The notes beneath the pieces were generated by a model. That model searched no databases. It was given only the letters and a program-made list of their open reading frames with translations, and was not told the DNA's origin. This document shows, in pieces, positions 1 through 64,000 of a stretch of DNA of 64,000 bases; position 1 is the first letter of the stretch; each line of letters begins with the position of its first letter. The stretch spans positions 1 through 64,000 of the forward strand of contig CAKZQC010000036.1 of the NCBI GenBank assembly GCA_937139495.1, given 5' to 3'. A program made the translations under genes and the position numbers. Source of the stretch: an uncultured Saprospiraceae bacterium (lineage in GTDB: Bacteria > Bacteroidota > Bacteroidia > Chitinophagales > Saprospiraceae).

Positions 1-37
1 CTTTTCTTTTCAACCCACTTCTCTTCCGAAGCGATTG

Positions 38-68
38 CAAAGGTACGTATTTTATTCGCCCTACCAAA
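38..68 (-). promoter_or_regulatory. Consensus promoter for a gene left of the window
   Basis: Read on the minus strand this is TTTG (65-68), exactly 19 bases, then TACCTTTG (38-45), a full match to the Bacteroidota -33/-7 consensus TTTG-N19-TAnnTTTG. Bases 1-37 contain no leftward start codon, so they would be the 5' untranslated region of a gene beyond the left edge. Nothing else is recognisable in 1-235. Confidence 0.6.
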
Positions 69-235
69 TTTTTATTCACTTTTCGCTGCATTGTTGCTGC
101 ACGAACTAGCTGCAATGCCTTTGTATGCTGGATTGTAGGTGTTTTATTTATTTTTAATTTTGCTGAACATGGCTTTTTGATGTGGTCGTATTGTCCCGCT
201 ATTGCTGTTTTCTTTCTTTTGCTTTTCTTTTGCAG

Positions 236-325
236 GAGCGATGGGAATAGGGGCTGCATCGCAGCAGATGCCGTAGCAACGCGGAGGTAGCCGAGCGAAT
301 AGCGAGCCTATGCACGTAGCGACAC
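236..325 (+). repeat. REP-like interspersed element, copy 1
   Basis: This GC-rich stretch shares long identical blocks with the reverse complement of 51840-51919: GATGGGAATAGG, CGCAGCAGATGC and CGAGCGAATAGCGAGCCTAT. The copies differ by a few substitutions and a short insertion, as expected of old copies of a dispersed intergenic element rather than of a gene. It lies downstream of the OmpA gene ending at 415 and carries no credible coding sequence. Confidence 0.65.
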
Positions 326-379
326 CTATATATAAAGATAGCGACGCACGTAGTGTGGTCGCTATCTTTATATATAGGT
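324..379. terminator. 22-bp perfect hairpin
   Basis: The arms 324-345 and 358-379 are perfect reverse complements over 22 bases, around a 12-base loop. The outer part of the stem is TA-rich and the inner part reads GATAGCGAC/GTCGCTATC. It sits just downstream of the leftward gene ending at 415 and may end its transcript, although no long U-tract follows, so a small mobile or REP-like origin is equally possible. Confidence 0.45.
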
Positions 380-414
380 ATCCTGCCCTTATTTTTATTC
401 AATTTGCCTTGCTG

Positions 415-2538
415 TTACTTGGATTGAAGACCAACTACCATGAAATTAACCTTTCGTTGGCTTGCGGCTTCGACTGAATATACAGAATTTCGAGGGTCAT
501 TGATAGCGTCAGATATTCCTGCTGGCGCTTGTGCTTCGCCCAACGGCAATTCTTTGATAACAAGATATCCGTCGTTGATGTAACTTTTGAGTACGCCATT
601 CTGATAATTGAGCATATCTATTTTGACTGCTGCTATTCTTTTTGCTGCGAGTTTTTTGTTGTAATCGGCAGAGGCTCTTGGTGAAGTAAAGCCCTGTATG
701 GAAACCTCTAGCTTGAAGCCATTGTTGGCTGCTATGACTAGTTGTCGGAAAAATTCTTGCATATTGCCGTAATTGCCTTTGACTTGTATGTCGAAAAATT
801 CGTCGATGTTTTCTGACACTTGGGGTTGTACTGATTTGTTGTATTGTGGCAAATGGTTTTTCTTGTAGGTACTGTTGAGTGCCATGTAATCATCGAAGGT
901 ACTGGTATAGGGCGTCGTCTTGTTTTTGGGCATATCGTTGTGAAAGTAGAGAGAAAGTGGCAGTAGTTTATTGAGTTCGTCCAATGTTTGTTGTTGTTGC
1001 TTGCTCTCTTTTGGAATCTGCTGTGCTGCTATTTCTTTTGGCAAGCTGTCTATTTTGACTTCTGCAATGCTCGTACTTACTTCTGCGACTGCGACAATAG
1101 GTTCTGACTCTAATTCTGGGTCTAGCTGAGGTTTTACCTCTGCTACTATAGGCGTTTCATTAGGATCGTCGGTTGGGAGAATGGGAAGTGTCAGTGCATA
1201 AATATCGTTGCAGCAGGCTTCGCCTGTCAATATGGTAGAGCCTGGTCTATTGCTGGAAAAGAAACCTGTGCTATCGTCGGAGTTGATAATAAAATAGAGG
1301 TCGTTGGCAGCACTGTTGAGTGGAATACCGACATTGACGGGTGCCGTAAAGTCGCCTTGGACTCGATGGGTATAAAATATATCAAAGCCTCCTAAACCTG
1401 GAATGTAGTCGGAGCTATAATATAACGTTTGTTTGCTGGTGTGAAAGAAGGGGCTGATTTCATCGCCTTTGGAATTAATTTCGGCTCCTAGATTGTAAGG
1501 CTCGCCAAATTGGTTGTCGCCTACTATTTCGGCAGCCCAAATATCTTTGTCGCCTTGTCCATCTGGACGGTCGGATACATAAAATAGTACTTCTTTTTGG
1601 AGAGTACTATCCCACCCTATTGCGGGTTGGGTAGCGGTGTAGCCTTCCAGATTGATACTAGGTGGCAATACAATGGCTTCTCCCCATGCTTGATTTTCGT
1701 CGAGGGTACTTCTATAAATCTTACAAATCATCTTGCGGTCTTTGTCGGCTTTGCATTTGCAAAAGTAAAGTACAGAGCCATCTAGGTTGATATTGGAGTT
1801 GCCTGAATTTTCATATTTGGTATTGATATTTTCATTGCGAAGCTGTACATTTCTACTTATTCCTTTATTTTTGGCGACTATAATTTTGCCTACTAAATTT
1901 TGCGATATATTAGGTCCATTGCCTTCTACTCGACCTCTCACGAGTTCTCGCTCAAATATAAGCGAAGAATAGTATAAATCGTCTCCGACCAAGTGTGGTG
2001 AAAAATCGGAATATTGTGTATTGACAGCGTCGCCCATGTGGTCAATCTGAACGGTGCCATTGGCATTGGCGATAAGCTCTTGTGCTAAGTAGCACCCTTT
2101 GAGGTCGTGTTCTGAGAGTTCTTGCAGTGCCAAAATTTCCTTGTTGGAAGTAGAATTTGCCTGAAACTTCTTGTATGCCGCTATGGATTCGTTGTGTTTG
2201 CCATTGCGCTTGAGCGACAAGGCATAATAATATCCTACACGAGGATAGACGTTGGCGTAAGTTCCTTTGGCTACTTCGCCATAATACTGTTCGGCTCTAT
2301 CGTAATTATATATTTTTTGATTTGATTCTGCACACTTGTATTGATAATTGGCTCTTTTGGCTGGGCTTATTTTGAGTTTTGAGCTATTGAGTGCTATCCT
2401 ATAATCTCGTGCTGCGGTATAATAGTCGCCAACTTTGTATGCTTTTTCAGCTGATTGCAATTGCTTGTTTTGTGCCACTAAGAGGATTGGCAGTAGTAAT
2501 AATAAAAGAAAGAAAACTTGTTTGTAGTTGTTGGTCAT
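415..2538 (-). CDS. TPR-PD40-OmpA family outer membrane-associated protein
   Basis: The 707-residue protein begins with a signal peptide (about residues 1-22, ending LLVAQ). Residues 25-145 are TPR-like helices. About 160-450 hold WD40-like PD40 beta-propeller motifs such as YYSSDYIPGLGGFDIFY and FFSSNRPG. A degenerate OmpA-like domain lies at about 590-705, with GFTSPRASADYNKKLAAKR in place of the usual GHTD...N..L...RA motif. This order resembles T9SS PorE-type periplasmic proteins that link a membrane complex to peptidoglycan, but the carboxypeptidase-regulatory domain of PorE is not obvious, so the role is inferred. It is transcribed alone: a terminator-like hairpin precedes it at 2643-2681. 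Confidence 0.8.
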   Translation of the reverse strand: MTNNYKQVFFLLLLLLPILLVAQNKQLQSAEKAYKVGDYYTAARDYRIALNSSKLKISPAKRANYQYKCAESNQKIYNYDRAEQYYGEVAKGTYANVYPRVGYYYALSLKRNGKHNESIAAYKKFQANSTSNKEILALQELSEHDLKGCYLAQELIANANGTVQIDHMGDAVNTQYSDFSPHLVGDDLYYSSLIFERELVRGRVEGNGPNISQNLVGKIIVAKNKGISRNVQLRNENINTKYENSGNSNINLDGSVLYFCKCKADKDRKMICKIYRSTLDENQAWGEAIVLPPSINLEGYTATQPAIGWDSTLQKEVLFYVSDRPDGQGDKDIWAAEIVGDNQFGEPYNLGAEINSKGDEISPFFHTSKQTLYYSSDYIPGLGGFDIFYTHRVQGDFTAPVNVGIPLNSAANDLYFIINSDDSTGFFSSNRPGSTILTGEACCNDIYALTLPILPTDDPNETPIVAEVKPQLDPELESEPIVAVAEVSTSIAEVKIDSLPKEIAAQQIPKESKQQQQTLDELNKLLPLSLYFHNDMPKNKTTPYTSTFDDYMALNSTYKKNHLPQYNKSVQPQVSENIDEFFDIQVKGNYGNMQEFFRQLVIAANNGFKLEVSIQGFTSPRASADYNKKLAAKRIAAVKIDMLNYQNGVLKSYINDGYLVIKELPLGEAQAPAGISDAINDPRNSVYSVEAASQRKVNFMVVGLQSK

Positions 2539-2642
2539 GTTATTTTGTTTGTGGTTGTTAGCGTTTGATTACTAGTTTTTTATGCGTATATATGAAAGAA
2601 ATTAACTGTCAAAAATAGTGCTAATTAAGCTAATTGTAAAAC

Positions 2643-2681
2643 AAAAAGAGCAGTATTGCTTTACTAGCAAACTGCTCTTTT
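2643..2681 (-). terminator. Terminator after the OmpA-family gene ending at 2721
   Basis: Arms 2644-2654 and 2671-2681 (AAAAGAGCAGT/ACTGCTCTTTT) pair perfectly, with a second inner stem TTGCT/AGCAA. The A-run at 2643-2647 becomes the U-tract for leftward transcription, so it ends the gene at 2721-4805. Confidence 0.75.
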
Positions 2682-2720
2682 GGGTGTTTTTTTTTATGTT
2701 ATTATTCTTTAGACACACGC

Positions 2721-4805
2721 TTAGGTAGCGGTCTTATTGAGTTGCAACAAAGCTTGTTGTAATTCTTGTTCAGTTACTTTTTTGTATTCCAACGCATCTT
2801 CGTTGTTCGCTACCTCCACTGTTTGTATTGCCAAGTAGGTTTCGTCTTTTTCGTCAATATACAACGATACTATCCGAACAGGTTCTTGGAGTGGAACATT
2901 TCGCCAATATGATTTTTGTTCTAACCCGCTACTCGGCATTACGACATTGTATTGGTCAAACACCATATAAGTTCTGGTAAACGAAAAAGGTACTGGCAGT
3001 ACTAAATTGGAAGTTATCAATTCTTCCTGTGGTGCCATACCTGGGAAAAAGTCGCAGTTGACAAAACGTCCAAGGCTTGTTATCTGAAAGTTGTAGCTGG
3101 CTTTTTGTAATACTGCGGTTATTTCGGCTGCTCTTATTTTCTGATAGGCTTCTAGTGCTACAGCAGAATCCACTGTAATACCTAAGTTTTTTGCCATTTC
3201 CATATACTTGGGCAAATCTCTATATTTGAGGTGTACCTTGTAGGCTTCATCTATATCTTGTTTTTGATAGATATGCTTTGCTAATTTGATTTTGTGCTGA
3301 TTGAATTGTAGCATATTGAGTGCAAATGTATCGTTGTTGGCAATTGCCCTTTGGCACAAATAAGCATCTTTTTGCTTTTCTTCTTTTTGGTCAAAAATAT
3401 ACAGCTCCTGTTTGGTCAAGCCATAGGCTTTCATTTTCCATTTTATTTTTTCTTCTCCCATTAGGTAGATGAAATTACCTACTATTTGATGTCTGTCATT
3501 ATGCTCTATCGCAATAGCCAAGTTTTCTCGCATGATTCGGTCACAACTTTGGCGATAGGCATTATAGTTTGCCATTTTTTGTTCATATACCTTATATACC
3601 TTTTGCTCTTGCTTGTAGCGGGTGGAGTAGGCTCGTATTTTTTCGATTTCATCTACTATATTTTGCTTGCTTTTTTCTACATAAGCTAAGTATCGGACGC
3701 TATCGGCAGCTGTGCGAGCTACTTTTTTCTTGCCAAAGAATGTCTTTTCGGTCGTATGACCTGCAAATGTACGGAACGGATCGGTTTCGAATCGCTGGTA
3801 TTTTTTCTGGAGTTCAGCTATTTTGAATGAATCTTTCTCTACTGGTTTTCTCAAAAACTTCGGCTTATTGACTCTAGTAGGGTATTGTTTGTAGATTCCT
3901 TCTGGAATAACAAAACTCCAGTCATATTCTCTAGTCGTATCAATACTTTGAGAAAGGGTAAGCGGCTTAGGATCGACCCAATTGATGTTATTGTTCACTA
4001 ACTGTGCACTAAAAAGCTTCATTTCTTCTCGTGGATCTTTGGTGGGCACTTCGATATCAAGTGCTTTTCCTTCTTGGAGTTGTATTGGTTTGCCATTGGC
4101 AAAAGCCTCTACTTTAATCATACCACCTGTCTGGAGTGGTTTGCCATTGGAAATAGTCCCTAAGTTGTAGAGAATCATATCTGATTTTTGATATACTTCT
4201 GTCACTTTTACGACTACTGTTTGTCCTCGTTCTACACTATCAAAGGCATTGGCAGGAATGCGAACAATTGTCCCTTGTTTGGCTCGAATCGTCGTTGCTT
4301 TTGTGGGGTCTTTGATGACGTGTGTTTTGCCACGCTGACTGATGAGTTTGGAGAGTAAGGCATCTAGTTTGTCTTGTTGTGCTTTGTACAATTCCATATT
4401 GGCAGTCAATAATATTTCGACGCGTCTATTTTTTGCTCTTCCTTCGGGCATCATATTGTCGGCGATGGGCTGACTAGCCCCCCAAGCAACTGTTTGGATT
4501 CGGCTAGAATCAATCCCTTGCTGCTGCAATACCTCCTGTATCGTTTGGACTCTAGCGGCGGCTAATTTCAAATTGTTGTCCGCTGCTCCAACATCATCTG
4601 TATGCCCTTGCAGGAATATGGTGTATTTTTCCCATCGATTGGCTTGAGCCACGAGATATTGAATGGTAGAATCTGGCAAGACACTTTTGGCAGTTTCAAA
4701 ATTGATGGTCAATAGTTGGTCGTCTTGTGCATGGATTTTTGGGGACAACCCAAAAGAGCATAACAAGAGGAGTATGGTGATTTTTTGGAGGATTGTGGGT
4801 TTCAT
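2721..4805 (-). CDS. OmpA family protein with N-terminal OmpA domain (paralogue 1)
   Basis: A signal peptide (about 1-26, ending KIHAQ) is followed by an N-terminal OmpA/MotB-type peptidoglycan-binding domain at about 30-135, with LQGHTDDVGAADNNLKLAAA, WGASQPIA and AKNRRVEI. The remaining 560 residues contain a conserved block (KVTEVYQKSDMILYNLG) and a charged, Lys/Glu-rich central part that I cannot assign. The whole protein is paralogous to the gene at 4927-7056, and matching blocks run from the OmpA domain to the C-terminal LEYKKV(T/S)EQEL. An OmpA domain at the N terminus of a long protein is the reverse of the common order. The likely location is the periplasm, attached to peptidoglycan; function is unknown. 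Confidence 0.8.
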   Translation of the reverse strand: MKPTILQKITILLLLCSFGLSPKIHAQDDQLLTINFETAKSVLPDSTIQYLVAQANRWEKYTIFLQGHTDDVGAADNNLKLAAARVQTIQEVLQQQGIDSSRIQTVAWGASQPIADNMMPEGRAKNRRVEILLTANMELYKAQQDKLDALLSKLISQRGKTHVIKDPTKATTIRAKQGTIVRIPANAFDSVERGQTVVVKVTEVYQKSDMILYNLGTISNGKPLQTGGMIKVEAFANGKPIQLQEGKALDIEVPTKDPREEMKLFSAQLVNNNINWVDPKPLTLSQSIDTTREYDWSFVIPEGIYKQYPTRVNKPKFLRKPVEKDSFKIAELQKKYQRFETDPFRTFAGHTTEKTFFGKKKVARTAADSVRYLAYVEKSKQNIVDEIEKIRAYSTRYKQEQKVYKVYEQKMANYNAYRQSCDRIMRENLAIAIEHNDRHQIVGNFIYLMGEEKIKWKMKAYGLTKQELYIFDQKEEKQKDAYLCQRAIANNDTFALNMLQFNQHKIKLAKHIYQKQDIDEAYKVHLKYRDLPKYMEMAKNLGITVDSAVALEAYQKIRAAEITAVLQKASYNFQITSLGRFVNCDFFPGMAPQEELITSNLVLPVPFSFTRTYMVFDQYNVVMPSSGLEQKSYWRNVPLQEPVRIVSLYIDEKDETYLAIQTVEVANNEDALEYKKVTEQELQQALLQLNKTAT

Positions 4806-4885
4806 TTTTATTGTTTTGGTGATAAAATTGTTATGAAGGTACTTACTTAGATGCGAAAATTAACAATTTGGTTGCATTAGTCTCT

Positions 4886-4918
4886 AAAAACTAAGCCAGT
4901 CTGCTAGACTGGCTTAGT
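4886..4918 (-). terminator. Terminator after the OmpA-family gene ending at 4927
   Basis: Arms 4890-4902 and 4906-4918 (ACTAAGCCAGTCT/AGACTGGCTTAGT) pair perfectly around GCT. A five-A run at 4886-4890 gives the U-tract for leftward transcription. Confidence 0.8.
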
Positions 4919-4926
4919 CTGTATTA

Positions 4927-7056
4927 TTACATAGTGGTATCCAAGCTCTTCAACGCACTTTTTAGTTCTTGCTCACTTACTTTCTTGTATTCCAATACAG
5001 GTAATGTTCTGCTTATTTTGTTGTGAGCGGTCGCTAGATACAACTCTCCTTCGCCATCTATAAATATACTAACTACATTGACCGCAGCATCAAGTGGTAC
5101 ATTATGCCAAAGTCCATTTCCCTCATAAATATTGGCAGGCATAACCACCTTGTAACGGTCAAAAACCATCATTGCTTGTCCCGCCACTTTGCTAGAATTA
5201 GTAGCCACTTTGCTAGTGACCAATAACTCTTGCGGAGCCATACGTGGAAAATAATCACAGTTAATATATTGTCTAGTTTGATTAATACTTAGTGCATAAT
5301 AGCTGTTTGCTTTTTGACTGTTCTTAAAAATCAATTCTTGGGCTGCCCGTCTTACTAGATACAGACTATCTCTAGTATATACTATGGCTTCAGCAGCGGC
5401 TTTCATTTCCATAATCGCTATAATCGATTTGCCTTCTTGCCTTGCCTTCTCTACACATTCTTGTCTTTTGCGATAAACTTGGTGGGCAGCATAAGCCGTA
5501 TCAAGATTATCAGTTTTGTAGATTGCTTTCATCAATTTCGATTGGAACTGGGGCAATGTCAACAAATTGATAGCTAGTGTATCGCTGTTGGCAATGGCTC
5601 GCTGACAAATCATTTTGTTAAGTGCATAAGGATTCTGCTGCAAATCTAACCAAGCCATTCTATCTATACCATAAAGCTTACAGTATGCCACTTCCTTTTC
5701 TGCTTTTTGCAACCTACCTACAAGATTATTAAATGCCTTCAAGTCTTTGCATCTAGTTGCGATTTCTAGATTTGAACTACGCAAACTGTCTTGTGAATTT
5801 CTCCAAATGAGATAAGCCGTTTTAAATTTTTCGTTATTGTAAAATGCCAGTACCTCTCGATTATACTCATATAGTGCCTTTTCCTCTCTTGCCAAATCTA
5901 CTTCTATTTTTTCGAGTTTTTTGAGTGATCCATTCAAGTGAAATGTAGAATCTGATTTACTTAATTTGGTTCGGACATAAAAGAATAAAACTTTCTTTCT
6001 ATTGTACTTTCTGATATCCTTATAAGGATTAGCTTTCAATTCATTAAAATCTTTCCTTAACTGTACTGCGTTGTTATCCTTCAACTCTGGCTTTTCGAGT
6101 CCTTCCATATAGTCAGGCACTTTTTCCTCGTGGTAAGCGGCATAAGGTCTAACATACCAATCGTGTACCGACTGAATATTGAGGCTACCATTGGCATTAG
6201 TGTCCACAACTTGATTGACAATATTGAGTGGCTTAGGGTTGACCCAATTGATGTTATTATTGACCGTCTGTGCTTCAAAGTGCTGCATTTCTTTTTTGGG
6301 GTCATTGGTTGGCACTTCGAGCTGTATTTCTTTGTTTGGCAACAAGTCCAATTGTTTGCCATTGGCGAAAGCCTCCACCTTAATCATACCACCTGTTTCG
6401 AGTGGCTTGCCGTTGGATATCGTCCCCAAGTTGTAGAGAATCATATCCGACTTTTTGAATACTTCGGTTACTTTGATAGTAATTTTTTCTTCCTTAGCTC
6501 CCCCCTCAAAAGCATTGGCAGGAATGCGAACAATTGTTCCTTGTTTTGCTAAAATCACTGTTGATTCACGAGGGTCAATAAGATGCTCTTGCCCTTCTTT
6601 GTCTATCAATTGATGAAGTTTTTTTTGTAATCGTTCTGCTTGCGTTACTTCTGCTGCGTAAGCATCTGTAATACGAATATCAACCCGTCTATTTTGAGCT
6701 TTGCCCGAAGTAGTTACATTGCTCGCTATGGGTTGGCTGGCTCCCCATGCCATTATTTTTATTTGGTTGGTAGCAATACCTTGCTGCTCTAGCTGCTGTC
6801 TTATGTTATTGGCTCTAGCTTCCGCCAATGCCAAATTTGCTTCTGGTGTGCCAATATCGTCGGTATGTCCTGCTATTATAATAGTACAAGTCGGACAAGC
6901 TTGGGCTTGTGTCACTATTTTACTCAACCGAATAGTCGCTGATTGACTTTTTTCGGGAGCAAAATTAAAAGTATAGCGTTCGTTGATTTGAGCCTGACTC
7001 ATTCCTGACAAAAAACACAGGATAGCAAGCAAGACAAAAGGAAGTTGATTATACAT
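4927..7056 (-). CDS. OmpA family protein with N-terminal OmpA domain (paralogue 2)
   Basis: I start at the ATG at 7056 because it opens directly into a signal peptide (MYNQLPFVLLAILCFLSG...AQ); an upstream in-frame ATG at 7098 would add a charged, unlikely leader. The 709-residue protein has an OmpA domain at about 25-130 (IIAGHTDDIGTPEANLALAE, AQNRRVDIRI) followed by the same unassigned region as its neighbour, including KKSDMILYNLGTISNGKP. The two genes lie in tandem in the same orientation with a terminator between, so they look like an old duplication, now widely diverged in the central part. Probable envelope structural protein; specific role unknown. Confidence 0.8.
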   Translation of the reverse strand: MYNQLPFVLLAILCFLSGMSQAQINERYTFNFAPEKSQSATIRLSKIVTQAQACPTCTIIIAGHTDDIGTPEANLALAEARANNIRQQLEQQGIATNQIKIMAWGASQPIASNVTTSGKAQNRRVDIRITDAYAAEVTQAERLQKKLHQLIDKEGQEHLIDPRESTVILAKQGTIVRIPANAFEGGAKEEKITIKVTEVFKKSDMILYNLGTISNGKPLETGGMIKVEAFANGKQLDLLPNKEIQLEVPTNDPKKEMQHFEAQTVNNNINWVNPKPLNIVNQVVDTNANGSLNIQSVHDWYVRPYAAYHEEKVPDYMEGLEKPELKDNNAVQLRKDFNELKANPYKDIRKYNRKKVLFFYVRTKLSKSDSTFHLNGSLKKLEKIEVDLAREEKALYEYNREVLAFYNNEKFKTAYLIWRNSQDSLRSSNLEIATRCKDLKAFNNLVGRLQKAEKEVAYCKLYGIDRMAWLDLQQNPYALNKMICQRAIANSDTLAINLLTLPQFQSKLMKAIYKTDNLDTAYAAHQVYRKRQECVEKARQEGKSIIAIMEMKAAAEAIVYTRDSLYLVRRAAQELIFKNSQKANSYYALSINQTRQYINCDYFPRMAPQELLVTSKVATNSSKVAGQAMMVFDRYKVVMPANIYEGNGLWHNVPLDAAVNVVSIFIDGEGELYLATAHNKISRTLPVLEYKKVSEQELKSALKSLDTTM

Positions 7057-7103
7057 AAGTTTATTTTTTTTGAAATTGGTATATAAGTATGTGGACAAAA
7101 ATA

Positions 7104-7467
7104 ATGGGCGTTCACTTACTTAATTATTTAAAGTTATTCAGGACGCGTTCTATTCCCTAAATGGACGAAAAACAAATAGGTAACCTCTTTTCTTTATTTA
7201 TTTCAAAAAAAATAAAAATCACTTCTAATTAATTGACCAAAAGGGACTCAAATAGCTCTAGTAACTATTGACACAAGTCAAAAACGTTCACTTTACGACT
7301 GAATCGTTCATTGGGACTGCCAAAAAAACAGCCGAATCGCCATTTTGTCAGCCTTTCGGCTAATGGAATAGCTTTTGAAAAGGGGGAAAGCAGGAAGTAC
7401 AACAGCAATTTGGCTGGTTCAAAGGCTTCTTTTATTATTACAATTATTAACTAAAAAATATAGCACT
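7104..7467. other. Intergenic region upstream of htpG
   Basis: This 364-base gap between divergent genes holds no credible gene. Visible structure includes the inverted repeat TTGAC-acaa-GTCAA (7268-7281), the direct repeat CGTTCA (7285-7290 and 7305-7310), and an imperfect hairpin CCATT-ttgtc-AGCC-tttc-GGCT-AATGG ending about 7366. Any of these could control heat-shock expression of htpG, but none matches the CIRCE element. Confidence 0.35.
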
Positions 7468-9327
7468 ATGCAAAAGGGTAATATTTCTGTAGAAACGGCA
7501 AATATATTTCCAATTATCAAAAAGTTCTTGTACTCTGATCACGAGATATTCTTGAGAGAGTTGATCGCTAATGCGACCGATGCGACTTCCAAGTTGAAGA
7601 CATTGGCAAGACGTGGCGAAGTAAATTTTGAATTGGATGACACCCGTATTCGTATCTTGATTGACGAAGCCAACAACACCTTGACCATTTCGGATCGTGG
7701 TATTGGTATGAGCGAGGAAGAAGTCAAAAAATACTTAAATCAAGTTGCCTTTTCTTCTGCTCAAGATTTTGTAGAAAAATACCAAGAAGATGCGTCTATT
7801 ATTGGTCACTTTGGTCTAGGATTTTATTCTGCCTTCATGGTAGCCGACAAAGTAGATGTCATTACGAAGTCTTACCGTGGCGATTCGCCTGCTGTGAAAT
7901 GGTCTTGTACTGGTGATCCAGAATATACACTCGAAGAGGTAGAAAAAGATACTTACGGAACGGACATAGTATTGCATATCACTGAAGATAGCAAGGAGTT
8001 TTTGCAGCAGTACCGTATTGGCGAGTTGCTTACCAAATACTGTAAGTTCTTGCCGATTGAAATCGAATTTGGCACCAAGACCGAATATACCGACGAGACC
8101 ATCACGAAAGAAGATGGCACGGAAGAAAAACAAACCATCGAAGTACCGAATGTTATCAACAATCCTAATCCTGCTTGGAAAAAATCGCCTAGCGAATTGA
8201 CGGACGAAGATTATCAAGCATTTTACAAAGAATTGTTCCCAACAGGCGAACCGCCATTATTTTGGGTACACCTTAATATAGACTATCCTTTTGACTTGAC
8301 TGGTATTTTGTATTTCCCGAAATTGGGCAACCAACTAGAAGTACAACGCAATAAGATTCATTTGTATTCCAATCAAGTATTTGTAACGGACGAAGTGAAG
8401 GAAATCATTCCAGAATTTTTGACCCTGCTACATGGTGTTATTGATTCTCCAGATATTCCATTGAACGTTTCTCGTTCTTACTTACAGAGTGACCACAAGG
8501 TGAAAAAAATCACCGAATATATCACTAAAAAAGTAGCCGACAAATTGGGTGACTTATTCCGCAAGGAAAGAGAAAGCTTCACAGAGAAGTGGGAAAACAT
8601 GGGCGTATTCGTAAAGTATGGCTTCGTGACTGAAGAAAAATTTGCGGATAAAGCTACTAAGTTTGTGCTACTCGAAAACGTAGATAAAGAATACTTCACG
8701 ATAGAAGAATACAAAGAGAAAATCAACATCAATCAAGTGGACAAAGATAACCGCACGGTTGTTTTGTACACCAACGATGTTCAAGAACACGATGCTTATA
8801 TCGAAGCGGCTAAAGGTGCAGGATACGATGTCCTCAAACTGGATACGCTGATTGATATACACTTCATACAGACGCTGGAGCGCAAAATGACGGACTTGAC
8901 GTTTGTACGAGTGGATTCGGACACCGTCGATAACTTGATTGCGAAAGATGAAACTAGAGAATCCGTCCTATCGGAAGATGAGCAGACAGAACTCGAAAAG
9001 ATTTTCAACAAATGCGTAACGGTACCAGGTGCAAGTGTCAAACTAGAAGCGCTCTCTCCTACTGAAGCACCGATTATGATTACTCGTCCAGAGTTCATGC
9101 GTCGTATGGCAGAAATGTCGGCTATGCAGGGTATGCAAGGCATGGATATGGGCAACATGTACAATGTGGTCATCAATACCAATCACGAATTGGTGGGCAA
9201 TGTCCTCAAACAAAACGATGAAGCGAAAGCACAACATTTGTTCGATTTGGCTCGCCTACAAAACAACATGCTCAAAGGAGCAGAATTGACCAACTTCGTT
9301 AAGAAGTCGATTGATTTGTTGAAGTAA
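7468..9327 (+). CDS. htpG: Molecular chaperone HtpG (Hsp90)
   Basis: HtpG is the ATP-dependent cytoplasmic Hsp90 chaperone that remodels late-folding clients with the DnaK system. The N-terminal GHKL ATPase motifs are present: LRELIANATDATSKL (helix carrying the ATP-contacting Asn), DRGIGM, and GHFGLGFYSAFMV. The middle domain follows (RNKIHLYSNQVFV, SRSYLQ) and the C-terminal dimerisation domain ends at 619 residues, a normal bacterial length. I chose the ATG at 7468 (MQKGNISVETANIFPII) because that is where family homology begins; an upstream start would add 31 unrelated residues. It appears to be a single-gene unit. Confidence 0.97.
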   Translation: MQKGNISVETANIFPIIKKFLYSDHEIFLRELIANATDATSKLKTLARRGEVNFELDDTRIRILIDEANNTLTISDRGIGMSEEEVKKYLNQVAFSSAQDFVEKYQEDASIIGHFGLGFYSAFMVADKVDVITKSYRGDSPAVKWSCTGDPEYTLEEVEKDTYGTDIVLHITEDSKEFLQQYRIGELLTKYCKFLPIEIEFGTKTEYTDETITKEDGTEEKQTIEVPNVINNPNPAWKKSPSELTDEDYQAFYKELFPTGEPPLFWVHLNIDYPFDLTGILYFPKLGNQLEVQRNKIHLYSNQVFVTDEVKEIIPEFLTLLHGVIDSPDIPLNVSRSYLQSDHKVKKITEYITKKVADKLGDLFRKERESFTEKWENMGVFVKYGFVTEEKFADKATKFVLLENVDKEYFTIEEYKEKININQVDKDNRTVVLYTNDVQEHDAYIEAAKGAGYDVLKLDTLIDIHFIQTLERKMTDLTFVRVDSDTVDNLIAKDETRESVLSEDEQTELEKIFNKCVTVPGASVKLEALSPTEAPIMITRPEFMRRMAEMSAMQGMQGMDMGNMYNVVINTNHELVGNVLKQNDEAKAQHLFDLARLQNNMLKGAELTNFVKKSIDLLK

Positions 9328-9524
9328 GCTTAGAAACGTATAGTTAGTCTCCAAATAGCCTAATTTTCGAGAAAAAATACCAGTTTAAGCTACTTTTAAT
9401 AAGAACGCTTTGCTGTTAGATACTAGAAGTTAGACTTCCAATATGGACGAGTACTCGAAAAATTCGTTTCTTAAAAAAGTGTCCATTTCTGAGGAAATAA
9501 ATAGATAATACATAGAATGGTTGG

Positions 9525-9563
9525 AAGGCTACTAAGGAATATTTCCTTAGTAGCCTTTTTTTT
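9525..9563 (+). terminator. Strong hairpin with T-run, part of a duplicated cassette
   Basis: Arms 9525-9539 and 9543-9557 (AAGGCTACTAAGGAA/TTCCTTAGTAGCCTT) pair perfectly around TAT and run into eight Ts. It may end htpG transcripts about 200 bases after the stop. The same hairpin occurs at 11094-11129 before another member of the gene family, so it belongs to the duplicated 5' cassette. Confidence 0.75.
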
Positions 9564-9603
9564 GGTTTGGTGTTTGATGCAAATCATTAAAAGACCTTCG
9601 ACT

Positions 9604-10071
9604 ATGAATTCCCAAAATCCCTATTTACTATTTTTAGTATTCTTTCTTTTCTTCTGTAATGATAGTTTTGCTCAGTTGGATACCATAAAGATCAACCTAG
9701 ACGAACTAATTATATCAGATACTGGATTGGTAATTCATTATGATTTGCCAAAGCATTTGTTTGAGAACAGAGTAGGTCAAACCTATCATGTTCCAATACA
9801 AACCTATACAGAAGATAGTAGTGCTTCTTACTATATTCCTTCCATTAAGACCTATAATACAATTATAAGGAGACTAAGCCAACCTAAGGCTATAGGACGA
9901 AAATCATTTAGTCAATTAGAAGAAAATTGGCATCTATTCATACTTGTAGGAGCGATTCAAACTTATCCAGTAACTCACTATACACCACTTCAAATCCAAT
10001 TAATTCGCTTATCAGATGGATTTGAGCGTAAAACAACGGTCAACATACAATATCATATAGTAGATGATTAA
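9604..10071 (+). CDS. Small secreted protein, type A (copy 1 of a four-gene tandem family)
   Basis: The 155-residue product has a signal peptide (MNSQNPYLLFLVFFLFF...SFAQ) followed by the family start LDTIKINLDEL and a probable beta-rich domain ending in YHIVDD. I do not recognise the family. I chose the ATG at 9604 because copies 3 and 4 begin with the same MNS(Q/K)N(P/S)YLLF sequence. It is most similar to the broken copy 3 (IHYDL, DSSA, NTI) and less to copies 2 and 4, which gives an alternating A-B-A'-B' order. There is no T9SS sorting domain, so Sec export to the periplasm or beyond is inferred. Confidence 0.75.
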   Translation: MNSQNPYLLFLVFFLFFCNDSFAQLDTIKINLDELIISDTGLVIHYDLPKHLFENRVGQTYHVPIQTYTEDSSASYYIPSIKTYNTIIRRLSQPKAIGRKSFSQLEENWHLFILVGAIQTYPVTHYTPLQIQLIRLSDGFERKTTVNIQYHIVDD

Positions 10072-10135
10072 CAATTCATTTTCCCTACATAATAACCTTA
10101 ATCAGAAAGTTATTTAGAACTCATAAACGCCAATT

Positions 10136-10603
10136 ATGTCTTGGAAGAAATTAAAAAATTGCAGTAAAATATTTTCAATATTTTTACTTTTAACAATACA
10201 CAACTTAGCTTTAGGACAGCAGGTAGATACGATACACATCAATCTTGATAGCCTAACAGCTGATGATGGTATCTTAGAAATTGACTATAATATTTCTGAA
10301 AAATATTGTGGGAGTAAGCTGCATATTCCCATAGTATTGAGAACAACAAGCACTTCAAAAGTTTACTCCATATCTAATTTTTTAGGCAATGGTGATAGTT
10401 GTTTCTTAGGTAAGACGGGAGCGATTATATCCTCTAAAAATACTGTTGTTAATTGGCATTTGTTAGAGCATTTGTATGGGAAAGATTGCAAAAGTAACCG
10501 AAAATGGTTATATGGAAAACTAGACTATACCAGTCTTTCTAAAGACATAGGAGGAATTAATCATCAAAAAAAGATAAAAATAAATTACCACTACATAGAA
10601 TAA
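10136..10603 (+). CDS. Small secreted protein, type B (copy 2)
   Basis: A 155-residue protein starting MSWKKLKNCSKIFSIFLLL with a signal peptide ending LALGQQ. The mature part begins VDTIHINLDSL and contains LHIPIVL, SKVYSI, GNGDS and NWHL, all matched in copy 4 (LSIPIVL, SKVYVI, GNGDS, DWQL). Its N terminus differs from copies 1, 3 and 4, so this copy either lacks or has lost the shared 5' cassette. It contains three cysteines that copy 4 largely retains, which suggests a disulphide. The function is unknown. Confidence 0.75.
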   Translation: MSWKKLKNCSKIFSIFLLLTIHNLALGQQVDTIHINLDSLTADDGILEIDYNISEKYCGSKLHIPIVLRTTSTSKVYSISNFLGNGDSCFLGKTGAIISSKNTVVNWHLLEHLYGKDCKSNRKWLYGKLDYTSLSKDIGGINHQKKIKINYHYIE

Positions 10604-10611
10604 CTTCGACT

Positions 10612-11077
10612 ATGAATTCCAAAAATTCCTATTTACTATTTACTATTTATAATATTCGCTCTGTTCTTCAGTAATGATACTTTTGCACAGTTAGACACGA
10701 TTGTCCTAAATCTTGACGAATTAGCACTGAGTGATACGACTATAATTGTGCATTATGATTTATCTAAAAAACTGATAGATAGTACGAAAGGTAAAAGTCT
10801 TAAAATACCACTTCAGCTAGTAACAAAAGATAGTAGTGCTGTTTATGCCGTCACTCTATTTAGGACACCCAATACTATTTTATCAAAATTGAGTAAAGGC
10901 ATAATTTTAGGTTACCCTGAAGATAAACCTGTATCAGATTGGCAGCTGTATCGATTTATCTCTACTTCCAATCCGTACAACAAACGCAAAGATTACTTGA
11001 CTATTGATTTCATCAATCTTCACAAACAGTTGGAGTCCCACAAACGTATAGCAGTACATTATTACATAAATGACTAA
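10612..11077 (+). pseudogene. Small secreted protein, type A (copy 3), frameshifted in the signal peptide
   Basis: The ATG at 10612 starts MNSKNSYLLF, as in copies 1 and 4, but three exact CTATTTA units (10629-10649) follow where the other copies have one CTATTTA plus CTATTTT. The extra 7 bases shift the frame and stop it after 20 codons (TAA at 10672-10674). Removing one unit restores an intact signal peptide (...FALFFSNDTFAQ) running into LDTIVLNLDEL. The downstream frame is open to 11077, with a GTG at 10748 but no signal peptide. The repeat could make this a reversible on/off switch rather than a dead gene. Confidence 0.8.
10629..10649. repeat. Tandem CTATTTA x3
   Basis: Three perfect 7-bp units lie inside the signal-peptide codons of copy 3. 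Because 7 is not a multiple of 3, gain or loss of one unit switches the reading frame. Confidence 0.9.
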
Positions 11078-11093
11078 GCAGTGTTCAAACACA

Positions 11094-11129
11094 GGCTACT
11101 AGGGAATATTTCCTTAGTAGCCTTTTTTT
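11094..11129 (+). terminator. Second copy of the cassette hairpin
   Basis: Arms 11094-11106 and 11110-11122 pair with one G-U around TAT and end in seven Ts. It lies 17 bases after copy 3 and repeats 9525-9563 almost exactly. The following 100 or so bases, up to the copy 4 signal peptide, are also nearly identical to 9560-9680. Confidence 0.75.
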
Positions 11130-11169
11130 GGTTTGGTGTTTGATGCAAATCATTAAAATACCTTCGACT

Positions 11170-11643
11170 ATGAATTCCCAAAATCCCTATTTACTATTTT
11201 TAGTGTTCTTTATTTTCTTTAGTAAAAATAGTTTTGCTCAGACAGACACGATTCATTTGGATTTAGACAGCATTAGTTTGACAGATAAAATAGTACAAAT
11301 TAACCATGCCATTCCTACAAAAAAATGTGGCTTGGGTAACCTATCTATTCCTATTGTCTTGAAAGGTAGTGACACTTCCAAAGTATATGTTATTATTGGT
11401 TTTGTAGGCAATGGAGATAGTGCTATTTCAAAGAAAAAGTCCAATAGCAATATTATCCTTCCCAACACAGGAACAGCAGTAGTAGATTGGCAATTGAGTG
11501 AAAACTTAAATCGTGCCGACTGTACCCAAAATAGACAAGTGCTATTTTTGAGATTACGTTATTCTATCAATGATATAGCAGAAGGAGGACAGTATGATTA
11601 TCACGAAAAAATAATTCGTTTGTCTTATCACTATACAGATTGA
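11170..11643 (+). CDS. Small secreted protein, type B (copy 4)
   Basis: This 157-residue protein has the same 5' flank and signal peptide as copy 1 (MNSQNPYLLFLVFFIFF...SFAQ), but a mature domain like copy 2 (TDTIHLDLDSI, LSIPIVL, FVGNGDS). It is therefore a chimera at the level of sequence similarity: cassette-type start and B-type body. That suggests recombination or gene conversion within the array. I use the ATG at 11170 because it starts the shared signal peptide. The function is unknown. Confidence 0.75.
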   Translation: MNSQNPYLLFLVFFIFFSKNSFAQTDTIHLDLDSISLTDKIVQINHAIPTKKCGLGNLSIPIVLKGSDTSKVYVIIGFVGNGDSAISKKKSNSNIILPNTGTAVVDWQLSENLNRADCTQNRQVLFLRLRYSINDIAEGGQYDYHEKIIRLSYHYTD

Positions 11644-11893
11644 ATACAGAAATTTATATAGAAATCAGATGGAAAAAACAACAATCAACTAGACCGAGTT
11701 ATCAAAGTAGCCATACTTCAATAACTCATTTCTTTTTAACGAATACCTAGCATTTACTTTTTTGACACACTCTAACAATCGGTTAAACAAGTGGTTAGTT
11801 GTAGTTTGTTATAGCAATTTTAATTTATAATGTGTATTTTGATAGACTTTTTGAGTAGCCCCATTGGTCTACCGCACGAAAAACTACTAAATT

Positions 11894-14755
11894 ATGCACA
11901 AAAAATTACTAGCATTTGCTATTGCTTTAGGTTGGTTCGGCTCTGCTACCGCTCAGAGCAACAACAACGGGCAACTGGATGACATTTCAGAATTTGCAAC
12001 AAAGCAAACCATTCCTATTCGTATGCCCGGAGGGATTGAATTACAAACCAATATCTTTTTGCCAATTACATCCGACAGCATGATGGTGACCACTACTGTC
12101 AGTGGGCAACAAGTTACTTTCGAGCTGATTCCGAAAGGAACGCAACTGATGATTTATCCGACGATGATCAATAGTTTGGGCGATACGGTCGCCAATCCGA
12201 ATCCGTATCAATTGCCGATGGTATTCACGCGTAGCCCGTACGATAAAGAAGGCGACGACATAGGAGGGGCAGTCTTTCCGTTTTTTGGTTATGCCTATGC
12301 CATACAAGATATGCGCGGACGCTATGCTTCCGATGGCGTTTATATGCCGATGTACAGCGATAGTTGGAAAAAAGCACCGTATTACAACCACAATCATTTA
12401 TTGGATATTACCGCTACGGCGGATTCTGCCAATGGAAAATTCCATGAAGATGGCTACAGTAGTTATCAATATCTACTCAATGAGTATAAGAAAGATTATG
12501 ACTTAAATAATGATGGCATCACTGATGTCAATGATTTTGTTTGTAATGGTTCTATGGGTATGTTTGGTGCTTCTGCATTGGGCAACAGCCAATACCAACT
12601 CGCTGCTGCACACCGTATCGACACCGCAGGTAGAGGCATGAAATGTCTAGTGCCCGTAGTAGCGACCAACGAGCATTACAACGTAACGGGTTATAACAAT
12701 GGCGTGTATCGCAATATGATTGCGAGTGGCTGGATAACAGGTCAATTGAGAGATATTGACAACACGATTGGAAGTGATAACGACATTCAAAATAATGTCC
12801 ATACCCCTTTTGATTTTGGTCTATCAACCGAAGCACAAGTGATCGACATGGGTATTACACACATCACAACTGCCAAGTTCAATACCAATTTTGCTTCGGC
12901 ATATCCGAACAGTATTAGCCGCTCGGATATGGACGCTAGTCATGCTCCTGTCGATGCACTCGGCGAAGGCGACATCAATGGTACACAATCTAGATATACC
13001 AACATGAATGTACCTGCGTACCACCTCACGGGCTGGTATGATATTTTCATCAATGGGCAAATTGATACTTGGAAAAAAATGAAAGCCAATGCTGCTGGAA
13101 GTACAGGCAGCTTGCAGAAATTAGTAATCGGACCTTGGGCACACCAAACGATTGGTTCTCGCCAAACAGGCGACCAAATTTATGCAGAAAATGTAGGTGA
13201 TGTTATTGATGTACCATTGAGTGGGCTTGACCCCAACAATCTGGATTTGGCAACACTCGTCAACTCTGAACTATTGGGTTGGTATCGCTACAACTTGAAT
13301 GAGCGTGGACACGTACATTTGGGTGCTCCTGTGGTGCGTATTCCAGAGAGCCAAAATTGGCAAAGTGCAGGCACTTATACCTTCCGTGTTCCTGCTGCCG
13401 ATTACGATATTGCTTGGATAGATATGATCAACTTTTTGGGTGGAATAAAAGGCTTGCCTGATATGCCCGTAGAAGTTAACTTTGGTTTTGGGACTACTAT
13501 GACTACCGTCAATGTGCCACCGATGAGCAACGCGCCTTTTGTATTGAACGATACGCTAGAAGCACCGAATACCGACAATTTCAAAGAAGATGTAGCAGAT
13601 ATTCGTTTCTATGTCGTTGGACCTACCGATAGCATGCCTATCAATAATGGCGTTGGTAATTATTGGTATCATACCGATGATTTTCCACTCTCTACCCAGC
13701 ACGCTAACTTTGTTCCCTATTACTTGCACCAAAATGGGGTGCTTGATGGCAATGCACCAGTAATGGACGAAGGACTATTGACCTATGAACACAACCCTGA
13801 TGCACCTGTGGTGACTGTAGGAGGTGCCAATATGATTGTGCGTACGCCACAAGATACTCGCAACTCACAAGGTCAAATGAACTATGCCGATACTGCTTTT
13901 GCGGCTTTGACTATGAACAATACAGGAGTCATACAATTTGAGACGGCAGTACTTGCCGACACCTTATCTATTATTGGTTTTCCTAAAGCGACGCTTTACG
14001 CCAAATCGAATCCTAGAGGCGTAGGAAGTGGCGAAACAGATGCCGACTTTTTTGTACGTATTTTAGATGTATATCCTGATGGCAGAGAATTTAATGTAGT
14101 AGAAGGTGCCGTAAGTGCTAGAGCTAGAGCCTACGCCAAAAGTATCTATGACGGCAACGAAAACGATACCGCTGCGTATAGCAATATTAATATTGACCAA
14201 TGGTACGAATATCAATTCGAAATGCTACCCATTGCCTATACTTTTGGTAGAGGACACAGCATGAAAGTATTGATTAGTAGTGGCAATTTCCCTCGTTATC
14301 AATCCAATGCGAACGTACCGATTGAGCAAGGTGATTTTTTCAGAAGATTGCCCAATGACGGACAGACCTACACCTACCAAGGTCAGACTTACAGTCCACG
14401 TATTGCAGACAATAGTATTGCATTTTCGGACGTGCGTCGTTCTCGTATAGAATTGCCTGTAGTAGGTGCTCCACTTATGACCGACGTAGAAAAAGCAACC
14501 ACTACGGAAGCCAATACTTTTGCGGTACAACTGTACCCAAACCCCACTACGGACAACGCTACTATTAGTACCAAGGAAGCCGATAATTTTGATCTATTGG
14601 TGTACAATTCACTAGGACAGATTGTTTATCAAAAAAATTATACCGCTCGTCAACATACTATTGATTTGACTACATTGGCAGCAGGTGTCTATACCGTACA
14701 GTTGACCAATACCACCACACAACAGATAGCAACACAACAAGTAACTAAACGATAG
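11894..14755 (+). CDS. T9SS-exported S15/CocE-like alpha/beta-hydrolase
   Basis: This 953-residue protein belongs to the X-Pro dipeptidyl-peptidase (S15)/CocE family of serine acyl hydrolases that cut peptides or esters. After a signal peptide (1-20) come RSPYDKEG, AIQDMRGRYASDG, the nucleophile elbow GASALG (Ser about 227), GWYDIF and the probable catalytic His in GPWAHQ. The jelly-roll PepX C-terminal domain follows (RIELPV near its end). The last 75 or so residues are a type A T9SS sorting domain (LYPNPTTD... GVYTVQL), so the enzyme should be exported across the outer membrane. An EF-hand/dockerin-like loop, DLNNDGITDVND, is inserted shortly before the elbow and may bind calcium. Substrate is not predictable. 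Confidence 0.88.
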   Translation: MHKKLLAFAIALGWFGSATAQSNNNGQLDDISEFATKQTIPIRMPGGIELQTNIFLPITSDSMMVTTTVSGQQVTFELIPKGTQLMIYPTMINSLGDTVANPNPYQLPMVFTRSPYDKEGDDIGGAVFPFFGYAYAIQDMRGRYASDGVYMPMYSDSWKKAPYYNHNHLLDITATADSANGKFHEDGYSSYQYLLNEYKKDYDLNNDGITDVNDFVCNGSMGMFGASALGNSQYQLAAAHRIDTAGRGMKCLVPVVATNEHYNVTGYNNGVYRNMIASGWITGQLRDIDNTIGSDNDIQNNVHTPFDFGLSTEAQVIDMGITHITTAKFNTNFASAYPNSISRSDMDASHAPVDALGEGDINGTQSRYTNMNVPAYHLTGWYDIFINGQIDTWKKMKANAAGSTGSLQKLVIGPWAHQTIGSRQTGDQIYAENVGDVIDVPLSGLDPNNLDLATLVNSELLGWYRYNLNERGHVHLGAPVVRIPESQNWQSAGTYTFRVPAADYDIAWIDMINFLGGIKGLPDMPVEVNFGFGTTMTTVNVPPMSNAPFVLNDTLEAPNTDNFKEDVADIRFYVVGPTDSMPINNGVGNYWYHTDDFPLSTQHANFVPYYLHQNGVLDGNAPVMDEGLLTYEHNPDAPVVTVGGANMIVRTPQDTRNSQGQMNYADTAFAALTMNNTGVIQFETAVLADTLSIIGFPKATLYAKSNPRGVGSGETDADFFVRILDVYPDGREFNVVEGAVSARARAYAKSIYDGNENDTAAYSNINIDQWYEYQFEMLPIAYTFGRGHSMKVLISSGNFPRYQSNANVPIEQGDFFRRLPNDGQTYTYQGQTYSPRIADNSIAFSDVRRSRIELPVVGAPLMTDVEKATTTEANTFAVQLYPNPTTDNATISTKEADNFDLLVYNSLGQIVYQKNYTARQHTIDLTTLAAGVYTVQLTNTTTQQIATQQVTKR

Positions 14756-14776
14756 AGATAGAGATTTGAAAAGGAG

Positions 14777-14811
14777 AGCCTTCAGTACAGAATCGTGCTG
14801 AAGGCTTTTTT
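14777..14811 (+). terminator. Terminator of the S15/CocE-like gene
   Basis: AGCCTTCAGTAC and GTGCTGAAGGCT pair with one G-U around a 6-base loop, followed by six Ts (14806-14811). No gene is visible in the rest of 14812-15019. Confidence 0.85.
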
Positions 14812-15019
14812 ATTGGGTGGTTACCCCAAATAAAATTTCTTATTTTAACTATTGCAATAGCAAATTGGCGGTCGTTTTACACAAACTATGAGCTATTTCA
14901 TGGCTAAATACCTTTTTATTAAAATTAGATTTTTATATTTGATAGTAATTCTATAACTTAACTGCCTAATAGCATACCAAACCTTAGTACACCAACACGC
15001 TATAATACTAGCCTATACC

Positions 15020-16759
15020 ATGACAGAACAAGAATTGATCGAGAGAGAAGAACTTTTGGAAGACATACTAGATGCCTTAGAAGAGGGAGATTATGAAGAA
15101 GTAGAGGACTTATCAGATGATGCCATTGAGCAATTTCCAGAAGAAGCATTTGGTTATTTCTACCTAGGCGAATCTTTGTTTTTTCAGACCGAATACGAAG
15201 AGGCAATAGAATACTATCAAAAGGCAATAGAATTAGCGACCGACAATTCGGATTACAAAGCTCGTTTGGCACTCATGTATTCCAAAATGCACCGAGAGGA
15301 AGAAGCCAAGCAAATCTATAAAACAATACTAGATGCTAACCCTGATCATATTGGTTCGCTGTTGGCACTAGGCGTATTAGAATTCAATGTCAATGAACCA
15401 AAAGCAGCTTTAGTTTACCTCAACCAAGCACTAGAACTAGATGCCGATTATGTAGATGGGTACCGCATTCGTTCGTTGGTACACCAGCAGCTCAATATGT
15501 TTGAGCCAGCACTCGAAGATTTGGAACATGCTTTATTAACCTACCCCACCGATTCGGAATTATTACTACAAAAAATAGACTTGCACGACTTCTTGAATCA
15601 AGAAAAAGCTGCTTGCGAAACCTTTGAAGCATGGATTGCACTGGACGAAGAATCAACAGAGCGTTTGTCGGCTTATGCCGAATACTTGATGCAAAAAGCC
15701 GATTTTGCAGCTGCCGAAAAACAATATACCTTAGCCATCGAAAAAGAAATCTTTGGAGATTTGGCAGCCTTATATAGTATTCTCAACCGTGGTTGGGCTC
15801 GCTTGCGTCTTGACAAACTCGACGAGGCAATGGCTGATTTCCGCAAGACAATCAAGCTAGATGCCAAAATAAGCGGCGCTTATATGGGGATGGCGGAAGC
15901 TAAAGCCAAACAGGGTGACCTCGATTCTGCCGTTACTTTTATTGATATGGGTATCAATGTCGCTGTCGAAGACCTCTGGATGCTTTATGACAAAAAAGGC
16001 GAAATATACGTTATCGCTAAAGAATGGGATTTGGCGAAAGCTGCTTACCAAAACAATATCAATATGCCTGATGACCGTTCTAAGTCTGAAGGATATTTTG
16101 GTTTGGGCAATCTCTACCAGCAACAAGGCGACCTACAAAATGCCTACCTAGCTTGGAAAGAAGCCGATACCTATATGCACATTTATGCGGCACAAAAAAT
16201 AGAAGAATTCTGTCAAGAAATGATTGCTGCCGAAGCCGAAGCCAACGCTGCGACCTTGGTCGCCAATATGCAAGATGATTTTATTGCGAATGCTCAATCG
16301 AAACTACTCGCTCCATTCTTGCACAAGCTCTGGACAGTTGATGTCAAAGCTACTGCAGATAGCAACCCGATGTTTGCCGAAATTCCGCCTGCTATTGAGA
16401 AACAAATCATGAGTCTGCTCAATAATATTTGTGTCGGAATCGAGCCAGAAGGTATTTTTGTACTCAATCCAGGACAAAGTGGCGTTCGATTGGTTTATAA
16501 TATCGAATCCGAAGAAGCAAGCACAATCCACATTGGCGGAATTCCACTCAATGGCAGTGAAAAACGGACATTCTCGCTCACCAAAAAAGGCGACCATTTG
16601 ATATTAGGTGGTTTTGGCGAAGCCGATGCCGATATTCCTTTGTATATGCAGGCGGTGTCTATACACGATTTGCCAAAAGCGACTCAAAAGGCATTGGCAG
16701 AAGCAGAACAAAAAGGTAAATTAGCCTTCATGGGCAAAGCATTTTTAGAATTGTTGTAA
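15020..16759 (+). CDS. TPR-repeat protein
   Basis: A 579-residue acidic protein without a signal peptide, so probably cytoplasmic. Residues about 10-390 are a run of TPR helices (for example FGYFYLGESLFFQTEYEEAI, AKQIYKTILDANPDH, AYMGMAEAKAKQGDLDSAV). After an alanine-rich helix (about 395-420), the C-terminal 150 residues form a different, mixed alpha/beta domain that I do not recognise. TPR arrays mediate protein-protein contacts; no partner is suggested by the neighbours. It ends at a strong terminator and appears monocistronic. Confidence 0.8.
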   Translation: MTEQELIEREELLEDILDALEEGDYEEVEDLSDDAIEQFPEEAFGYFYLGESLFFQTEYEEAIEYYQKAIELATDNSDYKARLALMYSKMHREEEAKQIYKTILDANPDHIGSLLALGVLEFNVNEPKAALVYLNQALELDADYVDGYRIRSLVHQQLNMFEPALEDLEHALLTYPTDSELLLQKIDLHDFLNQEKAACETFEAWIALDEESTERLSAYAEYLMQKADFAAAEKQYTLAIEKEIFGDLAALYSILNRGWARLRLDKLDEAMADFRKTIKLDAKISGAYMGMAEAKAKQGDLDSAVTFIDMGINVAVEDLWMLYDKKGEIYVIAKEWDLAKAAYQNNINMPDDRSKSEGYFGLGNLYQQQGDLQNAYLAWKEADTYMHIYAAQKIEEFCQEMIAAEAEANAATLVANMQDDFIANAQSKLLAPFLHKLWTVDVKATADSNPMFAEIPPAIEKQIMSLLNNICVGIEPEGIFVLNPGQSGVRLVYNIESEEASTIHIGGIPLNGSEKRTFSLTKKGDHLILGGFGEADADIPLYMQAVSIHDLPKATQKALAEAEQKGKLAFMGKAFLELL

Positions 16760-16783
16760 TAAAAGTTATTTTGCCGACTACTT

Positions 16784-16826
16784 TAAGAGCATCTCTAAAA
16801 TTAGTATGATTTTAGAGATGCTCTTA
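16784..16826 (+). terminator. 18-bp perfect hairpin after the TPR gene
   Basis: Arms 16784-16801 and 16809-16826 pair perfectly over 18 bases around a 7-base loop; a short T-rich stretch (TATTTTT) follows. The left arm, with AGAGCATCTCTAAAA, resembles the short recurring element at 50571-50656. Confidence 0.75.
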
Positions 16827-16831
16827 GTATT

Positions 16832-16861
16832 TTTGAGGGTGACTTTAGTAGAATATTTTTG
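16832..16861 (+). promoter_or_regulatory. Candidate promoter for ung
   Basis: TTTG (16832-16835), 18 bases, then TATTTTTG (16854-16861) is one base short of the ideal Bacteroidota spacing. Transcription would begin about 75 bases before the ung start codon. Confidence 0.45.
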
Positions 16862-16946
16862 ACAATTTTGATAAACCTAATCTAGTACTGCCTGTTCTAT
16901 TGGTGGAAGATTATTTTGATAATAACACCCAAAAAGAAGCCTAAAA

Positions 16947-17630
16947 ATGGAAAAAATAACCGACGTACAGATAGAAGAGAGCTGGAAGGTAGCCCTACAA
17001 GAAGAGTTTCAACAAGATTATTTTGTAGCGATCAAGCAAAAGCTAAAAGCTGAAATAGAGGAAGGGAAAGTTATTTACCCAAAAGGTAAACTAATTTTCA
17101 ATGCGTTCAATCAAGTACCTTTGGCACAAGTCAAAGTAGTTATTTTGGGTCAAGATCCCTATCATGGCCCCAATCAAGCCCACGGCTTATCGTTTTCGGT
17201 CCCCATGACTGAGCGAGTCCCTGCATCGCTTCGCAATGTTTATAAAGAGCTCGAAAGTGATATCGAAGGCTTTGTCAAGCCCAAACATGGCAATCTGGAA
17301 GCATGGGCAAAACAAGGCGTTTTTCTCCTAAATGCTTCCCTTACGGTGGAACACAAAAAAGCAGGCTCCCACAAAAAACTAGGCTGGATGAAATTCACCG
17401 ATGCCGTTATTCAAAAAATATCGGACGAGCTAGACGGTGTTGTATTTATGTTGTGGGGCAACTTTGCCAAACAAAAAGCTAGTCTGATTGATGGCAATAA
17501 ACATTTGATATTGGAAGCGGTGCATCCTTCTCCCCTTGCAGGCAATAAGTTTTTGGGCAACAAACATTTCTCTCAAGCCAACGAATATTTGCAGCAGCAA
17601 GGCAAAAATGCCATTGACTGGAAATTGTAA
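16947..17630 (+). CDS. ung: Uracil-DNA glycosylase, family 1
   Basis: Ung removes uracil from DNA after cytosine deamination or dUTP misincorporation and starts base excision repair. The catalytic motif GQDPYHG (Asp at about residue 70) and the DNA-intercalation loop HPSPLA are both intact, along with LLNASLTVE and WGNFA. The 227-residue length is typical. It lies between its own promoter-like element and the exonuclease gene 81 bases downstream, in the same orientation. Confidence 0.97.
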   Translation: MEKITDVQIEESWKVALQEEFQQDYFVAIKQKLKAEIEEGKVIYPKGKLIFNAFNQVPLAQVKVVILGQDPYHGPNQAHGLSFSVPMTERVPASLRNVYKELESDIEGFVKPKHGNLEAWAKQGVFLLNASLTVEHKKAGSHKKLGWMKFTDAVIQKISDELDGVVFMLWGNFAKQKASLIDGNKHLILEAVHPSPLAGNKFLGNKHFSQANEYLQQQGKNAIDWKL

Positions 17631-17645
17631 AATATAGTAGTACCA

Positions 17646-17677
17646 CTTGGTACACTGCTCACAAAAGATTATTTTTG
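17646..17677 (+). promoter_or_regulatory. Candidate promoter for the exonuclease gene
   Basis: A -33-like CTTG (17646-17649) lies 20 bases before TATTTTTG (17670-17677), which matches the -7 consensus. The -33 element and spacing are imperfect. Confidence 0.35.
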
Positions 17678-17711
17678 TGCTACACTAAATCATATCCAAA
17701 AAACAAACGTT

Positions 17712-18452
17712 ATGCTAGAGCAAATTGACCTAAAAGATGTATTGGTACTAGATATAGAAACCGTATCAAATACCAAATCGTACGAAGACTTGAGCGAGCC
17801 GATGCAAAAATTATGGCAAATAAAAGCCGAGCAAATCCAGCGTCGTATGCCTGAAGAAGACCACATGAGTGTCTCCGACTTATTTCCAGAAAAAGCAGGT
17901 ATTTTTGCTGAATTTGGCAAAATTGTTTGTATTTCTGTCGGTGTATTCAAGCAAGTAGAAGGTCAATTAAAGTTCTTTTTGAAGTCCTATTATGGTGCTG
18001 ACGAAAAGAAATTGCTAGAAGAGTTTTCTTCTATGCTCCAAAAATTTATTCCAGATACTCGCTACAAGTATTTGTGTGGACACAATATCAAAGAATTTGA
18101 TATTCCTTACACTTGTCGTCGTATGCTTATCAATGGATTAGAGATGCCCACTGCCCTACAAATCAATGGCAAAAAACCTTGGGAGCTCAATCACCTATTA
18201 GATACCTTGGAGCAATGGAAGTTTGGTGATTACAAAAATTACACGTCGCTCAAATTGCTGTGTGGTGTTTTCAATATCCCAACCCCAAAAGATGATATTG
18301 ATGGTAGCGAAGTGGGCAAAACCTTTTGGAACGAAAACGATGTGGATCGTATCGAAGTCTATTGCAAAAAAGATGTTTTGGCTACTGCTCGCTTACTCAT
18401 GGCGTACAAGTTGATGCCACTTATTGCAGACGAAGATGTCGTTGACAAATAA
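17712..18452 (+). CDS. Predicted 3'-5' exonuclease, PolB-type DEDDy
   Basis: The 246-residue protein matches the family related to the exonuclease domain of DNA polymerase B. ExoI is LVLDIET (Asp14, Glu16), ExoII is GHNIKEFD (Asp130), and ExoIII is YCKKDV (Tyr217, Asp221), so all four acidic residues of a DEDDy exonuclease are visible. It is a stand-alone nuclease without a polymerase domain, presumably trimming DNA or RNA 3' ends. Its closeness to ung suggests, but does not prove, a repair role. The hydroxylase-family gene begins just 6 bases after its stop. Confidence 0.85.
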   Translation: MLEQIDLKDVLVLDIETVSNTKSYEDLSEPMQKLWQIKAEQIQRRMPEEDHMSVSDLFPEKAGIFAEFGKIVCISVGVFKQVEGQLKFFLKSYYGADEKKLLEEFSSMLQKFIPDTRYKYLCGHNIKEFDIPYTCRRMLINGLEMPTALQINGKKPWELNHLLDTLEQWKFGDYKNYTSLKLLCGVFNIPTPKDDIDGSEVGKTFWNENDVDRIEVYCKKDVLATARLLMAYKLMPLIADEDVVDK

Positions 18453-18458
18453 ATTGAC

Positions 18459-19412
18459 TTGCCTTTGGAAAGTTTGACTGCTTTACTCGAAAATCTTTGG
18501 TCTCCATTCTTGCAGCCGAGCGATAGTCGGGTGTATTATCCTTTCTTGCTTTCTACGCTAATTTTGGCGATTGGATTTTACCTATTCACAATCACGACGA
18601 CCAAGAGTTTTCGACACTTGATACGGTATTTGTTCCCAAAATCTATCTGGTGGCACACTTCCGCCCAAGTCGATTATCAGTTGTTTGTATTCAATACGAT
18701 TATCAAAGTACTACTAATCGTGCCTTACACCCTATCGCACGTGCAATTCATGTGGATAGTGGTCAATTGGTGGCGAGAAGGTGTCGGCTGGCAAGAGCAA
18801 CCTCTTGTCCTCAACCCTTGGGTATTGAGTATTGGTTATACGCTTATTTTTTTGCTACTAGCCGATTTTAGCCGTTTTATAGTGCATTATGCCTTGCATA
18901 AGGTTCCTATTTTGTGGCAATTTCATCAAATCCATCATGCCGCTGAAGTCATGACCCCCATTACACTTTATCGCATTCACCCAGTAGAGTATTTCTTGAT
19001 TAAGCTGCGCAATATGCTAGTATTTGGTGTAGTAGCAGGCACTTTTTATTTTTGGTTTCAGACGAGTATTTCCGTCATCAATATCTATCAAATCCACCTT
19101 GGTGTATTTGTTTTCAATCTACTCGGTGCCAATCTGCGACATTCACACATTCCCATTTCTTTTGGTCGAATCATCGAGCATTTTATTATTAGTCCTGCTC
19201 AACATCAAATCCACCACAGCAAAGCAACGAAACATTACGACAAAAATTTTGGAAGTATTTTTGCCTTTTGGGATTATTTTTTTGGTAGCCTCTGGCTCAG
19301 TAATAAAGAGGAAAAAATAGTGTTTGGAATCGTTGAGCATCAACAAAGTAAGCTCAAAACCCTATGGCAAAACTTATATCAGCCCTTTGTTAATCTATTC
19401 AAAAAACCATAA
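18459..19412 (+). CDS. Sterol desaturase/fatty acid hydroxylase family membrane protein
   Basis: The protein has several membrane helices (about 22-45, 75-95, 125-150 and 185-210). Its histidine motifs fit a di-iron hydroxylase: HYALHK, HQIHHAAE, RIHPVE, HSHIP and HQIHHS. Members insert oxygen or double bonds in lipids, sterols or carotenoids; the substrate here cannot be predicted. No ATG is near the start. I use the TTG at 18459, just after the exonuclease stop, which would make translation coupled; an in-frame TTG at 18465 is also possible. Confidence 0.82.
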   Translation: MPLESLTALLENLWSPFLQPSDSRVYYPFLLSTLILAIGFYLFTITTTKSFRHLIRYLFPKSIWWHTSAQVDYQLFVFNTIIKVLLIVPYTLSHVQFMWIVVNWWREGVGWQEQPLVLNPWVLSIGYTLIFLLLADFSRFIVHYALHKVPILWQFHQIHHAAEVMTPITLYRIHPVEYFLIKLRNMLVFGVVAGTFYFWFQTSISVINIYQIHLGVFVFNLLGANLRHSHIPISFGRIIEHFIISPAQHQIHHSKATKHYDKNFGSIFAFWDYFFGSLWLSNKEEKIVFGIVEHQQSKLKTLWQNLYQPFVNLFKKP

Positions 19413-19590
19413 GCTCTCCATGATATGATTTTGTTTTGTATAATATTTTTAATACCTTACAAGTAATATTTGTGTTTATTTGTTTGGGTTTATAGGAATC
19501 TTCCTTTCTGCAAAGAGAGGAAGATTTCCTTTTTGAGGACAACCTTTTTCGATTCTGTTTGTATGGAGAGTAAGCTATCAAAACATAACT

Positions 19591-21093
19591 ATGTCTATCA
19601 AATCCATTGTCATTACTAAAGTCGCTCAGGTCATTGGGCGTCGTCTCCAACAAGACACACAACATGCCTTAGTACATCAGGAAAAAATCCGTCAACAACT
19701 GATTCAGGTCGGCAGAAAAACTGCTTATGGCAAAGCACATCATTTCGACAAAATCACCGACTACCCTACTTTTAGACAATACCTACCGCTGACCGACTAC
19801 GAGGCACTACGTCCGTATATTGATCGAGTCAATCAAGGCGAAAAAAATGTACTCTGGAAAGGACGACCAAAGTATTATGCCAAAACATCTGGCACGACTT
19901 CAGGTATCAAGTATATTCCACTAACGAAAGCAAGTATTCCCAATCACTTTGGGACGGCTCGAAATGCCGTTTTTAATTATATTGGAGAGACAGGAGCCGC
20001 TGATTTTTTAGATGGAAAAATGATTTTTCTATCAGGCTCACCTACCTTGACTCTGCAGCACGGAATCCCTACGGGCAGACTTTCGGGCATCTCCAACCAC
20101 CTTATTCCTAGCTGGATCAAAGGCAACCAAATGCCTTCCTACACGACCAATTGTATAGAAGATTGGGAAACTAAATTGCAGCGCATCGTAGAAGAAACCG
20201 CTACCGAAGATATGCGCATGATTAGTGGCATTCCGCCTTGGGTGCAGATGTATTACGAGCGACTGCTAGAGCATACAGGCAAAAAAACGATTCTCGAAAT
20301 TTTCCCCAACCTATCACTCTTTGTATATGGAGGCGTCAACTTTGAGCCTTATCGAGCCAAGCTCGAACAACTCGTAGGAGCTGCCATTCCTACCCTAGAA
20401 ACCTATCCTGCTTCTGAAGGTTTTTTGGCATATCAAGACCAAGTTGGCGATACAGGCTTATTGCTCAATACCAATAGTGGTATTTTCTTTGAGTTTGTGC
20501 CTGTCGCGAATATCGACGATACCAATCCACCAAGATTCAGCTTGGCAGAAGTCAAACTAGGTGTCAACTACGCTATTATATTAACGACCAATGCAGGATT
20601 ATGGGGTTATAATATTGGCGATACCGTCCGTTTTGTTTCGCTTAATCCTTACAGAATGGTCGTAACAGGGCGTATCAAACACTATATTTCAGCTTTTGGC
20701 GAACACGTTATTGGCAAGGAAGTAGAAACTGCCCTCTTGCAACTTTCTCATCGTCATCAGTTGCAAGTAACCGAATTTTCGGTAGCACCACAAGTCAATA
20801 CACCCACTGGCGAAGTGCCTTATCACGAGTGGTTTATCATCTTTGATACCCTACCCAACGATTTGCGAACGCTAGCCGAAGAACTAGACTTACTGATGCA
20901 GCAGCAAAATATCTATTATCAAGATTTGAGGGCTGGCAATGTATTGCAATGTCTAAAAATAACGCCTGTGCAGCCTGTCGCTTTTAGAGATTATATGCAG
21001 TCGATAGACAAGCTAGGCGGACAAAACAAAGTCCCTCGTTTGATGAACGACCGAACAGTAGCGGACTTTTTGGAAGGGTATAAAGTGGATTAG
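19591..21093 (+). CDS. GH3 family acyl-adenylating enzyme
   Basis: A 500-residue member of the GH3 (auxin-responsive promoter) family within the ANL adenylate-forming superfamily. In plants these enzymes conjugate amino acids to acyl acids; bacterial substrates are mostly unknown. The ATP phosphate loop YAKTSGTTSG, the central VYGGVNFEPY, TYPASEGF, and the hinge region VTGRIKHYISAFGEHV are all visible, so it looks active. Its last bases overlap the stop codon of the convergent nuclease-like gene by 4 bases, marking the junction with the accessory pair. Confidence 0.9.
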   Translation: MSIKSIVITKVAQVIGRRLQQDTQHALVHQEKIRQQLIQVGRKTAYGKAHHFDKITDYPTFRQYLPLTDYEALRPYIDRVNQGEKNVLWKGRPKYYAKTSGTTSGIKYIPLTKASIPNHFGTARNAVFNYIGETGAADFLDGKMIFLSGSPTLTLQHGIPTGRLSGISNHLIPSWIKGNQMPSYTTNCIEDWETKLQRIVEETATEDMRMISGIPPWVQMYYERLLEHTGKKTILEIFPNLSLFVYGGVNFEPYRAKLEQLVGAAIPTLETYPASEGFLAYQDQVGDTGLLLNTNSGIFFEFVPVANIDDTNPPRFSLAEVKLGVNYAIILTTNAGLWGYNIGDTVRFVSLNPYRMVVTGRIKHYISAFGEHVIGKEVETALLQLSHRHQLQVTEFSVAPQVNTPTGEVPYHEWFIIFDTLPNDLRTLAEELDLLMQQQNIYYQDLRAGNVLQCLKITPVQPVAFRDYMQSIDKLGGQNKVPRLMNDRTVADFLEGYKVD

Positions 21094-21758
21094 CAGGCGA
21101 ACGTTTTTAGTTGGTAAGTGTTGCCACATTGCCTTATACAATACTGATGATCAAACTCATCGTACAACTCATATATTTTCTTGTCCTTTTGTCTTTGGGC
21201 AAACTTTCTTCTTTGGCTATTTTTACCCTTTTTTTCATAAGAATTGGCACCTTCTGCACTTGCCTTACTGTTGAATAAAATACAACGATAAATTACTTTG
21301 TTTTTTTTCAATTCTAAAGATGCTCCATCTCGAATATGCAAAAAAGAAATCAAATATTGAGCAAAAGTATGCCCTGCTTTGACTTGACGATGCCAACCTG
21401 TAGTAGATTTTGATTTTAATTCTACCGCAAAAACAAAGGTTTCTAATTCACCTAGATTCGTTTTGCTCTTTCGTTCGCAAAAAATCAAGTAATCTACCTT
21501 CTTCCTTAAACCTGCAAATGTGCCTGTTTGGTTTTCCTTTTCTTTCTCTACAAAGAATGGATGTATATTTTCAGTAGCACTCTGCAAATCAATATTCAAA
21601 ACTAATACACGCTGCATCGCTTGATGTCTCAGCGTAATATCCTTACAAGTGCTATCTTTTTGGTTTTCGGTCAGAATAGTATATTCGTTACCACTTTCGC
21701 TGTAACTGTGAATATAACGGTCATCAATAACAGCATTCAATTTTTGAACAATAGACAT
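21090..21758 (-). CDS. Candidate PD-(D/E)XK nuclease, partner of the upstream ATPase
   Basis: I do not recognise this 222-residue protein as a named family. Its core reads KKVDYLIF (Asp89) followed by FVFAVELKSKS (Glu113, Lys115), the spacing and beta-strand context of a PD-(D/E)XK nuclease, then an amphipathic helix (QVKAGHTFAQYLISFL). The C-terminal 50 residues are very basic (KKGKNSQRRKFAQRQKDKK), which fits nucleic-acid binding. It follows the AAA ATPase gene by 12 bases on the same strand, so the two are almost certainly co-expressed. A role as the toxic effector of an ATPase-nuclease defence pair is inference. Confidence 0.6.
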   Translation of the reverse strand: MSIVQKLNAVIDDRYIHSYSESGNEYTILTENQKDSTCKDITLRHQAMQRVLVLNIDLQSATENIHPFFVEKEKENQTGTFAGLRKKVDYLIFCERKSKTNLGELETFVFAVELKSKSTTGWHRQVKAGHTFAQYLISFLHIRDGASLELKKNKVIYRCILFNSKASAEGANSYEKKGKNSQRRKFAQRQKDKKIYELYDEFDHQYCIRQCGNTYQLKTFAC

Positions 21759-21770
21759 AATGGGAATAAT

Positions 21771-23150
21771 TTAGTCAAATAAGGTATCATAGATGAGTTC
21801 TGTCGCATGGTTAATTTTTTCGAGCTCTTGTTCGATAGAACTCACATCAAACCCTGTTTCATCGACTTCTATTGCTTGAATAGTGTTCTTGTCAAAAAAA
21901 TAAACCCCTACATCGTCTGGACTAATAAAGCAGTCTGCATCATATCCTTGACTTTTTAGGTCTTCTAATAATTGCTCTTTTGTAGCCGCATCTTGATTTG
22001 CTTTATTCAGCATTATCAAATTATTCACTTCTTTGATGAAGTAATCACTGTGCGTACTCAAGATTACTCGAAATCCTTTATTAACAATCTTCGCAATCAC
22101 TCTTGCTACAATACGCTGATTATCTGGATGCAGATTCACTTCTGGCTCATCTATGATCAATGTATCTCCTTCGTTGGCTAGATGCCTAATATACAACACT
22201 AAACCCGACAGAGATTTGACTAAAGAAGAAGACATATGAATCGCTAAGGGTTCTTTCATCCCTTCGGGCGTATATTGTATGCTCCCAAATTCTGAAACCC
22301 CAACGGTTCCTTTCATTAGCATTCGTTCTATTTCGTTTGCTAAGTCCCCAAATTCACTTTGTTTTTTTACTGTTTGACTCAATCCATTAACAAAGTAAAT
22401 ATAGTCATTAATTGCCATTGGATAAGTTGGCTTAGACTGCATTTGTTGTTTCAAATTTTTCGCCAAATCACTATCTTCTATTCCTTTACTATTCAAAAAT
22501 AGTTCTTGAATTTTATCCTGTTGCTTTGATTTTCGCTCTACTTCGGCTTCTGCTAATATACTAATAGCAGGTCGTTCTGCTGGGAAGAAATAAACGCTGT
22601 TACGTATTGATTTGTTCAGCCACATTTTTTTAAGTAATTTAGGAACATTAACAACTTTATTTCCTTTCTGAAACTTTAGTCTTCCCCTTAACATTTCATA
22701 TTGCACCTTTGAAACTACATTACAAAACAATTGATTAGTGATGTTTTCATAAGTCGTTTCATTATTAATAATTGCGGCTGCAATATTAACTTTCTCGTCT
22801 ATGAAATTAATGGTTGGCAGTAAGCTATTTGAAGAAAAATAACTGTTGATATTTTCCTTTACATAATGTTTGATTAGCCTTTTTAATTCTTCTTCCCTAT
22901 TTGATAATAATGTATGATAAGCCTTTTCCCAATCGACTGGCTCTGCTCCTAAAATCTGCTTTTCCTCTTCAGTAAAATCAATATCGATCTCTCGAAGTAT
23001 ATTATGACTCATATCCTTCATCATTCCATACAACAAATAAGCAACATAAGACTTGCCCGAATTATTCGGCCCAGTCAATATGGTCAATGGTTTATCTGTC
23101 GATATTTCGCCTTGATGAATCGCTCCTAGATTCTCTATTTTTATTTTCAT
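21771..23150 (-). CDS. AAA ATPase of the ABC/SMC-like (OLD-type) class
   Basis: This 459-residue protein has an N-terminal Walker A GPNNSGKS (27-34), an interrupting helical region (about 45-300), an LSG signature-like segment near 314, Walker B LIIDEPEVNLHPD (331-343) and an H-loop STHSDYF (365-371). This is the layout of AAA15/21-type ATPases found in OLD, Gabija, Septu and PARIS-like defence systems, where the ATPase senses phage or DNA ends. No TOPRIM domain follows, so it is not an OLD nuclease itself. The tightly linked downstream gene carries the nuclease-like motif. A TACTTTTG -7-like element lies at 23170-23177. Confidence 0.82.
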   Translation of the reverse strand: MKIKIENLGAIHQGEISTDKPLTILTGPNNSGKSYVAYLLYGMMKDMSHNILREIDIDFTEEEKQILGAEPVDWEKAYHTLLSNREEELKRLIKHYVKENINSYFSSNSLLPTINFIDEKVNIAAAIINNETTYENITNQLFCNVVSKVQYEMLRGRLKFQKGNKVVNVPKLLKKMWLNKSIRNSVYFFPAERPAISILAEAEVERKSKQQDKIQELFLNSKGIEDSDLAKNLKQQMQSKPTYPMAINDYIYFVNGLSQTVKKQSEFGDLANEIERMLMKGTVGVSEFGSIQYTPEGMKEPLAIHMSSSLVKSLSGLVLYIRHLANEGDTLIIDEPEVNLHPDNQRIVARVIAKIVNKGFRVILSTHSDYFIKEVNNLIMLNKANQDAATKEQLLEDLKSQGYDADCFISPDDVGVYFFDKNTIQAIEVDETGFDVSSIEQELEKINHATELIYDTLFD

Positions 23151-23195
23151 GATTTGTATTTCTTTAATTCAAAAGTACTAATTTGAATGCTAATA

Positions 23196-23690
23196 CTATC
23201 GTTTTTTTTCAAAATTTTCCTCCTCCCCGTCCTCCAGCATCTCCAAGGCGGTAATAGCCAAAGCATTGTTCGGAAATTCTGCCAACGCTCGCTCATAATA
23301 TACCTTTGTTTGTTCGAGCTTATCCAATTGGCTATAACAAAAAGCAATATTGGTCAATGCCATTTCTCGGTAGCACATCTGAGAAGAACTCATCATCGTC
23401 AAGAAGCGATAGCGATCGACCCATTCATTTTCACTAAAAAAGACATAGCTCTTTTCAAAAGCTTCTATTGCCGCTTCATAATTTTTTGATTTGACGTGAT
23501 TCATACCTTGGCGGTGATAGCGTCCCACGATTTGGCGCAAGCCTACGCTTAATACAAAATGTGTGATGGCAGCAAATAAAATGGCTCTTTCGGGGTCTAT
23601 CAGTTGCCACAAAAACCAGAACAAAGCAAAAACAGCAATTTGTGGCACGACCGACCACCAATTTACGCGACGAACAACAGGTGTACTCAT
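23196..23690 (-). CDS. Membrane-anchored TPR protein
   Basis: The 164-residue protein has one long or two short hydrophobic segments at about 15-50 (VPQIAVFALFWFLWQL, AILFAAITHFVLSVGL), followed by TPR helices (HRQGMNHVKSKNYEAAIEAFEKSYVFF; ALTNIAFCYSQLDKLEQTKVYYERALAEFPN). It would display a TPR domain at the membrane face. It has an acidic-basic tail (EDGEEENFEKKR). It lies between the M15 lipoprotein gene and the ATPase pair, all leftward. Its job is unknown. Confidence 0.72.
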   Translation of the reverse strand: MSTPVVRRVNWWSVVPQIAVFALFWFLWQLIDPERAILFAAITHFVLSVGLRQIVGRYHRQGMNHVKSKNYEAAIEAFEKSYVFFSENEWVDRYRFLTMMSSSQMCYREMALTNIAFCYSQLDKLEQTKVYYERALAEFPNNALAITALEMLEDGEEENFEKKR

Positions 23691-23719
23691 GTTTTATTGT
23701 ATTAATTATAGATGTTATA

Positions 23720-24556
23720 TTATAGACTTTTCGATAGCAGTTCGGGACGATACTCAAAGTGCATCGTATCGTAATGATACCACTTTCCGCCCCAAATGAA
23801 TCCTTCCGCTTCAAAAATTTGTACGATTTCTAATGGTATTTTATTGCGATAAGCAATACGAAAATGCTCATCTAACGCTTGCCCTCTAGCTTGCCATCGC
23901 CAATAATCGGCATAGCGGACATTAATATCCAGCGTCATGCCGAAGCTGTGCATGCTCAGTCGGTTCGTTCCTGCTATGTTTCGCCAATGGAACGTGCCGC
24001 CTATATTTTGCAAGTATTTGCTCCATTTTGCTTCTTGCTCTAGCAATTTTTTGCTAATTCGTTCCAATTTTTCATGTACTCCATTAATAGTCGTAACTCG
24101 TACTTTTTGCCCAAAAAACTCAATCGTTTTTAGATTTGCAGCTACTGCTGTTGGGTTATCGCCATACATTTTTCGGAAGAAAGCTTCTACTCGAATTCTT
24201 CCAGGGTCTTGATTGTGGAGAGGTGTATCTAATGGTATTTGAGTAGGCGTGTACGCCAATGCCAACTGATCCTGCAAATCTGGATATTGCAGCAACGCAC
24301 CAAAATCTTTTACTTTGCCATCATCAAATAACATCGCTTCGCCATCTTGCCAAATCAAATGCGTAGCAGTCGCCCTAAATTGTTGTGCAGGATAAGCCGC
24401 TAGCAATTGTTGCAGCAATACAGGAATCGTATCCATTTGCTGTGGAGCTGCCGTGCTATTCGTAGCTCCTGAGGATAAAGTTTCTTGCTTTTGGCTATCC
24501 ATCGTACTACACGCCAATAGAAAGATGATCAGAAAAGGTGCTAATATTCGTTTCAT
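23720..24556 (-). CDS. M15-family D-Ala-D-Ala carboxypeptidase-like lipoprotein
   Basis: I start at the ATG at 24556, which opens a lipoprotein signal (MKRILAPFLIIFLLAC, lipobox LLAC); an ATG 48 bases upstream would place extra charged residues before it. The C-terminal half carries the VanY/M15 zinc-peptidase pattern: TFHWRNIAGTNRLSMHSFGMTLDIN (zinc His and Asp), with the third ligand in WYHYDTMHFEYRPE. Such enzymes cut peptidoglycan stem peptides or related peptides; here the enzyme would be anchored in the envelope. The -7-like TATCTTTG (24562-24569) would give an almost leaderless mRNA. Confidence 0.83.
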   Translation of the reverse strand: MKRILAPFLIIFLLACSTMDSQKQETLSSGATNSTAAPQQMDTIPVLLQQLLAAYPAQQFRATATHLIWQDGEAMLFDDGKVKDFGALLQYPDLQDQLALAYTPTQIPLDTPLHNQDPGRIRVEAFFRKMYGDNPTAVAANLKTIEFFGQKVRVTTINGVHEKLERISKKLLEQEAKWSKYLQNIGGTFHWRNIAGTNRLSMHSFGMTLDINVRYADYWRWQARGQALDEHFRIAYRNKIPLEIVQIFEAEGFIWGGKWYHYDTMHFEYRPELLSKSL

Positions 24557-24713
24557 ACCCACAAAGATACGTTTGTGTTGCACAACAAACCACTTATCTA
24601 TCACTAAAAAGTAATTTATATCGACTTAGCCCTGCTAAGAATACAAAATTAGGTTTAGTCTAATTATCTTTGAGCTAAATTAATATTCTCACCTAGATAG
24701 ATAAACAAACATC

Positions 24714-25298
24714 ATGGCTATAAATAGACCGAGAGGACAACAACCTGAAGAACAACCAAGCGATACACCCAAACGAAGAGGACGATTAAATAATATGGAA
24801 ATGCTAGGCATTGGTTTTTTTGTATTGGCAATCTGCCTCTATGGACTCTCCAAATGTGGAGCAGAGGACAAACCTATTATTGATCCCATCTTGACGGAGC
24901 AAACGCTCGATAGTTTGGGAGTAGATTCCGTTAGTACTAGCACTAGTGGCAACAGCTCCTTTTCTCACGATGGAAGCACTCCTGCTGCTACCCCATCGGT
25001 TCGTACAACGATTAATGTAGCAGAAGATGCTAAATTCTATGTTATTATTGATAGTCTCAAAATACGCAAAGGACCAAGCTTGGACTCGGCTCAAGTTGCC
25101 TACCTCCGCTATGGCGAAGAAGTGATGAACTTGGGAGAACAAACGGTTCTCGAAAAAATAAGAATTTCGGTAGATGAAGTTCGTACGGCTCCTTGGGTCA
25201 AAGTAAAAACAAGCAAAGGAAAAATAGGCTGGGCTTTTGGTGCAGGATTGCAATTTTATCCCGTACCAACCGAAACTAATTTGCCTGCAAACAATTAA
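24714..25298 (+). CDS. Membrane-anchored bacterial SH3 domain protein
   Basis: The 194-residue protein has a basic N-terminal cytoplasmic stretch (RPRGQQPEEQ... KRRGRLNN), one membrane helix (about 30-46, MLGIGFFVLAICLYGLS), a Ser/Thr-rich linker, and a C-terminal SH3b fold at about 103-185 (AKFYVIIDSLKIRKGPSLDS, VKVKTSKGKIGWAFG). SH3b domains usually bind cell-wall peptides. The next gene, ribF, starts 9 bases after its stop, so the two are probably co-transcribed though functionally unrelated. Confidence 0.8.
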   Translation: MAINRPRGQQPEEQPSDTPKRRGRLNNMEMLGIGFFVLAICLYGLSKCGAEDKPIIDPILTEQTLDSLGVDSVSTSTSGNSSFSHDGSTPAATPSVRTTINVAEDAKFYVIIDSLKIRKGPSLDSAQVAYLRYGEEVMNLGEQTVLEKIRISVDEVRTAPWVKVKTSKGKIGWAFGAGLQFYPVPTETNLPANN

Positions 25299-25307
25299 AA
25301 ACGGCTC

Positions 25308-26255
25308 ATGCAAATACATACAAATATAGAGCAATTACCTCAATTTCAGAAAGCCGTCATCACGATTGGCTCTTTTGATGGTGTACACATTGGTCATCAG
25401 CAAATCATCGGTCAAATCAATGATTTGGCTCAGGAGATTGGAGGAGAAAGCGTCTTGATTACCTTCTACCCACACCCCAGATTGGTGCTGGGTAGCGATG
25501 TTCAAGATTTGAAATTGCTCAATACACTAGAAGAAAAAGCTGCCTTGTTGGAAAAGTATGGTATCAAGCATTTGGTCGTCGTTCCTTTTTCGTTGGCTTT
25601 TGCCAATCAGGAACCTGCCACTTATATCGAAGATTTTTTGGTAGCAAAATTCCAACCGAGTATTATTGCGATTGGTTACGACCACAAATTTGGTAAAAAT
25701 AGAGCAGGCAATATTGATTATCTTCGTCAATACCAAGAACAACACCAGTTCCGAATAGTCGAAATTACCAAACAGGAAGTTGCTAATATTGCGGTTAGTT
25801 CGACCAAAGTTCGCCAAGCTTTGACAGCAGGAAAAGTAGCCGTAGCCAAACAACTACTAGGACACACTTACAGCCTAACAGGCAAGGTCGTAAAAGGACT
25901 ACAAATTGGTCATACCATCGGTTATCCGACTGCCAATATTGAGGTTGATGACCCGCACAAACTCATTCCCCCAAAGGGAATATATGCCGTAGAAGTGAGC
26001 CATAAAGGCACTGCCTATCAAGGTATGCTGTACATTGGCAATCGCCCTACGATTGACCACGACTTGAAAGAAACAATAGAAGTCAATATCTTTGATTTTG
26101 ATCAAACGATATATGGTGATGAACTGACGATAGACTTTGTGCAGCACCTACGAGGCGACCAAAAATTAGATGGATTGGAAGCACTCCAAGCACAACTAAC
26201 CAAAGACAAATATGCTGCATTGGCAGTACTCAACCCAACTACCAATGAATGTTAA
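25308..26255 (+). CDS. ribF: Bifunctional riboflavin kinase/FAD synthetase
   Basis: RibF converts riboflavin to FMN and then FAD. The N-terminal nucleotidyltransferase domain shows ITIGSFDGVHIGHQ and YDHKFGKNRAGN; the C-terminal riboflavin kinase domain shows GKVVKGLQIGHTIGYPTAN, PPKGIYAV and the late LRGDQKLDGLEAL. The 315-residue length is standard. Its stop overlaps the start of the glycosyltransferase gene by 11 bases. Confidence 0.96.
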   Translation: MQIHTNIEQLPQFQKAVITIGSFDGVHIGHQQIIGQINDLAQEIGGESVLITFYPHPRLVLGSDVQDLKLLNTLEEKAALLEKYGIKHLVVVPFSLAFANQEPATYIEDFLVAKFQPSIIAIGYDHKFGKNRAGNIDYLRQYQEQHQFRIVEITKQEVANIAVSSTKVRQALTAGKVAVAKQLLGHTYSLTGKVVKGLQIGHTIGYPTANIEVDDPHKLIPPKGIYAVEVSHKGTAYQGMLYIGNRPTIDHDLKETIEVNIFDFDQTIYGDELTIDFVQHLRGDQKLDGLEALQAQLTKDKYAALAVLNPTTNEC

Positions 26256-27342
26256 TACCTCGCCAAAGTCGTTGCCTAAAGTAGCCGTTTGTATTCTTAA
26301 TTACAATGGGCATCAAGCCAATTATCTGCAACAGTTTTTGCCAACGGTTTATGCGTCTGAGTATGCTAACTTAGATATTTATGTCATTGACAATAAATCG
26401 ACAGATGACTCGGTGGCTTATTTGCAAAAAGAAGGTTTTGTAGCATTGAATACTCCTACGGAGAACAATCGTTTTTTGATTGCGCTAGACCAAAACTATT
26501 GGTTTGCAGGAGGCTACAATCATGGATTGAAAGACATTGATGCAGATTATTTTGTATTGCTCAACTCCGATGTAGCTGTTTCGCCCAATTGGATAACACC
26601 AATTATCGAGCTGATGGAAAAAGATCAACAAATTGCAGCTTGCCAGCCTAAGATAAAGCTTTTCGCTAATCCAGTACTCTTTGAGCATGCAGGCGGTTCA
26701 GGCGGTTTTGTTGATAAATGGGGCTACCCTTTTTGTAGAGGTCGTATTTTTAATAGTCTTGAAACCGATACAGGGCAATATGAGAATACACAACCTATAT
26801 TCTGGGCATCAGGAGCAGCATTCTTCATTAGAGCCAAACTCTACTATGATATAGGCGGACTAGATGCCGACTACAAGGCTCACATGGAAGAGATTGACCT
26901 TTGCTGGCGACTACAACGAGCCAATTATAAAATCATGGTTTGTCCTCAATCGGTTGTCCATCATGTGGGTGGCGGCACCTTGCCCAAAGAAAATCCGCAC
27001 AAGACGTATCTCAATTTCAAAAATAGCTTGACTACTATTTTCAAGAATGAAACAGGACTAAAAATGTACTGGATTATTTGGGTACGACTGGTGCTAGATG
27101 GTGTGGCAGCCACTCGTTTTCTCACGAAGGGAGAGTTTGGCAATATCGGTGCGGTCATCAAAGCGCATTGGTCTTTTTTCTTTTCTTTTTTCAATAATCT
27201 AAAGAAACAAAAAGAAACGACTCAACAGATTGCTGCAGCTCAGTTTCCGAGCAAAAAGCAAGTAGTAACACCTCAAAAATACGCTAAAAGCATTGTGTGG
27301 CAACACTTCGTAAAAGGCAAACAAAAATATAGCGAGTTGTAA
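26245..27342 (+). CDS. Family 2 glycosyltransferase
   Basis: A 365-residue GT-A fold enzyme that transfers a sugar from a nucleotide-sugar donor, probably in surface polysaccharide or glycoprotein synthesis. Visible are the N-terminal KVAVCILNYNG, DIYVIDNKSTDDS, FAGGYNHGL, the metal-binding LLNSDV (DXD-like) and the acceptor-side ASGAAFFIR and HMEEIDLCWR. These resemble rhamnosyltransferase-like GT2 proteins. A C-terminal amphipathic/hydrophobic stretch (SFFFSFFNNLKK) may touch the membrane. I use the ATG at 26245; an alternative start further upstream overlaps ribF more deeply. Confidence 0.88.
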   Translation: MNVNTSPKSLPKVAVCILNYNGHQANYLQQFLPTVYASEYANLDIYVIDNKSTDDSVAYLQKEGFVALNTPTENNRFLIALDQNYWFAGGYNHGLKDIDADYFVLLNSDVAVSPNWITPIIELMEKDQQIAACQPKIKLFANPVLFEHAGGSGGFVDKWGYPFCRGRIFNSLETDTGQYENTQPIFWASGAAFFIRAKLYYDIGGLDADYKAHMEEIDLCWRLQRANYKIMVCPQSVVHHVGGGTLPKENPHKTYLNFKNSLTTIFKNETGLKMYWIIWVRLVLDGVAATRFLTKGEFGNIGAVIKAHWSFFFSFFNNLKKQKETTQQIAAAQFPSKKQVVTPQKYAKSIVWQHFVKGKQKYSEL

Positions 27343-27436
27343 AAAATTGGAGCGACTCAAACCTTGCTGAGCCGCTCTGTGGTTCCTAAAAGTGTGTCCA
27401 AAACACAAAGCTACCCAACGAATAAATTTTGAATTA

Positions 27437-28348
27437 CTATCCTAAATCATCTTCTATTAATTCTTTGTTTAGCATCGCACCTGCTACAGTACCAGCTCCT
27501 ACAGCGACTGCTAATGACCTAAACATAGTGGTATTATCTCCAGCCCCATAGATACCCGCTATATTTGTTTGCATAAAACTGTTGACTTCTAGATACCCTT
27601 GATCGGTCAATTGACAACCCAATTGATCTTCTGGGATAGAGCACTGTGGTTCGCTATCTATTCTTGCAAAAATTGCACTCAAGTTAACAAAAGAGTTATC
27701 CGTGAATATTACTTTTTGAAGTAGTCCATTATGATGAATGAGTCGTTCTATATTTTCCTCTCGTATCACAATCCCCACAGATTCAATCCACATTCGTTGT
27801 TCTAGTGTCAAATTAGCCTTGCCATTAGTCAACAGGACTAACTCTTTTGACCAATTTTGTATCAATCGACAAAGTTCGTAAGCATTATCTCCATTAGCTA
27901 GTAACCCTAGCGGTTGACGACTTACTTCGTACCCATGGCAGTAAGGACAATGCAAAACGGACACTCCCCAACAGGCAGCAAAACCATCAATTGGTAACAT
28001 TATATCTTTTCGTCCTGTTGCAAATAGTATTTTTCTAGCTCTATAAACCTTATTTTCGGAGGTAGTTACTTCAAACAATTGATTTTCCAATCGTTTTGTA
28101 TTGACAACTAACGTAGGGATTAATTGAATAGTAGGATACGCTAGAACCTGCTGCAAAGATAGGGCTCTAATTTCGGCTGGTGGAGTACCATCATTTGTCA
28201 AAAAATTATGTGCATTCGGTGTTTGTTTATTGCAGGGAGTACCACTATCTACTATTAATACATGACGGTGCGAACGCCCCAATGCCATTGCAGCAGAAAG
28301 TCCAGCATAACTCCCCCCAATAATAATTACATCTTTTACTTTGATCAT
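27437..28348 (-). CDS. Thioredoxin-reductase-like NAD(P)/FAD-dependent oxidoreductase
   Basis: The 303-residue flavoprotein has the FAD Rossmann motif DVIIIGGSYAGLSAA at its N terminus, a CPYC redox motif (HCPYCHGYE) about 40 per cent along, and the C-terminal FAD-binding IAGIYGAGDNT. This is the layout of TrxB-like proteins, but it is shorter and with PY between the cysteines, as in a subgroup of single-gene oxidoreductases of unknown substrate. I choose the ATG at 28348; starts further upstream would run through a 31-bp palindrome that looks like an operator. Confidence 0.85.
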   Translation of the reverse strand: MIKVKDVIIIGGSYAGLSAAMALGRSHRHVLIVDSGTPCNKQTPNAHNFLTNDGTPPAEIRALSLQQVLAYPTIQLIPTLVVNTKRLENQLFEVTTSENKVYRARKILFATGRKDIMLPIDGFAACWGVSVLHCPYCHGYEVSRQPLGLLANGDNAYELCRLIQNWSKELVLLTNGKANLTLEQRMWIESVGIVIREENIERLIHHNGLLQKVIFTDNSFVNLSAIFARIDSEPQCSIPEDQLGCQLTDQGYLEVNSFMQTNIAGIYGAGDNTTMFRSLAVAVGAGTVAGAMLNKELIEDDLG

Positions 28349-28361
28349 ATCAATTGATTGC

Positions 28362-28392
28362 ATCACTATTGCGACTAAGTCGCAATAGTGAT
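28362..28392. promoter_or_regulatory. 31-bp perfect palindrome, probable operator of the oxidoreductase gene
   Basis: ATCACTATTGCGACT and AGTCGCAATAGTGAT are perfect reverse complements around a single base. The palindrome ends 13 bases before the chosen ATG. It lacks a T-tract and lies 6 bases from a separate terminator, so a repressor site is more likely than a terminator. The odd-length symmetry would suit a Fur-superfamily or similar dimer, but the regulator is not in the window. Confidence 0.6.
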
Positions 28393-28398
28393 TTGAGC

Positions 28399-28437
28399 AA
28401 AAAAGTGAGTAAGCTATCCTAAAGAGCTTACTCACTT
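28399..28437 (-). terminator. Terminator of the rpsF-rpsR-rplI operon
   Basis: Arms 28403-28415 and 28425-28437 (AAGTGAGTAAGCT/AGCTTACTCACTT) pair perfectly, and the A-run at 28399-28404 gives a U-tract for leftward transcripts. Confidence 0.85.
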
Positions 28438-28484
28438 ATATTCTGTAAGAATACCTTATCTAGAGATTATTCTTATCTTTTTTC

Positions 28485-28940
28485 TTACTCTCCTTTGTCG
28501 TCATATACTTCAAACTTAACAGGAGCCAATACCTCTTTGTGAAGAGCGATGTTAGCGGTGTAAGTTCCAAGAGTTTTGATTTCTTCAGGAAGTTTGATAT
28601 TTTTTCTATCTACGTTCACGCCGAAAGTTTCGTTAAGAGCAGCAGCGATTTGTACGCTAGTTACCGAACCGAAAATTTTGCCTGAAGTACCTGCTTTAGC
28701 AGCAATTTTGAGTGTCTTCTCAGATAACTTGCCAGCCAATTCTTTAGCTTCAGTTACCATTTGAGCAGCACGCTCTTCTTGTTGCTTGATAGACTGCATC
28801 AAGCTGTTTTTGTTGGCTTTGTTTGCAACAATCGCCAAACCGTTTGGTATAAGATAGTTACGAGCATATCCTGCTTTGACAGACACTAGTCCGTTTGCCA
28901 AACCTACATGCTCTACATCTTTTAATAGTATAATTTCCAT
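28485..28940 (-). CDS. rplI: 50S ribosomal protein L9
   Basis: L9 is an elongated two-domain protein of the large subunit that binds 23S rRNA at the base of the L1 stalk. The N-terminal signature is intact (MEIILLKDVEHVGLANGLVSV, then KAGYARNYLIPNGLA), followed by the connecting helix and the C-terminal domain. The 151-residue length is usual. It is last in the rpsF-rpsR-rplI operon. Confidence 0.97.
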   Translation of the reverse strand: MEIILLKDVEHVGLANGLVSVKAGYARNYLIPNGLAIVANKANKNSLMQSIKQQEERAAQMVTEAKELAGKLSEKTLKIAAKAGTSGKIFGSVTSVQIAAALNETFGVNVDRKNIKLPEEIKTLGTYTANIALHKEVLAPVKFEVYDDKGE

Positions 28941-28976
28941 GATTATTAGTCAGTGTTAATTTTTTGTTGAAAAAGA

Positions 28977-29243
28977 TTACTTCATATTATCTGCTACATA
29001 AGGTAGCAAACCTAAATGACGAGCACGTTTTACAGCCGTAGCTACTTTGCGTTGGTATTTGAGTGAGTTACCAGTGATTCTGCGAGGAAGAATCTTTCCT
29101 TGCTCATTGATAAAGTTCATCAAGAAATCTACATCTTTGTAGTCCACACTTTTGATTCCGTAGCGACGAAAGCGGCAATACTTTTTACGTTTTTGACCTA
29201 TCTTAGGGTTACTAAGGAATTTTATATCTTCTCTACTTGCCAT
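28977..29243 (-). CDS. rpsR: 30S ribosomal protein S18
   Basis: S18 binds 16S rRNA as a heterodimer with S6 in the platform of the small subunit. The 88-residue sequence contains the signature [18 protein letters not shown] and the rRNA-contact region [19 protein letters not shown]. It lies between rpsF and rplI. Confidence 0.97.
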
Positions 29244-29288
29244 GATTATTAGCCTTCGTTTTTATATAAAAATTGAATTGAATTAAAT

Positions 29289-29669
29289 TTACTTCTTAGC
29301 TTCGGCAGTTTCTGCTGCTACTGCTTCTTTCTTTTTCTCAAATTTACCTGCACGTTTGTCTAGGTTATATTGAGCTCTGTGCTTGTTTACCGCAATACTC
29401 AAATAACGCAATACGTTATCGTCACGACGGAAAGCCAATTCCATTTTGTCAATACAATCGCCGTTTTCAGCTTTGTATTCTACATAAAAATAAGCACCTG
29501 ATGTACGTTTGTTGATGGCATAAGCAAGTTCTTGCACGCCTTCTTCCTCAAAATGTACGATTTCGCAGCCTTCTCCTTTCAAGAATTCTACATACATTTG
29601 AGCTGTCTGTTTGATTTCATCACCTGACAGTACGGGATCGATGATGAAGGTTGTTTCGTAATGTCTCAT
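29289..29669 (-). CDS. rpsF: 30S ribosomal protein S6
   Basis: The 126-residue protein has the S6 ferredoxin-like fold pattern: MRHYETTFIIDP, the central ELAYAINKRTSGAYFYVEY and RRDDNVLRYLSI. It ends in a lysine/alanine-rich tail common in Bacteroidota. It is the first gene of the rpsF-rpsR-rplI operon, driven by an exact consensus promoter about 125 bases upstream. Confidence 0.97.
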   Translation of the reverse strand: MRHYETTFIIDPVLSGDEIKQTAQMYVEFLKGEGCEIVHFEEEGVQELAYAINKRTSGAYFYVEYKAENGDCIDKMELAFRRDDNVLRYLSIAVNKHRAQYNLDKRAGKFEKKKEAVAAETAEAKK

Positions 29670-29791
29670 TACTAGATTTAATTAATGTATTTATTTTGAA
29701 AATAAAATTACTAAGATTGAGTACCTTATTTCCTGCCATTTTCCATAATTACTTACAGTCTATCACAGTTAATTGGGAACTCAAGCGGCTG

Positions 29792-29822
29792 CAAAAGTAA
29801 GCTATTTATTGAGATTACCAAA
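29792..29822 (-). promoter_or_regulatory. Consensus promoter of rpsF-rpsR-rplI
   Basis: On the minus strand, TTTG (29819-29822), 19 bases, then TACTTTTG (29792-29799) match the Bacteroidota consensus exactly. The roughly 115-base leader down to the rpsF start contains a GCCGCTTGAGTTCCC segment that could be folded or bound by S6:S18 for feedback control, but I cannot fold it reliably. The rest of 29670-29973 shows no gene. Confidence 0.7.
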
Positions 29823-29973
29823 ATATTAATAGAGAATTTGTCTAATATCAAAACAAATGCCTCTTTCAATCGCCCTATTCTCTCCAATATAGGTATTTAT
29901 TGCTAGACGTACAACCATACACTATTTATTTAGTATCTTGATTATTATTTCATAATTCACTAACTCCTTTATC

Positions 29974-30456
29974 ATGTTATATCCATCTTATATTTTGCTA
30001 TCCAGCATCGGGTTGGTGGTAGCCATCACTAGCTGTGCCACCCCTACCAACCAATACCTACTGGACGGGGTAACCGCTACTAGTAGTACTAACACCAACA
30101 GTGCTAAAACCGGAGACGAGTTCTTTTTGCTTCCTGAAAAATATGATTGGGAAGAAGCCCTACTGAGGCAAAAAGAAAATACCAATCACTTGATTGCCAT
30201 CAGTGGCAAGGTTTCGCAATTTCCATTGCAACACATGATGAAATTCAGCATGACCGAAGAACAGCATGTTTATATTGATATGCCTGATGGTCGACAAATT
30301 GTAGGTTATTATGATGCTGCCAAAATCAAAATTGATTTAAAAGACACCAAAAAATATCTATTTATTGGTAAACTAAACAAGATGAGTGGTGCAGGAAAAG
30401 GCGGCGGCACGCACACCGAATACTACTTGGACTTGAAAGAAATGAGAGAACAATAA
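29974..30456 (+). CDS. Hypothetical lipoprotein
   Basis: The 160-residue protein starts with a lipoprotein signal (MLYPSYILLSSIGLVVAITSC, lipobox ITSC). The mature part has a Ser/Thr-rich linker, then a compact region (FFLLPEKYDWEEALLRQ; ISGKVSQFPLQHMMKFS; YLFIGKLNKMSGAGKGGG) that may form a small beta-barrel. I do not recognise the family. It is read away from the ribosomal operon and ends beside a copy of the short recurring element (30458-30474). Confidence 0.7.
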   Translation: MLYPSYILLSSIGLVVAITSCATPTNQYLLDGVTATSSTNTNSAKTGDEFFLLPEKYDWEEALLRQKENTNHLIAISGKVSQFPLQHMMKFSMTEEQHVYIDMPDGRQIVGYYDAAKIKIDLKDTKKYLFIGKLNKMSGAGKGGGTHTEYYLDLKEMREQ

Positions 30457-30642
30457 TTTTAGACACACTCTAAAGTACTTTTTAGCACTAAGACAAAAAG
30501 TGTACGTTTCTAAGTTTTTAAACAACTTCTATTGTAAAAAAAGTAGAAAATAGCTTTTTTGTAGCATCTTTGCCAATTGTGCCCATCGGGCAACAAACAT
30601 TTTCTTATATAAGAATTGCATCTAAAAAATAGCCGTTTTATT

Positions 30643-32379
30643 ATGCCATTACAAACTGCCGAAAATAAACCCATCTTGCCCATTCCGTTTGAGCCACTTG
30701 CTCCCACGGACTACCCCAAGCCGTATGTGATAGAAAACTTCGAGGATTGGCCCATCAGCAAGCTGGGACAAGAGCGAGAAGAGTTTATGGCTCAAGCAAC
30801 CCAAACGATTACCAACAGAATATTGGCACAAAAACGCAGCAACTCTCTGAGTGACGAGATTGCGAAGGCACTCTACCTAGAACGTATCCGAATAGTAGAA
30901 AACCCGTGGAAAGTAGATCCGCCTGACGAACTTGATTTCTGGAATGACATACGCAAAAAACTACTCAAAAAATCACTCGACCAAACAGAACAAGCAGTAG
31001 CCGAAAACAACGAAAAATTACTTTCTAGGATTGTAGAACGCTACTTGCGTGAAATAACCAGCAAGTTCAAAGTATCGACCTATAGAGTAGCTCGTCAGTT
31101 GTTGCCTCGTGTGTTCAATATCTTACTGAGTGCTTCCAAGTTTTTTAGATCAAATAAACACTTGCGCGATCGCTTGCAAATCTTGGGGCAGATAGAGACC
31201 ATACGCTCCTTGACCAAAAAAGGAACCGTGATTTTGGTGCCGACCCATTTTAGCAATCTGGATTCGGTATTGATTGGTTGGGCATCTGACCGAGTGGGCT
31301 TGAGCGCTTTCTCTTATGGTGCGGGTATCAATCTATACAATACTAGTATTTTGGGTTATATGTTTCCTCGATTGGGTGCTTATGGAGTCGATAGACGCAA
31401 AAAAAATAGCTTCTATTTAGAAACCCTCAAGGCTTATTCGCAACTGACGATAGAACGTGGCGTACACAGTTTATTTTTTCCGGGAGGGACTCGTTCTCGT
31501 TCGGGTGCTCTCGAAAAAAAGCTCAAAATGGGGTTGATGGGTACCGCTATTGATGCACAAAATGCACTTTTGGAACGCAAAGAAGACAACAAAATCTTTA
31601 TTGTACCTGTTGTTCTTAATTACCACTTTGTGTTAGAAGCCAAAAGTTTGATAGATAGTCACCTCAAACAAACAGGAAAAGAGTTGTACTTAATAGAAAA
31701 GAAAGCCTTTGGTGGATTTTTTAATGTCATCAAATTCTTTTGGAATTTCTTCCGTGCTAGCTCTAACATTGCGGTCAATTATGGGCAACCAATGGACGTG
31801 CTAGGTAATTTTGTAGATGCCGAAGGAACTAGTATTAGTCAATTTGGTCACGAAGTGGACATCAAGGATTATTTCACTTCCAACGGAAAGATTAAGTATG
31901 ACCATCAACGAAATGGTCAATATACACAGATGTTGGCAGATAAGATTGTAGAGCGTTACTTCATTGAAAACATTGTACTTTCGAGCCACTTGGTGGCTTA
32001 TGTGGCTTTCAATATATTCCAAAAGCAATATCCTAACTTGGACTTGTATGGACTGCTACGATTGCCGAAAGAAGATAGAGTGATTCTAAAAAAAGTTTTT
32101 TATTACAATATAGAACATCTTAGAAATAGATTGTTTGAATTAGAGAAGGAAAACAAATTGCAGCTTTCGCCAGAGGTCAAAAATGACTCTATTGAAGACT
32201 TAATTATACACGGCATCAACAATGTCGGCAACTTTCATGTCAAGCGAGCCTTACTCTTGGACAAAGAGAATGACATCAGAAGCGAGGACATGAATTTATT
32301 ACTTTATTATCATAATCGAATGAAAGGATATGGATTGAGCAATACTATTGTTGCTCAAATACCAATAACATCAGCGTAA
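30643..32379 (+). CDS. Glycerolipid acyltransferase (PlsB/PlsC-type)
   Basis: The 578-residue protein carries the PlsC-superfamily motifs: HFSNLD (H-x4-D catalytic motif) in VPTHFSNLDSVLIGW, the block FFPGGTRSRSGALEKKLKMG that binds the glycerol phosphate, and VPVVLNYHFVLEA. Such enzymes acylate glycerol-3-phosphate or lysophosphatidate at the inner membrane. The length and helical N-terminal and C-terminal extensions are closer to a glycerol-3-phosphate acyltransferase than to a minimal PlsC. I use the ATG at 30643; an upstream TTG is less likely. The next gene starts one base after its stop. Confidence 0.85.
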   Translation: MPLQTAENKPILPIPFEPLAPTDYPKPYVIENFEDWPISKLGQEREEFMAQATQTITNRILAQKRSNSLSDEIAKALYLERIRIVENPWKVDPPDELDFWNDIRKKLLKKSLDQTEQAVAENNEKLLSRIVERYLREITSKFKVSTYRVARQLLPRVFNILLSASKFFRSNKHLRDRLQILGQIETIRSLTKKGTVILVPTHFSNLDSVLIGWASDRVGLSAFSYGAGINLYNTSILGYMFPRLGAYGVDRRKKNSFYLETLKAYSQLTIERGVHSLFFPGGTRSRSGALEKKLKMGLMGTAIDAQNALLERKEDNKIFIVPVVLNYHFVLEAKSLIDSHLKQTGKELYLIEKKAFGGFFNVIKFFWNFFRASSNIAVNYGQPMDVLGNFVDAEGTSISQFGHEVDIKDYFTSNGKIKYDHQRNGQYTQMLADKIVERYFIENIVLSSHLVAYVAFNIFQKQYPNLDLYGLLRLPKEDRVILKKVFYYNIEHLRNRLFELEKENKLQLSPEVKNDSIEDLIIHGINNVGNFHVKRALLLDKENDIRSEDMNLLLYYHNRMKGYGLSNTIVAQIPITSA

Positions 32380-32380
32380 A

Positions 32381-33025
32381 ATGAAAACACTACTATTTTA
32401 TCCCCTACTATTGGTCTGCTCATTATTTTTATTGGCAAGTTGCCAAAGTGAAGAAGACAAAGACTGGGAAGCTACACAGAGCCGTTATTCGGCAGGAGCT
32501 ATTGATTCTTTCTTGCAGCGCTATCCAGATAGCAAGTATAAGGAAGCCGCCAAAGAAATTGAACAAGAAATCAATTGGCTGATGGCAGAACGAATCAACA
32601 CGATTTATAGCTACAAGAAGTATATCTCTGATTACCCTGCTGGGCAATACCAATCTGCGGCAGAAGCTAAACTGAATACACTAGTCAATGAAGAGATAAA
32701 TTTAGCCGATTTGACGAAAGGTTCTTTCTCTGGAAAAATTAATTATACCGATATTGAAACACAAATCCTCTATTTTAAGTTTGTAGAGATACAAGAGGAA
32801 GATAACAACATTCGGTTTGTAGCTGAAATCAATACTTCCAATATCCGAAAGTCGATAGAAGGGCGGATTAACAAGACGGATTATAGCATAATGTTCATGG
32901 AAGATCCTGACCAAAAAGAAATGCTAAACTTGACCGATGGCAAGATTTATTTTAGGAGCAACAAGCTCATGATAGAATCTACCAATATTAGTCAATACTG
33001 GCGATTGCTCAAATATCAGGATTAA
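32381..33025 (+). CDS. Lipoprotein with TPR-like helices
   Basis: It has a lipoprotein signal ending LFLLASC (Cys about 21). Residues about 30-100 form two helical repeats with the pattern of TPR/BamD-like tails (IDSFLQRYPDSKYKEAAKEI; YSYKKYISDYPAGQYQSAAEAKL). A beta-rich C-terminal region follows (SFSGKINYTDIE; EGRINKTDYSIMF). It is translationally linked to the acyltransferase by a one-base gap, so the two are co-expressed. Exact role unknown. Confidence 0.72.
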   Translation: MKTLLFYPLLLVCSLFLLASCQSEEDKDWEATQSRYSAGAIDSFLQRYPDSKYKEAAKEIEQEINWLMAERINTIYSYKKYISDYPAGQYQSAAEAKLNTLVNEEINLADLTKGSFSGKINYTDIETQILYFKFVEIQEEDNNIRFVAEINTSNIRKSIEGRINKTDYSIMFMEDPDQKEMLNLTDGKIYFRSNKLMIESTNISQYWRLLKYQD

Positions 33026-33087
33026 AGCATTTTTCTTAACTATCACTAGACAACATTTAACTAAACACTAAAAAACTTTTTTTTGCT

Positions 33088-34029
33088 ATGAAAATAAATT
33101 ATCTAATCTTACTTGTCCTGACGATAGTCGGACTGAGTGCGTGCAATAATTACAAGGCGGAGTACGATGCCATGATTGCAGAAAATGCTTCCGCACAAAA
33201 ACGACTCAACGAGCTAGAGGAAGAAGATAGACTGATAAGAGGCGAATACACTTCTGCTATCGAAACCCTCAATTCTATTGATGATACCTTGCGTGCCATC
33301 TCACTTCGTGAAAAAGAAATACAAGGATTGACACAGCAAAAAGAATTCGGCGGAGACCTTTCGCAGCGCCAAAAAATATTGGGCAAAATTCAGGCATTGC
33401 GTGATGCCAACGAAGAGTCGAAAAATGAAGCTAAGAAAATGCAAAGCCGTATTCGTAGCTATCAAATAGAAAACCAGCAACTCAAAAAAATGATTGCTCA
33501 AGCAGAAAACCGCATTCTCAAAAAAGAAGAGGAACTCGCTGAAGCTCGTGGCATCATTGACGACATGGAGATTGCGTTAGCTCAAATGGAAGGACAATTG
33601 ACCGAAAAAAGTGGGCAGCTTTCAGTAGCATTCAAAGACCTCAAAAAGAAAAACGAAGAACTTTCGACCACCAACAACCAACTCCAAGAAACATTGGAAG
33701 ACTTGAGCGTCAAAAATGAATTTATTGATGAGCAAGCTAGAGCTTATATCGCTTGTGGCGACAAAAGAGCGTTGCGCAAAGTAGGTATTTTGAGCAAAAG
33801 TAGCCTCAAAAAATTGACCAAGAACTATCAGCAAGCAGTACGCGAGCATGGTGATTTGATTGACTACTTCGACAACAATCAGATTGATTGTGGTGGCGAT
33901 GGCGAGATCATACAAGTATTGCCCAATAGAGACCCTAGCTCTTACGAGGTGCAAGGTGGCGTACTAAATATCAAGGATAACAAAAAGTTCTGGGCAACAG
34001 ATAAAACGGTTGTATTAGTCAAAGACTAA
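33088..34029 (+). CDS. Coiled-coil lipoprotein (paralogue 1)
   Basis: The 313-residue protein has a lipobox (IVGLSAC, Cys about 19). A long coiled coil covers about 25-215 (RLNELEEEDRLIRGEY; QSRIRSYQIENQQLKKMI; LEDLSVKNEFIDEQ). The compact C-terminal domain begins AYIACGDKRALRKVGI, with EIIQVLPNRDPSSYEV and ...KKFWATDKTVVLV. Coiled coil plus this tail resembles the Bacteroidota proteins annotated as Cbp1-family adhesins, a label I recall and cannot test. It is paralogous to the next gene, with the same layout and tail. Confidence 0.72.
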   Translation: MKINYLILLVLTIVGLSACNNYKAEYDAMIAENASAQKRLNELEEEDRLIRGEYTSAIETLNSIDDTLRAISLREKEIQGLTQQKEFGGDLSQRQKILGKIQALRDANEESKNEAKKMQSRIRSYQIENQQLKKMIAQAENRILKKEEELAEARGIIDDMEIALAQMEGQLTEKSGQLSVAFKDLKKKNEELSTTNNQLQETLEDLSVKNEFIDEQARAYIACGDKRALRKVGILSKSSLKKLTKNYQQAVREHGDLIDYFDNNQIDCGGDGEIIQVLPNRDPSSYEVQGGVLNIKDNKKFWATDKTVVLVKD

Positions 34030-34153
34030 CCCCCTTTGTTGTCCTTCGCTCAGTACGCCTTATCTACTATGGCGGCTGTGGTACTTACCTATTTTTATAA
34101 TCATTATTTTGCTATTTGCCTACTGGCAATAGCTGGTCTGTATATTCATTATC

Positions 34154-35089
34154 ATGAAAATATTTTATATCAGTACTTTGTTTGCACTGCTACTATCGGT
34201 AGTGAGTTGCGACAATCATAAAAAAGAGCTAGAAGAACAAACCATTCTTCAGCAAGCACTAGCCGATTCGTTAGCCACATTGGAGGAAGAGGATCGCCTA
34301 ATCAAGGGCGAATACCAAGAAGCGATGGCAATACTCAACGCTATTGACGATTCGCTCAACATGATCGCTAGTAGAAATCAACAAATGAAAAGTTTGTTAG
34401 ATGACAAAACACTTTTGGGCGATGGTGCAGGACAAGACATTATCGTAAAGATAAACGCTCTAAAAGCAGCCAATTCGATCACGATGAGAGATGCTAAAGG
34501 ACTACAAGGCAAGGCGAGTTCTTACCAAGTAGAAAACAAGCAGATCCAATCCATGATTACCAAACTAGAAGTGCGACTTATCGAGAAACAATCGCAATTG
34601 GATAGCATAAATGTCAATATTACCAATATGCGTAGTGCCTTGACGCTACTCCAAAAAGAGGTAGAAAACACGGAGAGTGATTTGACCAATACTTATGCCG
34701 AACTCAAAGTACAGACGAACTTTCTGGAAGCGTCCAATCAACAATTGGAAGTTGCTATTTTGGATCTAAAAGATAAAAATCAATTCATAGAAGATGATGC
34801 GGTAGCTTATGTCATCTGTGGCAACCGTCGAGAACTTCGCCAAAACAACATATTGAAACTATTGAGTAATCAGTCGTTACGTCCAGGGTATAGAGAGCAT
34901 ATCAGAGAATATGGCACCCAGTTTAGTATTTTTGAGCGAGATAAAGTAGGCTGTGGCGAAGGTGATATTATAACCATACTGCCTGCCCGTGACACCAAAT
35001 CATATATGATAGAAGGAAGCACTATCAAAATAGTAGATAGCAAAGTATTTTGGGCAAATTCCAAAAGTTTGGTTTTAATCAAGAACTAG
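34154..35089 (+). CDS. Coiled-coil lipoprotein (paralogue 2)
   Basis: The 311-residue protein repeats the plan of its neighbour: lipobox LLSVVSC, coiled coil (ATLEEEDRLIKGEYQEAM; LQGKASSYQVENKQIQSM), then the C-terminal domain (AYVICGNRRELRQNNI; IITILPARDTKSYMIEG; SKVFWANSKSLVLIKN). Matching blocks through the whole length show a tandem duplication. The methyltransferase gene mnmD begins 5 bases after its stop. Probably a surface or periplasmic structural protein. Confidence 0.72.
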   Translation: MKIFYISTLFALLLSVVSCDNHKKELEEQTILQQALADSLATLEEEDRLIKGEYQEAMAILNAIDDSLNMIASRNQQMKSLLDDKTLLGDGAGQDIIVKINALKAANSITMRDAKGLQGKASSYQVENKQIQSMITKLEVRLIEKQSQLDSINVNITNMRSALTLLQKEVENTESDLTNTYAELKVQTNFLEASNQQLEVAILDLKDKNQFIEDDAVAYVICGNRRELRQNNILKLLSNQSLRPGYREHIREYGTQFSIFERDKVGCGEGDIITILPARDTKSYMIEGSTIKIVDSKVFWANSKSLVLIKN

Positions 35090-35094
35090 TAGAC

Positions 35095-35784
35095 ATGAAT
35101 AAAATAATTGCCACAGAAGATGGTTCTCATACCCTCCAATCTGGACAGTTTGATGTCACTTATCATTCGATACATGGAGCTATTCAAGAGACAGAAACGG
35201 TTTTTATACAAGCCGCTTTAGCTTATCAAAGTCAATTTCTGAACGATATTCGTATCTTAGAAATTGGTTTTGGTACAGGACTCAATGCCCTAATGACTTG
35301 TTTGGAAGCAGACGAACGCCAACTGAACATAGAGTATGTAGGTGTAGAAGCCTACCCTATCAAGTCAGCAATGGTAACACAGCTCAATTATCCAAAACTA
35401 TTGAATGCCTTGGAATACCAAGCACATTTTGAGCAAATGCACCAAGCAGTTAATCAGACGGTTGCGGTCACACCAAATTTCAACTTTCAATTGCGAGTAG
35501 ATTTATTTGAAGCCTTGGACTACGAAGCAGCGTTTGATATTATTTATTATGACGCTTTTGCGCCTAATGCTCAACCCGAACTATGGGAAGAGGCACAACT
35601 ACAAAAAATGTACAAAGCTCTCAAAGCAGGTGGCGTATTGACTACTTATTGTGCCAAAGGGGCATTCAAACGACTACTCAAATCCATCGGTTTTGAGCTA
35701 CACAGTTTGCCTGGACCTAAAGGCAAAAGAGAAATGACACGAGCGGTCAAACCACCGTTACGAGAAGTCCCGTTAGCTGACTAA
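35095..35784 (+). CDS. mnmD: tRNA 5-methylaminomethyl-2-thiouridine methyltransferase, MnmD type
   Basis: MnmD completes mnm5s2U at tRNA wobble position 34 using S-adenosylmethionine. The 229-residue protein has the SAM-binding LEIGFGTGLNAL, the family motif YYDAFAPNAQPELW, and the C-terminal GGVLTTYCAKGAFKRLL and PGPKGKREMTRA. It lacks the C-terminal FAD oxidase of fused MnmC, as is usual in Bacteroidota. I start at the ATG at 35095, after the upstream stop; a start at 35050 would overlap the lipoprotein gene. Confidence 0.92.
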   Translation: MNKIIATEDGSHTLQSGQFDVTYHSIHGAIQETETVFIQAALAYQSQFLNDIRILEIGFGTGLNALMTCLEADERQLNIEYVGVEAYPIKSAMVTQLNYPKLLNALEYQAHFEQMHQAVNQTVAVTPNFNFQLRVDLFEALDYEAAFDIIYYDAFAPNAQPELWEEAQLQKMYKALKAGGVLTTYCAKGAFKRLLKSIGFELHSLPGPKGKREMTRAVKPPLREVPLAD

Positions 35785-35802
35785 ACGCACCTCTATAAAG
35801 CA

Positions 35803-35844
35803 TAAAAAAAAATCCTATTTCGCAGATTTGCGAAATAGGATTTT
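35803..35844. terminator. Bidirectional terminator
   Basis: Arms 35811-35824 and 35829-35842 (AATCCTATTTCGCA/TGCGAAATAGGATT) pair perfectly between convergent genes, with A-run on the left and T-run on the right, so it can end both mnmD and the leftward thioredoxin-fold gene. Confidence 0.85.
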
Positions 35845-35872
35845 CTCGTTAGTTGAATAACTTAGAGCGTGT

Positions 35873-37414
35873 CTAGTGGTCTGCCGAATCGACTCCTAGT
35901 TTTGCTTCATTGTCTTTTTCTTTGACTTTGAATACTTCGTCGAGTTGCTTTTGCACCTCTTCACTCACTTCTATATCGATACCCAATTCTTTGTATTCCA
36001 TTGCCAAAATGTCATCTACTTGTTTGGGGTCAATGCGTTTCCACATGATTTTTTTGTCTTTGTCCAACAACATGATATAAGGATTGACCTTAATGTCATA
36101 CGTTTTTTTGACAACTGCCAATGGATAAGCATCATCAGTAGCATTGATAAACGTCATTTTCTGATCTTTCACTTTCTTCTCGCATTGGTCGAGTTCCTTC
36201 CATGTCTTGCTACAAATTCCGAATACTTCAAAACCGTATTTTTTGTACTTTTCGTACACAGGAACCAATTTTTTGCTTGTTTTGCTACAGTTGCCACAAT
36301 TAGGATCCCAGAAGTAAATAGCCGTAAAAGGACCTTTCAGGTCTCTCAGATTGATGGTCGTACCATCAAGCTTACGCAATTTGATATTGGGAGCGTAGCT
36401 ACCACACAAGAGCGGTTCTAGCGTCTGTACATTTTCACAAATCTTAACCAACTGAGCAGAATCTACCCAAGCAGCCTGACCAGTACAGTAGTATTTTTTG
36501 CCAATATGCACATAGACTGCATCCATACAAATCACTTTTGTTTTAGCGTATTTGTTGAGCATTTCGGCCGCCACATATTGAAACATTTTATCATTTTTGC
36601 CTTTCAATGCTTGTTGCAATAAATAATCAACAGCTACAATAACCGAATCAGGCATTTGTACACAAAGCTTCTCGGTATATTGCTGAATTTTGTCTTCAAA
36701 AATAGGCGTACGAATCATGCGCTCGTCAGCAAAATTGAAGTTATCCCAAAAGTGGTCTCTGTACCAATAAAAAGCGGCATCTCTACCCGCATCTTGTACC
36801 GCTTGAGGTACTTGAGGTTGCAACGAAGCTTTGACTAAGGCAGAACTCAAATAAGTAGGATATTTAGTAATCATCATTTGCTGATAATCTTCTACTTCTT
36901 TGCCAATACCTTCGCGCTGCAATTGGAGTTCTTTCTTTTCGGTTTCCTTGTCCTCGCCAAGTGCGGCTGTTTTTTCGGAGATGATCGCATCTTTCTCTCT
37001 CATTTGACGCAAGAAACCCAAGTAGTCTAGAAACGCCTGATTATCTGCCGAACCTTTGATTTTGAGGTGCGTACTCATGTCGTTTCCATTAATCAACTTT
37101 GTCTCTATCTTGATACGAGTTTGGTCTTCTTTGTTTGCCACCAAAAATTCAAAATAGATATTGGTCGGCTTTGTCAAGATAAGGTAAATCCCTCCTTCTA
37201 GCGATTTGTCTCCTTTGAATACAAACTCTCCGTTCTTGTTCTTGGTCGTAACGGTATCTCGTACGTACGTTTGTTTGCCAAGTCGATAACCCAAAATACA
37301 AGTGTCGTTCTTGTAGTTGTCAATTTTGACAGTGATATTGTGTTGTGCCAACAGGTTGGTACCAAAACCTGCTATCAAAGCCAACAAAAAACTAAGTCTA
37401 AGTAGTTGCTTCAT
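35873..37414 (-). CDS. Periplasmic thioredoxin-fold protein with DUF4369/DUF5106-like N terminus
   Basis: The 513-residue protein has a signal peptide (about 1-24, ending NLLAQ). A beta-rich DUF4369-like region spans about 25-125 (ITVKIDNYKNDTCILGYRLG), and a long helical DUF5106-like middle region covers about 130-330. A TlpA/AhpC-type thioredoxin domain covers about 340-470 with the redox motif CGNC (FWDPNCGNCSKTSKKL). It probably acts in periplasmic thiol-disulphide exchange. The last bases overlap a copy of the short recurring element, TTAGAGCGTGTCTAG. Confidence 0.85.
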   Translation of the reverse strand: MKQLLRLSFLLALIAGFGTNLLAQHNITVKIDNYKNDTCILGYRLGKQTYVRDTVTTKNKNGEFVFKGDKSLEGGIYLILTKPTNIYFEFLVANKEDQTRIKIETKLINGNDMSTHLKIKGSADNQAFLDYLGFLRQMREKDAIISEKTAALGEDKETEKKELQLQREGIGKEVEDYQQMMITKYPTYLSSALVKASLQPQVPQAVQDAGRDAAFYWYRDHFWDNFNFADERMIRTPIFEDKIQQYTEKLCVQMPDSVIVAVDYLLQQALKGKNDKMFQYVAAEMLNKYAKTKVICMDAVYVHIGKKYYCTGQAAWVDSAQLVKICENVQTLEPLLCGSYAPNIKLRKLDGTTINLRDLKGPFTAIYFWDPNCGNCSKTSKKLVPVYEKYKKYGFEVFGICSKTWKELDQCEKKVKDQKMTFINATDDAYPLAVVKKTYDIKVNPYIMLLDKDKKIMWKRIDPKQVDDILAMEYKELGIDIEVSEEVQKQLDEVFKVKEKDNEAKLGVDSADH

Positions 37415-37575
37415 TTGTTCTTGTTTTTAATGTAATCTTTTTCTAGTATCTCCAGTAGTAGAGAACTGCTATCGTTATCTAATCGTCTGAAATTAGTCAA
37501 ATGTCTTTCTAAAATCAAACCAATATAACTAAAAGTGTAGTTAAATAAATGTTATCTATGGTCTATTGCCTATTT

Positions 37576-38463
37576 TTAGTCGGCTATAGCTTCTGATTCC
37601 TCCAATTTTGCGGCAGCTTTTAGTTGCTCCATTCGGCGCAATTCAATCAAGTTGAGACGTACCACCAATAGCGCTTTGCCCGACTGTACCGCCTCCAGCA
37701 TATTGCGCAAAGCAGTAACCTGTCGGTCGGTATTGACATCTTGTGTAGCATCGTCCAGCTCAAACTGCTGCAAGATATAACTGGCACTCGAAGCGTGCAT
37801 GGCTACATAACTATAGGGAATAAACGACGTAGTATCGTGTATCAAGTCATTCATATCCAAATAATCTTTGATGTCGTTCTCTTCACTTTTTGCTAAGTCA
37901 TTGAAAACATCATAAGGATAATAAAACTCCGAATTGCTAAACAACTTATGTCCTTCTTCGTTGTCAGCTATCACTCTATTGACCGTTGCCAACGCAAAAT
38001 AACGCTCCATCGACATGAACCAAAAATCGGCATAAAAGTACGCCGATGTATATGCCAAATAATGTTCCAAGAACATACGATGGTCATAATAAACGGCATT
38101 TTTATTCCGCAATTTATTTTCGTAATCCTTGACAATCGCCAACATGCTCTCCTTGGCTGTCAGTACCTGCTGTTCAAAATCCGTATAGTTGCCAATGTAC
38201 CACATTTCAAATGCTCGATTGTGTTTCGAGAGCTCAAATTGATGCAGAGAAGCCTTCATTTGATGCAGCAGCGGATAAATCGTTTTGTATTCTTTTTGCA
38301 ATATGGCTTTCTTCACGGCTTCATATTGCACAAACCCCTTCTTATTGATTACATAAAAGCACAGCGACTGATACGTAGATGGGTTTTCGGTTTTGTACTG
38401 AGCCAATAAACCTACAGGAATCATACTGGCAATCAGTAAAAGAGCGTAAAATTTATTTCTCAT
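37576..38463 (-). CDS. Hypothetical exported helical protein
   Basis: I do not recognise this 295-residue protein. It has a signal peptide (MRNKFYALLLIASMIPVGLLAQ) and is largely helical and rich in aromatic residues (YYDHRMFLEHYLAYTSAYFYADFWF is typical, here quoted in part). It contains no obvious lipobox or repeat. The gene ends 161 bases from the thioredoxin-fold gene and starts 13 bases from the stop of gmhB, all leftward. Confidence 0.65.
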   Translation of the reverse strand: MRNKFYALLLIASMIPVGLLAQYKTENPSTYQSLCFYVINKKGFVQYEAVKKAILQKEYKTIYPLLHQMKASLHQFELSKHNRAFEMWYIGNYTDFEQQVLTAKESMLAIVKDYENKLRNKNAVYYDHRMFLEHYLAYTSAYFYADFWFMSMERYFALATVNRVIADNEEGHKLFSNSEFYYPYDVFNDLAKSEENDIKDYLDMNDLIHDTTSFIPYSYVAMHASSASYILQQFELDDATQDVNTDRQVTALRNMLEAVQSGKALLVVRLNLIELRRMEQLKAAAKLEESEAIAD

Positions 38464-38476
38464 AATAGTCGTTTTT

Positions 38477-39031
38477 CTAGATTACTGTTTCTATTTCTTG
38501 TGCCAATTGCCAAAGGCTATCCCCTACCCAACTAATAGATGGTGCAATCAACTGAAGTGCCGCTTGGTCAATATCTGGTTTGGTGGTCAGGAGTGCCGTT
38601 TGGGCGCCTAAGCGCTGACCAAACACCATATCACTAACTGAGTCACCTACCATCACAGTATTGTCAAAGTTAATATACGGAAAATCTTTTTGAGCCTGTT
38701 CTGCCATACCTATATTCGGTTTTCGGTTGTGCGGATTGTCTCGTTCATGTTCCTTGCAGTAATATACTTTGTCGATCCTGCCACCACTTTTCTCTATGGT
38801 TGCCACCATTTTTTGGTGTACCAATTGCAGGTCTTTTTCGGTCATGATGCCTTTGGCAATGCCTTGTTGGTTGGTAACTACTACTATCGTCTGGAAGTAG
38901 TCTGCCAATATGGGCATTGCCTCCAACACCCCTTCCATAAACTCAAATTCGTCCCAGCGACGGACATAGTTTCCAATGAGGCGACGGTTGATAACACCGT
39001 CACGGTCTAGCATTAATATTCGGTTAGTCAT
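38477..39031 (-). CDS. gmhB: D,D-heptose 1,7-bisphosphate phosphatase (HAD-IIIA)
   Basis: GmhB removes the C7 phosphate of heptose bisphosphate in the pathway to ADP-heptose for lipopolysaccharide or glycans. The HAD motifs are intact in the 184-residue protein: LDRDGVINRR (nucleophile and acid Asp), VVTNQQGIAKG (motif II), the Lys in HNRKPNIGM, and VGDSVSDM (motif IV). Histidinol-phosphate phosphatases look similar, so the substrate is inferred. It is read leftward, divergently from the NlpC/P60 gene. Confidence 0.85.
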   Translation of the reverse strand: MTNRILMLDRDGVINRRLIGNYVRRWDEFEFMEGVLEAMPILADYFQTIVVVTNQQGIAKGIMTEKDLQLVHQKMVATIEKSGGRIDKVYYCKEHERDNPHNRKPNIGMAEQAQKDFPYINFDNTVMVGDSVSDMVFGQRLGAQTALLTTKPDIDQAALQLIAPSISWVGDSLWQLAQEIETVI

Positions 39032-39032
39032 A

Positions 39033-39063
39033 TTTGGATTTGTAAAAAATAATTGTACCTTTG
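39033..39063 (+). promoter_or_regulatory. Consensus promoter of the NlpC/P60 gene
   Basis: TTTG (39033-39036), 19 bases, then TACCTTTG (39056-39063) match the Bacteroidota consensus exactly. Transcription would start near 39070, giving a leader of about 130 bases. Confidence 0.65.
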
Positions 39064-39202
39064 CAATCGCAAAATTAACAATAGTAATTGAAGTTATTGA
39101 GTAAATAATGAGCGTAATTAAATAAAACGTTTTACATAATGTGTACTACATATTGTGATTTACAAAAGTACCTTTATTTTGTTTATTAAACTTATACCAT
39201 AC

Positions 39203-39973
39203 ATGGTTTCCAACAATTCGCTGGCTATCAAATTATTCTGTACCTATTTATTGTGTGCAGCACTCGGTAGCCTTTTGATTCAGAAAATAACGCACATCGA
39301 CGTGAGTGAACTCACTACTGATGATGTCGATTATCTGGAATTGGTTCATACTCCTTCGGAACAAATTGATGCTTTACTTGCCTTCGCAGCCAACCCTATC
39401 GAGATAGAAAGCGAAGATTTGACAGGTATCAAAAGTATTGTACTTAACAAACGCAAAAGAGCTGCTCGCAGACTAGAGCGCCAAATTGCTAGACAAAATG
39501 CTCCTATACTAGCAGCAGCAGCCAAAGCGCCACGCTTACCAGTAGTATATCAGGCTGTTTTTGATAGCCTCCAAACAACAGATACACGCTCTGACCTAGT
39601 AACAGAAGCCAAAAAACACCTCGGTTTGCACTATGTATGGGGTGGCACGACTCCCAAGGGATTTGATTGTTCAGGCTTCACTTCTTATGTACTTGCCAAA
39701 AAAGGCATACAAATCGCTCGTAGCTCTCGCTACCAAGCAGAACAAGGAGCTTCTATTGATTTAAAAAATGTCAAAACTGGTGATTTAATCTTTTTTAGTA
39801 AGTATGGCAAAGGTGGTACGATCACACACGTAGCAATGGTTGTTGACAACAAAAAAGATGGCGTTTATATCATTCACTCTACTCGTAGAGGAATTGTAGT
39901 CGATAACTTGACCAAATGCAGCTATTGGAGTCCTAAAGTATGCCACGCCAAAGATATGTTGAGCAGAGGATAA
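39203..39973 (+). CDS. NlpC/P60 family peptidoglycan endopeptidase
   Basis: The 256-residue protein begins with an N-terminal membrane or signal segment (SLAIKLFCTYLLCAALGSLLI) and a basic region with repeated alanine/arginine. The C-terminal NlpC/P60 domain (about 140-250) has the catalytic Cys in FDCSGFTSYVL, His in TITHVAMVVDN and third polar residue in YIIHSTRRG. Members cleave D-Glu-mDAP bonds in peptidoglycan. I choose the ATG at 39203, within an exact promoter's transcript; a GTG at 39155 would add a second hydrophobic stretch. Confidence 0.88.
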   Translation: MVSNNSLAIKLFCTYLLCAALGSLLIQKITHIDVSELTTDDVDYLELVHTPSEQIDALLAFAANPIEIESEDLTGIKSIVLNKRKRAARRLERQIARQNAPILAAAAKAPRLPVVYQAVFDSLQTTDTRSDLVTEAKKHLGLHYVWGGTTPKGFDCSGFTSYVLAKKGIQIARSSRYQAEQGASIDLKNVKTGDLIFFSKYGKGGTITHVAMVVDNKKDGVYIIHSTRRGIVVDNLTKCSYWSPKVCHAKDMLSRG

Positions 39974-40077
39974 ACTACTTGATAGCAATCCTGTTTATAA
40001 TTAGAGGCTATTACGAATAGATTTGTAATAACTTCTATTGCAATCAAGATTATTTTCATCAAAAAAAATACGTGGTC

Positions 40078-41019
40078 ATGTCCAAGAGCAAAAATCGTAG
40101 AAAACCTGTTCATGTACTACTCATTGACGATGATTTGGGCTTGGCAGCCTCTCTCAAAAATAGAGCTCGGCGCTATCAAATCATTATGGATACCGCCACC
40201 AATCTCGAAGAAGGGCTCGACTTGCTGATGAACAACCAGAAGTATCAAGCCGTGATACTAGACGGCAAAGCCCCCTTAACCGCCAACCAACTCAAAGGAA
40301 CAGAAGCCGAAAACTTTGTACATGAAGCCATATTAAGACTTCGAGAAATAGAACTGTTATACGATCGTGTTCTTCCTTTCTGTGTGCATACTGCTTGGTA
40401 TGTACAGCTAGAACCTAGCTTGCGCAATCGCACCTTGGTATTCGACAAAAAGAAAACAGCCGTTGACGATAGCCAAATGGAGGCTATGTTTGAATACTTG
40501 CATCAAGAAATAGGCAAACTCGAAATCACCAAAATCAAGCTGCAATATGACGATATTTTTGAATTTGCCGACCGCTATCTGGACGAAGAAGATTTGAGTT
40601 TATTGCTCAATTTGCTATCACCCAAAACCAGTACACAACGCACGTTTTTGCTAGAACGTCTGGCATTTATTCGTCGATTGGAAGAATCTCTCCTGAATAT
40701 TTTCTGCAAAGAATGCCTAAAAATGGACCCCATGCTTTTTGGCTTGGGCAAAACAAGCCGAGGCAAAGAGCTAATTGATTTGGTCAAAACCCGCAAACTC
40801 GCTCCTCTACATGTGTCCTTCATGACTTACGTCATCTACACCACCCAGAGCCTAGCAGTGCAGCACAAGGCACCCGAAAACAGCGAATTTTACAACTATC
40901 CTATCTCTATTTATACCGTTCAGACTTTTGTCAATGGCTTATTGGACATTATCCTCTGGATAAAAGACAGTATAGAAAATGGCATAAAAGAGAGCGGCAC
41001 CACAGATATGGATTTGTAG
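40078..41019 (+). CDS. Orphan receiver-domain protein
   Basis: The N-terminal half resembles a response-regulator receiver: HVLLIDDDLGLAASLKNRAR has the acidic cluster, and YQAVILDGKAP places the phosphoacceptor Asp. The usual conserved Thr/Ser and Lys are less clear (VHTAWYV; VFDKKK), so phosphorylation is uncertain. The rest of the 313 residues is an all-helical domain (TSTQRTFLLERLAFIRRLEESL; TVQTFVNGLLDIILWIKD) that I cannot assign; it is not a known DNA-binding output. No histidine kinase is nearby. I use the ATG at 40078. Confidence 0.7.
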   Translation: MSKSKNRRKPVHVLLIDDDLGLAASLKNRARRYQIIMDTATNLEEGLDLLMNNQKYQAVILDGKAPLTANQLKGTEAENFVHEAILRLREIELLYDRVLPFCVHTAWYVQLEPSLRNRTLVFDKKKTAVDDSQMEAMFEYLHQEIGKLEITKIKLQYDDIFEFADRYLDEEDLSLLLNLLSPKTSTQRTFLLERLAFIRRLEESLLNIFCKECLKMDPMLFGLGKTSRGKELIDLVKTRKLAPLHVSFMTYVIYTTQSLAVQHKAPENSEFYNYPISIYTVQTFVNGLLDIILWIKDSIENGIKESGTTDMDL

Positions 41020-41133
41020 AAATTCCTATAAATCATTACGGACTTATTATATTTTTTGCTACTTTGTAATTGTTTTTTGTTTAAATAACCATTAAGTAGT
41101 TATTAGATATTATATTATTCAATACAATTACCT

Positions 41134-42618
41134 ATGTCCTACCTCCCCTACTTTGTTTTGTTGTTTTTGAGCACCATAATTTATACGCCATTACAAGCTC
41201 AAACTGATTTTTTTGGCAACAAGAAAAAAGAAAAAACGTTCTCCAAACAACTGACCATGCCAAAGGCAAGTCCTAGTTATTTTTTGAGTTTCACCGAGCA
41301 GGAACTCAGCGAAAACTTTGTGTACACTGCTGCCGATACCCTACCGCCTGTCGATACCTTATTGAGCCTGCTTTTTGCTGCTCCGCAGGATTATCAACTT
41401 ATGAGAAAAATAGCCGATAGCTACAGCAGCAAAAAGGATTTCACGAATGCGTATGTCTATTATGAAATGACGTACAATGTGCTAAAAGACAAAATAGATG
41501 CCGACCCAACCAACTTCCAATTTACGAAAGATTTGAGCGATTTGCACCTAGAAATCAACCAAATAGATGGAGCGATTGATGAATGGGACAACTACACCAA
41601 AGTAGTACCCAACAGTGCTTACGCTTGGGCAAGCTGGTCAATACTAGAAACCCAACAAGGCGACTTAGCCAAAAGTAATGAACTACTCCAAAAAGCCTAC
41701 GAACTAGATGCTACTTTGCCGATTGTGCATACGGCTATTATGTCGTTTGAGCTGACCAGCCTAATCATTTCCATACAAACACTGATGGCGAACGATGCGG
41801 TAGAAGCTCAAGAATGGATTCCGACACTAAAAGTACGCACCAGGCTCTTTGATGAGGCGATTGCCAATCACCAATCGGTTGTTGCACAAAACGCCAAAGA
41901 CGCAACGCTACTAACCAAAGTATTGCTACAAACATTAATCCTCCAAAAAGATGCCCCTTTAGGCAAAAAGAAAGTAACTTTTGAGCTGTCCAGCATCAAC
42001 AAAGCATTGCTACTCGATATGGCAGCACGTACCGAAAATAATTTGACAAACGATAGCCACAACGAATTGTTTGATTACAAAAAACTAACGGTCATCAAGT
42101 TGTTGAGAAATGACCCAAACCATGCTGCTCAACTTTGGGAAAGTGTACCAGTGGTACAGCAAAATGATGCCACGATTTATGGTTTATTGTCGTTGGGCTA
42201 CTTCGCCCAAATGGCCTACCAAAAAGCTGCCTTCTACAAACAACAAGTAGTAAAAATAGCTCCTTCGTTTGAAGATTACTTGGCGCTTGGTCGCTTCTAT
42301 GTTTATGACCATCAAGTAGCACTAGCCAATCAAGCTTTTCAGAGAGCGATTGTATTCAATCCCAACGATTACCGTGCGGTAGCTGCCAAAGTTAGTTTGC
42401 AATTTCAACAAAAAAACTGGCAAAAAGGACTCGACTTGTTAGAAACGGTACTGCCTGTACACGCCAACAATCGCAAAAACGAGTCTATTTATTACTACCA
42501 AACCTTAGGTTTGTTGCTACAAAAAGAAACTGCTACAGCTCGCCTTCGGCTACAACAACTCGCTACGGCGGGCGATTATATGCAGGAAGCCAAAGAATTG
42601 TTGAAACATTTCAAATAG
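41134..42618 (+). CDS. Exported TPR protein
   Basis: The 494-residue protein has a signal peptide (about 1-22, ending PLQAQ), a basic linker, then TPR helices across most of its length (MRKIADSYSSKKDFTNAYVYY; AYAWASWSILETQQGDLAKS; DYLALGRFYVYDHQVALANQAF). It is probably periplasmic or lipid-free outer membrane-associated. The downstream neighbour is the T9SS plug gene, but the 155-base gap, with a small palindrome AGGTGCT-T-AGCACCT at 42665-42679, suggests separate transcription. Role unknown. Confidence 0.75.
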   Translation: MSYLPYFVLLFLSTIIYTPLQAQTDFFGNKKKEKTFSKQLTMPKASPSYFLSFTEQELSENFVYTAADTLPPVDTLLSLLFAAPQDYQLMRKIADSYSSKKDFTNAYVYYEMTYNVLKDKIDADPTNFQFTKDLSDLHLEINQIDGAIDEWDNYTKVVPNSAYAWASWSILETQQGDLAKSNELLQKAYELDATLPIVHTAIMSFELTSLIISIQTLMANDAVEAQEWIPTLKVRTRLFDEAIANHQSVVAQNAKDATLLTKVLLQTLILQKDAPLGKKKVTFELSSINKALLLDMAARTENNLTNDSHNELFDYKKLTVIKLLRNDPNHAAQLWESVPVVQQNDATIYGLLSLGYFAQMAYQKAAFYKQQVVKIAPSFEDYLALGRFYVYDHQVALANQAFQRAIVFNPNDYRAVAAKVSLQFQQKNWQKGLDLLETVLPVHANNRKNESIYYYQTLGLLLQKETATARLRLQQLATAGDYMQEAKELLKHFK

Positions 42619-42773
42619 GCTTGAATTTTGCCTAAGTAAATGGATACAAGCATTATTTTTAACGAGGTGCTTAGCACCTTATTTGGAGGCTAAACAATGC
42701 CTTTGGAATAAGTATTATCAACTTTTGTCCTGTACTTTAGTACCAAACTCTATTCTTTCTATAAAATATAACT

Positions 42774-44066
42774 ATGCGTTTTTATTTGTTTTGCTTTATC
42801 TTCTGTTTTGTTACCTTGGCAGCCAATGCCCAAGAAGAATCGACCCTACCCACGCCACACAATTACGATTATGTGTATCGCAATTACATCAAGTCCGTCC
42901 GCCTATATCAGTTCGATTCAGAGATGGACTATCCGATTATGGAGCTAGGCAGCAGCAACTATTTTATATTGGAATTTGACGACATGGAAGCCTACACCAA
43001 GGACTATTCCTACAAAGTGATTCACTGTGATGCCAACTGGAACCCTTCTACTGAGATTGATGCCCTAGATTATATTGATGGCTATCAAGAAAACCGCATC
43101 TATTCGGGCGAAAATTCTTTCAGTACCAAAGTGCCTTACGTTCATTACACCATTAAGCTCCCCAACGAGGATATTAAGTGGACCAAATCAGGCAATTATC
43201 TACTAAAAGTATATCGAGATACGGACGAAGAGGATTTGATTATCACGAAGCGTTTTATGATTGTGGATACCAAAATGAAGGCATTTCCACAAAGCAGACG
43301 CTCGGCTACACCTCCTTATGCTTCCACCCACCAAGAGTTATTTTTTGAGATACAACACGCTGGCATTGACATTGGCAATCCTCGTGATCAAGTCAAAATA
43401 GCTGTGCTGCAAAATGGACGTTGGGACAATGCCATTACTGATTTGGAGCCTACTTATATTCGCAACGAAGCGATTGGCTACGACATGAGCAGCAAGATTA
43501 TGTTTCCAGGCTACAAGGAATTTAGAGGCTTGGATTTGCGTTCGTTCCGCTACCGCACACAGCAAGTGGAAACCCTCAAAGAATATGAAGATGGTTTTGA
43601 ACTAACCTTATTTCAAGATAGAGTAAGAGCCTACCACCCGCACGTATTTACGCACGACATCAACGGTCGATTTATTATAGAATCCAAAGATTATCCTGAG
43701 CAGCGACTACAAGAAGAATATGGTCTTGTCAACTTTTCGCTGCATAGCAATATCCCCATGCAAGGCGAAGTTTATCTTATCGGTGGCTTGACGGATTTCC
43801 GTGCCAAGCCCGAATACAAGATGACCTACAACAACAAAACCTTTCAATACGAACTATCCGTTCCGCTCAAAAATGGCTTTTATGATTATTATTATGCTGT
43901 GGTGCCTGATGGCGAAATCGCTAATCGCATTCCTGATATTGAAGCGATAGAAGGAGCTAGTTTTGAGAGCGAAAATGACTATATGTTCTTAGTCTACTTC
44001 CGCAAGTTTGGCGGACGCTATGACGAGTTGGTGGCGATACAAAAACACAATACGAATCCTCGATAA
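42774..44066 (+). CDS. Type IX secretion system plug protein (DUF5103)
   Basis: The 430-residue protein matches the DUF5103 family, which includes the plug that closes the SprA translocon of the type IX secretion system when no substrate is passing. It has a signal peptide (ending AANAQ), then the family-typical KSVRLYQFDSEMDYPIMELG, KVIHCDANWNPSTE, YTIKLPNEDIKWTKSGNYLL and the C-terminal domain ending YYAVVPDGEIANRI. Length is usual. Its presence together with the T9SS-sorted hydrolase at 11.9 kb shows an active T9SS in this organism. Confidence 0.9.
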   Translation: MRFYLFCFIFCFVTLAANAQEESTLPTPHNYDYVYRNYIKSVRLYQFDSEMDYPIMELGSSNYFILEFDDMEAYTKDYSYKVIHCDANWNPSTEIDALDYIDGYQENRIYSGENSFSTKVPYVHYTIKLPNEDIKWTKSGNYLLKVYRDTDEEDLIITKRFMIVDTKMKAFPQSRRSATPPYASTHQELFFEIQHAGIDIGNPRDQVKIAVLQNGRWDNAITDLEPTYIRNEAIGYDMSSKIMFPGYKEFRGLDLRSFRYRTQQVETLKEYEDGFELTLFQDRVRAYHPHVFTHDINGRFIIESKDYPEQRLQEEYGLVNFSLHSNIPMQGEVYLIGGLTDFRAKPEYKMTYNNKTFQYELSVPLKNGFYDYYYAVVPDGEIANRIPDIEAIEGASFESENDYMFLVYFRKFGGRYDELVAIQKHNTNPR

Positions 44067-44092
44067 AAACAACTTTCTAAAAAAACTACATC

Positions 44093-44374
44093 ATGTTACC
44101 TTTTCCCAAAACTACCTTACTTTATATGGCTGCTACGACTAGTGTGCTGTTGCTAACGTTTCTGTTGATTCGTGGTCGTCCTTCGGTCTGGAAACTCGAA
44201 GACAAGACAACGCCTACCCTAGATAGTAGTTTGGTTGTCTTGACCGATACCACTTGGCTAGTCGATAGCATCGAGCTACTCGTCAATGACGAAATATCGT
44301 ATCAATTGGATTCTACCTTACAGCTCGATACTTTTTGGGTGGAACAGGTCATTAGCGAATCTGACTACAAATAA
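44093..44374 (+). CDS. Small single-pass membrane protein
   Basis: A 93-residue protein with one hydrophobic helix near the N terminus (about 9-25, LYMAATTSVLLLTFLLI) and an acidic, Asp/Thr-rich exterior domain. The family is not recognised. It starts 27 bases after the plug gene and is probably co-transcribed with it. Its 3' end overlaps the convergent fRMsr gene by 10 bases. Confidence 0.6.
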   Translation: MLPFPKTTLLYMAATTSVLLLTFLLIRGRPSVWKLEDKTTPTLDSSLVVLTDTTWLVDSIELLVNDEISYQLDSTLQLDTFWVEQVISESDYK

Positions 44375-44853
44375 TGCTGCTGCAATGCCGCTTCCTTAAA
44401 ATGTGCCGTAAGCAGCTTGGTCAAGTATTCTTCATCGACGGTATCGAATGCTCCTGTTTGGGTGCTATCGACATCAAATACGGCTATCAAGTTACCTTGT
44501 GGGTCGAAGACAGGCAACACAATCTCTGAGTTCGTCAAGCTGTCGCATGCCAAATGTTCAGGGTCGGCATGTACGTCGGTTACGATTTGTGTTTGCTGCA
44601 ATCGTGCCGCTCGACCACAGACGCCCTTGCTTAGTGGTATGTGCAAGCAACCCAATGTCCCTTGATAAGGTCCTACCATCAACGCTCCTTGGTTCATACA
44701 ATAAAATCCGACCCAATAATAATAGTCCAAGTGCTGCTTTAGCACACAATTGATCGTCGCCATTTTGAGAATCATATTTTTCTCTCCTGCGAGTATGGCG
44801 TTTATTTCTTGTGTAGCGGCTTGGTACTGCTGCTGCTTTTGTTGAGTTGTCAT
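44365..44853 (-). CDS. msrC: Free methionine-(R)-sulfoxide reductase (GAF domain)
   Basis: fRMsr reduces free Met-R-sulfoxide with thioredoxin. The 162-residue GAF-domain protein retains the three functional cysteines: Cys69 (QGTLGCLHI), Cys79 (KGVCGRAA) and Cys103 (EHLACDSLTNSEIVLPV), all in the expected places. The last motif includes the conserved NSEIV(L/V)P of the family. It is cytoplasmic and apparently monocistronic. Confidence 0.92.
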   Translation of the reverse strand: MTTQQKQQQYQAATQEINAILAGEKNMILKMATINCVLKQHLDYYYWVGFYCMNQGALMVGPYQGTLGCLHIPLSKGVCGRAARLQQTQIVTDVHADPEHLACDSLTNSEIVLPVFDPQGNLIAVFDVDSTQTGAFDTVDEEYLTKLLTAHFKEAALQQHYL

Positions 44854-44974
44854 TTCTTTATATTTAGCACTCTAATAGAGCGTTTTGTTAAGCGTTTTGT
44901 CTTTTTCAAAAATACAGCTTTCTTGCCGAACTTTTAAAATTTATTCGGCGTTTGAATAAAAACTATGACACAAA

Positions 44975-45005
44975 TTTGTAAAAATGAAAAAAGCCGTTAT
45001 CTTTG
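44975..45005 (+). promoter_or_regulatory. Consensus promoter of tRNA-Leu
   Basis: TTTG (44975-44978), 19 bases, then TATCTTTG (44998-45005) match the Bacteroidota consensus exactly. The tRNA 5' end lies 12 bases beyond. Confidence 0.8.
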
Positions 45006-45016
45006 TGTCACTACCT

Positions 45017-45101
45017 GCCCAGGTGGTGGAATTGGTAGACACGCCAGCTTGAGGGGCTGGTGCTCGTATAGGGTGTGCAAGTTCGAATCTTGTTCTGGGC
45101 A
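45017..45101 (+). tRNA. tRNA-Leu(GAG)
   Basis: The 85-base gene folds as a class II tRNA. The acceptor stem GCCCAGG pairs with TCTGGGC (one G-U); the anticodon stem CCAGC/GCTGG encloses TTGAGGG, so the anticodon is GAG. A long variable arm follows (TGCTCGTATAGGGTG), and the T loop reads GTTCGAATC. The 3' CCA is not encoded. An accessory two-gene island lies immediately downstream. Confidence 0.96.
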
Positions 45102-45114
45102 CTTACAAAAAATT

Positions 45115-45158
45115 AAATCCATAAAGACACTTGTTGTGTTTTTATGGATTTTTTTTTG
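45115..45158 (+). terminator. Terminator of tRNA-Leu
   Basis: AAATCCATAAAGACAC (45115-45130) pairs with GTGTTTTTATGGATTT (45136-45151) with one G-U and runs into a tract of Ts. Confidence 0.85.
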
Positions 45159-45180
45159 TTTTGGGGTGGTCGTAGTTCTA

Positions 45181-46509
45181 CTACTTACTAAATAGCTTTC
45201 CAATAATATCATTGGGCATCGTAGGAGAGCTATCATCTTTCAATAAGCCCGTATCTGCTCTACTAAAGAGTGATTGCATAATAAGTTGCTTTTCTTCCTT
45301 ATTCAACTCGTTGTTTTCATCTTTTAGTAAGGATAAATAGAAATAAGTCAATGTATGCCGCTCGTCGCTATCTCTAGCCAAATGAAAAGAACTAAACATA
45401 ACTTTGGCTACGGCACGAATGGCATACGCCAAAAATGACACAAAGGAAATATAAATTATTGACCAGCGAATAGCTGCACTTTTGTCTTTTTCAAAGAAAG
45501 AGATATAAATTTGCTCGGGGGTAGATACCATCAAATAGCAAAGACTAGCAACAACAACTCCCATTAATATGATAAGCAATACTAAGTACCAATTACCACT
45601 TGTACGCATCTTTTTACCTCTATCTTCCCAGTATTTTGCGGGTTCCGATAACTTCAATTTCTCTTTAAAAAGTTTTTCTAATTCTTCACTCCTTTCATTG
45701 TATTCTTTTTGTTCCTTTATTATGAGTTCTTCATAGTCTGTTTTTAATTTATTCTTTTGTGTTTTAGATTCATCAAACCACCTATCAAACGAAGTTTGCT
45801 TTTCTACTTTCAAAGCATCTATTTGTTCTACATAGGTCTCCGACTTACTTTTAGAATCCTCTATGTGTTTTTGTAAAAGTTGCTCGGCACTTGCTAATTG
45901 AAGTGCTATTTTTTTCTTTTTTTCATCAAGACTCTCTAACTCTATTTTACTATAAGTATCTATGCTCTCCGTTTGTTGAGTCAAGTATTTACGTATTAAA
46001 TACTCTCCTTTTATCTTCTCAATCGAAGATTTCCCTTTTATTGATATCAACGAACTAAAAGAATTATTTGCAACTGATTCTGAATATTTTTTGGCAATAT
46101 CATTTATCAAAATAGTTTCTTCACTATTGTATGTAAAAAGGGTTGGTTGATTTCTTAATATTAAATTACTGACTATTCCCTTTTTAATATCTAATTCATT
46201 TATATGGTATTTACCCCTATACAATCTTCTCGCCTCTTGCTTACTATTACTATAATCATTTATTAATTTCATAATAAAATCACAGCTCTTAGTAAACTCT
46301 CCTTTCGAGGACTCCAAACATTCTGCTAAAAAAGGCATTTCATCAAAGCCATTCTTTTGCTGGTAAATAAATTCATAATAACTATATAATCCTTCAAACT
46401 CCTTTTCTATTCCGACTATCGGTAAGTTTATGACAAATTTCTCCGTCAACAGCCACCCCATATTTTCAGAATCAGCTTGTATTTTTTCGAGTAGTTCAGT
46501 AGGTATCAT
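45181..46509 (-). CDS. Membrane coiled-coil protein, DUF6161-like
   Basis: The 442-residue protein has an N-terminal soluble region, a coiled coil at about 190-290 (ELESLDEKKKKIALQLA; KLKTDYEELIIKEQKEY), then two membrane helices at about 310-335 and 345-365 (YLVLLIILMGVVVASLCYL; WSIIYISFVSFLAYAIRAV). The C-terminal tail contains LARDSDERHTLTYFYLSLL and SLFSRADTGLLKDDSSPTMP, which I recall as features of DUF6161. It is the second gene of an accessory pair with the HARE-HTH protein, 75 bases apart on the same strand, next to a tRNA. Function unknown. Confidence 0.68.
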   Translation of the reverse strand: MIPTELLEKIQADSENMGWLLTEKFVINLPIVGIEKEFEGLYSYYEFIYQQKNGFDEMPFLAECLESSKGEFTKSCDFIMKLINDYSNSKQEARRLYRGKYHINELDIKKGIVSNLILRNQPTLFTYNSEETILINDIAKKYSESVANNSFSSLISIKGKSSIEKIKGEYLIRKYLTQQTESIDTYSKIELESLDEKKKKIALQLASAEQLLQKHIEDSKSKSETYVEQIDALKVEKQTSFDRWFDESKTQKNKLKTDYEELIIKEQKEYNERSEELEKLFKEKLKLSEPAKYWEDRGKKMRTSGNWYLVLLIILMGVVVASLCYLMVSTPEQIYISFFEKDKSAAIRWSIIYISFVSFLAYAIRAVAKVMFSSFHLARDSDERHTLTYFYLSLLKDENNELNKEEKQLIMQSLFSRADTGLLKDDSSPTMPNDIIGKLFSK

Positions 46510-46584
46510 GATATTGGGAGTAGATTAATTTAAGAAGCTATTATTTTTGTATTCATCGAATTGCACCAAAAAAATATTCAAAAC

Positions 46585-47535
46585 CTACTCTTCCAACAAC
46601 CCTTTCAATTGCTGAAATTTACTAATCGCTGCCTCATCGGCAAGCGGTTTATCGCAGAGTTTTTCGAGCTGAGAATGTGCTCCTTCTTGGTGTTTGGTAT
46701 TGGCATCAAGATAGGTTTCTGTTCGTTTGATAAACTCCGAAAAGTCATCATTGATATGACAAAGTTTGTCGATAGTATCGAAATCTAGTTCATGATAACG
46801 AGCAGGAAAAAGAATAGTACTTTCGTGGGGGTTGGCTTTTAGTTGAATAATGCCAATACCGAAAGAAGCAGTTAGACGCTTCATTTCGCTGTGTAGCTTA
46901 GGTAATATCTCATAGGCGACTAAGTAGCCATAATTCGCCCAACTGGAGTTGGATACTGCTTGAAAGAAATATTTTTTGAGTTCGTTATCTGTTTTTATTT
47001 CCTTTTTGAGTTCATACGAGTAGAGATCAAAAGCTTGATTTTTGTCCACTAAACGAATTAGATTTTGGCTAGCAGTAGTTTTGAGCTGTCGAAATTGCAC
47101 GCCTATAATATCAGGGTGCGTCCATTTTTGATTGGCATCTTTGCCATTGGCAGAGCGTTCATGGCGAACGGTTTTGGTATAAATATCCTTATGTACATAA
47201 GTCGTTAATAGACGATGCAAATCACGCTCTTGAAAAGTATTCTTTTGCTCTTTTGTAGCTCCCTTTTTACCTGTTACGATAGACTCTATATCTATTTCAT
47301 TTTCATATTTCGACAAGTAGTATTCAAATCCTCGACTACCTTTTACTCGATTGACACGAGTATCATTATTGCGAATAAAGTCTCCTAGTACCGCTCCCAC
47401 GGTATCACTAGGCGTTTTGGCAGTAGCACTCCAAGGATTATATTTTTCATCTACAATACCTTGATAGACTTCTTTATAAGTCATGGCTTTTTTTTCAGCT
47501 TCTAGTATTTTTAGAATGGCTTCTTTGGTTGTCAT
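46585..47535 (-). CDS. HARE-HTH protein with PD-(D/E)XK-like nuclease domain (HrgA/COG2958-like)
   Basis: Residues 1-78 fit the HARE-HTH winged helix (EAILKILEAEKKAMTYKEVY; TVGAVLGDFIRNNDTRVNRV), found fused to restriction-related and chromatin proteins. The following 230 residues show a nuclease-like pattern: THPDIIGVQF (Asp) and FDLYSYELKKEI (Glu and Lys), then ANYGYLVAYEI, matching PD-(D/E)XK folds in the HrgA/COG2958 family. In Helicobacter, hrgA replaces a restriction endonuclease gene. No methyltransferase is present nearby. Defence function is inferred from domains and location. Confidence 0.72.
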   Translation of the reverse strand: MTTKEAILKILEAEKKAMTYKEVYQGIVDEKYNPWSATAKTPSDTVGAVLGDFIRNNDTRVNRVKGSRGFEYYLSKYENEIDIESIVTGKKGATKEQKNTFQERDLHRLLTTYVHKDIYTKTVRHERSANGKDANQKWTHPDIIGVQFRQLKTTASQNLIRLVDKNQAFDLYSYELKKEIKTDNELKKYFFQAVSNSSWANYGYLVAYEILPKLHSEMKRLTASFGIGIIQLKANPHESTILFPARYHELDFDTIDKLCHINDDFSEFIKRTETYLDANTKHQEGAHSQLEKLCDKPLADEAAISKFQQLKGLLEE

Positions 47536-47621
47536 AAGGAATGATAAGGTGTTTAATAAAATACTATTATTTTAACAGTACCACATGATAATCAAAAAAC
47601 CCACAAATCACAAAAAAACCA

Positions 47622-47666
47622 ATAAAAAAAAGAGCCAAAGCAAAAATTGAATTTCGCTTTGGCTCT
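47622..47666 (-). terminator. Terminator of the DciA-like gene
   Basis: AGAGCCAAAGC (47631-47641) and GCTTTGGCTCT (47656-47666) pair perfectly; the A-run before the left arm forms the U-tract for leftward transcripts. Confidence 0.8.
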
Positions 47667-47690
47667 CCTTGATTTTAGTGTCTAGTATTC

Positions 47691-48014
47691 CTACCAAATA
47701 ATCACTTCTCGAATAAACTCCTCTCCGATAGCTTCGTTGATATACGTCTTAATTTTGTCTTTGGAGTACGTCATTTCTTGGCGCAGCGATGCCGACGAAA
47801 GGCTGATATAGAGGCGATTCTTTTTGACGTAGATATTTTTGGTGTATTTGGTGATGGCGGGTCCCATCATTTCGTACCAAAGCTGCTTGGAGCGTGCTTC
47901 AAAGTACTTGCCCTCGATGCCGTAGGCTTTGATCATACGCAAGACGATATTACCTGCCTTGTCGTCGTTCATTTTGCGATACGCTATCTTTTTGTGTTCT
48001 CTGTATAAGTCCAT
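47691..48014 (-). CDS. DUF721/DciA-like protein
   Basis: This 107-residue basic protein fits the DUF721 (DciA-like) family: MIKAYGIEGKYFEARSKQLW, MGPAITKYTKNIYVKKNRLYI and LRQEMTYSKDKIKTYINE. DciA helps load the replicative helicase in bacteria lacking DnaC; Bacteroidota members are less studied. It is read divergently from pgk, with its own terminator. An internal Met at residue 15 is a possible start. Confidence 0.75.
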   Translation of the reverse strand: MDLYREHKKIAYRKMNDDKAGNIVLRMIKAYGIEGKYFEARSKQLWYEMMGPAITKYTKNIYVKKNRLYISLSSASLRQEMTYSKDKIKTYINEAIGEEFIREVIIW

Positions 48015-48179
48015 GTAGCTAATTTACACAATTGTAGAGATTATACTTCTATGGTGTGCATTTATTTTGTAATTTTATGAGTTCGTTGAGCCGTTTTTTT
48101 GATGGCTCGAACATTCGCAAAGCGACTTTGTTAATAAAGTTGTTCAATAATATATTCCAACAGAACAAAAACACAACTT

Positions 48180-49400
48180 ATGTATATTGACCAATTAGAA
48201 CTGAAAGATAAAAAAGTATTGTTGCGCGTGGATTTTAATGTCCCACTCAACAGCGATTATAAAATATTGGACGATACTCGTATCGAAAAAGCATTGCCGA
48301 CCATCAAATATATTTTGGAACAAGGCGGTAGTATTATTTTGCTCTCGCACTTGGGGCGCCCCGAAAAAAAGAAAAAAGCCGATGGCAGTATCGACCGCCA
48401 AAAGTTTACGCTAGAGCATACCGTGCAGCGACTCACAGAATTATTGGGCGACAGTGCCAAGGCAGTACACTTTGTAGGCGATACGATTGGCAGCGAAGTC
48501 CAAGCCAAAGCCAAGGCATTGGAACCTAAGGAAATATTGGTACTCGAAAATACGCGCTTCTATGCGGAAGAAACGGCAGGCGACAAAGACTTTGCGAAGC
48601 AATTGGCAGACTTGGCAGCGGTGTATATCAACGATGCGTTTGGTACGGCACACCGTGCGCACGCTTCTACGGCTACCGTGGCTCAGTTTTTTGACCAGCA
48701 GCACAAAGGTTTTGGATTTTTGATAAAAGAAGAGCTGGAAGCTGCCAAAAAATTGACAAATAATCCTGCTCGACCATTTACGGCTATTGTAGGCGGTGCC
48801 AAGGTGTCGGATAAGATATTGCTACTCGAAAAAATGCTGGATAATGTCGATCATATTGTCATCGGTGGCGGTATGGCGTACACGCTCATCAAGGCACAAG
48901 GTGGCAAGATTGGAGCGTCACTCCTAGAAGAAGACCGAGTACAAACCGCTAAGGATTTTTTGGCAAAAGCCAAAGAACGAAACGTACAAATTTTGTTACC
49001 AACGGATTCAGTTATTGCGGACAAGTTCGACAACTTGGCGAACACCAAAACAGTAGCCAGCAACGACATTTCTGCGGGTTGGTTGGGCTTGGATATTGGC
49101 AAACAAGCTGCGGCAGATTTCACGAAAGTGATCGAAGCATCAAAGACAATTATTTGGAATGGTCCCATGGGTGTTTTTGAGATGAAAAACTTCTCGAATG
49201 GCACGCTACAGATAGCGGACGCTGTAGCGAAGGCGACCAAAAACGGAGCGTACTCGCTCGTAGGTGGTGGCGATTCGGTTTCGGCGGTCAATCAGGCAGG
49301 CAAAGGAGACGAAGTGAGCTTCATGTCTACGGGTGGCGGTGCTATGCTCAAGCTACTAGAAGGCAGTACCTTGCCTAGTGTAGAAGCGATTACAAAATAA
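48180..49400 (+). CDS. pgk: Phosphoglycerate kinase
   Basis: Pgk transfers phosphate from 1,3-bisphosphoglycerate to ADP in glycolysis. The 406-residue enzyme shows the substrate motif RVDFNVPL, SHLGRPEKKKK, NDAFGTAHRAHAS, the nucleotide-binding GGAKVSDK, the hinge WNGPMGVFEM and the C-terminal GGGDSVSAV and FMSTGGGAMLKLLEG. It is complete and of typical length. The next gene begins 28 bases downstream. Confidence 0.98.
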   Translation: MYIDQLELKDKKVLLRVDFNVPLNSDYKILDDTRIEKALPTIKYILEQGGSIILLSHLGRPEKKKKADGSIDRQKFTLEHTVQRLTELLGDSAKAVHFVGDTIGSEVQAKAKALEPKEILVLENTRFYAEETAGDKDFAKQLADLAAVYINDAFGTAHRAHASTATVAQFFDQQHKGFGFLIKEELEAAKKLTNNPARPFTAIVGGAKVSDKILLLEKMLDNVDHIVIGGGMAYTLIKAQGGKIGASLLEEDRVQTAKDFLAKAKERNVQILLPTDSVIADKFDNLANTKTVASNDISAGWLGLDIGKQAAADFTKVIEASKTIIWNGPMGVFEMKNFSNGTLQIADAVAKATKNGAYSLVGGGDSVSAVNQAGKGDEVSFMSTGGGAMLKLLEGSTLPSVEAITK

Positions 49401-49428
49401 TTCTAAAGAAAAAAGTACTATCAAACTT

Positions 49429-49911
49429 ATGCAAGCAGCTCGACTCCCTGACCTCAAAAAAGAACTAAAACAACTTTCGGATACCCAACTATTAGACGTT
49501 TGTATCCGATTAACAAAGTACAAGAAAGAGAACAAAGAACTATTGACGTACTTACTTTTTGAGTCGCACAACGAGGAGTTGTATATCGGTCGCCTCAAAG
49601 AGGAGATTGACGATATGCTCGAAGATATGGCGGTGCGTTCGATTCGAGATTCTCGCAAGGGAATACGCAAAATATTGAAGTTTATTGATCGGTGGGTGAA
49701 GTTTTCGCTCAAAAAACCGACAGAAGTCGAGATTCGTTTGCATTTTTGCAAGCAGATTCAGAAAAAGAAATTTCCGATACGACAAAACTTCTATTGGAGT
49801 TATGTCTATAGAGCACAACTCAACAAAATTGAACGCATTGTGCCTAAGCTGCACGAAGATTTGCAGTTTGATTATCAAGAAATGCTGGACGAAATTGGGG
49901 CTCATCTTTAA
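49429..49911 (+). CDS. Conserved hypothetical basic protein
   Basis: The 160-residue protein is cytoplasmic and helical, with a basic middle (RSIRDSRKGIRKILKFIDRWVKFS) and no signal peptide. It starts PDLKKELKQLSDTQLLDVCIRL, which I recall only as a Bacteroidota hypothetical. It lies between pgk and the SRPBCC gene with short gaps (28 and 38 bases), so all three may be one transcript. Confidence 0.65.
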   Translation: MQAARLPDLKKELKQLSDTQLLDVCIRLTKYKKENKELLTYLLFESHNEELYIGRLKEEIDDMLEDMAVRSIRDSRKGIRKILKFIDRWVKFSLKKPTEVEIRLHFCKQIQKKKFPIRQNFYWSYVYRAQLNKIERIVPKLHEDLQFDYQEMLDEIGAHL

Positions 49912-49949
49912 CAAAAAATGTTACCTCTTTCAGCATTCAAAAAAACACT

Positions 49950-50411
49950 ATGGATTACACGACAACAAGAGAAATAAAAGCTTCGGTGGAACAATTGCAA
50001 CACCTAATTGGGACAACTGAAGGACAAAAGCAGTGGCAAATTTGGCTAGCTGACATACAACCGCTGACTGGCGAACCTGGAGCGACAGGTGCTACTGCTC
50101 GATTCATTTATGAAGTAAAAGGCAAACGCACAAAGCTGCTCGAAACAATACAACTCAACGATTTGCCCAACGAATATAAGGCGGCTTATTTTGGTGCAGA
50201 AGGCACGCTCACGACGCATCGTTATCGCTTGGAGGCGGTCTCCCCTACGGTTACACTTTGCCACTTGGATACCAATATTGTATCGAAGCGTTTTGGTATC
50301 AAAACGCTGCTTTGGATGATGCCAAAGCTGTTTGAGCGACAGTCAGAGATATTGCTTGACCAATTGCAAGAATTTGCAGAAAAACAGCCTCAATCTGCCC
50401 TCGTACAATAA
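49950..50411 (+). CDS. SRPBCC-fold protein
   Basis: The 153-residue protein matches the START/SRPBCC helix-grip fold: the initial strand and helix (TTTREIKASVEQLQHLIGT), a run of beta strands (ATARFIYEVKGKRTKLLETIQ; TLTTHRYRLEAVSPTVTL) and a long C-terminal helix (MMPKLFERQSEILLDQLQEF). Such proteins bind hydrophobic ligands or lipids. No ligand is evident. Confidence 0.78.
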   Translation: MDYTTTREIKASVEQLQHLIGTTEGQKQWQIWLADIQPLTGEPGATGATARFIYEVKGKRTKLLETIQLNDLPNEYKAAYFGAEGTLTTHRYRLEAVSPTVTLCHLDTNIVSKRFGIKTLLWMMPKLFERQSEILLDQLQEFAEKQPQSALVQ

Positions 50412-50570
50412 TTTTGTGCCGTATATTTAGCTTGTATTCAGCATTGCTGATTGTCAATATTCTATTATTGATTCATATTTTTATGATAATCTTACCAAAA
50501 TAATAAAGTTGATAGCGTATCTTTGTTGGCACAAAATAAGCTGATGAAGTTTTAAAATCCTTACTTTTGT

Positions 50571-50656
50571 TTTAGAGCATGTCTAAATTTATACTAATTT
50601 GTAATTTGAAAAGTCTTTTCCTATTATCAAAAACTATAATTTTAGACACACTCTTA
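50571..50656. repeat. Inverted pair of a short recurring intergenic element
   Basis: TTTAGAGCATGTCTAAATTT (50571-50590) and ATTTTAGACACACTCTTA (50639-50656) are near reverse complements about 50 bases apart. Similar units occur at 2708-2723, 16786-16800, 30458-30474, 35863-35876 and 63304-63316. The rest of 50412-50706 has a lone TATCTTTG (50518-50525) but no gene. Confidence 0.5.
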
Positions 50657-50706
50657 GAGCTAGCCTTTTGTTAGCATCTATATTACCATAACCAAAATAC
50701 GATACT

Positions 50707-51741
50707 ATGAGTATTCGCAAAGATTCTGAACACGATTTTTATTGGGCAGACGACCGTGAACCGCACTTCTTGCGCAGACAAGAGATACTAAAAGCGCACC
50801 CCGAAATAAAGGAACTGTTTGGTATCAATAAAAAAATGAAATACTTCACGGTGCTGTGGGTAACCTTGCACATGACACTGGCAGCCTTGAGCTACCAAAT
50901 GATTGATATTAGCTGGTGGTTGTTTTTGGGCGTGACCTATTTGGTGGGTTCTACGATTGTACACGCTATGTTTTTGTCGGTACACGAGATTACGCACGAC
51001 TTGGCATTCGAAAAGAAGAGCCACAACAATTATTTTTCTTTCTTTGCCAATATCCCTATGATTTTCCCTTACGCTATGGCGTTTAAGTTCTATCATGGAG
51101 TACACCACTGGTCACAAGGTACTGACGGTGACGATACGGATATTCCAACATTGGGAGAAGCGATGTTATTTAGAGGGTTTATAGGAAAAGTAATTTGGTT
51201 TGTAAGCCAAATATTCTTCTATGCACTCCGCCCGATGATGGTCAAAAAAATGCCTATCAACAAATGGGTCATTCGCAATGCAATTTTTCAAATCACCATG
51301 ATGGCACTGTTTTTTGGTGGCTTGACGTACTTCATAAGCGGTACAGCGGCACTATATGCCCTCCTATACTTGGGTCTATCATTGGTCTTGGCAGGTGGAC
51401 TCAATCCTGTATCAGGTCACTTTATTTCGGAGCATTATGTATTCGAAGAAGGACAAGAAACCTACTCTTATTATGGACCGCTCAACTGGGTGACGTTCAA
51501 TGTAGGCTACCACAACGAACACCATGATTTCCCACGTATTCCAGGGTCAAGATTGGCACAAGTGCGCAAAATGGCACCTGAATTTTACGACAATTTACAC
51601 TCTTACAACTCTTGGGTAGCCGTCAACTGGCGATTCTTGACTGATAGTAAAATCAACCTCTACGCACGTACCAAACGTAAGAAAGAAGAGCAAGATGCTA
51701 AAACTAAAACAACCGAAAAAGGTGCAGCAGCGGTAGCTTAA
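50707..51741 (+). CDS. Sphingolipid delta-4 desaturase-like fatty acid desaturase (DEGS1-like)
   Basis: The 344-residue membrane enzyme carries the three histidine boxes of fatty acid desaturases: HEITHD (93-98), HGVHH (130-134) and HNEHH (269-273). Around them it matches eukaryotic dihydroceramide desaturase DEGS1 strikingly: an N-terminal region of W..D.(E/Q)PH...R..EIL..(H/Y)PEIK type, PVSGHF(I)(S/A)EHY, ETYSYYGPLN, FNVGYHNEHHDFPRIPG and YDNL..YNSW. Eukaryotic members introduce the 4,5 trans double bond in ceramide at the ER. Here the substrate would be a bacterial dihydrosphingolipid. The reaction is inferred; hydrophobic helices number about four. Single gene with its own terminator. Confidence 0.85.
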   Translation: MSIRKDSEHDFYWADDREPHFLRRQEILKAHPEIKELFGINKKMKYFTVLWVTLHMTLAALSYQMIDISWWLFLGVTYLVGSTIVHAMFLSVHEITHDLAFEKKSHNNYFSFFANIPMIFPYAMAFKFYHGVHHWSQGTDGDDTDIPTLGEAMLFRGFIGKVIWFVSQIFFYALRPMMVKKMPINKWVIRNAIFQITMMALFFGGLTYFISGTAALYALLYLGLSLVLAGGLNPVSGHFISEHYVFEEGQETYSYYGPLNWVTFNVGYHNEHHDFPRIPGSRLAQVRKMAPEFYDNLHSYNSWVAVNWRFLTDSKINLYARTKRKKEEQDAKTKTTEKGAAAVA

Positions 51742-51773
51742 CCGCTCCTACTTTTCATCTAATACAGGTACAT

Positions 51774-51820
51774 AAAAAAATCCTTTCTGAGCTATCATTT
51801 GCTCGGAAAGGATTTTTCTT
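51774..51820. terminator. Bidirectional terminator
   Basis: AAAAATCCTTTCTGAGC (51776-51792) and GCTCGGAAAGGATTTTT (51801-51817) pair with one G-U, with A-run before and T-run after. It ends the desaturase gene and may act on the leftward VWA gene. Confidence 0.85.
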
Positions 51821-51839
51821 TTTTGGGCGTGTCCCCTTC

Positions 51840-51919
51840 GGGGGCGTTACGTCCATAGGCTCGCTATTCGCTCGGCTGCTATCGCATCTGCTGCGGTGCA
51901 GCACCTATTCCCATCACTC
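51840..51919 (-). repeat. REP-like interspersed element, copy 2
   Basis: The reverse complement matches 236-325 along most of its length, including GATGGGAATAGG, CGCAGCAGATGC and CGAGCGAATAGCGAGCCTAT. Both copies lie just outside the 3' end of a gene. Confidence 0.65.
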
Positions 51920-51934
51920 ACGCAGTTGGGGTGG

Positions 51935-53482
51935 CTACTCCTTGCTGTACATCAAAAACTTGCCACCTTGCAAGATATATTCTTGTCCTCCGATACTGAT
52001 GGTAGCCCCTTCTTTGATGTCTATTAAGTTTTCTATATCTTCTGTGACAGTATGAACAGAACCACCTGTGGCTCTAGCCAAATCAAGGTATTGCTCGTTG
52101 ATGTCTCTGTATGCCAATGCCCAAGAAGTTATTCCTGTGGAGACTATGGGCATTTCGGTGCCACACAAAATAATGTGTATGGGTCGATTGAGCTGTGCTA
52201 ACAAGCCTATATCTCGCATATTGCTGTGGTTATCAGCTACCAATATAATATCGTGCTCGCTGGGAGCTTTTTGGGTAGCTGCTAGCAATGCTTCGATGTC
52301 ATTTTCGGGACCATCGCCTCCGCCGCCACCTCTTGTACCTTTGTCCAGCGTACGAATGATGGTCTTGAAATCGGTCATATTTCCTTCGCAAAAATAAAGT
52401 CCTCCTGTACTGCCAATTGTTTTTTGGCTGGTACACTTTTGATCGCCATCATTAAAGAAAAGGTATTGATTGGAAGTACTTTTTTGAGTGGTACTGAATT
52501 GTAGGACATGCCAAATCAACACTTGTTCCAGATAGGGCGACATGGAGCCTGTTACATCCGTTACGATGGTTTTGTTGTTCCATTTTTCACGATTTCGGTA
52601 GAGTGGAGCTAGTATTATTTGCTGTTGTTGCTCCAGAAAATTAGCATCTTTTGCCAATCCTTTTTGCATCAGTGTCGTTTTCTGCTGGAGCAATTTTTCT
52701 ACCAATTCTGTATTGCTAGAATAGCCCAATGGAATAGATTTATCAAATCCGATCAACTCCTTGCGAGCTTCCATAATTTTGGCGACCGAATCGAAGTAAA
52801 TTTTCATTTTTTCGTACTCTATTTTTGCCAAAGAATCGGCTAGATGCTGGCGACGCTCTTTTTCTTGGCTGCCCATCCAAGTGAACGTACTCATCATTAC
52901 TTTGTACTCTTTGCCCAAATCTCTAGGCGTAATGCTGCTCGCATTATCGTGGTACTTGACTGCTATCCGAAACGATTGGTCGAACGGCAAAACAACACTC
53001 GCTTTGCCTGCTTCATTCGTAGTATCTCGATAGACTTTGCCTGTTGTATTGCTGATCACCTCAACGGCTTCGTTGGCGATAGGCTCCATTCCTCGATTGC
53101 GATAATGAAGCGTATAATAGACAAATCGTCTGGTATAACCCTTTGTTTGATACGTGACATAGGGAAACGAATTGATTTCTATTTTTCGGAATGCCGTATC
53201 GCTTTTGTTGGCTCCACTGATGACCTGATAAGTGGCATCAATCGGCACTTTAGTTTTGACATAACCTTTGTTATCGGTTGTTGCTTTTACTTGATGCCCT
53301 TTGTTGCTTTCGAGATAAATAAGACGGTTGGCGTGTGGCGTGCCATCAGGATTGGTCAAGGTAACTTTGACGAAACTAAAGCTATCTGCTGGGTTGAGTG
53401 TGGGTTCGTGTCCTTGTGCCGACAGCGATGAAATAGTAAAAGCATTCAGCAGACCTAGTAATATTAAAATTCTCTTTTGCAT
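51935..53482 (-). CDS. Exported VWA-domain protein with Ig-like N-terminal repeats
   Basis: The 515-residue protein has a signal peptide (about 1-23, ending SLSAQ). It then carries two beta-sandwich regions with carboxypeptidase-regulatory or Ig-like look (VKVTLTNPDGTPHANRLIYL; EPIANEAVEVISNTTGKVYRD), a coiled middle (about 200-290) and a C-terminal von Willebrand A domain (about 305-480). The VWA metal site reads VTDVTGSMSPY, a DxTxS variant of DxSxS, followed by DGPENDIEAL. A short Gly-rich insert (RGGGGGDG) precedes it. Probably an envelope adhesion or assembly factor. Confidence 0.8.
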   Translation of the reverse strand: MQKRILILLGLLNAFTISSLSAQGHEPTLNPADSFSFVKVTLTNPDGTPHANRLIYLESNKGHQVKATTDNKGYVKTKVPIDATYQVISGANKSDTAFRKIEINSFPYVTYQTKGYTRRFVYYTLHYRNRGMEPIANEAVEVISNTTGKVYRDTTNEAGKASVVLPFDQSFRIAVKYHDNASSITPRDLGKEYKVMMSTFTWMGSQEKERRQHLADSLAKIEYEKMKIYFDSVAKIMEARKELIGFDKSIPLGYSSNTELVEKLLQQKTTLMQKGLAKDANFLEQQQQIILAPLYRNREKWNNKTIVTDVTGSMSPYLEQVLIWHVLQFSTTQKSTSNQYLFFNDGDQKCTSQKTIGSTGGLYFCEGNMTDFKTIIRTLDKGTRGGGGGDGPENDIEALLAATQKAPSEHDIILVADNHSNMRDIGLLAQLNRPIHIILCGTEMPIVSTGITSWALAYRDINEQYLDLARATGGSVHTVTEDIENLIDIKEGATISIGGQEYILQGGKFLMYSKE

Positions 53483-53662
53483 CGTTCTCCTTTTTGGGTA
53501 GGTGGTAGAATAGACATGATAGCCAGTTACTTAACGTACGATTTGCTTTAGGTTACATATATGATGGTTGTTTTTATGTCAAAACAACGTCAATCCTGAC
53601 TGTTTTGCAAACAATTGACCACAATTAGCCATTATTAATTATTGAACCTAATACGTATAACT

Positions 53663-53872
53663 ATGAACACTTACAAAATAATAGCGGTTATCTTTATGCT
53701 TTTTGCCATTGGCGGAGCCATCGCAACCGTCAACATGATGGGTAATGAAAAAGCAAATGCCTTACTGGGGCAAAATGTATTGATGGGAATTGTGGTGGCA
53801 GTTATGTCCGCAGTTTTTGGCTATGCTTTATGGAAAAAAGGCGTTGCGGAAGCTAAAAAGGAAGGAAAATAG
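53663..53872 (+). CDS. Small two-helix membrane protein
   Basis: The ATG at 53663 gives a 69-residue protein with two hydrophobic segments (YKIIAVIFMLFAIGGAIATV; VLMGIVVAVMSAVFGYALW) and a basic tail (KKGVAEAKKEGK). Coding status is supported by the membrane pattern and clean start; function unknown. Confidence 0.6.
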   Translation: MNTYKIIAVIFMLFAIGGAIATVNMMGNEKANALLGQNVLMGIVVAVMSAVFGYALWKKGVAEAKKEGK

Positions 53873-53969
53873 TGTAATTTGGTGGTTCTTCTGTTTAGAC
53901 AGACTACATTAGATTTTGAAGATAAAAAATTGGAGTTGCTCAAAGTAACTTCATTGCAAAAAAACAAAC

Positions 53970-55208
53970 ATGAAAGAACAGATATTAAAGCGTTTTTTGA
54001 GTTACGTGACCGTTGATACAGAATCGGAATTTGGAGTAGATAAAATTCCAAGTACAGACAAGCAATGGGTATTGGCAAAACAGATTGTGGAAGAATTGAA
54101 GCAGCTTGGCATGAGCGATGTAACGCTTGATGAGCATTGCTATATTATGGCAACTTTGCCTTCTAATATAGATAAAGTCGTGCCGACGATTGGTTTTGTA
54201 GCACATATAGATACTTCTCCTGATTTTACGGCAGCAGGCTGTAGCCCAATTGTGTGGAGAGATTATGATGGTGGCGATTTGGTACTTAATCAAGAAAAAA
54301 ACATCGTATTGGCAGTCAATGAATTTCCAGAAATATTGCAATTCAAAGGCGAAACGATTATTACTACTGATGGGACTACCCTACTTGGTGCTGATGACAA
54401 AGCTGGCGTGACAGAGATTGTTTCTGCCATGCAATACCTACTAGAACACCCAGAGATTAAGCACGGAAAAATCCGTATTTGCTTTACGCCAGATGAGGAA
54501 GTCGGTAGAGGAGCCGATTTGTTTGATGTTGCCAAATTTGGTGCAGAATGGGCTTATACACTTGATGGTTCTTTGCCTGGTGAGATTGAGTACGAAAATT
54601 TCAATGCTGCTTATGCGGTGATTAATATCAAGGGAAAGATTGTCCACCCTGGTATGGCGAAAGGCAAAATGATTAACTCGATGTATATCGGTAGTGAATT
54701 GATTCACAAAATTCCTGCAAAAGAAGTACCTGAACACACCGAAGGTTATGAGGGTTTTTATCACTTGCTTTCGATAGTGGGCGATGTCGATCATACCGAA
54801 TTGAAGTATATCATTAGAGACCACGACCACAAAAAATTTGAAGCTAAAAAAGATACTTTGCGTTCGATTGTCAATGAATTGAACAAGAAGTACAACCACC
54901 TTTTGACACTAGAGATAACTGACCAATATTACAACATGGCAGAAAAAGTGAAACCTGTCATGCACATTGTAGAAATAGCAAGAGAAGCCATCGAGAAAGT
55001 GGGTCTAATGCCTATCACGAAGCCTATTCGTGGTGGTACGGACGGTAGCCGATTGTCTTACATGGGCTTGCCTTGCCCCAATATTTTTGCGGGCGGTATG
55101 AACTTCCACAGTCGTTACGAATATGTTTCGTTGACGTCTATTGAGCGTGCTATGCAGACCATTGTAGAGATTGCGCAGATTGTAGCGGCAGACGATTATA
55201 AGAAATAG
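53970..55208 (+). CDS. pepT: Peptidase T (aminotripeptidase)
   Basis: PepT is an M20-family zinc aminopeptidase that removes the N-terminal residue from tripeptides in the cytoplasm. The 412-residue protein has the metal-binding FVAHIDTSPDFTAAG, GADDKAGVTEIV, the catalytic PDEEVGRGAD, and the C-terminal GGTDGSRLSYMGLPCPNIFAGG with MNFHSRYEYVSL. Complete and typical in length. Confidence 0.96.
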   Translation: MKEQILKRFLSYVTVDTESEFGVDKIPSTDKQWVLAKQIVEELKQLGMSDVTLDEHCYIMATLPSNIDKVVPTIGFVAHIDTSPDFTAAGCSPIVWRDYDGGDLVLNQEKNIVLAVNEFPEILQFKGETIITTDGTTLLGADDKAGVTEIVSAMQYLLEHPEIKHGKIRICFTPDEEVGRGADLFDVAKFGAEWAYTLDGSLPGEIEYENFNAAYAVINIKGKIVHPGMAKGKMINSMYIGSELIHKIPAKEVPEHTEGYEGFYHLLSIVGDVDHTELKYIIRDHDHKKFEAKKDTLRSIVNELNKKYNHLLTLEITDQYYNMAEKVKPVMHIVEIAREAIEKVGLMPITKPIRGGTDGSRLSYMGLPCPNIFAGGMNFHSRYEYVSLTSIERAMQTIVEIAQIVAADDYKK

Positions 55209-55354
55209 ATTTTTTGTTGCTTGATACAAGCGGCTAAGTGAAGGAGTTATTTTGGTATTTTTTGTGTATTTGATTGTCTAATATTTTAGGCTCGTTTATA
55301 CAATTTATCAAAATAACTCCTTATTTTGTTGGGGACAATAGTTCGCTATTGATT

Positions 55355-55464
55355 AAAGGTTATGTAAGTAAATTTCGCATGGCGAAGAAAATATATTTCC
55401 CCGATTAGCAAATCAAAAAAATCTCTCTCTCCACCTGCATACAACATCTACTTACATAACCTTT
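55355..55464. repeat. 16-bp inverted repeat upstream of cas6
   Basis: AAAGGTTATGTAAGTA (55355-55370) and TACTTACATAACCTTT (55449-55464) are perfect reverse complements 78 bases apart, ending 28 bases before the cas6 start. They could form a long 5' hairpin in the cas6 message or be remnants of a small element. Nothing else is visible in 55209-55492. Confidence 0.6.
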
Positions 55465-55492
55465 ATCATCTAAACCATTATATCACTAAACC

Positions 55493-56188
55493 ATGCTTGT
55501 TATGCAACAAACAGAAGAAAACACGAAAGTACTACGACTACTTCGTATTGTATTTGATTTACAACTACAGCCTTGGGAACTTGGCAAATTTAGAGGCGCT
55601 ATTTCTGACAAAGTGGGACTAGAACACGATTGGTATCACAATCATCAAGTTGATGGTGGTGTATTGCATCGTTATCCACTGATACAGTACAAGCTACATC
55701 GTCAGCAACCCATGCTATTATATTTGGGTAGTGGTGTAGAAGAAGCCAAACACTTTTTTGATAAGCCAGACTGGACGCTACGTATAGGCAATCAAGTCCA
55801 TGATATGCGGATTCAGAATATGGAGCTGGAGCAGCACCGCTTAATGACGCTTGAAGATAAGGCGACGTATCGCTTGCACAATTGGATTGCACTCAATCCT
55901 CAGAACTTTGAACGTTATCAAGAAACAGAGAGTTTGGGGCAGCGAATACTACTTTTAGAACATATCTTGAAAGGTCATTTGTGGGGCTTTTGTGAAGGTG
56001 TGGATTGGCAACCAGAGGTAGATATTGAGGTATCAATTCTTAATGTTTTTTCGGATAAGTATGTTAGCTACCGAGGGGTAAAGGTATTGAGTTTCAAGCT
56101 TGATTTCAAATGTAATTTGTCCTTGCCTGATTTTGTGGCATTGGGCAAAGGTACAACAGTAGGCTTTGGCGTACTCCGCCGACAATAG
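55493..56188 (+). CDS. cas6: CRISPR endoribonuclease Cas6-like
   Basis: Cas6 cuts the precursor crRNA within each repeat to leave an 8-nt 5' handle. The 231-residue protein has the RAMP layout with the Gly-rich loop at its C terminus (FVALGKGTTVGFGVLRRQ), and is closest in look to the Cas6b-type of Bacteroidota. It is read rightward towards the array and ends at a terminator 76 bases before the array's trailer end; the array itself is read leftward. A second ATG (55502) is possible as start. Confidence 0.82.
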   Translation: MLVMQQTEENTKVLRLLRIVFDLQLQPWELGKFRGAISDKVGLEHDWYHNHQVDGGVLHRYPLIQYKLHRQQPMLLYLGSGVEEAKHFFDKPDWTLRIGNQVHDMRIQNMELEQHRLMTLEDKATYRLHNWIALNPQNFERYQETESLGQRILLLEHILKGHLWGFCEGVDWQPEVDIEVSILNVFSDKYVSYRGVKVLSFKLDFKCNLSLPDFVALGKGTTVGFGVLRRQ

Positions 56189-56215
56189 CTATTTTTACGA
56201 TATAATATATGTAGG

Positions 56216-56256
56216 GCAGACTTCCTTTTTGGGAGGTCTGCTCTTTTTGTTTTTTG
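56216..56256 (+). terminator. Terminator of cas6
   Basis: GCAGACTTCC (56216-56225) and GGAGGTCTGC (56232-56241) pair with one G-U and run into a T-rich tract. Confidence 0.8.
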
Positions 56257-56263
56257 GGGGGGC

Positions 56264-59200
56264 GGTGAAATCCAACATAAAAGTAGAGCAAGGTTTAGAG
56301 TCACTTTTCCTGCTGCGATGCCTGACAAGGCATTCCAGTTTCAATCCAACATAAAAGTAGAGCAAGGTTTAGAGTTAGCAAATGAAACGCTACCGAATAT
56401 CGATTTCGAAAGGTTTCAATCCAACATAAAAGTAGAGCAAGGTTTAGAGAAAATGATCACCAAAGCGGAGGAGGAGCGAGCAAGACTCAGCACAGTTTCA
56501 ATCCAACATAAAAGTAGAGCAAGGTTTAGAGACATCATGGAACGCTTATGTTCCGTTAGCTATCAAGTTTCAATCCAACATAAAAGTAGAGCAAGGTTTA
56601 GAGACCCCTACCAATACGGTAAAGGCTTATTAGTTGGGGTTTCAATCCAACATAAAAGTAGAGCAAGGTTTAGAGAAAGGCGATATTTGAGAAACACGCA
56701 GCTCAAACGCTCGGTTTCAATCCAACATAAAAGTAGAGCAAGGTTTAGAGCTATTAAAAACAGCGAAACAGCGTAGTGCATTACATAGGTTTCAATCCAA
56801 CATAAAAGTAGAGCAAGGTTTAGAGGGACTAATATTGTTGCAGGCAAAGAATTAAATATTTCAGTTTCAATCCAACATAAAAGTAGAGCAAGGTTTAGAG
56901 TGTAAGAGCAAGACTTATGAATTTAAAGTCTAAAAGTGTTTCAATCCAACATAAAAGTAGAGCAAGGTTTAGAGGAATCAGCACGGTCGGAAATGACCAA
57001 AGAACAAAGAGTTTCAATCCAACATAAAAGTAGAGCAAGGTTTAGAGGACAAAAGGTAGATTATTACATCGATCGTTTCTTTGGTGTTTCAATCCAACAT
57101 AAAAGTAGAGCAAGGTTTAGAGTAGTATTAATCATACAGTGCTTAAAAACCCCTTACAGGTTTCAATCCAACATAAAAGTAGAGCAAGGTTTAGAGAAGC
57201 ATCAAGAATAGTCTGTCTGATGTTATCAAACGTTTCAATCCAACATAAAAGTAGAGCAAGGTTTAGAGGACCAGCTCTTCAAACCGCTATTATCAAGCAT
57301 TTCAGGTTTCAATCCAACATAAAAGTAGAGCAAGGTTTAGAGTTACATATTCCGATGTCATAACTCTACTGGTTTCTTCACCGTTTTTCAAAGTGACATT
57401 CCAGATGAAACGATTGTTCGTTTCAATCCAACATAAAAGTAGAGCAAGGTTTAGAGGAAAGGTCTTCAGTACTAACGTGTACATGAATTGAGTTTCAATC
57501 CAACATAAAAGTAGAGCAAGGTTTAGAGCTACCATGTACGTGCCTAGTGTTGTTTTCAAAGAAGTTTCAATCCAACATAAAAGTAGAGCAAGGTTTAGAG
57601 ACTCGCTATGGAGATTGAGATGTCTGCTGTGCGTAACAGTTTCAATCCAACATAAAAGTAGAGCAAGGTTTAGAGGTTCAAGCGGACGGTCTACGTTTTG
57701 GAAAGATACTGTTTCAATCCAACATAAAAGTAGAGCAAGGTTTAGAGTCATTAAAAAAGATTTAGATAGAATGTCTCTGGTAGAGTTTCAATCCAACATA
57801 AAAGTAGAGCAAGGTTTAGAGACAATAAGCGGTTAGATAGCAAGTTGCTATTTTGGGTTTCAATCCAACATAAAAGTAGAGCAAGGTTTAGAGGGTTATT
57901 CAAATGCTTAGCGCTAGTAGTCAAGTGTCAGGTTTCAATCCAACATAAAAGTAGAGCAAGGTTTAGAGAGCTGATAAAGTCCACGCTATTAAGTTTGGTC
58001 AGAGTTTCAATCCAACATAAAAGTAGAGCAAGGTTTAGAGAGGTCGCTTATCGGGGAAAGATAGAAATTCGTAAGCTAGTTTCAATCCAACATAAAAGTA
58101 GAGCAAGGTTTAGAGCAATGGTTCGGGTGTAAGAGATGCAAAGGGAGAGAGGAGTTTCAATCCAACATAAAAGTAGAGCAAGGTTTAGAGACAACAGACA
58201 ACTAAAACATTCAAATTGTTAATCGCAGTTTCAATCCAACATAAAAGTAGAGCAAGGTTTAGAGTATCGCCTTTAGCGAAATACAATGTACGTCTTTCGG
58301 GTTTCAATCCAACATAAAAGTAGAGCAAGGTTTAGAGAACAAGCTAAAACCATATCACAGCAACAATCAAGATGTTTCAATCCAACATAAAAGTAGAGCA
58401 AGGTTTAGAGCATAATATCAGTATTTGTTGTTGAATTAGTCGGCAAAGTTTCAATCCAACATAAAAGTAGAGCAAGGTTTAGAGAATGTCCATTTCTCTG
58501 ATTTGATTTATTTCTTTTTCAGTTTCAATCCAACATAAAAGTAGAGCAAGGTTTAGAGAGAAGCAGAAACAAGCACACCGCTTACAAAGGAGGTTTCAAT
58601 CCAACATAAAAGTAGAGCAAGGTTTAGAGAAACCTCTAGTCGTAGAAATATTCATCGATACAAAGGTTTCAATCCAACATAAAAGTAGAGCAAGGTTTAG
58701 AGAAGTGAGTCATCGCTCAGGTAACTCCAAAGAGGTCGCTGTTTCAATCCAACATAAAAGTAGAGCAAGGTTTAGAGTTCACACCTCCATTACCTACACC
58801 ACTTACTTATCGACACAGTTTCAATCCAACATAAAAGTAGAGCAAGGTTTAGAGGCGGTTCGTAGAGCAGGTCAACTAGGGTGTACCTTAGAGTTTCAAT
58901 CCAACATAAAAGTAGAGCAAGGTTTAGAGAATAACTCCACAATCCTTAGGGTTAACACAATAAACAAGTTTCAATCCAACATAAAAGTAGAGCAAGGTTT
59001 AGAGACTGCTTTTAAGATGACTCTCAAGGGATTTTAAATAGTTTCAATCCAACATAAAAGTAGAGCAAGGTTTAGAGACAACTATACACAAAGGTAGATA
59101 AAAAAATTTCAAAGTTTCAATCCAACATAAAAGTAGAGCAAGGTTTAGAGGTACATAAAATTCAAATCGAAGTTTTCAGAATTAACTGTTTCAATCCAAC

Positions 59201-60402
59201 ATAAAAGTAGAGCAAGGTTTAGAGCAAGAAGTCCGAACGTATCGACTTAATACAGGACTGTTTCAATCCAACATAAAAGTAGAGCAAGGTTTAGAGGAAC
59301 TTAATTTTTTCTTTGAAAAACCGTATCCCACAGTGTTTCAATCCAACATAAAAGTAGAGCAAGGTTTAGAGATTCAAGCGTTAAACCTCGAGCGTTTGAT
59401 TAACAATGTTTCAATCCAACATAAAAGTAGAGCAAGGTTTAGAGCAAACTGTGGAACGAGGTAGAATTACTTTCTTTAGAAAGTTTCAATCCAACATAAA
59501 AGTAGAGCAAGGTTTAGAGGGAAGACGAGAACTAGGTTATGAAATGAAATATCAAGAGTTTCAATCCAACATAAAAGTAGAGCAAGGTTTAGAGTGGATT
59601 TTTCGGCTTTGCGTCGGATTATACGTAGAAATGTTTCAATCCAACATAAAAGTAGAGCAAGGTTTAGAGACTTCAAAAAATACTCTGGCAAAGCCTAATA
59701 TTGGGGTTTCAATCCAACATAAAAGTAGAGCAAGGTTTAGAGAGTATTATATTCTTGTATGTAAGATAAAAAGGCTAAGTTTCAATCCAACATAAAAGTA
59801 GAGCAAGGTTTAGAGCACAATTACACCAAAAGGAACAAAAGGATAAGCGTAAGTTTCAATCCAACATAAAAGTAGAGCAAGGTTTAGAGAAAGAAAAACC
59901 CTATTGGCTTCGGCAACTCTGAATGTTTCAATCCAACATAAAAGTAGAGCAAGGTTTAGAGTAGACGCCCATCTGCCCAAAAAGGACATACGTACGGTTT
60001 CAATCCAACATAAAAGTAGAGCAAGGTTTAGAGAAGTGCTCGTTCAATAGTTGCCGGAGACGGCTTTATTGGTTTCAATCCAACATAAAAGTAGAGCAAG
60101 GTTTAGAGGATAACCAACAATCGTTGATTCAATCCCCTGAGAAGAGTTTCAATCCAACATAAAAGTAGAGCAAGGTTTAGAGACCATCATTGCAGTTCTT
60201 GCTGCATTGAATGCGAAAGTTTCAATCCAACATAAAAGTAGAGCAAGGTTTAGAGAATAGACTAATCACCACCAAGTATAAATAGTGCTTGGGTTTCAAT
60301 CCAACATAAAAGTAGAGCAAGGTTTAGAGCGGTTTAATAGTGCGTACAACCACTTAAACTTAGAAGTTTCAATCCAACATAAAAGTAGAGCAAGGTTTAG
60401 AG
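56264..60402 (-). CRISPR. CRISPR array: 56 repeats of 37 bp, 55 spacers, type III-B
   Basis: 55 identical 37-bp repeats, on the plus strand starting GTTTCAATCCAACATAAAAG and ending GAGCAAGGTTTAGAG, run from 56338 to 60402 with about 73-bp period. A 56th, degenerate copy at 56264-56300 (mismatches at positions 2, 4 and 5) marks the trailer end. Most spacers are 35-38 bp; one is 45 (56450-56494) and one 77 (57343-57419). Read on the minus strand the repeat ends GGATTGAAAC, the standard Cas6 8-nt handle, so transcription is leftward from the cas2 side. The leader-proximal, newest spacers are therefore near 60402. Apparent long reading frames made of the repeat are artefacts. Confidence 0.99.
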
Positions 60403-60482
60403 CCATAACATGATATATATTTCATATCTACAATATGGCGAATCATAGATAATCTTCCTACACACAAGATACATCTATTTTT
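60403..60482 (-). promoter_or_regulatory. CRISPR leader
   Basis: The 80 bases between the first repeat and the cas2 stop are AT-rich and lack genes; this is the expected leader for a leftward array. I see no exact -33/-7 consensus, so the array may be transcribed from the cas operon promoter or from within cas2. Confidence 0.65.
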
Positions 60483-60785
60483 TTATAGCAACAAATATAA
60501 CGGTGGATTAATAATTGTCTCCAAACAGTTGCTATCTCCTATTATTGCAGCCGTCTGTAAGATAGGCAAAGACATCGGTATGATGATAATACTGTCTGTT
60601 TGACACAATTTTTTTTGGAGTAATTTTGATACCGCCTGACTCAATGCAGCATATTCTTTTTTGCTAATCAGTCCCGACAAAAAAACAGATAATTGAACCC
60701 TTTCGCATTGATGACGTGCCAATAATTTAGCCAGTGCCGTACGAATCTTATCATTTCCGATGTCATAACAAATCAAATAGTGCAT
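60483..60785 (-). CDS. cas2: CRISPR-associated Cas2
   Basis: The 100-residue protein has the Cas2 ferredoxin-like pattern: YLICYDIGNDKIRTALAKLL with the conserved Asp8, and RVQLSVFLSGL. It forms the dimer that bridges two Cas1 dimers during spacer integration. It follows the 183-residue membrane gene by 11 bases and directly adjoins the leader. Confidence 0.93.
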   Translation of the reverse strand: MHYLICYDIGNDKIRTALAKLLARHQCERVQLSVFLSGLISKKEYAALSQAVSKLLQKKLCQTDSIIIIPMSLPILQTAAIIGDSNCLETIINPPLYLLL

Positions 60786-60796
60786 ATAATGTTGGC

Positions 60797-61348
60797 TTAA
60801 ATTTCTTCTAGATAAATCGTTTTTTCTTGCTTGCGATAACGCATATACCCTACCGTCAAACCCGAAAAAAGTAAAAGTAAAGACTCTGGCAAATCAAAAT
60901 CAAACGGCTCTGCTTCTTCTACCTTTTTGTGTGGTGTACTACCAGCCTCCAGCTGTATAAGGTGACGCTCTGTAGGCTCATAATACAACTTGCCATTTTC
61001 TTTTTCGTACAACCAATACCGAACGCCTCGATGATGGCTACAAGCTCCCATTCCAGTATTTTTTTGCCGAATGCTATCCATGCAAATACAGCCGACTCGA
61101 TAGCCAATAGGCGTTTCTTTGACTCTTTTTTTTCGACCTACTCTATCCCGATCCGATGTTCTAAAAACTTCTTCTTCCTCCCAGCCAACTACCGCAGGGG
61201 CAATCAAAATAGGTGTATTGGGGCTTTCTATTACTCTTCGACTAGGTTCCGTTAGTAGCGTATGCCAATTATTTTCGTACACCACAGAGCCCACCGCAGA
61301 CAACGTGCTCGCACTCAAAAGATAAGGAAGTACCGCTTTGAAGTTCAT
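60797..61348 (-). CDS. Membrane protein with Cys/His motif, encoded between cas1 and cas2
   Basis: The 183-residue protein has an N-terminal signal or anchor (AVLPYLLSASTLSAVG), an extracytoplasmic middle, and a C-terminal hydrophobic helix (about 154-168, PESLLLLFSGLTVGY) followed by a basic tail. The middle contains VGCICMDS (Cys87, Cys89) and TGMGACSHHRGVRYWL (Cys103, His105, His106). The GACSHH.GV..WL string is the one I recall from DUF3761-like proteins, which suggests a small metal- or ligand-binding domain. It is 12 bases from cas1 and 11 from cas2, so it is co-expressed with the adaptation proteins. I know no function for it in CRISPR. Confidence 0.7.
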   Translation of the reverse strand: MNFKAVLPYLLSASTLSAVGSVVYENNWHTLLTEPSRRVIESPNTPILIAPAVVGWEEEEVFRTSDRDRVGRKKRVKETPIGYRVGCICMDSIRQKNTGMGACSHHRGVRYWLYEKENGKLYYEPTERHLIQLEAGSTPHKKVEEAEPFDFDLPESLLLLFSGLTVGYMRYRKQEKTIYLEEI

Positions 61349-61360
61349 AGCTATTGAAAT

Positions 61361-62377
61361 TTAAGTAACACTAAAAAATTTGAATAAAGTCGCCAATCGG
61401 TTTGCATCTATATCAATGTGCGTGTAGCGTTTTCGCTTCATATTCTGCTGTACTACTGCCGTATCCATATATTCAGTAAATGTCCCCAACAAAACTTTTT
61501 TGCCTACACCATTGAGCCACAGTCCATCTCTATCTGTTTTATCAAAATGCTCTTGCAACCTTACTTTTTGCTGCAAACAAACCTGCAACGCTACTTCGTC
61601 CGCCCAATAGCGATAATACTCAATTACATCATAAACCAAAGTAGGCTTGCTGTATCGATCAGTATGCAGCACCCCAACATAAGGATCAATTCCTGCCTTA
61701 ATTAAGCTCGTTTCCACGAGTGCATACAAAATGCCATACAGGTAATTAATCACCGCATTGAAAGGATCATAAGCAGGACGGCGATGCCGTTTCCTAAACT
61801 CATATTGCTTGGGCAATACTTGACTCAAACAAAAAAAATATTGCTTGGACGCACTCCCCTCCCAACCTCTAAAAGTAGCTCCAATCTCCTTCAGCGAGCG
61901 TATATCTTTTTCCGCTTGCCAATTGCCAAACTTAGCCAATACGCCTTCCAGTATTTCATGTCCTTTGCTTACCGCCAATTGCTGTTGCCACGTTTCAAAA
62001 CATTTCTGATGCTCCAAGTTCGTCAATACTGTTTGTTGATTACGGACTTTTTGTATCAATACTTCTTTTGTCCAAATCAACCCTTGGATATGTCCTGCAA
62101 ACAAGGCTTGATGCTTCCGAATAGTAGAAACAGAGCCATAAGCTGCACTCCACATCTGCCCTAGCACCCGCCCATTTTTTTGTACCAAAAAAACAGGAAT
62201 TTCATTTGCTATTGCCAATGCCAGTGCATCGCTGCTCACTCTTGCACCTTTGCACAAAAATATAGTCTTGACTTTGGCTGGAGCCAACAAAACCGCCTCT
62301 TGTTCTAGTGGCTTGACCACAAAAACACCATCTTGCACGCCCCAATACGCCCCATAACTGTCTATATGTAGTTGCAT
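61361..62377 (-). CDS. cas1: CRISPR-associated Cas1 integrase
   Basis: Cas1 integrates new spacers as a complex with Cas2. The 338-residue protein has the C-terminal helical domain with catalytic residues Glu173 (FRGWEGSASKQYFF), His238 (GVLHTDRYSKPTLVYDVIEYY) and acidic residues near 250-253. The NYLYGILYALVETSL motif is also present. It starts 9 bases after the stop of the secreted-protein gene, indicating an operon. Confidence 0.95.
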   Translation of the reverse strand: MQLHIDSYGAYWGVQDGVFVVKPLEQEAVLLAPAKVKTIFLCKGARVSSDALALAIANEIPVFLVQKNGRVLGQMWSAAYGSVSTIRKHQALFAGHIQGLIWTKEVLIQKVRNQQTVLTNLEHQKCFETWQQQLAVSKGHEILEGVLAKFGNWQAEKDIRSLKEIGATFRGWEGSASKQYFFCLSQVLPKQYEFRKRHRRPAYDPFNAVINYLYGILYALVETSLIKAGIDPYVGVLHTDRYSKPTLVYDVIEYYRYWADEVALQVCLQQKVRLQEHFDKTDRDGLWLNGVGKKVLLGTFTEYMDTAVVQQNMKRKRYTHIDIDANRLATLFKFFSVT

Positions 62378-62386
62378 AGGCGCTTT

Positions 62387-62809
62387 TTATTCTTCGTTAT
62401 CCCAAAAGAAAAAAATATGCACCGTTGTATCATCTGTCTTTATCGAAACGGTAATATTAGTTGCATAGTCATGCCAACGCATTTTCCCAATAGAAACATA
62501 TTCCTTATTACACATCTTAACCCAAGCATTTATTTCCGACAAAGGCTCCAAGACTTTTCGTCCAACACATTGCCTAGTTTCTTTGTCAAAATAATAGCAA
62601 TAGCCAGCCGAATAAGTATCTCCGTCTGCATTTAGATGTTTTTTGATACAATACATAAAAGGCAAATCACCTTCATCAGGCACTCCTTCTTCAAATTCAC
62701 AATCCGAATTGGCTTTAATTTCTGTTCGAGTAAGTCCTATTTGCCCCACCGCACCATAAGCACAAAGAAAGGTCAGGACAGCGACTAAAAGTATTTTTAT
62801 AGGTACCAT
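62387..62809 (-). CDS. Small secreted protein upstream of cas1
   Basis: The 140-residue protein has a signal peptide (about 1-22, ending YGAVGQ) and a mature beta-rich domain with six cysteines, including AGYCYYFDKETRQCVGRKV and EINAWVKMCNKEYV. It resembles the common Bacteroidota secreted hypotheticals with a conserved aromatic C-terminal strand pattern. It lies 9 bases before cas1. Whether it works with CRISPR or is a passenger is unknown. Confidence 0.65.
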   Translation of the reverse strand: MVPIKILLVAVLTFLCAYGAVGQIGLTRTEIKANSDCEFEEGVPDEGDLPFMYCIKKHLNADGDTYSAGYCYYFDKETRQCVGRKVLEPLSEINAWVKMCNKEYVSIGKMRWHDYATNITVSIKTDDTTVHIFFFWDNEE

Positions 62810-62848
62810 TGGTTTTCTTATTTTTTGAATTATAAAAATGATTCGTTT

Positions 62849-63034
62849 CTACTTGTTTGCAAAAAGCATAAAGAGAACTCCTCCAATGATCAAATCAAAT
62901 ACCTTGGTCAAGATTGCCCAAACAATCAAGAAAATTAACGCCGTACCAAAACTACTGGGTTCTACCCAATTCCAAGCGGTAGTTCCAGCCAACAGCCAAG
63001 AACCGACAAAAGCAATTATTGCAATACCTTCCAT
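62849..63034 (-). CDS. Small two-helix membrane protein upstream of the cas operon
   Basis: The 61-residue protein has two hydrophobic segments (IAIIAFVGSWLLAGTTAW; FGTALIFLIVWAILTKVF) and no soluble domain. Its stop is 39 bases before the secreted-protein gene on the same strand, so it may be the first gene of the adaptation operon. Coding status is reasonable from its composition but not certain. Confidence 0.5.
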   Translation of the reverse strand: MEGIAIIAFVGSWLLAGTTAWNWVEPSSFGTALIFLIVWAILTKVFDLIIGGVLFMLFANK

Positions 63035-63402
63035 TTTTTATTTATTTTAAAGGGTTATAAAAGAGATGCTCCTAATTTTCTATACTAGCAGCCTTCCTCC
63101 CCTTTTGCCAAAAGTATTCCAACGCTCCAAACCGCCTATTTACGCACTTCTATCGCTACCGCCATCATCAATTATTGATTAGACCCATCAGTTATTGACA
63201 GCTTTCACTTTACTTTGTTGCCATGCCAATATACACCAACCACCAAAAAAATCTGCTAGACACCCTTTAAAGCATCTAGCAGATTCTATCTATTGTATAG
63301 AGCAAGAGCGTGTCTAAGGTTTAGTTTTTTCCTTTGCCGCTCCAAGGCGGCAGAGGACCCACAATTTCAAAGAACGGTGGCTTCAAGAGAGCCTATTCAA
63401 TA
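63035..63402. other. Intergenic region between cmr side and cas1 operon
   Basis: This 368-base gap holds a terminator (63245-63285) and a copy of the short recurring element (63304-63316). A -7-like TACTTTTG on the minus strand (63109-63116) has no -33 partner at 19 bases. I see no gene. Confidence 0.5.
63245..63285 (-). terminator. Terminator of the cmr-side operon
   Basis: AATCTGCTAGA (63250-63260) and TCTAGCAGATT (63275-63285) pair perfectly, and the A-run at 63245-63250 makes the U-tract for leftward transcripts, ending the operon that contains cmr6. Confidence 0.8.
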
Positions 63403-63756
63403 TTATTCATACGCACGAAATTGCTCAAAAGCAAATCGCACTATTTTGTTTCCTTGTTCATCATAACTAACCAACCGCTCCGAAGTACTTGCATAACAAG
63501 GAATACCCACCTTTGTCAACAGCTTAACCAACTGATACGTCAACGTCATCTCCCCCATTACATGTACCGCTTTGGGCTGTAAGGCTGCTATTTCATCTAC
63601 ATACTTTAGAGCGAGCACCGCTACTTGTTCTGTACTCCAGCTCGCCTTTACATTCGGAAAAGCCATATCCACCACCATTCCAAATTGCTGCTGGGCAGCT
63701 TTTAGCTGTTCTGGCGACCAAGTGGATTTAGGGTGATTACTTAGGTTGATTAGCAT
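63403..63756 (-). CDS. Small type III CRISPR-associated alpha/beta protein, candidate ring nuclease-like
   Basis: The 117-residue protein starts MLINLSNHP and contains AVHVMGEMTLTYQLVKLL and GIPCYASTSERLV, a Rossmann-like strand-helix pattern. I recall similar LINLSNHP proteins beside type III CRISPR loci and a general resemblance to the small Csx15/Csx16/Csx20 ring-nuclease candidates, but cannot test it. It follows cmr6 by 11 bases and ends the operon, where an off-switch for cyclic oligoadenylate signalling would fit. The precise family is uncertain. Confidence 0.6.
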   Translation of the reverse strand: MLINLSNHPKSTWSPEQLKAAQQQFGMVVDMAFPNVKASWSTEQVAVLALKYVDEIAALQPKAVHVMGEMTLTYQLVKLLTKVGIPCYASTSERLVSYDEQGNKIVRFAFEQFRAYE

Positions 63757-63767
63757 GATACTTATCT

Positions 63768-64000
63768 TTATTGAGCCTCTTCAAAAAATCCATACCCTAC
63801 CGCTGTTTTAGCTCCTATCCCATGTTCAGATAAGGCTCTTTGAAGCCAATAGGCTGCTATTTTTGTTAGGGAGAAATCAGAGGTAAGTTTTTTGTTGCTA
63901 TTTTTTATCAATGGAGAATTATTTTTCACTTCATCTGATAGTGTTGTATTATTTTTTTGTTCTCCTAGTATAAATTTAAACTCTGTACCTGCTTTAACTG
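63768..64000 (-). CDS. cmr6: Cmr6 C-terminal part (truncated by window edge)
   Basis: The last 77 or so residues of a leftward gene are visible, ending ALSEHGIGAKTAVGYGFFEE. The GIGAKT..GYG(F)F string is the C-terminal Gly-rich RAMP loop of Cmr6, a Cas7-like subunit that caps the type III-B effector backbone. The rest, and presumably cmr1-cmr5, lie to the right. This identifies the locus as type III-B. Confidence 0.82.
   Translation of the reverse strand, partial: VKAGTEFKFILGEQKNNTTLSDEVKNNSPLIKNSNKKLTSDFSLTKIAAYWLQRALSEHGIGAKTAVGYGFFEEAQ

Follow-up and report, generated by a model that had tools for sequence, protein, structure and literature searches.

Type III CRISPR systems of Bacteroidota may carry a further gene in the slot between cas1 and cas2, namely that for CAPP_B, a protein of a DNA polymerase family, and CAPP_B proteins bind Cas1 and Cas2 (PMC8211822). 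Membrane effectors are also known in type III systems (PMC11014256, PMC10808066), and the main text of a survey from 2023 (FLSHclust) states that adaptation modules associate, among others, with transmembrane domain proteins (PMC10910872).

The window analysed here, a stretch of 64,000 nucleotides from an uncultured Saprospiraceae bacterium, harbours between cas1 and cas2 a gene, referred to as X, whose product is predicted to be an exported, membrane-anchored protein with a DUF3761-like core. X resembles CAPP_B in its slot and in its setting in type III systems of Bacteroidota, but CAPP_B is a DNA polymerase from a different family, for which no export signal is noted, whereas X lacks such a domain and gave no match to PF08800 (VirE_N/BT4734-like AEP). 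With Csx23 and Cam1 it shares the character of a membrane protein in a type III CRISPR setting; those proteins, however, are effectors switched by cyclic oligoadenylate, and X lies in an adaptation module. The FLSHclust proteins are, like X, transmembrane and linked to adaptation, and the main text of the survey gives no family, topology or taxon for them. No published description of the X family was found in the literature searched, which included the main text of the FLSHclust survey, and the family may already be listed in a survey supplement. On the evidence set out below, there is about an even chance that X is a dedicated, exported, envelope-anchored accessory of Cas1-Cas2 adaptation, acting from the envelope.

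Organization of the locus

A type III-B CRISPR locus lies at the end of the window (Table 1), and its cmr operon runs on past the window; beyond cmr6 the open reading frames are read as cmr5, cmr4, cmr3, cas10 and cmr1 from gene order and from the annotated plasmid of Aureispira sp. CCB-E. The initial annotation had placed a gene in the same orientation between cas1 and cas2, and this is confirmed by the coordinates of the open reading frames and by Pfam: X is separated from cas1 by 12 nt and from cas2 by 11 nt, and all three genes lie on the minus strand. The array holds 53 regular spacers of 34-45 nt with no duplicates, and none of them convincingly matched the DNA retrieved for this analysis.

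Table 1. Features of the CRISPR locus and segments of the X protein in the window.
Feature	Position	Strand	Size and identification
cas6b, far side of array	55493..56188	+	231 aa; PF17262 E 5.5e-26, PF17955 E 1.2e-21
CRISPR array, 37-nt repeat	56243..60402	.	55 exact repeat copies from 56338 on
cas2	60483..60785	-	100 aa; PF09827 E 2.9e-14; TIGR01573 E 4.6e-11
X, predicted exported, membrane-anchored DUF3761-like protein	60797..61348	-	183 aa, ATG start; ORF, 25-member alignment and hhalign
X, C-terminal helix	60803..60898	-	about residues 151-182; aligned with the transmembrane helix of relatives
X, conserved core, predicted extracytoplasmic (RxGCICMD...GAC....GVRxWLY)	60944..61117	-	about residues 78-135; alignments
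X, N-terminal hydrophobic segment	61274..61348	-	residues 1-25; aligned with signal peptides of relatives
cas1	61361..62377	-	338 aa; PF01867 E 1.3e-58; PADLOC Cas1b 287 bits
csx20, same type III-B locus	63403..63756	-	PADLOC Csx20 E 4.6e-41
cmr6, C-terminal part	63768..63998	-	PADLOC Cmr6 E 2e-6, with the contig past the window

Upstream of cas1, and ending about 9 nt before it, lies a gene for a secreted orphan of 140 aa (62387-62809, minus strand), which has no convincing relative among 199 genomes of the family; it was considered as a possible partner of X and dropped, as it does not recur at other loci, and it serves as a control for the recurrence of X. A hydrophobic open reading frame of 61 aa (62849-63034, minus strand) lies farther upstream in the same direction and has no family match. 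The genome of the window encodes a second Cas10 (G000:C27:149729-150118), distant from the only Cas1 found there.

The nearest named relative genome, that of Aureispira sp. CCB-E in the genus of the window, has the same arrangement on a plasmid (NZ_CP133672.1), where a protein search in the genus found X, 38% identical to that of the window and annotated as hypothetical, between cas1 and cas2. Four TIR-domain genes lie in tandem beside the CRISPR locus of this plasmid (L097:10233-14342). A divergent gene beside the cmr operon (L011:12982-14427) resembles a sigma-54-type regulator, and the plasmid has an annotated sigma-54-dependent regulator at the matching place.

Recurrence of the gene order cas1-X-cas2

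Linkage to cas1 and cas2 that recurs and is specific in position is what would be looked for in an adaptation accessory gene, and X shows it. Cas1 was found by a Cas1 search in 58 of the 199 genomes of the family, and each of the nearest Cas1 proteins is followed by X wherever enough contig remains. In the same 199 genomes the X profile gave 11 matches of at least 142 bits, every one adjoining cas1, and the next best match reached at most 29 bits. A scan of genome contigs with the X profile only, in which cas genes were not used as a criterion, returned 26 loci; all 22 that encode a full X have the order cas1-X-cas2, and the other four encode DUF3761-like proteins without cas genes. The hosts of the 22 loci are Saprospira grandis, Phaeodactylibacter, Flammeovirga and metagenome-assembled genomes (MAGs) of Saprospiraceae, Chitinophagales and Cytophagales, together with one MAG labelled Thermoanaerobaculia that may be mis-binned; the carriers form a group of marine and freshwater bacteria. 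The two sets share several sequences, so that about 25 distinct X proteins are known from them. No X was found in viral contigs, phage records or plasmids other than the Aureispira CCB-E plasmid.

The initial annotation had allowed for a one-off insertion, with homologues found everywhere away from cas genes, and the linkage described above speaks otherwise: the only unlinked relatives are proteins with a short DUF3761-like core that lack the X-specific flanks. In samples of about 395 genomes of the phylum and 395 of the class, leaving aside the genome of the window, all matches were short, DUF3761-like and no higher than 60 bits, and neither cas1 nor cas2 lay near them. The profile was built from cas-linked X proteins and could favour a cas-linked subfamily; nevertheless, the gap in scores and the X-specific motifs outside the core suggest that the divide between linked X and unlinked DUF3761 proteins is a real subfamily boundary. 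Two loci (L062 and L063) score only 59-65 bits and lack the X-specific flanks, yet their genes also lie between cas1 and cas2.

Individual loci vary in other respects. One of them (L058:1516-7122) has two cas1-cas2 modules in opposite orientation, X being present in one only, and two arrays with near-identical repeats; in another (L053:4169-5378) cas1 is split over two frames, and X and cas2 are intact.

Evolution of X with Cas1 and Cas2

In a Cas1 tree built by a quick method with SH-aLRT support only, the 30 Cas1 proteins with X as neighbour, together with one undecidable case, form a single clade (SH-aLRT 96), and 16 Cas1 proteins without X cluster separately; the L062/L063 pair, which has X, is placed apart from the X clade. 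That pair aside, X is co-inherited with one Cas1 clade, and its divergence follows that of Cas1 at least as closely as the divergence of Cas2 does: across 22 loci the Spearman correlations of pairwise distances were 0.78 for Cas1-X, 0.68 for Cas1-Cas2 and 0.53 for X-Cas2, and none of 2000 permutations was as high. The dN/dS values of X in three close pairs (about 0.12, 0.04 and 0.16) are near those of cas1, and X is under purifying selection.

The spacing between cas1 and X is tight in most loci and several hundred nt or more in a few. Several loci show a 4-nt overlap between X and cas2, of the kind that commonly signals coupled translation; in one subclade the overlap spans 50-182 nt, where the start codons are uncertain. 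The initial view that X must be translated together with the integrase was too strong; what the spacing in the window and the 4-nt overlaps in relatives point to is co-transcription with probable translational coupling. The overlap of X with cas2 in many loci would also suit a hitchhiker, retained only through operon structure, e.g. for translational coupling of cas2. That X is such a passenger is, however, highly improbable in view of the purifying selection on its protein, of a core that is invariant over about 25 diverged members and of the conserved export signals.

Effector context

Cas10 was found in 10 of 11 X-bearing genomes, and the system is of type III-B where it was identified (the window and the CCB-E plasmid). 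In most loci cas6b or an array lies close to X, and in few is an effector within reach: besides the window, only one of the compared loci (L048) has cmr genes within reach, and because this is so rare, cas1 and cas2, not the effector, are regarded as the constant partners of X.

The frequency of Cas10 among the X-bearing genomes, and the membrane effectors known from type III systems (PMC11014256, PMC10808066), could point to a membrane protein on the effector side, of the Csx23/Cam1 kind, that is activated by the signal of Cas10 and does no more than share a transcript with cas1 and cas2. Such a role is unlikely for X, whose place between cas1 and cas2 is constant and which goes with the Cas1 clade, whereas cas10 frequently lies at a distance of 6-60 kb or on a different contig. 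Moreover, the conserved domain of X is predicted to lie outside the cytoplasm, beyond the reach of a cytoplasmic messenger, and neither Pfam nor PADLOC detected a CARF or other nucleotide-binding domain in X; a weak CARF_RelE match to residues 3-69 of the window copy (E 0.0077) does not recur in its relatives at E 0.001.

Architecture of the X protein

The most conserved stretch of X, RxGCICMD...GAC[SG]GxGGVRxWLY, covers residues 84-114 of the window copy and is flanked by FRTS[DE] before and PTxRHxxHP after. The initial annotation had drawn attention to a CxC...GACSHHRG motif. Its cysteines are indeed conserved across the family (C87 in 24 of 25 members, C89 and C103 in all 25), but the histidines of SHHRG vary: position 106, the second of them and the histidine of the CSxHxG motif, is H in 17 members, R in five and F in three, and is invariant in 14 ordinary DUF3761 members. 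The motif is accordingly read as one of cysteines only, and a zinc site formed by CxC and CSHH was dropped because the histidines vary.

A signal or anchor and a C-terminal helix, both proposed at the outset for the window copy, are present there and are supported by clear equivalents in relatives, its own hydropathy being modest (19-residue Kyte-Doolittle maxima of 1.59 at the N end and 1.13 at the C end). In 19-20 of the 25 members an (A/G/S)|Q site comes after a hydrophobic segment, which we take together to be the usual signal peptide of Bacteroidota, and in 24 the C-terminal segment has a hydropathy of at least 1.6. These features argue strongly for export and membrane anchoring, and the domain is with high probability extracytoplasmic. 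The window copy is the most divergent X and has the weakest C-terminal helix in the family; GG is replaced by HR and HP by QL, with loss of H132 and of two core glycines, and this copy might be decaying.

The predicted bitopic architecture, with the conserved domain outside, together with the occurrence elsewhere of DUF3761 domains joined to SH3 domains in secreted proteins, which is consistent with a binding module, would fit an envelope sensor or regulator. Its outer domain would respond to phage contact or to stress on the envelope and, through some relay, turn the adaptation operon or Cas1-Cas2 activity on or off. This is rather doubtful, as the predicted cytoplasmic tail has just 3-11 residues in most members outside one subclade, so that little is left for signalling. 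The tails of one subclade are basic, but they are encoded where X overlaps cas2 and could simply result from that frame; for this reason a basic tail as docking site for Cas1-Cas2 was considered and not used as evidence.

AlphaFold2 predicts the core as a small beta-rich unit with a helix, at high confidence (mean pLDDT 88 for the core alone), and the C-terminal helix is also confident. Neither the whole model nor the core alone found a convincing fold relative (Foldseek E at least 0.25; VIA Z at most 3.8), and X has no sequence match in the PDB. None of the 25 members matched any Cas profile of PADLOC at E 0.001; the only NCBIfam matches were to SdrH_fam_CTERM (two members) and to a DDRRRQL repeat family (one member), neither of which is a Cas family, and no model in PADLOC, NCBIfam or PHROGs names the X family.

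Relationship to DUF3761

The description of X as DUF3761-like holds at family level by profile-profile comparison and is weak for the window copy alone, which scores 14.7 bits against PF12587 (E 0.045), below the Pfam gathering cut-off of 29 bits. PF12587 matches 12 of the 25 members, with a best E of 6.2e-4 and no convincing single-sequence match. In hhalign, however, the 25 X proteins aligned with 14 DUF3761-matching proteins over 40 columns (probability 99.2, E 5.9e-20), and homology of the X core to DUF3761 is, as judged from these profiles, firm at family level. As the curated cut-off is failed, membership of X in DUF3761 proper was dropped and homology retained. A genome survey with PF12587 was left out, since it gave zero matches even in genomes with visible DUF3761-like proteins.

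The two groups share the core motif C.D....G.GxCS.H.GV..W and are both mostly exported. They differ in that X has an extra cysteine (GCIC), lacks a conserved histidine pair and adds FRTS[DE], PTxRHxxHP and the C-terminal membrane helix, and in that no cas genes lie close to the ordinary members detected here. A secreted protein encoded at L098:1267-1674 combines a C/H-rich segment (HVATC...GYTPCKVC) with a DUF3761-like motif in its GCIC variant; the former is reminiscent of segments attached to exported nucleases. A 16.5-kb contig that resembles a small phage genome (L012:357-7892; G000:C30) encodes a protein with a DUF3761-like motif at its end (L012:3200-3793).

An extracytoplasmic domain (as predicted) encoded beside cas1 and cas2, and the C/H-rich segment of the protein at L098, would be compatible with an action of X on periplasmic DNA, e.g. 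if it bound or trimmed DNA on its way in, before this DNA is used for adaptation. Such an activity is very unlikely, given that no catalytic motif is recognizable in X, that no fold match was found and that the window copy has lost H132 and two glycines of the core.

Proposed role in spacer acquisition

From its fidelity to one Cas1 clade, its fixed position and the selection on it, X is most likely part of spacer acquisition, and very probably a functional part of the adaptation module, although its physical or functional tie to acquisition is a putative one. Many related Cas1-Cas2 modules are without X, which is therefore not generally required, and since its conserved part would lie outside the membrane, a catalytic role for X within the integrase complex itself is unlikely. 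With the core outside and Cas1-Cas2 in the cytoplasm, direct contact would be possible only through the less conserved helix or the tail.

In the mechanism that we favour, X would be a dedicated component of a cas1-X-cas2 module of type III-B systems in Saprospirales and some neighbouring Bacteroidota. Sec would export the protein, leaving a small cysteine-containing DUF3761-like domain outside the cytoplasm, the C-terminal helix would fix it in the inner membrane, a short tail would remain in the cytoplasm, and X would affect spacer acquisition from the envelope. In the simplest model it might do so by holding or activating Cas1-Cas2 where foreign DNA enters, directly via the membrane helix or the tail or via a partner; such tethering or coupling to the entry site is put forward tentatively. 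Equally tentative is the wider proposal that adaptation is organized at the cell envelope, X coupling the arrival of DNA or phage at the inner membrane to Cas1-Cas2 and so allowing sampling at the site of entry. In the type III systems of Thermus thermophilus the phage region that is thought to be the first to enter supplies most of the new spacers, but the authors also weigh selection as an alternative to a true bias of acquisition and cite work in its favour (PMC7515739); as selection may explain the source of those spacers, the data are compatible background only.

That an entire Cas1 clade keeps the gene for a predicted membrane protein within its adaptation operon suggests that in these bacteria the recording of infection is tied to the cell envelope. 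X may thus offer a concrete handle on where in the cell Cas1-Cas2 captures DNA, and also on the basis of its preference for newly arriving DNA over that of the chromosome.

The cas1-cas2 slot in a related Cas1 clade

Loci of the same family whose Cas1 belongs to a related clade (L028-L041) carry between cas1 and cas2 a BT4734/VirE_N primase-like gene that encodes about 340 aa (e.g. L030:2510-3532 and L036:2493-3515). These genes match PF08800 with E 2e-14 to 4e-18 and are apparently CAPP_B. Judged by these profile matches, two unrelated genes fill one slot in related modules, and X would be the second lineage-specific gene there, beside the Cas1- and Cas2-binding primase found elsewhere in Bacteroidota.
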